DNA from: an uncultured Clostridia bacterium
GTDB taxonomy: Bacteria; Bacillota; Clostridia; Oscillospirales; Acutalibacteraceae
Length of the DNA stretch: 35,273 bases
Direction: 5' to 3'
Assembly: GCA_946637545.1 (NCBI GenBank)
Contig: CAMPBI010000004.1
Coordinates: 1-35,273 of the forward strand
A model generated the notes under the pieces. It ran no database searches, was not told the origin of the DNA, and saw nothing but the letters and a program-made list of their open reading frames with translations. The number at the start of each line of letters is the position of its first letter. Position 1 is the stretch's first letter. The translations under genes and the position numbers were made by a program. Shown here one piece after another: positions 1 through 35,273 of this stretch.

Positions 1-852
1 CCGAAGGGCGAGGTTAAGCAGAGAATTGTGCTTGTAGGTCACTCCGACAGCCAGTTTGAATGGCCGATTAACTACTATCTCGGCGGACTTCAGGCTAAAC
101 TTTTTGTTGAAATCCCCGCAGTAATCGGACTTGTTATTCAGACAGTTTTTGCACTTATCTGCATTTTTGCAGGCGAAAAGGGCGGCGTTGGCGACTTTGC
201 AAACGCAGGTCTGTTCTTCAAAATTTTCTTTATCGTAAGTATTATTTTCATCCCGTTTGAAATTTCGTTCATCTTCTTCCAGAGCTGGACAAAATCAGTT
301 CCCGGCGCGTCCGACAACCTTTCGGGCTGCTATGTCGGAATCGGCACACTCAAGGCTATGCGCGAGGCAGGCGTTGACCTTGAGCAGACAGAGCTTATGG
401 TTATCTGCTCGGGTTCAGAGGAGGCAGGACTCCGCGGCGCAAAGGCTTACGCAAAAAGGCATCAGAAGGAGCTCAAGGACATTCCTTCAATCTGTATCGG
501 ACTTGACACCTTCAGAGACCTTGAGGATATGGCTGTTTATGACAGGGACCTTTCAGGCACGCTTCAGCACGACTGGGGTGTAAAAAATCTTGTTAAAAAC
601 GCTGCTGCTAACTGCGGATATGACCTCAAGTTTGAATCAATCTATATCGGCGCTTGCGACGCTGCCGCATTTGAGCAGCAGGGCATTCCGTCAACAGGCT
701 TTGCGGCTATGAATCCCGACCCGCCGAGATACTATCATACACGACTTGACAATCCCGAAAATCTTCGTCCCGAGGCTATCGCAGCAGGTATCGAGATTAT
801 GATTGAAACAGTTTGTATGTACGACAAGGAAGGACTTCCGAAAAAAGCATAA
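1..852 (+). CDS. M28-family zinc peptidase with internal membrane segments (3' part)
   Basis: The reading frame is open from base 1, so the gene begins upstream of the window; the GTG at 28 is only where the ORF track starts counting. The M28 metal-ligand motifs appear in order: GHSDS, then GASDNLSG, SEEAGLRGA, IGLDTF and finally YYHTRLD. This is the His/Asp/Glu-Glu/Asp/His set of di-zinc aminopeptidases, so an active exopeptidase is expected. About 90 residues separate the first His and the bridging Asp, where soluble relatives have roughly a dozen. This insert holds two strongly hydrophobic stretches (ORF-track residues 28-49 and 60-84) that look like membrane helices, so the enzyme is probably membrane-anchored through its own catalytic domain. 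The substrate is unknown. The gene ends just before a terminator and faces the GH130 gene. Confidence 0.85.
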   Translation, partial: PKGEVKQRIVLVGHSDSQFEWPINYYLGGLQAKLFVEIPAVIGLVIQTVFALICIFAGEKGGVGDFANAGLFFKIFFIVSIIFIPFEISFIFFQSWTKSVPGASDNLSGCYVGIGTLKAMREAGVDLEQTELMVICSGSEEAGLRGAKAYAKRHQKELKDIPSICIGLDTFRDLEDMAVYDRDLSGTLQHDWGVKNLVKNAAANCGYDLKFESIYIGACDAAAFEQQGIPSTGFAAMNPDPPRYYHTRLDNPENLRPEAIAAGIEIMIETVCMYDKEGLPKKA

Positions 853-861
853 AACGCATAA

Positions 862-893
862 TAAAAACACCTTGCAGATGCAAGGTGTTTTTT
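862..893. terminator. Bidirectional intrinsic terminator between M28 and GH130 genes
   Basis: A near-perfect hairpin (ACACCTTGCA / TGCAAGGTGT, loop GA plus opened bases) is flanked by an A-run on the left and a T-run on the right. It can therefore end transcription from both converging genes. It starts 10-15 bases after the peptidase stop and ends just before the GH130 stop. Confidence 0.85.
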
Positions 894-894
894 G

Positions 895-1845
895 TTATTT
901 AATTAAATCGTGTTCTTTGATGTAGTTCACAACTTCGTCTACTGTGGTGAAAGCAAGTGCTACTGTGGTGTCTGCTGCGCCATAGTAGATTGCAATTTTG
1001 CCGCTTTCGGAATCGGCAAGAGCAGAGCACGGGAACACTACATTCGGCACGTCGCCGACTGTTTCGTACAGCTCGTGCGGAGCAAGCAAAAAGCTGTCTG
1101 CTCTGTGGAGCACCTTCCACGGCTCGTCCTTATCAAGAATTGCAGCGCCCATACTGTAAGTAAAGCCGTTGCAGCTTGTGAGCACGCCGTGATAAAACAT
1201 CAGCCAACCCTCGTCAATTTCAATCGGTGTAGGACCTGCGCCGATTTTTGTTTTTTCCCAGAACTGCTCGGGCTTCATAACAAATCTGTACTTGCCCCAG
1301 TATTCAAGGTCCTTGCTGCGCTCGATAAAAATGTCGCCGTACGGTGTGTGACCTCTGTCGCACGGACGAACAAGCAGCATAAATTCGCCGTTAATCTTTT
1401 TCGGGAAAAGCACGCCGTTTCGTGCAACGGGATAAGTTGCGTCCTCGAACTGCTCCCAGGTTTTGAAATCCTCTGTTGCGGCAATGCCGATTGTGGTGCC
1501 GTTAGGTGTAAGGTTAACCCATGAGAGATAATACTTACCCTCGATTTCGCAAAGGCGCGGGTCGTAGCCGTTAAAAATCACCTTGTCGTCAAGCTCCCAG
1601 TGAATCGCGTCCTTGCTGAATCCCGTTACAATATTGTGGTATCTTGTAACGTCGTCAACGCGGAATACGCCTGCAAATCCGTCGCCGTACGGAACAATCG
1701 CCGAATTAAAAATACTGTTTGCCCTGAAAAGATTATCCCTTGTGATAATCGGGTTTGCGTCGTATCGCCAAACGGGATACCTGTAACCCTCGGGCTTGTC
1801 CTGCCACGGAATGTTCGGAATTGCGTTTCCTATAATTTTTGCCAT
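895..1845 (-). CDS. GH130 beta-1,4-mannooligosaccharide phosphorylase
   Basis: This 316-residue protein has no signal peptide and matches GH130 phosphorylases of subfamily 2 (R. albus RaMP2 type). The N-terminus (IPNIPWQDKPEG, then NPIITRDN, NSIFNSAIVPYGDGFAGVFRVDD) is typical of that group, and an Asp in this region serves as general acid in the family. Such enzymes use phosphate to release mannose 1-phosphate from beta-1,4-mannooligosaccharides in the cytoplasm, saving ATP. The exact acceptor (mannose versus glucose or GlcNAc) cannot be read from sequence; length and N-terminus favour the RaMP2 type over the longer mannosylglucose phosphorylases. A strong GGGAGG site lies 8-9 bases before the ATG. 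The gene starts 16 bases after the GH5 stop, so the two are cotranscribed. Confidence 0.82.
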   Translation of the reverse strand: MAKIIGNAIPNIPWQDKPEGYRYPVWRYDANPIITRDNLFRANSIFNSAIVPYGDGFAGVFRVDDVTRYHNIVTGFSKDAIHWELDDKVIFNGYDPRLCEIEGKYYLSWVNLTPNGTTIGIAATEDFKTWEQFEDATYPVARNGVLFPKKINGEFMLLVRPCDRGHTPYGDIFIERSKDLEYWGKYRFVMKPEQFWEKTKIGAGPTPIEIDEGWLMFYHGVLTSCNGFTYSMGAAILDKDEPWKVLHRADSFLLAPHELYETVGDVPNVVFPCSALADSESGKIAIYYGAADTTVALAFTTVDEVVNYIKEHDLIK

Positions 1846-1861
1846 ATTTATACCTCCCAGG

Positions 1862-3325
1862 TTAGTTTGTCAACTTTATTCTTACAGTGTTTTCGCCCGC
1901 AGGTGTTTTGACACTGATAAGGCTTGCGCCGCTGTCGTATTTTTCGATAACGGAAAAATCACTGTCCGTGCCGAACGGCTTGTGAACATAAATAATACTT
2001 TCGCCCTCGCTGTCAGCTTTGAAAGTCAGCGAAAACTCGTTGTTTGCTCTGTCGAGCCCGTAACTGACTATTTCGCCTGCAACCGCAACGGGATGTGTTC
2101 TTGAGAGCATATTCATAAGCGGCGCGTCGAGGTCGTCGCCGTGGTAATCCCAGTACATCTGACCCCAGTGCATCTCGTCAAAGAAGTCAAGCAGCTCGTT
2201 TGCATGACCGAACCACGAGGTGTCGGTGTTGTCGCTGCAGCCGCCCCACTCACCCACAATGACGGGCACCTGAAGGCGAAGCTGCGTGTTGCGCATTTCG
2301 CCGAAAAAGGCTTTTACGCGGCTTGAATTTGCATACTGATAAAGCGGAGTGTCAACCGAAAAGTCATAGGCGTGCGGTCCGAAGCACTGATTTTTCTCGC
2401 GCTTGCCGTTCACACTGATGGGCGACGCCGACTGCTTAACACCGCTGTTGCAGATATAGCTTTGCTCCATCATAACAATACCGTTATCCGTAATTTCACG
2501 GATTGCGGCAGTAGTCTTGTTAAGAAACGGAGTATATTTTTCCTGGTCAAACTTTGTTTCAATAGCGTCAATGCGATAAACGGCGTCCCTGATAACATCG
2601 CCGCCGATACAGTCGAGCATATTTCTTGTATCACGCTTCAGGGCAGATTTGAGCAGTCTGCGGCGGTCAACCTTTTTGTTGAAAGCCACCGTTTTTGCCA
2701 CGCCGCCAACGAGGCGAGCAATCATTTTTTTGCTGTAAGAGCCGGGGAAAGGCTCGTTCATAAGGTCAAATCCGAACAGCGCAGGGCTGTCGCCATAGCG
2801 CTTTGCAAGCATCTGCCAAAGGTCGCAGTATCTGTCCTGCAAGCCCTTGCCGCAAACGGGTGTGTTGTTCCAGAAATTGTCAAACGAATTGCGCACCCAC
2901 TTGCCCATAAGATAACCGTCCGCCCAAACAAAAATCGGCATTCTCGGCTTTGCGCCGTCGGTAATAACCGCCCACTCGGGAGCGCCGTCGCCAACGCTTT
3001 TGCCGCCGTTGCCCGAGTACAAATCCTGGTGCATATCAAGCAAAATATAAACGCCGTATTTTTCGGCAAGTTCAAAGATTTTGTCAATTGATTTAAGATA
3101 ACTTTCGTTATACTGCTCCATTTGCGGCTCAAGATTCTGCCAGGTAATTGCAAGGCGGATAATGTCAAAGCCGCGTGCTCTGTACTTTTTGAAGAATTCC
3201 TCGTCAAGCTTGTAGCGGAATTCAGTTTGGTCGCGCAGCTTGTCGTCAATATTCATACCGTTCAGAATCCTTGTTCTGCCCTGCGAGTCCACAAAACGCA
3301 TTTTGCTGCTGATGATTTTTTCCAT
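1862..3325 (-). CDS. Intracellular GH5 glycosidase, endoglycoceramidase-like
   Basis: This is a 487-residue GH5 (clan A) hydrolase without a signal peptide. Visible family features are RLAITWQNLEP, LDMHQDLYSG, GDGAPEWA, the acid/base glutamate in FDLMNEPFPG and the nucleophile glutamate in VIVGEWGG, followed by MYWDYHGDD. The HQD-LYSG, GAPEWA and FDNFWN segments resemble actinobacterial endoglycoceramidases more than classical cellulases or mannanases. A beta-sandwich-like C-terminal region (about 415-487) fits that group too. The substrate is uncertain: glycolipid headgroups, or an oligosaccharide shared with the neighbouring GH130 and GH27 enzymes. An AGGAG site precedes the ATG. The gene has its own promoter, nested in the upstream terminator, and is followed closely by GH130. 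Confidence 0.8.
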   Translation of the reverse strand: MEKIISSKMRFVDSQGRTRILNGMNIDDKLRDQTEFRYKLDEEFFKKYRARGFDIIRLAITWQNLEPQMEQYNESYLKSIDKIFELAEKYGVYILLDMHQDLYSGNGGKSVGDGAPEWAVITDGAKPRMPIFVWADGYLMGKWVRNSFDNFWNNTPVCGKGLQDRYCDLWQMLAKRYGDSPALFGFDLMNEPFPGSYSKKMIARLVGGVAKTVAFNKKVDRRRLLKSALKRDTRNMLDCIGGDVIRDAVYRIDAIETKFDQEKYTPFLNKTTAAIREITDNGIVMMEQSYICNSGVKQSASPISVNGKREKNQCFGPHAYDFSVDTPLYQYANSSRVKAFFGEMRNTQLRLQVPVIVGEWGGCSDNTDTSWFGHANELLDFFDEMHWGQMYWDYHGDDLDAPLMNMLSRTHPVAVAGEIVSYGLDRANNEFSLTFKADSEGESIIYVHKPFGTDSDFSVIEKYDSGASLISVKTPAGENTVRIKLTN

Positions 3326-3348
3326 AAATTACTCCTCAAAACTGAAAA

Positions 3349-3387
3349 AAGACAGTTCGTACAACTTGATTATATACGAACTGTCTT
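3349..3387 (-). terminator. Terminator after GH27 with the GH5 promoter in its loop
   Basis: A perfect 13-bp inverted repeat (AAGACAGTTCGTA / TACGAACTGTCTT) with a 13-base loop is followed on the minus strand by six T residues. It should end transcripts from the alpha-galactosidase gene. The loop contains TATAAT, the -10 box of the GH5 promoter. The repeat could alternatively, or additionally, be an operator. Confidence 0.75.
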
Positions 3388-3397
3388 ATTATTTCAA
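3369..3397 (-). promoter_or_regulatory. Sigma-A-type promoter for GH5-GH130
   Basis: On the minus strand TTGAAA (3397-3392) is followed by a 17-base spacer and a perfect TATAAT (3374-3369). The expected start lies near 3362, inside the loop of the hairpin. A transcript from here would contain only one arm of the stem and so could not form the terminator. Confidence 0.75.
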
Positions 3398-3402
3398 CAG
3401 AT

Positions 3403-4713
3403 TTATTCAGTTATTTTAAACAGCGCTGCGCCGTGCGGTGCAACAGTTGCGGTAAGCGTGTTTTTCACAGCGCCTGAATTTTCGCCCTGCCATATGTCAA
3501 ACGCATTGTACGCCGTGTCGGGCATAAGTATTTGCGCAAGGTCAAATCTGATTTTCCGCTGCTTTGAGTCTGTATTGAAAAGCGCCACATACTTGCAGCC
3601 TCTGCCGTTTGCCGCCCACACAATTTTGCCCTTGCCGTTCTTTTCATCGCGAACAATCTCGCGCGCGCCGTAAGAATTTTGATTCATATTCATATACTCG
3701 GCGTTTGTCAGAAGCGAAAGGGTAAAATCATCGTTTTCGGGCAGATTTCCGCCAATCATAAGCGGACTTCTGAAAATTCCCCAGAGCGTCATAAGCGTGT
3801 AGTGCTCGGGCTTGGTGAACTGGCTCATACGGTTGTTCGGTCCGTAGTAGGTGCTGTTCTTGGCAATTCTGCCGATAGGCAGCATATCGCAGTCCGGAAA
3901 ATTGCCGGGTGCAGTTACACCCTCCCAGGTTTTGCAGCGGTCAAACATATCGTAAAGCTTGTCCCACCTGTCCCAGAAATCGCCTGTCATACGCCACATA
4001 TTTGCGTTTTTGCAAAGGTGGTCAGCCTTGTCGATAAGGGCAGGTCCGGGCGAAAGAGAAAGCACAATTTCTCTGCCGCAGGAGTCAATTGCGTTGCGGA
4101 GCATTTCAATTTCGTAATCCGCGGTGTACGGATTGTCCCAGCGGCGAAACTCTGTAACGGCAATGTCGTCGCACTTGATAAAATCAACGCCCCACTCGGC
4201 GTACATATTGATGATTGAGTTGTAATACTGCTGCGCGTCGGCATTATTTTTTACGCCGTACATATCGGTGTTCCACGAGCAGACGGAAAAGTGGTGCGCT
4301 ATGTCGCGGCAGGTGGCGTTGCTGCCGAGAATTTTGCAGTTTTGCGCCACTGCCTGACGCGGAACGCCACGCATAATATGAATTCCGAACTTGAGCCCGA
4401 GCGAATGCACATAATCGGCAATTTCAGTAAATCCCTTGCCGCCCTTTGCGCTGGGAAAACGGTTTGGCGCAGGCAAAAGTCTGCCGTATGCGTCCATTTC
4501 AAGCTCGGTAAAATTATTGTAGTCATTGCTGCAGGCATTCGGCTCGTACCACTGAATGTCGCACACAACATACTCCCAGCCGTACTGCTTTAAATGCTTT
4601 GCCATATAGTCGGCATTTTCGCGAAGCTGCTGTTCGTTTACCGCGGCACCGAAGCAGTCCCAGCTGTTCCATCCAAGCGGCGGCTTTTTTGCCCATTTTC
4701 TGAAATTTTCCAT
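3403..4713 (-). CDS. GH27 alpha-galactosidase-like hydrolase
   Basis: This is a GH27 (clan D) retaining glycosidase of about 436 residues, with no signal peptide. The N-terminus PPLGWNSWDCFG and YVVCDIQWYEP are hallmark GH27 motifs. VDFIKCDD carries the expected nucleophile Asp and RMTGDFWDRWD the expected acid/base Asp. The likely role is removing alpha-galactosyl side groups from imported oligosaccharides, which fits the neighbouring GH130 if the substrate is galactomannan; beta-L-arabinopyranosidase is a possible alternative in GH27. The track start (4719) is almost on top of the AGAGG site. The in-frame ATG at 4713 gives a 7-base spacing and is preferred. It has its own promoter, a terminator-like hairpin follows, and the GH5 gene comes next. 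Confidence 0.83.
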   Translation of the reverse strand: MENFRKWAKKPPLGWNSWDCFGAAVNEQQLRENADYMAKHLKQYGWEYVVCDIQWYEPNACSNDYNNFTELEMDAYGRLLPAPNRFPSAKGGKGFTEIADYVHSLGLKFGIHIMRGVPRQAVAQNCKILGSNATCRDIAHHFSVCSWNTDMYGVKNNADAQQYYNSIINMYAEWGVDFIKCDDIAVTEFRRWDNPYTADYEIEMLRNAIDSCGREIVLSLSPGPALIDKADHLCKNANMWRMTGDFWDRWDKLYDMFDRCKTWEGVTAPGNFPDCDMLPIGRIAKNSTYYGPNNRMSQFTKPEHYTLMTLWGIFRSPLMIGGNLPENDDFTLSLLTNAEYMNMNQNSYGAREIVRDEKNGKGKIVWAANGRGCKYVALFNTDSKQRKIRFDLAQILMPDTAYNAFDIWQGENSGAVKNTLTATVAPHGAALFKITE

Positions 4714-4743
4714 ATGCATACCTCTGCAGATTTTAATGCATTT

Positions 4744-4772
4744 ATTTTACCACATATGAAAGTGAATGTCTA
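4744..4772 (-). promoter_or_regulatory. Promoter for the GH27 gene
   Basis: On the minus strand TAGACA (4772-4767), a 17-base spacer and TAAAAT (4749-4744) lie just downstream of the GlmS-like gene stop. There is no hairpin between that gene and this promoter, so readthrough from upstream is also possible. Confidence 0.6.
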
Positions 4773-4781
4773 CATATTTTA

Positions 4782-6542
4782 CTACGATGCCTCCTGCTCC
4801 CCGTTTTGCTGCAAATTCGCCAGTTTAATCAGCATCGCAAGGCGGTAGCCCGCCGCAACGCAGGGCAAGGGATTAAAAATCGGCAAGGTATCGTTAACGC
4901 TGATGACGGAATCAAACGCCGTCATTTCCTCCTCGATGTTTTCGGTGGTAAAAAGAACAACCTTTGCGCCGATTGTGCGAAGTCGCGAAAGATAGATTTC
5001 GCACTGGGGTGACCTGTCCTTGCCTGTAACAAAAGCAAGCACTGCCGCGTTTTCAAGCATTCCTTTAGGATAATTCACAAGCTCCGAAATATTGACAGCG
5101 GCACAGTTAACGGCTGCGAGTGCACGCATTTTGTCAGCAGTTTCGAGCGCTGCAGAAAAATCGGTTGAAACCGCGCAGGTAAAAACATTTTCGCTTTGAA
5201 AAATCAGTTTAAGCGCACCTGCAAAGGCTGTATTTTCCTTGATTGCAGATGCAATTTTGCCCGACATCATCTCTGCCATTTTGAGCGCAACGTTCAGATA
5301 AATATCGGTAACAACGCTGTCAAGAACGCCGATGTAAAGCGCAAAAAGCGAGAGCGTCATACTGCTGTAAATGAACGAACGCAGCGACACTCCGTCGGTG
5401 TAATCGCAATTGTACGACACTGTTTTGTCACACAAAAATGACAAGGAGGAAATTTTACTTCCCGTCACCGCAAGAGTTTTTGCGCCTGCCGCTTTTGCAC
5501 GGCGTATGCAGTTAAGCACGCTGTCTGTTTCGCCGCGGTGTGAAACTGCAATCACAAGTGTGTTTTTGTCAAGCACGCAGCGCGAGAACATAAACTCACC
5601 CGCAGGATATGAAGCTGACGGAATATCCGTAAGCGTTTCAAGCAGACAGCAGGCGTAAACGGCGGCGTGATATGACGAACCCTCTCCCACAAGAATTATG
5701 CGAGTCATTTTTTCAACGCTGCGCTTTGACATTTTAAGCGAGTCAAAACAAATTTTTGAGTTGGTGATAAATTCCGAATACACCTCGCGTGCCGCCTGTG
5801 AGCAGCCGTGAATTTCGTCAGTGAGCAGAGTTTTGCTCCCGATAAAAAATCTGCCCGTAACAGGTGTGAGGCTCTTCTTTATTTTTTTGCCTTTTGAATC
5901 AAAAAAGACTGTTTTGTCCGTGCGCAGTTTAACCGTTTCGCCCTTGGTTAAAACGGCGTATCGCTCAAAGCCCGCCAAGGCTGAAAGCTCGCTTGACACA
6001 CAGCAGCCGCTTTCGCTTACGCCGACAAAAAGGCAGTTGTTTCCTGCGTTTGCGTAGAGTGCGTTTTCATCCTTTTGAATGAACGCAAACGACGGCGCGC
6101 CCGACAGCGCAGCAGATATTTTTGCACAGAGCTCCGTTTTGCTTTCAATATGCGTTATGCAAAGGCACGCCAGCAGCAAATCGTCGTCAGTGTAAACGGG
6201 AAACGGCGTTCGTGTCCACTGCTTGAGATTATTAAAATTACGGATTTCGCCGTCGCAGGCGGCGGCGTAAAGCTGGTTTGACGCAGGCACGGCGGACGAC
6301 GCGCCGCGGCATCGCATCTGCAGTGCCGTTTTTGCGATTCCGCAATTTCCCGAGGGTGCAAATTCACGGCAGCTGTCAGCAAGTTCATCAATGCCTCCAA
6401 GAGTTTTGACTGAAACAAATCCGCTTTTGTCGCACACTGTAATTCCGTTTACCTCGCCTCCCCTGTGCTGCATCATTTTAAGTCCGTCGAGCAATACTTT
6501 TTGAGGCTTTTCCCTGCCGATATATGCAAAAATTCCACTCAT
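4782..6542 (-). CDS. GlmS-like SIS-domain protein without the glutaminase cysteine
   Basis: The 586-residue protein has the GlmS architecture: an N-terminal Ntn-type glutaminase domain (about 1-235) followed by two SIS sugar-phosphate domains (about 280-410 and 445-575). Family anchors are MSGIFAYIG and HRGGEVNGI at the start, and GEGSSYHAA and SHRGETDSV in SIS1. The catalytic Cys that follows Met in all active glutaminases (MCGI) is Ser here. The usual TRWATHG and HNG-IxN motifs are also degenerate (KTALQMRCRG, CDGEIRNF). It therefore should not release ammonia from glutamine. It may still bind or isomerise a sugar phosphate, deaminate glucosamine-6-phosphate, or act as a sensor. It begins directly after the spoIIE stop (TAAATG), so the two are translationally linked. 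Confidence 0.75.
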   Translation of the reverse strand: MSGIFAYIGREKPQKVLLDGLKMMQHRGGEVNGITVCDKSGFVSVKTLGGIDELADSCREFAPSGNCGIAKTALQMRCRGASSAVPASNQLYAAACDGEIRNFNNLKQWTRTPFPVYTDDDLLLACLCITHIESKTELCAKISAALSGAPSFAFIQKDENALYANAGNNCLFVGVSESGCCVSSELSALAGFERYAVLTKGETVKLRTDKTVFFDSKGKKIKKSLTPVTGRFFIGSKTLLTDEIHGCSQAAREVYSEFITNSKICFDSLKMSKRSVEKMTRIILVGEGSSYHAAVYACCLLETLTDIPSASYPAGEFMFSRCVLDKNTLVIAVSHRGETDSVLNCIRRAKAAGAKTLAVTGSKISSLSFLCDKTVSYNCDYTDGVSLRSFIYSSMTLSLFALYIGVLDSVVTDIYLNVALKMAEMMSGKIASAIKENTAFAGALKLIFQSENVFTCAVSTDFSAALETADKMRALAAVNCAAVNISELVNYPKGMLENAAVLAFVTGKDRSPQCEIYLSRLRTIGAKVVLFTTENIEEEMTAFDSVISVNDTLPIFNPLPCVAAGYRLAMLIKLANLQQNGEQEAS

Positions 6543-8663
6543 TTAATTCACCTGATTCCTTTCAAGTCTGGCAAAAATTATACTCATATCGTCGTGCTTT
6601 TTCCCCTCAAATTCACGAAGCGCTCTTGTCAGAACAGCGTCGGCAGTTTCCTGCACCCCAAGACCGCCGAGCGAGTTAAGCGTGCCCTCGACCCACTCCT
6701 TGCCAAGGTCGCCGATTCCGTCGCTCATCAGCGCAACACAGTCGTCGCAGCCGATAACGGCAGTGCGTTTTGCAAACTCAACGCCACGCAGAATTCCGGC
6801 AGGCATAGAAGTCAATTCGCATTTTGTAATGCGGTTGTTTTTGATAATATAGCTTGCAGGCGCGCCTGCCTTGTAGATTTCGCATTTACCCGTGTACAAA
6901 TCAATATTCACAATATCGAGCGTGGCAAGACTTTCGTCGTTACTCTTAACAAGCAGAGCACAGTTAACAACCTTGAGTGCAATGTCAAAGCCAAAGCCTG
7001 CGCTGATAAGCTTTGAAATAAGTCCGGCGCCCATTGCGCCGTCAAGCGCGGCACGCGAGCCCTTGCCCATACCGTCGCTGATAATCAGAATACAGTGCCC
7101 CTTGCCGTCGTTGATTACTTTAACAGTGTCACCGCACAAGTCGCCCTCGGCACTGTGCTGCGCAAAGCCGACGGACAGACGAAAATTCGGACGCTCAAAA
7201 TAGGCAATCATTGTTTCCGTTTTAAAATTAGTAGAGCGCGGCGAATCAAAATATCTGCCCAGAATTTTGCCGATTTCCTCGGTCAGCCGCCCATCGTTTG
7301 CCGCACTGTAATCGCCGTCGGTAAGAATTTCAACGCGTATTCGCCCGAACTTGTCCTCGATTACGGAAATATTCGATGGAAAAATATCAAAATCACCGAG
7401 CAGCCGCCGTATTTTTGCCGCCGCAGCAGTGTCAAAGATTTCGGACTCGTCAAATTCAAACGCCAAATCCTCGAGCATATCCGCAATTGAAAAAAACTGG
7501 TCGGACGCAACCATACGAATCTGGTTTGTTTTTTCAAGCACTATTTCGCGGCGTATGTACTCCTCCTCGGTGAGCATTTCGCGGTCATAGTCGTTCTTTT
7601 TGCGCGTAAGGTCGTTTATACGCTCGCGCACGGTGTCCACGCTTTCGCTGATTGCCGCCATTGCCGATGACGCAAAGCGCAGCTTGAGCACAAGGTTCTG
7701 CCGCAACGAGCCGTCCGGCGCCTCATTTTCGGAGGTGACAAAGGTCTGCTCTATTTTTGCACCGATTTTTGGAGGAATAAGCGCAAAGGCGGTTGCGGCG
7801 ATTACCGCCTCAAGAAACAGCGGCAGTGAAAAATCACCGTTTTCCGCAGCGGCGAAAAAGCCGACAGAGCACAGAAAACTGATACCCGAGGAAAACGGTG
7901 ATATCCCCCGAAACAAAAGCGCAACAAGCGCTGAAAACGACAGCGCGCCGACAATGAACAATGCTCCCGAGCCTGAAATAGAAAGTGAAAAGCCAAGCGT
8001 GAGTGCCAGGATAAGCGCCCTTCTGTCGCCCGCATAGCGAACGGCGCACAAAATGAGCAGCATTGCCACTGCACGCGCAGGGCACACCCCGCCTATATTA
8101 AGCGATGACAAATTCATCAGTATAATGCCGAGCGAAATTACTATGCAACTCACATCGGACAGCGGCAATGCGCGAAGACGCAGCCGCTTGTAATTTGCAT
8201 TAATACTGCGGTAAAAGAAATAAGTGCCGCCTGAGCAGAGCACTGCCTCGCTTGCAACAAGCACGTAGTCGCCAAAGCTGCTGCCAAGATTAAGACAGAG
8301 CACCGTGCCGCTTGCAAAATCTGACAGAAACGCCACCGTCATAACAAACGCAGGGCGGTGATAAAGTTCAAAAGCGGCTGCGGCAAGAGCGCCGATTAAA
8401 GCCATACTGATGCCTGCAAGATACCTTGCAGACGCGGCGTTTACTCCGCCAATCAGTGTGCCTGCAAACGCTCCTGCCGCGGCGAAAGGAAAGTACCGTT
8501 TTGGCGATGCTGCAGTGAGCGAAATCCCAAAGGGTGTTACGTCGCCGATAACCCTGCCGAAGCTGAGGGCAAGTCCTGCTGCAAAATATGCCGCGCAAAG
8601 CAGATAGTATCCGGATTTTAATTCTCCCCTTTTCCTCTTTAAAATCCTCTGTTTTAACGCCAT
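6543..8663 (-). CDS. spoIIE: Stage II sporulation protein E (PP2C phosphatase)
   Basis: SpoIIE dephosphorylates the anti-anti-sigma factor SpoIIAA to release sigma-F in the forespore and also associates with the polar septum. The protein has a long hydrophobic N-terminal part (about residues 15-310, many membrane helices), a central regulatory region with an acidic coiled-coil-like stretch, and a C-terminal PP2C domain. That domain shows VGFAQHSAEGDLCGD, IISDGMGKGSRAA and ALMSDGIGDLG, carrying the metal-binding Asp residues. The length of about 706 residues is somewhat shorter than the roughly 827 of B. subtilis. The track begins at a TTG (8717). The ATG at 8663 follows a GAGG site by 8 bases and is preferred. 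The GlmS-like gene follows without a gap. No convincing Spo0A box was found upstream. Confidence 0.9.
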   Translation of the reverse strand: MALKQRILKRKRGELKSGYYLLCAAYFAAGLALSFGRVIGDVTPFGISLTAASPKRYFPFAAAGAFAGTLIGGVNAASARYLAGISMALIGALAAAAFELYHRPAFVMTVAFLSDFASGTVLCLNLGSSFGDYVLVASEAVLCSGGTYFFYRSINANYKRLRLRALPLSDVSCIVISLGIILMNLSSLNIGGVCPARAVAMLLILCAVRYAGDRRALILALTLGFSLSISGSGALFIVGALSFSALVALLFRGISPFSSGISFLCSVGFFAAAENGDFSLPLFLEAVIAATAFALIPPKIGAKIEQTFVTSENEAPDGSLRQNLVLKLRFASSAMAAISESVDTVRERINDLTRKKNDYDREMLTEEEYIRREIVLEKTNQIRMVASDQFFSIADMLEDLAFEFDESEIFDTAAAAKIRRLLGDFDIFPSNISVIEDKFGRIRVEILTDGDYSAANDGRLTEEIGKILGRYFDSPRSTNFKTETMIAYFERPNFRLSVGFAQHSAEGDLCGDTVKVINDGKGHCILIISDGMGKGSRAALDGAMGAGLISKLISAGFGFDIALKVVNCALLVKSNDESLATLDIVNIDLYTGKCEIYKAGAPASYIIKNNRITKCELTSMPAGILRGVEFAKRTAVIGCDDCVALMSDGIGDLGKEWVEGTLNSLGGLGVQETADAVLTRALREFEGKKHDDMSIIFARLERNQVN

Positions 8664-8753
8664 TTTTGTGTCCTCATTTTTATAATTCGATTTGATTATA
8701 TATAACGAGATACGCAAAATATGTCTTAATGTGTAGCAGAATTCAAATCTTAC

Positions 8754-8782
8754 TTGTATAGCGCAAAGAGATATGATATAAT
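8754..8782 (+). promoter_or_regulatory. Promoter for the GH3 gene
   Basis: TTGTAT (8754-8759), a 17-base spacer and a perfect TATAAT (8777-8782) lie about 30 bases before the AAGGTGAT ribosome-binding site and the ATG at 8812. Confidence 0.75.
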
Positions 8783-8811
8783 TGTTTTATATTATTAAAT
8801 AAGGTGATAGT

Positions 8812-11238
8812 ATGGGACTTATGGACAAGCTAAAAAGTAAAATCAGTGAAACTGTTTCAAGCGTTTCATCGCTGTCGCAGGTTTCGGCGGCAGAGGCTGA
8901 AAGCGCAGGCACAATTACAGACGAAATGAAACGCCTTTGCAGAAAAGCTGCTGCAGAGGGCACTGTGCTAATCAAAAATGACGGCACGCTTCCGCTCAAG
9001 GAAGGCACCGTTGTTTCGCTCTTCTCACGCGTTCAGTACGACTGGTTTTTTGTCGGCTACGGTTCGGGCGGAGATGTGAACTGCCCCGAGAAAGTCAATC
9101 TTGTTGACGGAATCAGAAACTGCGACAAGCTTGAACTCAACGAAAATCTCGCAGAGGTTTACGCAAAATGGATTAAAAATAATCCGGTAAATCAGGGCGT
9201 TTGGGGCACTTGGCCATACTGTCATAAGGAAATGCCTCTTGATGTAATCACCCTTCAATCCACAAAGGGCGCAAGCGACACTGCTGTTGTGTCAATCGGC
9301 AGAGCCGCAGGCGAGGACAGAGACAGCGCATACGAGAACGGCTGCTATCTGCTTAACAATGCTGAAATCGCTATGCTTGATGTTGTTACCTCAAATTTTG
9401 ACAAGGTTATTGTTCTGCTTAACACAGGCGGAATTATTGATATGTCGTGGATGAAAAAATACGGCGACAAAATTTCGGCAGTGCTTTATGTTTTTCAGGG
9501 CGGTATGGAAAGCGGAAACGCAGTTGCCGACGTGCTTTGCGGCAAGGTTAACCCGAGCGGCAGACTTACCGACACGATTGCAAAAAGTTACTTTGACTAT
9601 CCGTCGAGCGACAATTTTGGCGGCAGGAGCGTAAACAATTACGAGGAAGATATTTTTGTTGGCTACCGCTATTTTGAAAGCTTTGACAAAAACAATGTTG
9701 TTTATCCGTTCGGCTATGGCTTGAGCTACACCGATTTTGATATTAAGTACATAGATACTGAAGCGTTTGACGACGGTTTTGAAATAACTGCAAAGGTTAC
9801 AAACATCGGCGAAAGAAGCGGCAGACAGGTTGTTCAGCTTTACGCCGAAAAGCCTTGCGGAAAACTCGGAAATCCGTCACGCGAGCTTGTTGCCTTTGCA
9901 AAAACAAAAGACCTCGCCACACAGGAAAGCGAGGAGGTTAAGCTCTGGGTTGACGCGTATCAGCTGACATCCTTTGACGACTGCGGCTCAACAAATCACG
10001 CAGGCGCTTATGTTGCCGAAGAGGGCGAATACAATTTCTATCTCGGTGAAAATGTACGCGAAGCGCAAAAGGTATTTTCGTATTATCAGGAAGAAACCGA
10101 GGTGTTCGTTCAGCACCGCCAGGCTGCTGCTCCGCAGGAGCATTTTGAGGTGCTGCACGCCGAAATCGTCGACGGCAAAAAAGTGCTTCGCAAAAAGGCT
10201 GTTGCAAAGCAAAAGTACGACCTCGGCTCACGAATCAACAACAATCTGCCCGAGGATATTGAAATAACAGGCGACAAGGGTCTCAAGTTAATTGACGTTA
10301 AAGACGGCAAATGCACGATGGAGGAATTTGTTGCGCAGCTCAGTCTTGACGAGCTTGAGGCGATTACACGCGGCGACTACAGGATGGACAGTCCGCTGGG
10401 CGCAAAGGGTAATGCTGCCGTTTACGGCGGTGTGCTTGAATCACTGCGCGACAAGGGAATTCCGCCTGTTACCACAACCGACGGTCCGTCGGGCATACGC
10501 CTTGCAGCATACTGCTCGCTTATTCCGATAGGCACTCTGCTCGCCTGCACGTTTGACGTTGAACTCACGCAGGAGCTTCACGCTGAACTCGGTGCGGAAA
10601 TGAAGGACAGAGGCTCGGATGTTTTGCTCGGTCCCGGAATGAATATTCACCGCAATCCGCTTTGCGGAAGAAACTTTGAATATTACAGCGAGGACCCGTA
10701 TCTTACAGGTAAAATTGCCGCGGCAGCAGTAAAGGGTATTCAGAGCCAAGGCGTTTCTGCCTGCCCGAAGCACTATGCCTGCAATAATCAGGAAATGCGC
10801 CGAAACAAAAACGACAGCCGCCTTTCCGAAAGAGCGCTGCGTGAGATTTATCTGAAGGGCTACGAAATCTGTATAAAAGAGGCAAAGCCGCTCAATATTA
10901 TGACCTCGTACAACAGAATCAACGGCGTTTACGGTCACTACAACTACGACCTTTGCACAACGATTCTGCGCGGCGAATGGGGTTACGAGGGCAACGTTAT
11001 GACTGACTGGTGGCTGATGAGTGAAAAGAGCCCCGAAAACCCTGCAGTCAAGGACCAGGCGTACCGCGTCAGAGCGCAGGTTGACCTGTTTATGCCCGGC
11101 GGCTCAAGGACAACAAACGGCAAGCCCGACGGCACGCTGCTGTCATCGCTTGGCAAGCCCTTCGGAATTACAGTAGGCGAAATTCAGCGCAGCGCGATGA
11201 ACATACTCCGCAGTGTAATTGAAATTAAATTTAAATAA
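8812..11238 (+). CDS. GH3 beta-glucosidase with reversed domain order
   Basis: This 808-residue intracellular glycoside hydrolase (no signal peptide) has the GH3 domains in swapped order. The alpha/beta sandwich domain comes first (about 40-310: AAAEGTVLIKNDGTLPL, VFQGGMESGNAVADVLCG, FGYGLSYTDF). A fibronectin-like domain follows (about 320-420). The TIM-barrel domain comes last (about 500-800: TTDGPSGIR, LLGPGMNIHRNPLCGRNFEYYSEDP, CPKHYACNNQE, VMTDWW). Asp732 in VMTDWW is the expected nucleophile. The same permutation is known for beta-glucosidases of Ruminococcus albus and Butyrivibrio fibrisolvens. The likely substrates are short beta-glucosides such as cellobiose or gentiobiose. The gene is monocistronic, with a good promoter and AAGGTGAT site, and ends at a terminator shared with the LCP gene. 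Confidence 0.88.
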   Translation: MGLMDKLKSKISETVSSVSSLSQVSAAEAESAGTITDEMKRLCRKAAAEGTVLIKNDGTLPLKEGTVVSLFSRVQYDWFFVGYGSGGDVNCPEKVNLVDGIRNCDKLELNENLAEVYAKWIKNNPVNQGVWGTWPYCHKEMPLDVITLQSTKGASDTAVVSIGRAAGEDRDSAYENGCYLLNNAEIAMLDVVTSNFDKVIVLLNTGGIIDMSWMKKYGDKISAVLYVFQGGMESGNAVADVLCGKVNPSGRLTDTIAKSYFDYPSSDNFGGRSVNNYEEDIFVGYRYFESFDKNNVVYPFGYGLSYTDFDIKYIDTEAFDDGFEITAKVTNIGERSGRQVVQLYAEKPCGKLGNPSRELVAFAKTKDLATQESEEVKLWVDAYQLTSFDDCGSTNHAGAYVAEEGEYNFYLGENVREAQKVFSYYQEETEVFVQHRQAAAPQEHFEVLHAEIVDGKKVLRKKAVAKQKYDLGSRINNNLPEDIEITGDKGLKLIDVKDGKCTMEEFVAQLSLDELEAITRGDYRMDSPLGAKGNAAVYGGVLESLRDKGIPPVTTTDGPSGIRLAAYCSLIPIGTLLACTFDVELTQELHAELGAEMKDRGSDVLLGPGMNIHRNPLCGRNFEYYSEDPYLTGKIAAAAVKGIQSQGVSACPKHYACNNQEMRRNKNDSRLSERALREIYLKGYEICIKEAKPLNIMTSYNRINGVYGHYNYDLCTTILRGEWGYEGNVMTDWWLMSEKSPENPAVKDQAYRVRAQVDLFMPGGSRTTNGKPDGTLLSSLGKPFGITVGEIQRSAMNILRSVIEIKFK

Positions 11239-11243
11239 AACAA

Positions 11244-11296
11244 AAATCCCGAAAGCTCGAGGCTTTCGGGATTTATTATGCGCTAATGCGCTTTTT
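11244..11296. terminator. Bidirectional terminator between GH3 and LCP genes
   Basis: A perfect stem AAATCCCGAAAGC / GCTTTCGGGATTT with a 5-base loop (11244-11274) is T-rich on the right and A-rich on the left, so it can serve both converging genes. A second small hairpin, GCGC-TAAT-GCGC followed by TTTTT (about 11280-11296), adds a backup stop for the plus strand. Confidence 0.85.
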
Positions 11297-12635
11297 AATC
11301 AATTTGTGTGTAGAACACATCAAGAACGGTCTGCATCAGGAAATCCTCGTCGGGATAAAACTCGGCGTGGACAACGCCTGCATAATCGGGATTAGGGTCA
11401 AGCGAGCCCTTCATTTCGCCCTTGAGTGTGATGCCGTCAAAGTCGCGGATGTTCTTTTGCAGGAGCATTGACGCCATATAGGTGGCGTTTGACAGTGTAA
11501 GATTTGTTTTGGAATAATTCTTTGATGTGTTGTAAAGCTTTGACACCGTTGAAAAGTCACGCACAACTGCAGGCAGAGCCTGTGTGGTGTACGCCCTGAC
11601 ATACTGAACCTGCCTGTCAGTACGGTTGAGCGACGCTTCAACACTGTCGGTATCACGGCGACGTACATATACCTCCGCCATATCTCCCTTGAGCGTTACG
11701 GGGTCACCCACACTGATTCCGTAATCGGGAAAAGGATAAAGCGAATTTGGAATTTCAACTCCGCCGATTGCGTCGTTGAGCGGAGCGATACCGTCGAGGT
11801 CAAGCACAAAGTATTTCTGAATCGGAACATTATTAAGTATTCTGCTTATTGCGTCGACTGTGTTCTGACAGCTGAGCGTGTCGCCGTCGGCATAAGCGTA
11901 CGCCAGACAAAGCTGCGTTTGCTTGCTTCCGAGCAGCAATCCTGTGTCCGCGCTGTACATATCAACATCGACCATTGTGTCACGCGGGATTGCAATAACC
12001 TTTGTTTTGCCCGTTTCAACATCAACGGCAACAACTATATCGGCATCGGCTGCGCCGACAAAGTCGGTGTTGTCCGAGGTTTCAAGCTGGCGCTGGTCAA
12101 CGCCGATGAATGCGAGCGAAACGATGTTTTCGTTATACTTATACTTATGTCCGCCGTACTCGATGATTTCCTCGTACTTTGTGTCCTCGGTAACTGTGGG
12201 CATAATGTCCTTTTTGCCCTGGTAGCGCAAAACAAGAAATGTGCCGAGCACCGTGCCGATTGCAAGAAGCAGAATCAAAAGAATGATTATTGCAACCTTG
12301 AGCGCCGCGGGCAGTTTTTTCTTTTTCTTTTTGCTGCTTGACGACGAATGATGGTGCGAGCCCGAATGTCTGTGGCTTGAAGAGTGGCTGTGATGATGGT
12401 GGTGATGATGGTGGTGCTGTACTTGCTCCGCCTTTTCACGTTCTGCCTCTGCCACAGCGTCCTGATAATTCCGTATGTCCTCTTTCAGTTCGGTGTATTC
12501 GTCCGCCTTTGGCTCTGCTTGCGGCAGCTCAATTTCAGTTTCTTTAATTTCAAAATCTGCGCCGCTATTGCCTATGCTATTTAAAATGTCGTCATTGCCC
12601 ATTCCCGAAAGATTGGGGTCAATTCGTCTGTTCAT
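11295..12635 (-). CDS. LytR-CpsA-Psr (LCP) family cell-wall ligase with poly-His N-terminus
   Basis: LCP proteins transfer undecaprenyl-linked polymers such as teichoic acids or capsules to peptidoglycan outside the membrane. The layout is a cytoplasmic N-terminus (1-110), one membrane helix (about 113-136) and an extracellular LCP domain (about 165-340). Its core motifs are ADADIVVAVDVETGKTKVIAIPRDT, FVLDLDGIAPLNDAIGGVEI and VYVRRRDTD followed by an arginine-rich NRTDRQ segment. The region after about 345 is a helical or mixed extension. The N-terminus is unusual: nine consecutive His (74-82), then a His/Ser-rich stretch and six Lys (102-107) next to the membrane. The start overlaps the end of the sortase gene by 17 bases, implying coupled translation and a joint role in wall decoration. 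Confidence 0.85.
   Translation of the reverse strand: MNRRIDPNLSGMGNDDILNSIGNSGADFEIKETEIELPQAEPKADEYTELKEDIRNYQDAVAEAEREKAEQVQHHHHHHHHHSHSSSHRHSGSHHHSSSSSKKKKKKLPAALKVAIIILLILLLAIGTVLGTFLVLRYQGKKDIMPTVTEDTKYEEIIEYGGHKYKYNENIVSLAFIGVDQRQLETSDNTDFVGAADADIVVAVDVETGKTKVIAIPRDTMVDVDMYSADTGLLLGSKQTQLCLAYAYADGDTLSCQNTVDAISRILNNVPIQKYFVLDLDGIAPLNDAIGGVEIPNSLYPFPDYGISVGDPVTLKGDMAEVYVRRRDTDSVEASLNRTDRQVQYVRAYTTQALPAVVRDFSTVSKLYNTSKNYSKTNLTLSNATYMASMLLQKNIRDFDGITLKGEMKGSLDPNPDYAGVVHAEFYPDEDFLMQTVLDVFYTQID
12315..12416 (-). repeat. His/Ser/Lys low-complexity coding tract in the LCP gene
   Basis: The minus-strand coding sequence carries nine His codons in a row, then alternating His and Ser, five Ser and six Lys. 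Both His codons (CAC and CAT) are mixed through the tract, which argues for selection on the protein rather than simple slippage of one triplet. Confidence 0.9.
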
Positions 12636-13422
12636 CCTTAATTAACACTCCGCATACTAAATATCTGTTGCTTCTCTGATTTGTGAAGCAGGTTGACAGC
12701 ACAACAATATTATCGTTTGTTGTGAGCTGTCTGCCAAGTGGGGTCCTAACATTTTTATTATTCGTTTCAGGCGACTGAATCATCTCAAGAAATTCGGCAT
12801 AAACCTGCGTGTCGTTAAAATCAAAGCAGTTGAGAAGATGCCTGTCGTCAAACTTGAACGCCGACACAATCTGATAAGTCAGCTTGCGGTGCGGCATATA
12901 AATATAAAATTTGTCGTGCTTTTTGAAAAAATCGGACGATTCAAAATTGTGCAGCGTGGTGAACATTGTGTCGCCGTAGCCGTTATGCCCGTAAAGCACT
13001 GTAACGCGGTCAGAAAAGGTGGCAGTGTTTCCAAGTTCCGTATATACCGCGCCGCTTGCGCTCCAGTTTTTTGTATACGCATCATGCTTCAGGTAAAAAT
13101 AATCGTCGCTTTCGTGCTGCAAAACGGGATAGTCAACCTTTGTGCCGGGAACTTTCAGCCAGGCAAAAATATCATTGTTCTTTGCTTTAAGCGATTTGAA
13201 GTCAATCGGATTATTCGCCAGCTTTTCATCAACTACCTGTGTTGTTGCTGCAATGCTCGACGCAACCTCGTCACTTTGTTGCGCGCTGTACTGTCCGTAA
13301 AGATAGTAGCCAAGGTATACTGACCCTGCAATTACGAGCAGAATAATCAAAATAAGGATAATTATTCTACCCTTTTTTCTGCCGTCCTCTTCTTCATTTG
13401 CTCTTTTAATTTCGTCACTCAT
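12619..13422 (-). CDS. srtB: Class B sortase
   Basis: This 267-residue membrane-anchored transpeptidase has a charged N-terminus, one signal-anchor helix (about 18-40) and a sortase fold. The catalytic triad is visible: His146 in LYGHNGYG, Cys245 in VVLSTCF and Arg253 in SNRYLVCGV. The WLKVPGTKVDYPVLQ segment and the long spacing between His and Cys fit class B. The enzyme would cut a sorting signal in surface proteins and join them to peptidoglycan. The neighbouring small gene encodes an SPKTG protein; the class B sortase of Clostridioides difficile recognises such (S/N)PxTG signals, so this pair is probably enzyme and substrate. A GAGAGG site precedes the ATG, and the LCP gene overlaps the 3' end. 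Confidence 0.88.
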   Translation of the reverse strand: MSDEIKRANEEEDGRKKGRIIILILIILLVIAGSVYLGYYLYGQYSAQQSDEVASSIAATTQVVDEKLANNPIDFKSLKAKNNDIFAWLKVPGTKVDYPVLQHESDDYFYLKHDAYTKNWSASGAVYTELGNTATFSDRVTVLYGHNGYGDTMFTTLHNFESSDFFKKHDKFYIYMPHRKLTYQIVSAFKFDDRHLLNCFDFNDTQVYAEFLEMIQSPETNNKNVRTPLGRQLTTNDNIVVLSTCFTNQRSNRYLVCGVLIKDEQTN

Positions 13423-13445
13423 TTAATCGCCTCTCCGTGCGAAAC

Positions 13446-13697
13446 AAAAAAGCCCGTACTTATCCCCACTTGTTATAAGGAGGTTACGCCTCAATAATCA
13501 ACTCTTTTGCACTATTAGTTCGTTAAAATTAGCGGCAAGGCGCCAAGCCTTGCCGCTAATTTATGCCTGATACTTGCACAAAATACTTGATTTTTAGGTG
13601 TCAAAGCAGTTTAAGTTGTTTGCTTTTATTCAGATTGGTGAAATCGGGCAACTTAAACCGTGACCTCCTTGTGATAAGTGTGGCAAACGTGCTTTTT
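13446..13697 (+). ncRNA. Candidate structured RNA or MITE-like element between sortase and SPKTG genes
   Basis: The spacer of about 286 bases carries no convincing ORF but is dense in inverted repeats. An outer helix pairs 13446-13457 with 13688-13697 (AAAAAGC-CGT type, one mismatch). A 22-bp helix pairs 13467-13488 with 13659-13680. A 16-bp perfect hairpin with loop GCCAA spans 13526-13562. A helix of 10 or more bp pairs GTTTAAGTTG (13609-13618) with CAACTTAAAC (13649-13658). All four imperfections in the 22-bp helix, and the three before the closing G-C extension of the last helix, are G-U pairs if the plus strand is transcribed. On the minus strand they would be A-C mismatches. This favours a plus-strand multibranched RNA. 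A miniature transposon with long terminal repeats is the main alternative. Confidence 0.45.
13526..13562. repeat. Perfect 16-bp hairpin
   Basis: The arm AAATTAGCGGCAAGGC and its exact reverse complement are separated by the 5-base loop GCCAA. No T-run follows on either strand, so it is a weak terminator candidate. It forms one branch of the larger structure described for this spacer. Confidence 0.9.
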
Positions 13698-13708
13698 ATT
13701 GCGCTAAA

Positions 13709-14197
13709 TTAGTCTTCGCTCTTTTTTCTGAGAGCTGCAAGCACTGCCACGCCTGCACCTGCAACTGCAACAGCCGTTGCTGTAGCTGCGCCGGTCTTTG
13801 GTGACTTACGGTCATCGTTGGACTTTTTCTTCTTTGTTGTCGTTTCCTTAACAATAGCATTTGCGGTAACATCACCGTCGTAATCGTTGATAAGCTGAAT
13901 TGTTATGGAATTGTCGTCCTCTGAAATGATGATGTAATCTTCGCCTTCGGTCATTCCGGGGAACTCCCAGCCCTCAAGCTCACCGTCGCCTGTGTAGGTG
14001 AAGGTAATCTTTGTCGGGTCCTGAGGATCCTTTTCGTAGATAACCTCAGTGGTTTCGTTACCGTTAACCTCAACGTTGATTTTATTTGACTTGGTTGTGC
14101 TTTCAGGGCTTAATACAGCAGCAGATGCCGAAACAGCAACTGCAGAAACTGAAATAAGCATAACAAGCGAAAGAATGATTGAAATAACTTTTTTCAT
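13709..14197 (-). CDS. Small secreted protein with SPKTG sorting signal
   Basis: The protein of about 162 residues has an N-terminal signal peptide (KKVISIILSLVMLISVSAVAVSASAA) and a short acidic beta-rich middle region (about 40-115) with no domain I recognise. A charged linker (KETTTKKKKSNDDRK) leads to a C-terminal wall-sorting signal: SPKTG (about 132-136), a hydrophobic helix and the positive tail RKK. It is the probable substrate of the class B sortase encoded next to it. The track starts at GTG (14206). The ATG at 14197 lies 8 bases after GAGG and begins with the usual MKK of a signal peptide, so it is preferred. A strong promoter precedes it. The function of the mature domain is unknown. 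Confidence 0.82.
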   Translation of the reverse strand: MKKVISIILSLVMLISVSAVAVSASAAVLSPESTTKSNKINVEVNGNETTEVIYEKDPQDPTKITFTYTGDGELEGWEFPGMTEGEDYIIISEDDNSITIQLINDYDGDVTANAIVKETTTKKKKSNDDRKSPKTGAATATAVAVAGAGVAVLAALRKKSED

Positions 14198-14248
14198 TTT
14201 AAACACCTCTAATGTAATACAGACATTTATATCATTATAATCAAATAG

Positions 14249-14277
14249 ATTATATCACGATAAATCTTTTTTGTAAA
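14249..14277 (-). promoter_or_regulatory. Promoter for the SPKTG protein gene
   Basis: On the minus strand TTTACA (14277-14272), a 17-base spacer and a perfect TATAAT (14254-14249) lie about 50 bases before the start codon. A second TATAAT-like box lies just downstream. No clear terminator was seen between the ABC transporter stop (14358) and this promoter. Confidence 0.75.
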
Positions 14278-14357
14278 GGGTTTTTAAAAAAATTTATAAT
14301 TAGTAAAATCCTGGCAAAATGTTGTATATCCACAGAGTGAATGACGCTATATCAAGG

Positions 14358-16214
14358 CTATGAAAGCTGTGCCTTGCCCGTACAGAGTTCGTAATACCTG
14401 CCCTTTTGCTCAAGAAGCGCCGCGTGGTCACCGCGTTCAATGATTTCGCCGTGCTCGAGCACCATAATGGCGTTTGAATTACGGACAGTCGAAAGGCGGT
14501 GAGCAATTACAAACACCGTTCTGCCAATCATCAGTCTGTCCATACCGTGCTCGATGTGCGCTTCGGTTCGCGTGTCGACTGACGAGGTCGCCTCGTCAAG
14601 AATCATAACGGGCGGGTCTGCAACAGCGGCTCTGGCAATTGCGAGAAGCTGGCGCTGTCCCTGCGAAAGATTTGCGCCGTCGCCCGTAATTTCAGTATTG
14701 TAGCCGTCGGGAAGATGGCGAATAAACGAGTGCGCTGACGCAAGCTTTGATGCGGCTATGCACTCTTCATCCGTGGCGTCAAGTCTGCCGTAGCGGATGT
14801 TGTCCATAATTGTGCCCGTGAAAAGATGCGTATCCTGCAAAACCATTGCAAGAGAACGGCGCAGGTCGCTCTTTTTGATTCGCTTGATGTCGATTCCGTC
14901 ATAGGTGATTGCACCCTGCTGAATATCGTAAAAGCGGTTAATCAGATTTGTGATTGTAGTTTTTCCTGCACCCGTTGAGCCGACAAACGCAATTTTCTGC
15001 GCAGGTTTTGCGTAAAGGTTGATGTCGCGCAGAACGACCTTGTCCTCGACATACGAGAAGGTAACGTCGTCAAACACGACCTTGCCCTCGACGGGAATCC
15101 TGTTTTCACCGTCAATCCAGAACCATTTTTTGCCCTCGTCAGTTTTGATTTCCTCAAGAGTTACAGTTCCCTCGTCAACCTCCGGTGCGGTGTCCATTAT
15201 TTCGAACACACGCTCCGCACCTGCAAGCGCAGAAAAGATGTTGTTCATCTGATTCATAATCTGATTAATCGGCTGTGTGAACTGTCTTGAGTAGCCGAGA
15301 AACGCAAAGAACGTACCTATGTCAAGCATTTCAGGTGCCATCAAAACGAGCATTCCGCCGACGAGAGTTACAGTAGCATACGACGCATTGTTAATACCGG
15401 TTGAACAAGGTCCCATAATGCCGGAATAGAAATTAGCCTTTGTGGCAACGGTGCGGTAATCGTCGTTGAGCGAATCAAAGTCGCCCTTCGCAATTTCCTC
15501 GTGGTTAAAGACCTTGACGACCTTCATACCCTCCATCGTTTCCTCAATATTGCCGTTCATTTTGCCGAGCGCCGCCTGCTGCGCCTTGTAATATTTGCGC
15601 GTTTTTTTGGCGATAAAGATTGAGTTTGCAACCATTATCAGCAGAAAAATCAGCGCCACAAGGAAAAGCTGCCACTTGAGGTAAATCATCATTACAATGA
15701 TGCTGACAAAGCTGAAAACCGACGAAACGAGCTGAACAATTGTCTGCTCGAGCATCATCTGGATGTTGTCGACATCGTTTGTAAAACGGCTCATAACCTC
15801 GCCGTGAGTCTGCGCGTCAAAGAATTTCAGCGGCAGCGTCTGAAGGTGGTCAAACAGGTCTTTTCGGATGATATTTGTGGTTTTATATGCGATGCGCACC
15901 ATAATTTTTGCCTGAATAAAGCTGAACAGCGACGCACCGACATAGAATGACGAAACGATAATTAAATTTTTAATCAGCAGCTTTACGCCGACGGTTGAAA
16001 AGTTGTTCGCTTTGATAGAATCGGCAACGTCGTTGAGAATCGGCTTGAGCCAGTACGACGCGCCCATCTGGCAAAGCGTGCCGAGAATCAGCATTAAGAG
16101 TACAACAATCAGAAAATACTTGCTTCTTCCGATGTATTCCACAATTCTCAAAAGGGTTTTCTTGGTATCCTTCGGCTTAACAACGCCGGGATTTCTTCCT
16201 CCCATAGGCGGCAT
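14358..16214 (-). CDS. Heterodimeric ABC exporter subunit (canonical ATP-site half)
   Basis: This 618-residue half-transporter has an N-terminal six-helix exporter domain (about 30-330) and an ATPase domain (about 375-610). Its Walker A is GSTGAGKTT, Walker B is VMILDEATSSVD with the catalytic Glu, and the switch motif is IAHRLST. The signature is LSQGQRQ instead of LSGGQ. The partner has the reverse pattern, as in TM287/288 and similar heterodimers, giving one active and one degenerate ATP site. Export of drugs, lipids or peptides is typical; the substrate is not predictable. The start codon overlaps the partner's stop (TAATG) after a GGGGG-rich ribosome-binding site, so the two are made in a coupled way. 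About 30 extra N-terminal residues are Gly/Pro/Lys-rich and cytoplasmic. Confidence 0.9.
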   Translation of the reverse strand: MPPMGGRNPGVVKPKDTKKTLLRIVEYIGRSKYFLIVVLLMLILGTLCQMGASYWLKPILNDVADSIKANNFSTVGVKLLIKNLIIVSSFYVGASLFSFIQAKIMVRIAYKTTNIIRKDLFDHLQTLPLKFFDAQTHGEVMSRFTNDVDNIQMMLEQTIVQLVSSVFSFVSIIVMMIYLKWQLFLVALIFLLIMVANSIFIAKKTRKYYKAQQAALGKMNGNIEETMEGMKVVKVFNHEEIAKGDFDSLNDDYRTVATKANFYSGIMGPCSTGINNASYATVTLVGGMLVLMAPEMLDIGTFFAFLGYSRQFTQPINQIMNQMNNIFSALAGAERVFEIMDTAPEVDEGTVTLEEIKTDEGKKWFWIDGENRIPVEGKVVFDDVTFSYVEDKVVLRDINLYAKPAQKIAFVGSTGAGKTTITNLINRFYDIQQGAITYDGIDIKRIKKSDLRRSLAMVLQDTHLFTGTIMDNIRYGRLDATDEECIAASKLASAHSFIRHLPDGYNTEITGDGANLSQGQRQLLAIARAAVADPPVMILDEATSSVDTRTEAHIEHGMDRLMIGRTVFVIAHRLSTVRNSNAIMVLEHGEIIERGDHAALLEQKGRYYELCTGKAQLS

Positions 16215-17953
16215 TATTCAAGCACCCCCTTCTGCTGTGTTTCGTAGATTTCGTGATAAATTTTGCTGGACTGCATAAGCTCGGCGTGACTGCCGACAGA
16301 CTCAATTTTGCCGTCGTCAAGAACGATTATTGCGTCCGCGTCCTGCACCGACGAAATCCGCTGTGCGATAATGATAACAGTAGTGTCCTTGAGCTTGGTG
16401 TAAAAGCTCTCGCGGATTTTTGCCTCCGTCGCAGTGTCGACTGCGGAGGTTGAATCGTCGAGAATGAGGATTTTGGGCTGCTTAATCATAGCGCGGGCAA
16501 TACAAATGCGCTGCTTCTGTCCGCCCGAAAGGTTGAGTCCTCCCTGCGAAAGGTCGGTGTCGTAGCCGTCGGGCTGCGCTATAATAAAATCGTGCGCCTG
16601 CGCAGCCTTGCAGGCAGCGATGATTTCCTCGTCCGTAGCGTCATTCTTGCCCCAACGGACGTTTTCCTTGATTGTACCCGAAAACAGCACGTTTTTCTGA
16701 AGCACTACGCCCACAGTGTCGCGCAGTGCAGTGAGGTCATAGTCGCGCACATCAACGCCGTCAACAAGGACTGCGCCATCTGTGACATCGTAAAGTCGCG
16801 GGATAAGATTCACAAGGCTCGACTTGCCGCAGCCTGTTGAGCCGATTATTCCGATAATGCTGCCTGCGTCCGCCCTGAACGAAATATTTTCAAGCACGCT
16901 GTCGCCCTCGTGATATCCAAAGCTGACATTTTTGAACTCAATTTCACCCTTCGGTGAATCGGGTACAAACGGATTTTCGGGATTTGTGATGTCAATTTCA
17001 GTGTCGAGAACCTCAACAACACGGTCACCGCACGCTTTTGCACGGGTAATCTGCAGCATCAGAATTGACACCATCATAATATTCATAAGCACCTGGATTA
17101 TGTACGATGCAAGAACGGAAATCTGACCGACGTCCATATTGCCTGCTGCAGCGCTCTTTGCGCCGCTGTAATAGATAAAAACGATTACAATATTCATCAG
17201 CAGCATCATAATGGGCATAACGGTTACAACAAGTCCTGCTGCCTTTGCGCCCTGTGCTGCAAGCTCATCTGATGCAGAGTGGAATTTTTCCTTTTCCCTG
17301 TCCTCGCGCACATAAGCCTTGACCACGCGTATGCCGATAAGGTTTTCCTGCACGACGCGGTTGACGTTGTCGATTTTTTTCTGCATTTTCTGAAACATCG
17401 GAAAACCGAATTTGAGCACAACTGCAACAATCGCAATGATAATCGGCAGCATTACAACAAGAATCAGCGAAATTTTTGCGTTGATTGTAAACGCAAAGAA
17501 CGCCGAAACTATAAGCAGCGCAGGGGCGCGAACAAGAATTCGCAGCACCATCATAAGCGTGTTTTGCAGCATTGTGACGTCGTTTGTCATTCGTGTTGTA
17601 AGCGACGAGGTCGAAAACGAGTCAATATTCTTGAACGAAAAAGCGCTGATTTTTTCGTACATATGCTGACGCAGTCTGTACGAAAAGCGCTGACTAACCA
17701 CCGACGACGCTTTCATCGTGATAAGTCCGCCGGCAAGTCCGACAAGCGCCATTGCAAACATCAGCGCGCCTATCAAAAGCACATATGATGTTACCTTTTC
17801 GCCCGACTGTGACGCAGACTGCACCCTGTTGTAAACACTGTTTGCAATTGACGGCAGCGACATTTCGCATATTGCCTCAATAATCATACCTGCGGCACTT
17901 GCGGCACAAAGCCACCACATACCCTTTAAATATTTTGAAAGTTTTTTAATCAT
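16214..17953 (-). CDS. Heterodimeric ABC exporter subunit (degenerate ATP-site half)
   Basis: This 579-residue half-transporter has six membrane helices (about 15-310) and an ATPase domain (about 340-570). Its Walker A is GSTGCGKSS and its signature is canonical LSGGQKQR. The catalytic Glu after Walker B is replaced by Asp (ILILDDSTSAVD), and the switch His by Gln (IIAQRISS). These two changes mark the non-hydrolysing site in heterodimeric exporters such as TM287/288. It is the first gene of a two-gene operon with the 14358-16214 subunit. A GGAG site precedes the ATG, and a strong promoter flanked by an inverted repeat lies upstream. No adjacent MarR- or TetR-type regulator gene is present in the window. 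Confidence 0.9.
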   Translation of the reverse strand: MIKKLSKYLKGMWWLCAASAAGMIIEAICEMSLPSIANSVYNRVQSASQSGEKVTSYVLLIGALMFAMALVGLAGGLITMKASSVVSQRFSYRLRQHMYEKISAFSFKNIDSFSTSSLTTRMTNDVTMLQNTLMMVLRILVRAPALLIVSAFFAFTINAKISLILVVMLPIIIAIVAVVLKFGFPMFQKMQKKIDNVNRVVQENLIGIRVVKAYVREDREKEKFHSASDELAAQGAKAAGLVVTVMPIMMLLMNIVIVFIYYSGAKSAAAGNMDVGQISVLASYIIQVLMNIMMVSILMLQITRAKACGDRVVEVLDTEIDITNPENPFVPDSPKGEIEFKNVSFGYHEGDSVLENISFRADAGSIIGIIGSTGCGKSSLVNLIPRLYDVTDGAVLVDGVDVRDYDLTALRDTVGVVLQKNVLFSGTIKENVRWGKNDATDEEIIAACKAAQAHDFIIAQPDGYDTDLSQGGLNLSGGQKQRICIARAMIKQPKILILDDSTSAVDTATEAKIRESFYTKLKDTTVIIIAQRISSVQDADAIIVLDDGKIESVGSHAELMQSSKIYHEIYETQQKGVLE

Positions 17954-17979
17954 AATTAACTCCGCAAAAAATTATATAT

Positions 17980-18024
17980 TAGTTGATTTAGTATTATATC
18001 ACAAAGTATTTTGTTATTCAACTA
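17980..18024 (-). promoter_or_regulatory. ABC exporter promoter flanked by a 7-bp inverted repeat
   Basis: On the minus strand TTGAAT (18021-18016), a 17-base spacer and TATAAT (17998-17993) form a near-consensus promoter. The arms TAGTTGA (17980-17986) and TCAACTA (18018-18024) bracket it, one overlapping the -35 box and the other downstream of the start. The TAGTTGA/TCAACTA half-sites resemble MarR-family operators, but the wide spacing means looping or chance is possible. Confidence 0.65.
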
Positions 18025-18045
18025 CATTTGATGTGTAAAAAATTA

Positions 18046-18074
18046 TTGATAAATTCTGTGTTTTATGCTAAAAT
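18046..18074 (+). promoter_or_regulatory. Promoter for the rsmA operon
   Basis: TTGATA (18046-18051), a 17-base spacer and TAAAAT (18069-18074). The first in-frame ATG of the ORF track (18065) lies inside this promoter, so translation must begin later. It is divergent from, and close to, the ABC exporter promoter. Confidence 0.7.
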
Positions 18075-18109
18075 ATTTATTTATTGAAACAGCGAACGGA
18101 AATAGAAAA

Positions 18110-18967
18110 ATGTCGTACAACTTATGTGACTACAACACGGTAAACAGAATACTGAAAAAATACGGCTTCACTTTTTCAAAGGCAATGGGTCAGAATTTTT
18201 TGATTGACGACTCGGTGTGCCCTGCTATGGCAGAGGAGCTCGGCGCTGACGACGGCACCGCAGTTATTGAGATTGGCCCCGGAATCGGAGTGCTGACCAA
18301 AGAGCTTTGCCGCGTTGCAGGAAAGGTGATTGCAATTGAGCTTGACAAGCGACTCTATCCCGTGCTTGACGAAACGCTCGCGGAGTTTGACAACTTTGAA
18401 CTCGTTTGCGGCGACGTTATGAAAATTGACATCAAAGCGCTGATTGATGAAAAACTGAAGGGCTTTGAGCATATCAAGGTTTGTGCAAATCTGCCGTACT
18501 ACATCACCTCGCCCGTTATTATGCAACTGCTCGAGAGCGAGGCGCCGATTGAAGAAATCGTTGTTATGGTACAAAAAGAGGCGGCTGAACGCCTTTGTGC
18601 CGAAATGGGCACCCGAAAAGCAGGCGCTGTAACGGCAGCCGTAAATTATTACGGCGCCGCCGAGGTACTGTTTGAGGTCGGACGCGAAAGCTTTATGCCC
18701 TCGCCGAAGGTTGACAGCGCAGTTATAAGAATATCGCTGACGGCAGGCAGAGGCTATGAAATCCGCGACAAAAAGCTGTTTTTCTCGCTTGTGCGTGCGG
18801 CGTTTTCACAGCGCAGAAAAACGCTTGTAAATTCTGTTTCATCCTCGCTTTCAATCCCGAAAGACAAAATAACTGACGCACTTGTTTCGCTCGGAATATC
18901 CGAGACCGTTCGTGCGGAAAAAATGACTATGGAGGATTTTGCGGCTCTCGCAGACAAACTGCTTTAG
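18110..18967 (+). CDS. rsmA: 16S rRNA dimethyladenosine transferase RsmA (KsgA)
   Basis: RsmA methylates two adjacent adenines near the 3' end of 16S rRNA during late small-subunit assembly, using S-adenosylmethionine. The family motifs are complete: FSKAMGQNFLID at the start, the SAM-binding VIEIGPGIGVLT, AIELDKRL, CGDVMKID, and the catalytic NLPYYITSP. AAFSQRRKTLVNS is typical of the C-terminal domain. The ATG at 18110 gives about 285 residues starting MSYNLCD, matching the usual family start. The ATG at 18065 lies in the promoter. The ribosome-binding site is weak (GGAAA). The MATE gene follows after 15 bases, so this is the head of a three-gene operon. Confidence 0.95.
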   Translation: MSYNLCDYNTVNRILKKYGFTFSKAMGQNFLIDDSVCPAMAEELGADDGTAVIEIGPGIGVLTKELCRVAGKVIAIELDKRLYPVLDETLAEFDNFELVCGDVMKIDIKALIDEKLKGFEHIKVCANLPYYITSPVIMQLLESEAPIEEIVVMVQKEAAERLCAEMGTRKAGAVTAAVNYYGAAEVLFEVGRESFMPSPKVDSAVIRISLTAGRGYEIRDKKLFFSLVRAAFSQRRKTLVNSVSSSLSIPKDKITDALVSLGISETVRAEKMTMEDFAALADKLL

Positions 18968-18982
18968 CCCACAGGTCAAAAT

Positions 18983-20398
18983 ATGGCGCAAAAGGACAAC
19001 ACACTGATTTTCAGCACATACAAAATTCCGAAAGCCGTTGCGGCGCTTGCTCTGCCGAGTATGCTCGGAATGCTGATAAATATAATATACAACCTTGCTG
19101 ACACCTTTTTTGTAGGTCAGACAGGTAATGCAAATCAGGTTTCGGCAGTATCGCTGTCGATGCCGCTGTTTTTGCTTTTCATCGCACTGGGCAACCTGTT
19201 CGGAGTCGGCGGCTGCGCGTTTGTCAGCCGTTCGCTCGGCGAGGGTAAGCGCGATATAATCAAAACAATTTCCGCCTTTTGCATTTACGGCGGAATTATG
19301 GCGAGCGTTGTGCTCGGCGGCGCATTCTTGCTGTTCAGAAAACCGCTGCTGTACTTTATCGGCGCGTCAGACGCGAGCATAGGCTTTGCGTGCGACTATC
19401 TGAAATGGATTGCGCTTGGCGCACCGTTTATTGTTACGTCAATCACCGTCGGCAATCTTATCCGCGGCGAGGGCGCTGCAAAGGCGTCAGTTACGGGTAT
19501 GGTAATCGGTCAGCTTGCAAATATCGTGCTTGACCCGATATTTATTCTTGGCGCAGGCGACAAATTATTCTTTTTTAATCTGCCGTTCGGGTTTAATATG
19601 GGTGTTGCGGGCGCTGCAATAGCAACGGTGCTCGGCAATATCATCAGCGTGCTGTATTTTCTCGCTTACTTCCTTTCGGGCAGGTCGATTCTGTCAATCA
19701 CGCCAAAGCGCTTTTCGGCAAAAAACGGAATTGCAAAGGGAGTTATCAATGTCGGTATGCCGGCTTCGCTCAACAATCTTTTGATGAGCGTATCAAATAT
19801 TGTAATCAATATGTTTTTGTCGCACTATGGCGACACCGCCGTTGCCGCAATGGGCGTTGCTATGAAGGCAAATATGCTCGTGGTTATGCTGCAGCTGGGT
19901 CTTGCGCAGGGTATTCAGCCGCTTGTCGGCTACTGCTACGGCGCAAAGAATTATGACAGAATGAAAAACAGCATACGCTTTTCAATGCTGTGCAACATAA
20001 TTATCGGCACAGTGATGACGGTGATTTATATTTTCTTCAGGCGCGATGTAATCAGTATGTTCATCGACAACGCCGAGGTTATCGACTACGGCACCAAAAT
20101 GCTCACCGCGCTGATGAGCTCGGGACCGCTGATTGGTGTGATGTTCATAATCAACTTTTCGTTCCAGGGTATGGGCAAGGGCTTTCAGTCGCTGCTGCTC
20201 GCTGTCGGACGGCAGGGACTTATTTACCTTCCGCTGCTGTTCATTATGGACAGACTCATCGGACTTGAAGGAATTATCTGGGCACAGCCTGCCGCAGACT
20301 ATGTGTGCATAGTTATGAGTGTAATTATGCTGGCGGCGCTCGTCAGAAAACTCGAAAAATCTCAAGGCAATTTAAAGGAAAATCACAATGAGGCTTAA
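18983..20398 (+). CDS. MATE-family efflux transporter
   Basis: This 471-residue multidrug/toxic-compound extrusion transporter has about 12 membrane helices in two similar halves. Typical MATE segments are ALPSMLGMLINIIYNLADTFFVGQTG at the start of the first half and GMPASLNNLLMSVSNIVINMFLSHYG at the start of the second, plus LAQGIQPLVGYCYGAKNYDRM. Such proteins exchange sodium or protons for cationic drugs or metabolites across the cell membrane; the substrate is not predictable. It lies 15 bases after rsmA with an AGG site and overlaps the next gene by 11 bases. Confidence 0.92.
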   Translation: MAQKDNTLIFSTYKIPKAVAALALPSMLGMLINIIYNLADTFFVGQTGNANQVSAVSLSMPLFLLFIALGNLFGVGGCAFVSRSLGEGKRDIIKTISAFCIYGGIMASVVLGGAFLLFRKPLLYFIGASDASIGFACDYLKWIALGAPFIVTSITVGNLIRGEGAAKASVTGMVIGQLANIVLDPIFILGAGDKLFFFNLPFGFNMGVAGAAIATVLGNIISVLYFLAYFLSGRSILSITPKRFSAKNGIAKGVINVGMPASLNNLLMSVSNIVINMFLSHYGDTAVAAMGVAMKANMLVVMLQLGLAQGIQPLVGYCYGAKNYDRMKNSIRFSMLCNIIIGTVMTVIYIFFRRDVISMFIDNAEVIDYGTKMLTALMSSGPLIGVMFIINFSFQGMGKGFQSLLLAVGRQGLIYLPLLFIMDRLIGLEGIIWAQPAADYVCIVMSVIMLAALVRKLEKSQGNLKENHNEA

Positions 20399-20969
20399 GG
20401 AACTCAAGGACAAGGACATAAAAAAGCTCAGCGAAATTCTTGCTCCAAAGCTGACAGAGCACAAGCTTTTTAAATTTATGTGCCCAAGCAGCAGCGAACG
20501 CGCGGAGTTCATTGAAGCGTATTTTAAATACAATATTCCGCGCTGGCTTGAACGCCACGACTATATACTGACAGATGAAAACTTTGATGTTTTGATTGTG
20601 CTTGCAAGTCCTCGCCGTTCATCGCACAAGTTCAGCGGCAAGGGCGCAAAAAGGATGAAAAAATTCCGCACCGCACCGTCAATGTTCTTTTACAGGGGCA
20701 ATCTTTCGTATATAACGCACCTTATCGCGCCGCGGAACAAACGCCTGAAGGTTATGACGATTTTTTGCGACAAGGCATATTGCGACAAGGCGCTTGAGCT
20801 TGTTGACGAGGCTGTTGCACTGTCGTACAAATATGATTTTAATCTGATGTACGACTCGCTCACACGCCGCCTTGTTGAGCGAATGGAAGAAAAGGATTTT
20901 GTTGTGGTCTATCAAAAAATGTTTGCACAAACAGGCTTTGTGCAAACGCTTATGATGCTTAATAAATAA
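20388..20969 (+). CDS. Unknown protein, weakly GNAT-like
   Basis: I do not recognise this 193-residue soluble protein with certainty. The N-terminal half (ILAPKLTEHKLFKFM, AYFKYNIPRWLERHDYIL, FDVLIVLASPRR) has the rhythm of a GNAT acyltransferase that begins with helix pairs followed by a beta strand. The acetyl-CoA loop (Q/RxxGxG/A) is not apparent. The middle is rich in Lys and Arg, and the C-terminus (YDSLTRRLVERMEEKDFVVVYQ) resembles the end of GNAT proteins. An AAAGGA site 8 bases before the ATG lies inside the MATE gene, which it overlaps by 11 bases. It is the last gene of the rsmA operon, before a strong terminator. Confidence 0.7.
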   Translation: MRLKELKDKDIKKLSEILAPKLTEHKLFKFMCPSSSERAEFIEAYFKYNIPRWLERHDYILTDENFDVLIVLASPRRSSHKFSGKGAKRMKKFRTAPSMFFYRGNLSYITHLIAPRNKRLKVMTIFCDKAYCDKALELVDEAVALSYKYDFNLMYDSLTRRLVERMEEKDFVVVYQKMFAQTGFVQTLMMLNK

Positions 20970-20972
20970 TTA

Positions 20973-20997
20973 AAAGCCTTCCCGTCGGGAAGGCTTT
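20973..20997. terminator. Bidirectional terminator between the rsmA operon and htpG
   Basis: A perfect 11-bp stem, AAAGCCTTCCC / GGGAAGGCTTT, with a 3-base loop is followed by TTTCGTTTT on the plus strand and TTTTAATTATTT on the minus strand. It lies between two converging genes and abuts the htpG stop. Confidence 0.9.
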
Positions 20998-21001
20998 CGT
21001 T

Positions 21002-22879
21002 TTATACCATAAGGTCTGCGATGCTGTCGGCAAGCTCTGTCGGATTATCAACAGTTAGTCCTGCGATTAGTCGCGCCTGGTTGTAAAGGATTTTTGTGTA
21101 CTTTTTGAGCGTTTCGTCGTCTGCAGTTGCGAGTTTGTCTGCAATCGGGTGTGACGAGCTGATTTCAAGCACGAGCTGCGCCTTCATCATCTGCGCGTCT
21201 GCTCCCGGCATCTGCGAAAGCACCTTTGCCATTTCAAGACTTACATAACCTTCGGCGGCAAGCGATACAGCGTGAGTGCCGAGCTTGTTTGTGAGTTTGA
21301 CTGCCGTGACTTCGTCGCCGAGCAGATCCTTCATTTTGCAGAGCCATTCCTTTGAATCCTCGTTTTTCTTTTGCATAGCCTCTTTTTCGGCGTCTGTCGA
21401 GAGGTCAAAATCGTCCTTCAGAATATTCGCAAAGTGCTTGCCGTCGTACTCCATAAGCATCTGAATTGCAAATTCGTCAACATCGTCGGTGAAGTAGAGC
21501 ACCTCAAAGCCCTTTTCTTTTACTGCCTCGCACTGCGGGAGGAGAGCAATTTTGTCATCGCTGTCGCCGCAGGCATAATAGATTGTATCCTGCGAGTCAG
21601 CCATGCGGTCACGGTACTCTTTGAGCGTTGTGTAGCCGCCGTTTGACGACTTGAACAGAAGCAAATCCTTGAGTCCGTCCTTGTTCATACCGTAGTCGGC
21701 ATAAACGCCCCACTTAATCTGAACGCCAAAGGTTTTCCAGATTTCTTCGTACTTTTCGCGCTCATTGCGAAGGAGCTTTGTGAGTTCGGATTTAATCTTT
21801 TTATCAATCGCCTTTGCAATAATTTTAAGCTGGCGGTCATGCTGAAGAATTTCACGCGAGATGTTGAGCGACAAATCGGCGCTGTCAACAAGTCCCTTGA
21901 CAAAGCTGAAATAATCAGGCAGAAGGTCTGCGCACTTGTCCATAATCAGCACGCCGTTTGAATAGAGCTGAAGCCCCTTTTCGTACTCTTTTGAGTAAAA
22001 GTCGAACGGTGCGTTTTTGGGCACAAACATAAGAGCGTCAAAGGTCGCCTGTCCCTCGGTCTTGGAGTGAATAACAAGAGCCGGGTCAGTGTAATCATAA
22101 AACTTCTGCTTATAAAATTCGTTATATTCCTCGTCCTTGATTTCGCTCTTGCTCTTGCGCCACAGCGGAACACGGGAGTTGAGAATTTCGTCGTTCACCT
22201 CGGTAATTGTTTCGCCTTCGTTGTCGGGGTCCGGCACCTGCGAGGTCATTTCCATAACAATCGGGTAGCGGATATAGTCGCTGTATTTTTTGACGAGTTC
22301 CTGAATTTTGTACTGCTCAAGATACTGGTCATAATCCTCGTCGTCGGCATTCTCTTTGATGTGCAGCGTAATCACCGTGCCCACGGTGTCCTTTTCGCAC
22401 GGCTCAACGGTGTAGCCGTCAGCACCTTCGCTTACCCACTTTGCAGCCTCATTGCTGCCGAGCGCCTTTGACACGACCTCGACCTTGTCGGCAACCATAA
22501 ACGATGAATAAAAGCCAACGCCGAACTGACCGATAACCTCGATGTTGTCCATATTTTCGTCGCCTTCATTTTCATTTTTGAAATTGAGCGAGTCGGACTT
22601 TGCGATTGTGCCGAGATTCTTTTCAAGCTCGTCGGCAGTCATACCGATTCCGTTGTCGGTAATTGTAATCGTGCGGGCGTCTTTGTCAAGGTCGATACGG
22701 ATTTCGAGCTTGTCGGTGTTGATGCTCGTATCGGTAAGCGACTTGAAATAAAGCTTGTCCGTGGCGTCGCTCGCGTTTGAAATAAGCTCGCGAAGGAAAA
22801 TTTCCTTGTGTGTGTAGATAGAATTTATCATCATATCAAGGAGTTTTTTTGATTCTGCTTTAAACTGTTTCTTTCTCAA
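21002..22879 (-). CDS. htpG: Chaperone HtpG (Hsp90)
   Basis: HtpG is the bacterial Hsp90, an ATP-dependent cytosolic chaperone dimer. N-terminal ATPase motifs are LRELISNASDA (with the catalytic Glu and the ATP-contacting Asn), ITDNGIGM, and IGQFGVGFYSSFMV with the lid region. The middle and C-terminal domains follow normally (SLNISREILQHDRQ). The track extends to 22963, but that ATG lies upstream of the -10 box. An AAGGTGA site precedes a TTG at 22879, giving RKKQFKAESKKLLDMM, the usual family start, and about 625 residues. A perfect CIRCE element covers the transcription start, so HrcA repression is expected. Confidence 0.95.
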   Translation of the reverse strand: MRKKQFKAESKKLLDMMINSIYTHKEIFLRELISNASDATDKLYFKSLTDTSINTDKLEIRIDLDKDARTITITDNGIGMTADELEKNLGTIAKSDSLNFKNENEGDENMDNIEVIGQFGVGFYSSFMVADKVEVVSKALGSNEAAKWVSEGADGYTVEPCEKDTVGTVITLHIKENADDEDYDQYLEQYKIQELVKKYSDYIRYPIVMEMTSQVPDPDNEGETITEVNDEILNSRVPLWRKSKSEIKDEEYNEFYKQKFYDYTDPALVIHSKTEGQATFDALMFVPKNAPFDFYSKEYEKGLQLYSNGVLIMDKCADLLPDYFSFVKGLVDSADLSLNISREILQHDRQLKIIAKAIDKKIKSELTKLLRNEREKYEEIWKTFGVQIKWGVYADYGMNKDGLKDLLLFKSSNGGYTTLKEYRDRMADSQDTIYYACGDSDDKIALLPQCEAVKEKGFEVLYFTDDVDEFAIQMLMEYDGKHFANILKDDFDLSTDAEKEAMQKKNEDSKEWLCKMKDLLGDEVTAVKLTNKLGTHAVSLAAEGYVSLEMAKVLSQMPGADAQMMKAQLVLEISSSHPIADKLATADDETLKKYTKILYNQARLIAGLTVDNPTELADSIADLMV

Positions 22880-22911
22880 AATAATCACCTTCAATAAATA
22901 TTTTTGCAAAA

Positions 22912-22938
22912 TTAGCACTCTCGCTATTTGAGTGCTAA
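22912..22938 (-). promoter_or_regulatory. CIRCE operator (HrcA binding site)
   Basis: TTAGCACTC, exactly 9 bases, then GAGTGCTAA: a full match to the CIRCE consensus. It overlaps the expected transcription start of htpG. HrcA binding here would block transcription until heat shock. Confidence 0.95.
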
Positions 22939-22942
22939 ATAT

Positions 22943-22970
22943 ATTATAGTCTTTATTTTCCATTTGTCAA
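22943..22970 (-). promoter_or_regulatory. htpG promoter
   Basis: On the minus strand a consensus TTGACA (22970-22965), a 16-base spacer and TATAAT (22948-22943) sit immediately upstream of CIRCE. The upstream ATG at 22963 of the ORF track would not be transcribed from it, supporting the TTG start. Confidence 0.88.
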
Positions 22971-22982
22971 TAGTATTGTTTA

Positions 22983-23011
22983 TTGAAATTGTGCCAAATA
23001 TATGTTATATT
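22983..23011 (+). promoter_or_regulatory. Promoter for the GT2 gene
   Basis: TTGAAA (22983-22988), a 17-base spacer and TATATT (23006-23011) precede an AAAAGGA ribosome-binding site. The -35 box lies only 12 bases from that of the divergent htpG promoter. Confidence 0.65.
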
Positions 23012-23040
23012 GTAATTAATTCTAAAAAGGATGATAAAAA

Positions 23041-23982
23041 ATGGATTTGTCACTTGTAATTCCCTGCTACAACGAGCAGGACAATGTTGAAGCTTTTTTT
23101 CGCGAAAGCGAAAAAGTATTTGACCTATCCGGAATAAAATACGAATACATTTTTGTGAACGACGGCAGCAGCGACAAAACGCAGGAAAAGCTGACGGCGC
23201 TTTTTGAGTCGAACACTGACAAAAATATCAGCGTGATTAATTTTTCACGCAATTTCGGCAAAGAGAGCGCAATTTATGCAGGGCTGCAAAACGCCGTCGG
23301 AAATCACATCTGTATAATTGACGCCGACCTGCAGCAGCGCCCCGAAACAGCGCTCGAGATGTACAGATTCATCACCGCAAACCGCGACTTTGACTGCGTG
23401 TGTGCATATCAGAGCGTGCGAAACGAGGGCAAATTAATCAGCGCCGCAAAATCGGCGTTTTACAAAATTATGAATATGCTTGTTGAAACGGAGTTCAAAA
23501 ACGGCGCAAGCGATTTCAGGGTGTTTAACACAAAGGTGCGCGACGCTATTCTTTCACTCGGCGAGTATCACCGCTTTTCAAAGGGCATTTTCAGCTGGGT
23601 AGGCTTTAACGTTCACTATATGGAATACAGAGCTGACGAGCGCAATTCGGGTGAAACAAAATGGAGCCTTGGCAAATTGATAAAATACGCCGTGTCGGGC
23701 ATTGTGGCATTTTCAACCGCACCGCTGAAAATGGCAATTTACATCGGCTCGGGCGCGACGGTTGTTTCACTGATATATCTGATTGTGACCGTAATACGAA
23801 AGCTGACCTCGCACATCAACGTTGACGGTTTTACGCAGCTTGTAATACTGATAACCTTCTTTGCGGGAATTACGCTGTTTACGCTTGGAATAATCGGCGA
23901 ATACATCGCAAAAATCTATCAGCAAGTTAAAAACCGCCCCATCTACATCGCAAAGGATGTTCTAAAACGTAACGACAGATAG
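23041..23982 (+). CDS. GT2 glycosyltransferase, polyprenyl-phosphate sugar synthase type
   Basis: This 313-residue GT-A enzyme is of the DPM1/GtrB/ArnC type, which moves a sugar from a nucleotide donor to undecaprenyl phosphate at the inner face of the membrane. The motifs are LVIPCYNEQDNV, FVNDGSSDKT, the donor/metal-binding IIDADLQQRPE, FSRNFGKESAIYAGL and RNSGETKWSLGKL. Two C-terminal membrane helices (about 233-255 and 265-290) are followed by a short basic tail. The lipid-linked sugar would then modify an exported polymer, which would suit the teichoic-acid-type operon downstream, but the gene is on the opposite strand and its sugar is unknown. The family spelling is QDPPE; here it is QQRPE. 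Confidence 0.85.
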   Translation: MDLSLVIPCYNEQDNVEAFFRESEKVFDLSGIKYEYIFVNDGSSDKTQEKLTALFESNTDKNISVINFSRNFGKESAIYAGLQNAVGNHICIIDADLQQRPETALEMYRFITANRDFDCVCAYQSVRNEGKLISAAKSAFYKIMNMLVETEFKNGASDFRVFNTKVRDAILSLGEYHRFSKGIFSWVGFNVHYMEYRADERNSGETKWSLGKLIKYAVSGIVAFSTAPLKMAIYIGSGATVVSLIYLIVTVIRKLTSHINVDGFTQLVILITFFAGITLFTLGIIGEYIAKIYQQVKNRPIYIAKDVLKRNDR

Positions 23983-23987
23983 TTTGC

Positions 23988-24107
23988 AATTCGAATTATA
24001 AATGATGAATGATAAATTGCGGGTGCTCGCCGCACGGGCATTATAGTTTGTTTGAGCGCAGCGAGTAACCAAAATTCATAATTCATAATTCATCACTCAT
24101 AATTATT
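23988..24107. repeat. AT-rich imperfect inverted repeat around a GC-rich core
   Basis: The left arm (about 23992-24019, GAATTATAAATGATGAATGA type) and right arm (about 24070-24105, tandem TTCATAA units) are imperfect reverse complements. They enclose a GC-richer core, GTGCTCGCCGCACGGGC plus GCGCAGCGAG. No ORF is present. It looks like a degenerate miniature repeat element of the kind scattered between clostridial genes; copies elsewhere cannot be checked from one window. Confidence 0.5.
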
Positions 24108-24135
24108 AAAGGCTGACGCTTATGCGTCAGCCTTT
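24108..24135. terminator. Terminator at the end of the nonulosonate/teichoic operon
   Basis: A perfect 12-bp stem, AAAGGCTGACGC / GCGTCAGCCTTT, with loop TTAT. It overlaps the last codons of the HAD phosphatase gene and is T-rich on both outer sides, so it can also stop the GT2 transcript from the plus strand. Confidence 0.85.
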
Positions 24136-24602
24136 TCATTCATTTCAATAACATATTCAGCGGCTTCGCGCACAGCGCCTTCGCCGCCTTTTTTATTAAG
24201 AATAACGTCAACCTTCGGCTGAATCTGCTTCATAGCGTCGTTCGGGCAGAAGGTCAGACCGACAAGGTCCATCATCTTAAGGTCGTTGATGTCGTCGCCG
24301 AGGTACGCCACCTCGCTGTAATCAATGCCTGTGCGCTCGAGAATTTCTGCAAGCACCTCGGGCTTATTTTTTGCGCCCTGATGGAATTCGTCAATCTTGA
24401 GCTTTGTCGCACGGCGTTCAAGCAGGGGCGTGTTTTCGCTACTGATGATACCGGTAAGAACGCCGCTGTTTCGCAACATTTCAAAGCCCATACCGTCGCG
24501 CGCGTTAAACTTTTTCCACTCGTTGCCGAGATTGTCATAATACATACCGCCGTCGGTCATACAACCGTCGCAATCGGTAATAAACAACTTGATTTTAGCC
24601 AT
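24120..24602 (-). CDS. KdsC-like HAD phosphatase, probable nonulosonate-9-phosphate phosphatase
   Basis: This 160-residue cap-less HAD phosphatase of the KdsC subfamily usually works as a tetramer. Motif I is ITDCDGCMTDG (nucleophile and acid/base Asp), motif II contains ISSEN, and motif IV is LGDDINDLKMM. The KKGGEGAVREA tail is typical of KDO-8-P phosphatase and its KDN/sialate-9-P relatives. Because it directly follows NeuA- and NeuB-like genes and no KDO genes are seen, the likely substrate is KDN-9-phosphate or a related nonulosonate 9-phosphate. It begins 2 bases after the cytidylyltransferase stop and is the last gene of the operon. The stem of the terminator lies in its final codons. 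Confidence 0.85.
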   Translation of the reverse strand: MAKIKLFITDCDGCMTDGGMYYDNLGNEWKKFNARDGMGFEMLRNSGVLTGIISSENTPLLERRATKLKIDEFHQGAKNKPEVLAEILERTGIDYSEVAYLGDDINDLKMMDLVGLTFCPNDAMKQIQPKVDVILNKKGGEGAVREAAEYVIEMNEKADA

Positions 24603-24604
24603 AA

Positions 24605-25288
24605 TTAACCCTGTTTTGCATTAAGCAGATTTTCAATAATAATCCAGTCGGACGGCTCGTCAATTTCAAAATAAGTTTCCTCGGGCATAACTACTGCACC
24701 GATTTTGCCTGAAATTCTGTTACCGGTGTCGAGAAGTCGCTCCTTTGACGTGATGTAAAACGCGCCGTTTTCAACAAGATAGCCGTCGAACTCCTGGCGT
24801 CTCGGGCGGTGAAAATGGTCGTAGTTTGCGGATTTTACGCCGCCGCTGCCATCCTCTTCCCAGATGAAACGCTTTTGCTCAACGAGTGAGATAATACTGT
24901 CATAGTCGCCGTATTTGTCAAAGCCCTGCTGAATATCGTCTGCTGTCAGCAGCGGACTTGTCGCCTGAACAAGAACGATATTTTCAAAGTCGTAATTGTT
25001 TGCAAACTCGAGCATTGCAGATTCTGTTGACGCTGTGTCGTTTGCAGTTTCGGCGCTGCGCGAGATAACCTCGACCTTTTCGCAGCCTTCGCCGCTGTAT
25101 GTGGAGGCAACCTCCCTGATTCTGTCCGAATCAGTCGAAACGTAAACCTTGTCGATTGACTTGCACTTTGCGGCAGCCTCGATTGTCCATAGAACAAGAG
25201 GCTTGCCTGCGATTGGCTTGATGTTTTTAAACGGGATGGACTTGCTTCCGCCCCTTACGGGGATGAAAGCGACATTTTTGTTTGCCAT
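24605..25288 (-). CDS. neuA: CMP-nonulosonate (CMP-KDN/sialate) cytidylyltransferase
   Basis: This 227-residue cytidylyltransferase activates a nonulosonic acid with CTP. The NeuA hallmarks are IPVRGGSKSIPFKNIKPIAGKPL at the N-terminus, VYVSTDSDRI, LVQATSPLLTADDI and RPRRQEFDGYLVENGAFYIT. The length is that of the catalytic domain alone. Known relatives act on Neu5Ac, KDN, legionaminic or pseudaminic acid, and sequence alone does not separate them here. The neighbours argue for the three-step KDN route (synthase, phosphatase, cytidylyltransferase) or a related 9-phosphate pathway. It lies 13 bases after the synthase gene and just before the phosphatase. Confidence 0.87.
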   Translation of the reverse strand: MANKNVAFIPVRGGSKSIPFKNIKPIAGKPLVLWTIEAAAKCKSIDKVYVSTDSDRIREVASTYSGEGCEKVEVISRSAETANDTASTESAMLEFANNYDFENIVLVQATSPLLTADDIQQGFDKYGDYDSIISLVEQKRFIWEEDGSGGVKSANYDHFHRPRRQEFDGYLVENGAFYITSKERLLDTGNRISGKIGAVVMPEETYFEIDEPSDWIIIENLLNAKQG

Positions 25289-25301
25289 TTTAGTCTCCTT
25301 A

Positions 25302-26165
25302 TTACCACTTTAACTTCTTTCTCTGAACTTCCTCGATGTCGAGAACCTCTACCTGCTTGTAGGTGAGAGCCTCGTGAACAGCATTGAGGTCACGAACGAG
25401 CTTGCGAAGTCCTTCAGGCTCAAGAGATGCAGCGTGGTCTGTACCCTTCCAGGTTCTGTCAAGAGTGTAATGTCTTTCAACAGTTGTTGCGCCGAGAGTG
25501 TAAGCGGCAACATCAACAGCGATACCGAGATGGTGACCCGAGAAGCCGATTTCCTTAACTCTGTCGCCGTATTTTTCCTGAAGGTTGCAGATTTCAAGCA
25601 GGCAAACGTCCTTGAAAGGTACGGGATAACCCGATGTGCAGTTGTAAAGAACGAGGTCCTTGTTTCTGCCCTTTCTTTCAAAGAGCTCAACGATGTCGTC
25701 AGTCTCTTTGCCTGTTGTCATACCTGTTGAAATATGGATTTCGCCGTCATAATTGTCGCAAAGCCACTCGAGCATTTCGAGGTTGGTGTTGCAGGCAGAC
25801 GGAATCTTGATAAGCTCGGGCTTGAGGTCGGCAATCTCCTGTGCGGAAACCATATCCCACACCGATGTGCTCCATACAATGCCGATGCTTTCGCAGTATT
25901 CCTTGAGCTCTCTGTTCTGCTCTTTTGTGAATTCAAGAGCCTCTCTGTGCTCTCTGTAGGTGTGACCGTAAGCGTTAATCGGATTCGGATGAGGTGCGTT
26001 GTAAAGCTCCGGATATCTTTCAACCCAAGTAGGAATATGGCGCTTCTGGAACTTAACGACGTCTGCGTTGCAGTAATTTTTTGCAACGTCAATAAGCTTT
26101 TTGGCAATTTCCATATCGCCCTTATGGTTGCATCCGATTTCGGCAATAACTCTTGGTTTTTTCAT
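25302..26165 (-). CDS. neuB: NeuB-family nonulosonate (KDN-9-phosphate-like) synthase
   Basis: This PEP-dependent TIM-barrel synthase condenses phosphoenolpyruvate with a C6 sugar or its 6-phosphate. Family motifs are VIAEIGCNHKGDMEIAKKLI, ADVVKFQKR, STSVWDM, LIKIPSACNTN, ISTGM, GFSGHHLG and VERHYTLDRTWKGTDHAASLEP. The protein is about 287 residues long and stops after the barrel; the C-terminal antifreeze-like (SAF) domain of classical NeuB is absent. Such short forms include the KDN-9-P synthase of Bacteroides thetaiotaomicron. The ATG at 26165 follows AAAGGAG by 8 bases. The track start at 26192 would overlap the previous gene and lacks a good site. Confidence 0.86.
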   Translation of the reverse strand: MKKPRVIAEIGCNHKGDMEIAKKLIDVAKNYCNADVVKFQKRHIPTWVERYPELYNAPHPNPINAYGHTYREHREALEFTKEQNRELKEYCESIGIVWSTSVWDMVSAQEIADLKPELIKIPSACNTNLEMLEWLCDNYDGEIHISTGMTTGKETDDIVELFERKGRNKDLVLYNCTSGYPVPFKDVCLLEICNLQEKYGDRVKEIGFSGHHLGIAVDVAAYTLGATTVERHYTLDRTWKGTDHAASLEPEGLRKLVRDLNAVHEALTYKQVEVLDIEEVQRKKLKW

Positions 26166-26178
26166 AAATTTATCTCCT

Positions 26179-29100
26179 TTAGTTAATTTCATTTAACTTA
26201 TTATTAGCATAATTATACTCTATTTCCACTTTATTTGTAAATACATTTTTTACAAATAATTTGAAAACGCCGTCTGCAAGAGCAGGTTTTTCAATGTACT
26301 CCTTGTATTCCTCGCGCGCTTTTTCATATTCTTCGCGTTCGTTGAGCACTTTCATACGGTAGTAAACGGTGAGCGGGTCGCGCTTGAGAATCGAAAAATC
26401 AATGAGCATTAGCTCGGAATACTTTTTGTTTTCGTACAGATATTTGAGCAGCGACATACGCCTTGCGTTTGCAACAAACGGCTTGAGATAGTCATAAAGT
26501 CGCTTTTCTCTGACAAGGTCCGTCTTGCCGTTTTTGCCCACGATGAAGGTCAGATAATTTGCAATGTGCTCAATCGCCTTTTGCTGTCTGCCTGTTTTGA
26601 GGCAGTGCAGCGCGGCATAGTATTCATAAGCCTCCTTCGCCTCGATGTTGTCCATAGGATACTTTTCGATTTCGGAGAACCTGTGGTTTTTATAGAGCCA
26701 GTCAAAATAGTAGTCGAGTAGGATTTTGTCCTCTTCGGTCTTTTTGATGTTCTCGGGGTCGGTGAAAAAGTCGTGCTGAATTTCGGCAAATTTCTTTTCA
26801 ACAAGCGGCGCTATGTCCGTTTTGTCGCCAACCTTGAGGTTGTCCATAATAGCGGTGCATTCGGACAAATCAAGCATATTGCCCATACAGCGATTGATGT
26901 AGCCGTACTCCTGCATAAGCGTGTTGAATTTGACAAAGTTTTCCTTCCACGCAAGATACTTTTTATCCTTAAGATTGTAAAGCTTTGCGGTGTCGAGATA
27001 GTTTTCAAAATCCTGATAGCCGAGCTCAAAGAAGCCTGCATAGCGCTTGTCGGGGATAATAAGCTTGTCGTAAACCATTTCAAAAATGTCCACGATGTGA
27101 GGCGAGCAGGGCTCGTCGTTGTTGACAAATTCACGCTTTTTGAAATCCTCGTCAACGTAACTGAATTCGAGCGGCTTGTCCATAACATCTCTGAAATCAA
27201 CAAGCACTCCACTGCCTGCAAGCTCGTCATAAGCGTCGCGGACGCGGTTTGTTCTGATGTCGAAAACATCGTCCGAATCAAATCCGCCGATAAGCATAAG
27301 CGGCATATTCATCGCCATCGCGTCAATAAATGCGGTGCTCCACATTGTAATCAGCGCGTCGTAGTCGCCGAGAATGTCCTCAAGAATATAGTTTTCGTTA
27401 ATCAGCACCAGATTTTCGGGCACGCGGTCAAAGTAGTTGTAAAGATGCTCCGAAACGGTGTGAATACTCTTGACAGAATTGTCAAGCAGGTAACGCGGCT
27501 TGATGTGAATTTCCTTGTCCGGATTAGTTTCAGCCATATTTATGAGCAAATCCGCAAGCTGCTTTTTACCCTTGTCGCCGCAGGGGTATGCGCCCTGCTC
27601 GATGAAAAGAATCTTTTTGATTTCGTCGTTTGAAATAACCTTTTTGCGATTTTCAACGAGCGAGTCGTACTGCGGATTACCTGCCGCAATCATATTGTAG
27701 CGCAGGTAGTTTGCCGCAAATTCCCTGAACTTGTTTTCGCCGATTGTGATAACAGCGTCGCTTTCAACACGCATTGTAATTGACGAAAACAGAGTTGAAA
27801 AGGTGTAAATAAACAGTCCGCGCTTGTTGATTTCGCGGTAAAGGCGTGCGAATCTGCGGAACTTAATCGGCGACGAAACAACAAAATCGTATTCGCCGAG
27901 CGATTTGTAATCAAAGCTGTTGATTGAAATAATGTTCGGATTGCCTGCGAACATAAGATTGTTGACCTCGTCGTCAACATCTCTGATTAAAATTTTGTAC
28001 AGATGTCCGCGCTTTTCAAGCTCCTTGAGAAGATTGACGAACACATAATTTGTCGAATCGTAGCAGGCAATGAACAGGATTTTAAGCGGCATATTCATAT
28101 TTCTGATATGCTGCTGAATATTGTCGACCTTGCTGTCAACACGGCGGATTTCCACACGGCTGTCGTCAAAGGTGTCGGTGATTTTGCCGCCGTCGTCAAG
28201 CAGGACAATCTTTTTGTAGCCCGCCTTGCAAAGCTCCGCAACAAGCGACTTTGAGTAAAATTCGGTATCGACAAAAATTGTCTGCTCGCTGTCCGTCTGT
28301 GTTTCGAGCATTTTTCTGTACACAGGCTGTCCTGCGCTGAAATTCACAATCTCGTCAAACTTGCAAAAGCCGAGGTTTCGTCTGTACTCACGGTCATAGA
28401 TGTCAACCGCGTTTTCGCCGAACAGTTTTTTGTTTACAGCCTCGCTGAAGGTGTACATAGTCGGCGGCATATGGGTGAGATAACGGATGCCCTTGCAGGC
28501 GTTATCAAAAATCATTTTCTGCTTTTCGTAGTAGTTGCCAAAAAGGAAAACGTTGTATTTTTCGGTGTCGATGCTTTCAAGATATTCCTTTACGGTCTTT
28601 GCAAGCGGACCCTTGCCCATCTCGTTTCCGACGTGAACAAGAATACTTTTTTTGTCGGATTTCGGCTGATAAAGCGTTTCGGGCTTTTTGCCGCCGAAAA
28701 TTATGTCAACAACGCGCTTTGTTGAGCCGCCGTCGTCCTTGTAAGCAAATTTTTTAAGAAACTTGCTGTATTTTTCGTCGTAGCTGTACTCGCCCCTGTT
28801 GATATCCTCAAGGCTTTTAACGACCTCCTGCTCGGTGTCGCAAAGTCTGCCGGGAACCTCGTCAAGCGGGAATAAAAATCCGCGCTCGCCCTCGTACTGC
28901 TCCCTGTCGTAAGTGAAGAAAATAATCGGTCTTTTTGTGCAGAGGTAGTCAAAGAAAACTGACGAATAGTCGGTGATGAGCACGTCTGCCGCTGCAAGCA
29001 CCTTGTTGGTTTCAAAATCGTCAAACAAAAACAGGTCGGTGATGTTTTTATTATCCTTGAAATACGCAATCAGATTGCTGTGAGCCTTGAAAAACATCAC

Positions 29101-29916
29101 ATAGTTTTCGGGCATATTGTCAACGATATGCTCAATGTAGCCGCATATTTCGTCAGAGTTGTCGATGTGCTTTTTAGCATACGACATCTCGCTGCGGAAG
29201 GTCGGAGCATAGAGAATTATCTTTTTGCCGTCAAGCGACGCGCCCGTTTTTTCTTCAAGGCGTTTAATCATTTCTGCCCTGTCGGTGTTTGCAACAAGGT
29301 CAATTCGCGGATAGCCCTCTTCAATAATATTGCCGCGAAACGCATCTCTGACATCGTAATGGTCCATCAGAATGTCGGTTGTATAGCGGTTTGGCATAAC
29401 AAGATAATCGGCGCAAAGGAAGTTGCGCTGTGCGCTCATAATCGGGCGGCGGTTTGCAGTTTTGTCAAACTTGCCGAGTCCTTTGAGCGGCGTACCGTGC
29501 CAGGTATTGATGTAAATCTGGTCGTCCTTTTTGATGTAATACGACGGGAACGCCGCATTATTCACAAGATACTGCGCTGTGCAAAGCGCCTTGAGCGCCT
29601 CGTTTGAGCCGTCCATAACAAAACGCACTCTGTCGTGGTGGGCATACTTTGCAACATCGGGGTATTCAAGAATAGACTTGTCCTTGATAATCCAGATGTG
29701 CTTGAGGTGCGAATACTCGGGATTTTCCATAAGATGAAGAAAAATTGCATACGGATTTCCCGCAAGAATCTTGTTAGCATAAGCCTGATACAAAACAGTA
29801 TTCGGCTCAACCTTGCACTCCTTGTAATAGTTGATATATGTGACCTTTTTCGGCTTGTCGACAAAATTCTGATTAACAAACTTTTTGCCTTTTTTCACCA
29901 AACTCTTTTTGTCCAT
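26179..29916 (-). CDS. Large multidomain CDP-glycerol transferase / GT-B fusion
   Basis: The 1245-residue cytosolic or membrane-associated protein has several parts. Residues 1-410 are a CDP-glycerol:poly(glycerophosphate) transferase domain (TagF/TagB family), with the two catalytic His motifs TWHGTPLK (His140) and FFKAHSN (His279), YAPTFRS and DVLITDYSSVFFDY. Residues 424-600 look like a second Rossmann region. Residues 610-945 resemble a separate GT-B transferase (LKILFIACYD, AAGNPQYDSL, IHIKPR, MWSTAFIDAMAMNMPLMLIGG) without the WHG motif. Residues 950-1245 are helical and TPR-like. A GAGGAG site precedes the ATG, 17 bases after the upstream transferase gene. It likely extends a glycerol-phosphate polymer and adds another residue. 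The downstream CMP-sugar genes make a nonulosonate donor possible, but this is inference. Confidence 0.78.
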   Translation of the reverse strand: MDKKSLVKKGKKFVNQNFVDKPKKVTYINYYKECKVEPNTVLYQAYANKILAGNPYAIFLHLMENPEYSHLKHIWIIKDKSILEYPDVAKYAHHDRVRFVMDGSNEALKALCTAQYLVNNAAFPSYYIKKDDQIYINTWHGTPLKGLGKFDKTANRRPIMSAQRNFLCADYLVMPNRYTTDILMDHYDVRDAFRGNIIEEGYPRIDLVANTDRAEMIKRLEEKTGASLDGKKIILYAPTFRSEMSYAKKHIDNSDEICGYIEHIVDNMPENYVMFFKAHSNLIAYFKDNKNITDLFLFDDFETNKVLAAADVLITDYSSVFFDYLCTKRPIIFFTYDREQYEGERGFLFPLDEVPGRLCDTEQEVVKSLEDINRGEYSYDEKYSKFLKKFAYKDDGGSTKRVVDIIFGGKKPETLYQPKSDKKSILVHVGNEMGKGPLAKTVKEYLESIDTEKYNVFLFGNYYEKQKMIFDNACKGIRYLTHMPPTMYTFSEAVNKKLFGENAVDIYDREYRRNLGFCKFDEIVNFSAGQPVYRKMLETQTDSEQTIFVDTEFYSKSLVAELCKAGYKKIVLLDDGGKITDTFDDSRVEIRRVDSKVDNIQQHIRNMNMPLKILFIACYDSTNYVFVNLLKELEKRGHLYKILIRDVDDEVNNLMFAGNPNIISINSFDYKSLGEYDFVVSSPIKFRRFARLYREINKRGLFIYTFSTLFSSITMRVESDAVITIGENKFREFAANYLRYNMIAAGNPQYDSLVENRKKVISNDEIKKILFIEQGAYPCGDKGKKQLADLLINMAETNPDKEIHIKPRYLLDNSVKSIHTVSEHLYNYFDRVPENLVLINENYILEDILGDYDALITMWSTAFIDAMAMNMPLMLIGGFDSDDVFDIRTNRVRDAYDELAGSGVLVDFRDVMDKPLEFSYVDEDFKKREFVNNDEPCSPHIVDIFEMVYDKLIIPDKRYAGFFELGYQDFENYLDTAKLYNLKDKKYLAWKENFVKFNTLMQEYGYINRCMGNMLDLSECTAIMDNLKVGDKTDIAPLVEKKFAEIQHDFFTDPENIKKTEEDKILLDYYFDWLYKNHRFSEIEKYPMDNIEAKEAYEYYAALHCLKTGRQQKAIEHIANYLTFIVGKNGKTDLVREKRLYDYLKPFVANARRMSLLKYLYENKKYSELMLIDFSILKRDPLTVYYRMKVLNEREEYEKAREEYKEYIEKPALADGVFKLFVKNVFTNKVEIEYNYANNKLNEIN

Positions 29917-29933
29917 TCGGGTTTCTCCTCTGG

Positions 29934-31178
29934 TTATTTAATCAATCTCTGTGCGACGCGTCTGCTGGCGTTGCCGTCGTCGAGATAATTGAATTTGTCG
30001 TTGAATTTTTTGTATACCTCGCCGTACTCAAAGTCGTTCGACAGCTTTTTAACGGCGTCAATCAGCGAGTTTTCGTCCTGCACAATCGGTCCGGGCAGCT
30101 CGGCAAGGTCAATGTAAAAGCCGCGCATCTCGTTTTTATACAGCTCAAAATCGTACATAAAGTAAACTATCGGGCGTTTCAAAATTGCATAGTCAAAGAA
30201 AACTGACGAGTAGTCGGTAATCAGCAAGTCCGAAACGATGTAAAGCTCGTTGATGTCGTCAAGCGAGGATACATTGTAAATAAAGCCCTCATACTTGTCA
30301 AAGTTAAAAGTGTTTGAAATAAAATAGTGTGCTCTGAATAAAATTACATACTCGTCGCCGAGCTCTCGCTGAAGGTGGTCAAAGTCAACCTCTGTTTTGT
30401 ACACATAGCCCGTGCCGACCTGATGCTGATTGTCGCGCCAGGTGGGAGCATAAAGGATAACCTTTTTGTCCCCGGGCAAACCGAGCTCTGACTTAATGCG
30501 AGTCACATCGTCATCTGTGTAGTTGATGAGAAAATCGTTTCGCGGATAGCCCTCTTCAACTATTATATCCTCTTTGCCAAGGTCTTTAAGCGCAAAGGCA
30601 GAAATAAATTTTTCGCTCGCGAATGCCGAAGGCGAAAGAAAATAGGTGAACTTTTTAGCGTCGATAATATATTTTTTGTTCTGCTCGTCGAGCGTGTAAA
30701 TTTCGTTATTCGAGCGCTCAATATCCAAACCGAGCCTTTTGAGCGGAGTGCCGTGCCAGGTCTGAATGAAAATCTGATTTTTGCTCGGGTATCTGTGCAC
30801 TGCGGCGCGGTGGTTGCACACCCAGTATTTTGCCGTGGCAAACGCAATTTCGCAGTCCTTTGACGCCTGCTTTACAATTGTGGTGTTGCGGTTTTTAAGC
30901 AAAAAGTCATAGTTCTGCGGATTGACAAAGGTCCACACAAATTTGTAGTCCTTGTAATCGTCGCAGTTTACCATATACTCATAAATTGCGCGGGGCGAGT
31001 CGGCGTACTTTTTGCCCGTAAAGCACGAAAAGACAATGAGCTTGTCGTCAATTCCTCTGCCAAGTCCGCGCAGCTTGTAACGCCACAGGCGAAAAAGGTA
31101 AACTGCTTTTCTGATGAATTTTCGCAAAAACAGGCTTTTCTTTGAAATGCCCGTAAGTAGTGTTCTGAACTTTTTCAT
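29934..31178 (-). CDS. CDP-glycerol glycerophosphotransferase (TagB/TagF family)
   Basis: This 414-residue enzyme of teichoic-acid or capsule synthesis transfers glycerol phosphate (or a related polyol phosphate) from its CDP form to a lipid-linked acceptor. A basic, amphipathic N-terminus (about 1-40) suits membrane association. The motifs are FIQTWHGTPLKRLG (catalytic His142), YAPTWRDNQ, ILFRAHYF (second His) and LLITDYSSVFFDYAILKRPIVYF. It is shorter than the classical TagF polymerase and closer to a TagB-like primase in size. It is the first gene of the five-gene operon, with a good promoter but a poor ribosome-binding site (GGGATA). The large fusion gene follows after 17 bases. Confidence 0.87.
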   Translation of the reverse strand: MKKFRTLLTGISKKSLFLRKFIRKAVYLFRLWRYKLRGLGRGIDDKLIVFSCFTGKKYADSPRAIYEYMVNCDDYKDYKFVWTFVNPQNYDFLLKNRNTTIVKQASKDCEIAFATAKYWVCNHRAAVHRYPSKNQIFIQTWHGTPLKRLGLDIERSNNEIYTLDEQNKKYIIDAKKFTYFLSPSAFASEKFISAFALKDLGKEDIIVEEGYPRNDFLINYTDDDVTRIKSELGLPGDKKVILYAPTWRDNQHQVGTGYVYKTEVDFDHLQRELGDEYVILFRAHYFISNTFNFDKYEGFIYNVSSLDDINELYIVSDLLITDYSSVFFDYAILKRPIVYFMYDFELYKNEMRGFYIDLAELPGPIVQDENSLIDAVKKLSNDFEYGEVYKKFNDKFNYLDDGNASRRVAQRLIK

Positions 31179-31210
31179 TATACTATCCCAAAATAAATTA
31201 TTTTCATAAT

Positions 31211-31239
31211 ATTATATCATTAATCACCATTAGTTGCAA
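31211..31239 (-). promoter_or_regulatory. Promoter of the teichoic/nonulosonate operon
   Basis: On the minus strand TTGCAA (31239-31234), a 17-base spacer and a perfect TATAAT (31216-31211). It is the only clear promoter seen for the five genes down to 24120. Confidence 0.7.
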
Positions 31240-31288
31240 TATATATTTTTATACACAATATATAGTGTTTTGTCGCGTTTTTCGCAAA

Positions 31289-31315
31289 GAAAAAACGGTC
31301 GGACCTGCCGACCGT
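31289..31315 (-). terminator. Terminator after the secreted hydrolase gene
   Basis: An 8-bp GC-rich stem, ACGGTCGG / CCGACCGT, with a 5-base loop is followed on the minus strand by TTTTTTCTTT. Confidence 0.85.
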
Positions 31316-31321
31316 AAGGGA

Positions 31322-32506
31322 TTATTTTGTTTTGACCTTTTTTGCCGCCGTCCATTTGCCGTAGTATTTTACGCCGCCGAGCGTGCGGTAAGTTCTGACG
31401 CGGACATAGTAAACTTTTTTCGCCTTCAGCTTTTTAACTGTTTTTGAGGTTGTTGCCGACTTTGCAACAAGAACGGCTTTTGTGGTCTTTTTGGTGAATT
31501 TTTTGCTTGTGGAATACTGCACCTGATAGCCCGTCACGCCGCCTGTTTTTGTCCACACGGCTTTAAAGCTCTTTTTGCCCGGGGTGACCTTTGACAGCTT
31601 TGTGTTTTTGAGATAGATTTTTCTTTTGAAATCCTGCCACTCGGTGTTCGTTTTGAGCTCGGGCGATTTGCCTACAAAAGCCTTGCCTGCCGCAGTGTTG
31701 CCCTGGAGCTTGTAGTCGAACCACGCAATCATATACGGGTGGGTCTGATAGATGCTGTCGGCGTGCTCAACGCCCTTTTTCCTTGCGACGAAAACATCGT
31801 TTTTAATCTTTGATTTTGCGGGCAGAATGCTTGTTTCAAGCGGACAGATGAAGGCGTTGTCCGTTGCGCCCGTTCCCGCAAGAATAAGCGTGGGGAGCGA
31901 CACAAGCGACGCGTCGTAAGGGCAGTTCTGAAGCGGTGACGCCGCAAGCTCCGGAGTGGGCAGCGAGCAGGCGTAAATTGCCTTGTAGTGCTTAAGATTT
32001 GCGTAATTGCCCTTGCTCGCCATATTCAGCGAACAGGTCGCGCCCTGCGAATGTCCTGCAAGTCCGACCTTGTCGATATTTACCTTTTTGTAAAGGCGGT
32101 GATTCTTGTCGCTGTTAAAGCCGATAAGAGCCGTCATTCCCGCGTCCATACTTGCGCCCGTGCCTGTGTTCTGGTCGGTATTTGTAACGCAGATAAAGCC
32201 GTAGGACGACGCTTTTTTAAGATACACCTCGGTTTCGGGCGTTTTTTCATAGTTTGAGCCCGTGCCGTTGCAGTACAGAATAACCGGGCGAGCCGAGAGC
32301 TTTGCAATATCCGACGGGTACCACACCTTGTAGGTGAAATCGTTGTCCTCAACCGTAAAGGTAAAGCTGCTCACCTTGTGAGCGCCCGACTTTGAATACT
32401 TATCCCACACGGGTGTGGTGCTTTTTGCAAACGCAAAAAACGGAACAACCGTTGCCGTAAATGCCATAACAAGTGCCATAGCAAGTGACAGTGCTTTCTT
32501 TTTCAT
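31322..32506 (-). CDS. Secreted alpha/beta hydrolase with C-terminal Fn3 domain
   Basis: The exported protein of about 394 residues begins with a signal peptide (MKKKALSLAMALVMAFTATVVPFFAFA). An alpha/beta hydrolase domain follows (about 45-285), of the cutinase/lipase/PET-hydrolase-like kind. It has the oxyanion-side VILYCNGTGSNYE, the nucleophile elbow GHSQGA, a GTGATDN loop that may hold the acid, and GVEHAD for the His. The C-terminal 90 residues form a clostridial fibronectin type III module (KSFKAVWTKTGGVTGYQVQYS, KAKKVYYVRVRTYR), usually a spacer or binding module, and are Lys-rich. It is probably an esterase acting outside the cell on an unknown ester. The ATG at 32506 follows GGGGAG by 6 bases; the track start (32545) has no site and would bury the signal peptide. 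Confidence 0.82.
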   Translation of the reverse strand: MKKKALSLAMALVMAFTATVVPFFAFAKSTTPVWDKYSKSGAHKVSSFTFTVEDNDFTYKVWYPSDIAKLSARPVILYCNGTGSNYEKTPETEVYLKKASSYGFICVTNTDQNTGTGASMDAGMTALIGFNSDKNHRLYKKVNIDKVGLAGHSQGATCSLNMASKGNYANLKHYKAIYACSLPTPELAASPLQNCPYDASLVSLPTLILAGTGATDNAFICPLETSILPAKSKIKNDVFVARKKGVEHADSIYQTHPYMIAWFDYKLQGNTAAGKAFVGKSPELKTNTEWQDFKRKIYLKNTKLSKVTPGKKSFKAVWTKTGGVTGYQVQYSTSKKFTKKTTKAVLVAKSATTSKTVKKLKAKKVYYVRVRTYRTLGGVKYYGKWTAAKKVKTK

Positions 32507-32582
32507 ATAAAACTCCCCTTTTGTATAAAATGTTTCTGTCCCCATTGTAACGCATATTGATAAAAAAATAAAGCCCTATTTT

Positions 32583-32612
32583 AAAAAATTAAGGGAGACT
32601 GACGTCCCCCTT
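32583..32612 (-). terminator. Terminator after the DUF975 gene
   Basis: The stem GGGGGAC/GTCTCCC extended by AA/TT (one G-U pair) with loop GTCA is followed on the minus strand by AATTTTTTAAAA. It ends the glyQS-DUF975 transcript. Confidence 0.8.
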
Positions 32613-32619
32613 TTGTTTG

Positions 32620-33759
32620 CTATTCTGTTTCGTCAAAATTCTGTGTTTCGCCAAAATTTTGCGGCGGTATTTCTGTCTGCTGCGGCTGCGGTGCAGGCGG
32701 CTCATAATACTGCGGCTGCGGCGGAGTATACGGCTCTGTATACGCCTGCGGCTGCTGAATTACGGGCTGAAAATATGTCTGCGCCGTCTGCGGATATGCA
32801 GCGTTTGCGTTATACGCGTTATAATTCTGTGCGCCGTACGGATTGTAGGCAGCCGCCTTTTGCGCTATGCTCATATAATCGTACTGCGTAACCGCATTTT
32901 CCTGAAATGCTCTGATTCTGAAATTCTCATAGTACAGCGCAATCGTGGTGTTGTAATACGGTCCGACATAAATACCTGCAATTCCGAAAGTTACAGCTAC
33001 AAGTAAAAACCATCCGAGGAACGACAAGTCAAGAACAAAAAGCTCCCACTTGTGACCCTTGGTAATCTTATCCGATGTACGCATAGCGTCGGAAAACGAG
33101 ATTTCGGGGTTTTCCATCATAATGAAATGCGTAAATCTCCACTTGTACGAAAATACTACGCCCGGAATAATCAGCAGCAGATAAAGAAGCGAAAGCAAAA
33201 TACTTTTAACAAGAGTAAGAAGCAGCTTTTGCCAGTAATTTTTGTCAAACGCATTTTTGAAAACATAGCTGAATTCTTTGTCGAGCTCCATATTGTTGCC
33301 GTGCACAAGTTCACGGTACATACCCGAAAGCGTTACCCTAAGCGGCGCACACACAAGGCGTATCAAGCCGATAATAATTGCAATCAGTCCGAGGATAGCC
33401 ATTGCGGTTATCAGAAATACGATGTCGTCGTCCGGGAAAAAGCTCTTTGCCAGCGTGATTTTTCCGCCAAAGTCGTTGAAGTGACCCCAGTCGGGCTCCT
33501 CGTCTTCCTCAATTCCGAAATCGTTTTCAAAATCCTTGCCGAACTCGTCGTCAAAGCTGTCAAAATAATCCTCAACCCTGTCGCCGAAAAGAGATGTCGA
33601 ATCGTTGCCGAAATGCTGAATCAGATTTGTAATCGGAGTTTCAGGATTGCTTGCCCCTGCAATAATGCCGACAACAAATGTGATTAAAAACAGCTTTAAC
33701 ACATTATTTCTGATTAAATCCTTTGCCTGTTCTTTTACAAGCTGTCTGTTGATATTCAT
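32620..33759 (-). CDS. DUF975-family membrane protein with Pro/Gln/Tyr-rich tail
   Basis: This 379-residue integral membrane protein belongs to the DUF975 family, whose function is not established. Helices are visible at about 20-36, 112-135, 180-205 and 250-275. An acidic stretch (about 60-100, many Asp/Glu/Phe) sits between the first two. Family segments are LRVTLSGMYRELVHG, LLLIIPGVVFSYKWRFTHFIMMENP and FSDAMRTSDKITKGHKWELF. The last 70 residues are low-complexity Pro, Gln, Tyr and Ala, presumably cytosolic and flexible. It follows glyQS after 12 bases with an AAAGGA site, so it is cotranscribed with a tRNA synthetase, which is probably just proximity. Confidence 0.82.
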   Translation of the reverse strand: MNINRQLVKEQAKDLIRNNVLKLFLITFVVGIIAGASNPETPITNLIQHFGNDSTSLFGDRVEDYFDSFDDEFGKDFENDFGIEEDEEPDWGHFNDFGGKITLAKSFFPDDDIVFLITAMAILGLIAIIIGLIRLVCAPLRVTLSGMYRELVHGNNMELDKEFSYVFKNAFDKNYWQKLLLTLVKSILLSLLYLLLIIPGVVFSYKWRFTHFIMMENPEISFSDAMRTSDKITKGHKWELFVLDLSFLGWFLLVAVTFGIAGIYVGPYYNTTIALYYENFRIRAFQENAVTQYDYMSIAQKAAAYNPYGAQNYNAYNANAAYPQTAQTYFQPVIQQPQAYTEPYTPPQPQYYEPPAPQPQQTEIPPQNFGETQNFDETE

Positions 33760-33771
33760 AAAATCAGTCCT

Positions 33772-35154
33772 TTAAAACTCGAGTTTTTCTGCGATAAACG
33801 CCTCAAGGTCTGCAATCGGGAGTCTTACCTGCTCCATAGTGTCGCGGTCACGGACTGTTACGCAGCCGTCCTCAAGCGACTCAAAGTCGTAAGTGATGCA
33901 GTAAGGTGTGCCGATTTCGTCCTGACGGCGATAGCGCTTGCCGATTGAGCCTGCGTCGTCGTAGTCAACATTGAATTTCTTTGAGAGTGCTTCAAACACC
34001 TCTTCAGCCTGCTCGTTCAGCTTCTTTGAAAGCGGAAGAACTGCTGCCTTGAACGGTGCAAGCGCGGGGTGAAAATGCATTACTACGCGGCTGTCGTTCT
34101 TTTCGGCGTCGATAACCTCCTCGTCATAAGCCTCGCAGAGAACTGCAAGGAAGAGTCTTTCAACACCGAGCGACGGCTCAATAACATAAGGAATATATTT
34201 TTTGCCTGTTGCCTGGTCAAAATATTCAAGATTTTTGCCCGAAACATTGATGTGCTGCGTGAGGTCGTAATTTGTTCTGTCGGCAATTCCCCACAGCTCG
34301 CCCCAGCCGAACGGGAACATATACTCAAAGTCGGTAGTTGCCTTTGAATAGAACGAAAGCTCCTCGGGGTCGTGGTCGCGAAGGCGAAGGTTTTCCTCGC
34401 TGATGCCGAGCGAGTACAGCCAGTCGCGGCAAAAGCCTCTCCAGTAAGCGAACCACTCAAGGTCGGTGTCGGGCTCGCAGAAGAATTCAAGCTCCATCTG
34501 CTCAAACTCGCGAACGCGGAAGATAAATTTGCCGGGCGTGATTTCGTTACGGAACGACTTGCCTATCTGCGCAACGCCGAACGGAATCTTTTTTCTGGTG
34601 GTGCGCTGAATGTTTGCAAAGTTTACAAAAATACCCTGCGCAGTTTCGGGACGAAGATAAATTTCGTCCTTCGTGTCCTCGGTAACGCCCTGGAAGGTTT
34701 TGAACATCAGATTAAACTGACGAATATCGGTAAAATTAGTTTTGCCGCAGTTCGGACAAGGAATATTGTGCTCTTTGATATAAGCGCTCATTTCCTCATT
34801 TGACCAGCCTGCAACATTTGTGCCGTCAAAATTCTCAATAAGGTCGTCGGCACGGTGGCGTGTTTTGCAGTCGCAGCAGTCCATAAGCGGGTCAGAGAAT
34901 CCGCCAAGGTGTCCCGATGCAATCCAGGTCTGCGGATTCATAAGAATTGCCGAGTCAAGACCTACATTGTACTTGTTTTCCTGAATGAACTTTCTGCGCC
35001 ACGCAGATTTGATATTAGTTTTAAGCTCAACGCCGAGCGGACCGTAATCCCAGGTGTTTGCAAGTCCGCCGTATATCTCGGAACCGGGATATACAAAGCC
35101 TCTGCCCTTGCAGAGCGCCACAATCTGGTCGAGCGATTTTTCAGTATTTTTCAT
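33772..35154 (-). CDS. glyQS: Glycyl-tRNA synthetase, single-chain dimer type
   Basis: This 460-residue class II synthetase joins glycine to tRNA-Gly. It is the alpha2 form shared by Gram-positives, archaea and eukaryotes. Features are [23 protein letters not shown] at the start, a zinc-binding CCDC...CPNC insertion, [12 protein letters not shown], and class II motif 2 around [39 protein letters not shown] is motif 3, and an anticodon-binding domain follows (about 360-460, [15 protein letters not shown]). The length is normal. A GGAGG site precedes the ATG by 10 bases. The transcript leader is only about 25-30 bases, with no T-box. Confidence 0.96.
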
Positions 35155-35185
35155 ATGTGTTGTACCTCCATATACAATTAGGGCT

Positions 35186-35214
35186 ATTATACTATTAAAT
35201 TAATGAATAGTCAA
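35186..35214 (-). promoter_or_regulatory. glyQS promoter
   Basis: On the minus strand TTGACT (35214-35209), a 17-base spacer and a perfect TATAAT (35191-35186). The expected start is about 25 bases before the ATG at 35154, leaving no space for a T-box. Confidence 0.8.
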
Positions 35215-35238
35215 TAATGATAGATTATTAATTTTAGC

Positions 35239-35271
35239 AAAAAGGTGCTGTCTGACAGACAGCACCTTTTT
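35239..35271. terminator. Strong terminator hairpin at the window edge
   Basis: A 15-bp perfect stem, AAAAAGGTGCTGTCT and its reverse complement, with loop GAC has T-runs on both outer sides. It probably ends a gene lying beyond the right edge of the window; it is upstream of the glyQS promoter. Confidence 0.85.
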
Positions 35272-35273
35272 TA

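Follow-up and report, generated by a model that had tools for sequence, protein, structure and literature searches.

A decayed copy of a probably mobile, cargo-free folding element within a terminator hairpin of an uncultured Clostridia bacterium

We analyzed a 35,273-nucleotide stretch of DNA (the window) from an uncultured Clostridia bacterium, in which a gene-free spacer lies between a sortase gene and a small gene on the same strand (Table 1). The small secreted product of the latter gene (13709-14206) has a signal peptide, an SPKTG motif, a membrane segment, and a basic tail, and a Pfam search placed it in no family; judged from its sequence, it is probably a sortase substrate. The gene adjoins the sortase gene (12619-13422) and the gene of a LytR-CpsA-Psr protein, and substrate and sortase probably form a dedicated pair. 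Elsewhere in the window, a glycoside hydrolase family 3 protein (8812-11238) has a permuted domain order, its C-terminal domain match (residues 51-306) preceding its N-terminal domain match (548-767). The spacer holds the intrinsic terminator of gene 13709-14206. On the two sides of this terminator, AAAAAGC pairs with GCTTTTT at 13691-13697 and, beyond a single mismatch, CGT pairs with ACG at 13687-13689. Between the two half-stems lies a 222-bp element (13463-13684), antisense to that gene, which is a tip-deleted copy missing ~55 nt of its second arm.

Table 1. Parts of the element copy in the window, its host terminator, and the neighboring genes
Feature	Position	Strand	Evidence
Left half of host terminator hairpin (A-tract and GCCCGT), outside the element	13446-13462		Pairing with right half
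Left 26-bp terminal inverted repeat (P1, 5′ side)	13463-13488		Ungapped pairing with 13659-13684; boundary from 67 aligned copies
Arm 1 (P2), long hairpin arm, most conserved part	13489-13608		R1 match, covariation
Arm 1 tip: perfect 16-bp hairpin, loop GCCAA (13526-13541 with 13547-13562)	13526-13562		Sequence, covariation
Arm 2 (P3), shortened in this copy	13609-13658		Alignment gap: ~55 nt of distal arm missing relative to most copies
Right 26-bp terminal inverted repeat (P1, 3′ side)	13659-13684		Pairs with 13463-13488
Right half of host terminator hairpin (ACGTGC and T-tract)	13685-13699		Sequence
Gene served by the terminator at its 3′ end, outside the element	13709-14206	-	ORF, translation; no Pfam family
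Sortase gene, downstream on the same strand, outside the element	12619-13422	-	PF04203, E = 2.9e-12

The original prediction, made from the sequence of the spacer, was of an undescribed structured RNA on the plus strand. Both strands of 13446-13697 were folded. The plus strand reached a minimum free energy of -102.7 kcal/mol, compared to a shuffle mean of -55.6 (z = -10.8; none of 200 shuffles folded as well); the minus strand reached -83.9 kcal/mol (z = -6.5), a signal that is clear but smaller. The predicted outer helix, long imperfect helix, 16-bp perfect hairpin, and last helix were all recovered. The outer helix is present but is not a single helix: it consists of the terminator half-stem pair (13447-13457 with 13687-13697) and the 26-bp inverted repeat of the element, whose position within a terminator hairpin had been missed. 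The sequence is, as far as tested, undescribed, with no Rfam match at the gathering score and nothing credible below it; at loose thresholds, the sub-threshold matches were to unrelated microRNA or sRNA models. A AAGGAGGT-like sequence pointed out in the long helix is unconserved. Related copies read AAGGATGT, AAAGAATGT, AACGAAGGT, or AAATAGTGT there, and this variation led us to reject AAGGAGGT as a ribosome binding site.

Alignment of 67 complete copies defined a full unit of about 278 to 280 bp, in which a 26-bp terminal inverted repeat, ungapped across the 67 copies, encloses two back-to-back hairpin arms. Among 16 diverse members, 94.5% of the cells of arm 1 are paired, and changes occur on both sides in 20 of its 34 pairs (9 of 16 covary in the tip stem, the 16-bp hairpin). 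The covariation score for arm 1 was 0.429, versus 0.122 in shuffles (0 of 500 came close), and it collapsed when partners were slid by one column. These data bear out the claim that the structure is under selection. Absence of covariation had been put forward as a mark of a MITE; covariation is strong here, so it cannot separate a MITE from an RNA.

In many families, both arms match R1, a covariance model built on the conserved arm 1, on opposite strands and with starts ~104 nt apart (L216, L217, L179, L180, L221, L200-L203, and L225). The two arms of L216 score 68.5 and 65.6 bits, and its arm 2, reverse-complemented, can be aligned along 83 nt with arm 1 of the L206 family. By these matches, arm 2 is an inverted homologue of arm 1 in many families, giving the two inverted, homologous REP-like units of a REPIN, so that either DNA strand can fold into the same three-way junction. 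Within the genus of the window, simple alignment of arm 1 to the inverted arm 2 of the same element was not significant. Arm 2 has drifted in this genus, and the homology emerges only from the covariance model and from comparison between families.

A DNA search found related sequences, several copies each, in many genomes of the same genus. R1, which matches arm 1 of the window copy at 13489-13612 (127 bits, E = 4.8e-28), had matches in 65 of 80 genus genomes, with at least 38 in one of them. The genome of the window itself has 12 at E ≤ 1, most of them weak, partial, or on the opposite strand of the same place. At the order level, matches occurred in 28 of 295 genomes (16 of 148 genera) and at the class level in 31 of 391 genomes (19 of 223 sampled genera); the named carriers are rumen and gut Clostridia metagenome-assembled genomes labeled Eubacterium sp., Ruminococcaceae bacterium, or Oscillospiraceae bacterium. 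The element has been amplified recently in several genomes. Ten near-identical copies occupy unrelated sites in the nearly closed G315 (3 contigs), and G036 carries 36 inverted-repeat ends, mostly at contig ends: fresh, near-identical copies break the assemblies. The original prediction had held that many near-identical copies per genome, flanked by short direct repeats, would make the sequence a MITE, and this is largely what was found, the direct repeats being of 2 bp. As in a MITE, the copies are short (~280 bp), intergenic, and noncoding, with no ORF. No carriage of the element by phages, plasmids, or viral contigs was found.

The inverted repeats are directly bordered by the two half-stems of an intrinsic terminator, with an A-tract on the left and a T-tract on the right, as in AAAAACGGGC-AA-[element]-AA-CGCCCGTTTTTT and AAACGCTCCC-AA-[element]-AA-GGGGAGCGTTTTTT. 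When the flanks are joined, a terminator-like hairpin spans the junction in 52 of the 67 complete copies; when left flanks were matched with right flanks from other copies, 200 trials averaged 11 such hairpins and never exceeded 20. Half-stem sequences vary among near-identical elements, and the stems are therefore not carried by the element. Orthologous loci in four related genomes (G101, G002, G048, and G026) are plain terminators that align straight across; the one in G101 reads GACTGC-TTTT-GCAGTC. This architecture recurs in most of the distant members that were inspected, and terminator loops also house deletion derivatives and mini forms of 31, about 127, about 160, and 203 to 222 nt. 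A 2-bp direct repeat flanks 46 of the 67 copies (mean of 34 and maximum of 42 in 5000 re-pairings) but is nearly always AA/TT and hence weakly informative; the AA/TT dinucleotide is probably duplicated on insertion. Survival of harmless insertions alone would scatter copies anywhere 3′ of genes rather than between half-stems, and we infer for this reason that the element prefers terminator-hairpin loops as targets. At one locus in G315 (L213, C2:1220404-1220683), the element lies in the T-tract right after an intact terminator hairpin and not in the loop. The same genome has identical 31-nt sequences in the loops of two different terminators (L257, C2:944612; L258, C3:46858). They match one end of the element as far as an internal GCCCT, which suggests that a single end can move or that the mini form itself transposed.

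The sequence in the window is very probably a decayed copy of a mobile, cargo-free DNA element that inserts into the hairpin loops of intrinsic terminators and is moved by an enzyme encoded elsewhere, and it is best read as a MITE- or REPIN-like element with an unusual specificity for such loops. The element carries no gene, so the enzyme would have to be encoded elsewhere. This enzyme would recognize the folded ends of the element and join them into the loop of a terminator hairpin, folded as a single strand or a cruciform, at AA/TT with a 2-bp duplication, leaving both half-stems and the T-tract in place. The inserted element would then fold up, and because this brings the half-stems together, the terminator can probably still form. 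A wider proposal, which we make tentatively, is that a broad Clostridia family targets the folded terminator hairpin by its structure and not by its sequence, with the two-armed, strand-symmetric fold of the element as the substrate of an enzyme acting in trans and the terminator as a harmless landing site that is kept working. Several observations stand against a mobile element of this kind. No mobilizer was found: G315 holds no cargo-bearing version, and neither Y1_Tnp nor DDE_Tnp_1_6 follows copy number. The 2-bp repeat, being mostly AA/TT, says little. Terminal sequences differ between families, and a sequence-specific transposase would have to coevolve with them; and a purely strand-neutral DNA element does not predict the excess of G·T pairs found in arm 2 of the GCCC-type subfamilies, to which the window copy belongs.

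That excess bears on the rival idea of a structured regulatory RNA from the plus strand, spread by copying and kept for its RNA function, which we consider very unlikely. The strong covariation would suit it, and in the GCCC-type subfamilies the plus strand is 18 to 26 kcal/mol more stable on average; over 8 consensus column pairs of arm 2 in these subfamilies (e.g., L015, L049, and L017), the plus strand has 51 G·T and 0 A·C. The claim that mismatched positions are G-U and not A-C holds approximately for the window copy, whose consensus pairs include 6 G·T and 1 A·C. It fails for the family, in which helices defined strand-neutrally by Watson-Crick pairs only contain 196 G·T and 187 A·C cells. 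With both strands folded in the 67 copies, the plus strand is the better in 30 and the minus strand in 37; of the 23 copies of the largest subfamily (GGGGC), 19 fold better as the minus strand. The strand-symmetric helices and this two-strand folding led us to reject the plus-strand G-U bias as proof of an RNA at the family level. The retention of G·U and avoidance of A·C on a consistent strand that a structured RNA would show is confined to GCCC-subfamily arm 2; it is a bias of one arm of one subfamily, shared by descent. It could have arisen by strand-asymmetric C-to-T mutation, which would yield the same G·T excess, or by selection on the plus strand as RNA or as single-stranded DNA. The inverted homologous arms, by which both strands fold alike, also argue against a plus-strand RNA, as does the inconsistent orientation to flanking genes: a gene reads towards the element from the left in 41 copies and from the right in 36, with no clear preference, and only 1 of the 67 copies lies between divergent genes. 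For the window copy, the upstream gene would transcribe the opposite strand, and the idea of an RNA read from the plus strand, antisense to its neighboring genes, is left unsupported. The fold is real, but the data mostly do not support reading the sequence as a stand-alone RNA gene. The nearly constant terminator context could instead mean that the element is part of a composite terminator that evolved in place. This is the least probable account: near-identical elements occur in different stems at unrelated genes, and the empty sites, where orthologous loci are plain terminators, refute it.

If the sequence is mobile DNA that enters terminator loops, two kinds of mobilizer come into question. 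As a classical MITE, it would be the miniature of an ordinary insertion sequence, with a transposase-bearing parent that has the same ends. Terminal inverted repeats, short direct repeats, lack of an ORF, and high copy number fit this, but we regard it as somewhat unlikely. In G315, despite its many near-identical copies, every full inverted-repeat pair is of the ~280-bp form, with no cargo-bearing pair of inverted repeats or arms at 0.5 to 6 kb; an autonomous insertion sequence sharing the ends is absent from this nearly closed genome, although fragmented genomes could hide one. The solo inverted-repeat ends in G315 were rejected as ends of an autonomous transposon, being 31-nt remnants or mini-copies. 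Recurrent neighboring genes were likewise rejected as mobilizers and are ordinary conserved host genes. DDE_Tnp_1_6, the IS1182-type transposase that would go with IS1272-type transposition, was rejected too: it is missing from most copy-rich genomes, including G315, and does not track copy number. Still less likely is mobilization in the manner of a REPIN, by a REP-associated tyrosine transposase (RAYT/Y1) that works on single-stranded hairpins. The cargo-free pair of inverted homologous hairpin units does resemble a REPIN (PMC3116915). RAYT-sized Y1 genes are present in four copy-rich genomes (G002, G036, G038, and G049) and in none of 12 tested genus genomes without copies. These RAYT genes are, however, flanked by different palindromes of their own and not by the element, and Y1_Tnp was rejected as the mobilizer: its presence does not track copy number, and the copy-rich G315, G012, G099, and G057 have no Y1 match. 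IS200/605-type transposition by tyrosine (HUH) enzymes would not be expected to produce a 2-bp target duplication, which also counts against this mode. The RAYT-like Y1 transposase genes in the four genomes (L274-L283; about 250 amino acids) are nearly all flanked by REP-like palindromes, mostly of the GGGGTCAGACCCC type, and apparently represent a separate REP/RAYT system in these Clostridia. A palindrome of this kind also lies just to the right of the element at L043.

Targeting of terminator loops, if true, would provide a clear bacterial example of insertion that is guided by structure and does almost no harm, and it would offer a handle on how mobile DNA recognizes a chromosomal hairpin. 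The element accounts for intergenic sequences that fold strongly and covary, a class that RNA discovery screens would easily mistake for riboregulators. Many terminators of gut and rumen Clostridia are marked with inserted DNA, and termination may change as a result. The missing mobilizer is a defined and findable target.

Our literature search, which covered few subscription papers, turned up no cargo-free element described as specific for terminator loops. The bcr1 repeat of Bacillus cereus, which is possibly transcribed, is likewise dispersed, structured, and mobile-looking but is shorter than the element; we know of no report that it enters terminator loops. Bacterial MITEs (PMC10969869), including the BOX, RUP, and SPRITE repeats of pneumococcus (PMC3049150), share with the element terminal inverted repeats, a strong fold, short direct repeats, an intergenic location, and the lack of genes. 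The element fits the description of a MITE except for its missing parent (PMC10969869), no parent insertion sequence having been found. Unlike bacterial MITEs, it has an internal two-armed inverted architecture. SPRITE, which is enriched at gene 3′ ends, is itself terminator-like (PMC3049150), whereas the element enters the loop of an existing terminator. IS1272 also recognizes its target as an inverted repeat or stem-loop rather than by sequence, but it replaces the target stem-loop, leaves no duplication, and carries its transposase (PMC5678879), while the element carries no gene and does not remove the stem-loop, keeping a half-stem on both sides. Insertion within palindromes is shared with IS1397, ISPsy8, and other insertion sequences that target REP palindromes, and ISPsy8 enters a predicted hairpin at its symmetry axis, duplicating 3 bp (PMC1525189). 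These are full insertion sequences whose targets are one repeat family, whereas the targets here are terminators at large. As a working likeness, the element is most like a REPIN. REPINs are REP doublets mobilized by RAYTs and, like the element, are cargo-free pairs of inverted homologous palindromic units with many intergenic copies and a parent transposase that is not between their ends (PMC3116915). The element differs from them in having no linked RAYT (and none detected in the copy-rich, nearly closed G315), in its length of about 280 bp compared to a short doublet, in its 26-bp closing inverted repeat and probable 2-bp direct repeat, and in its location inside terminator loops.
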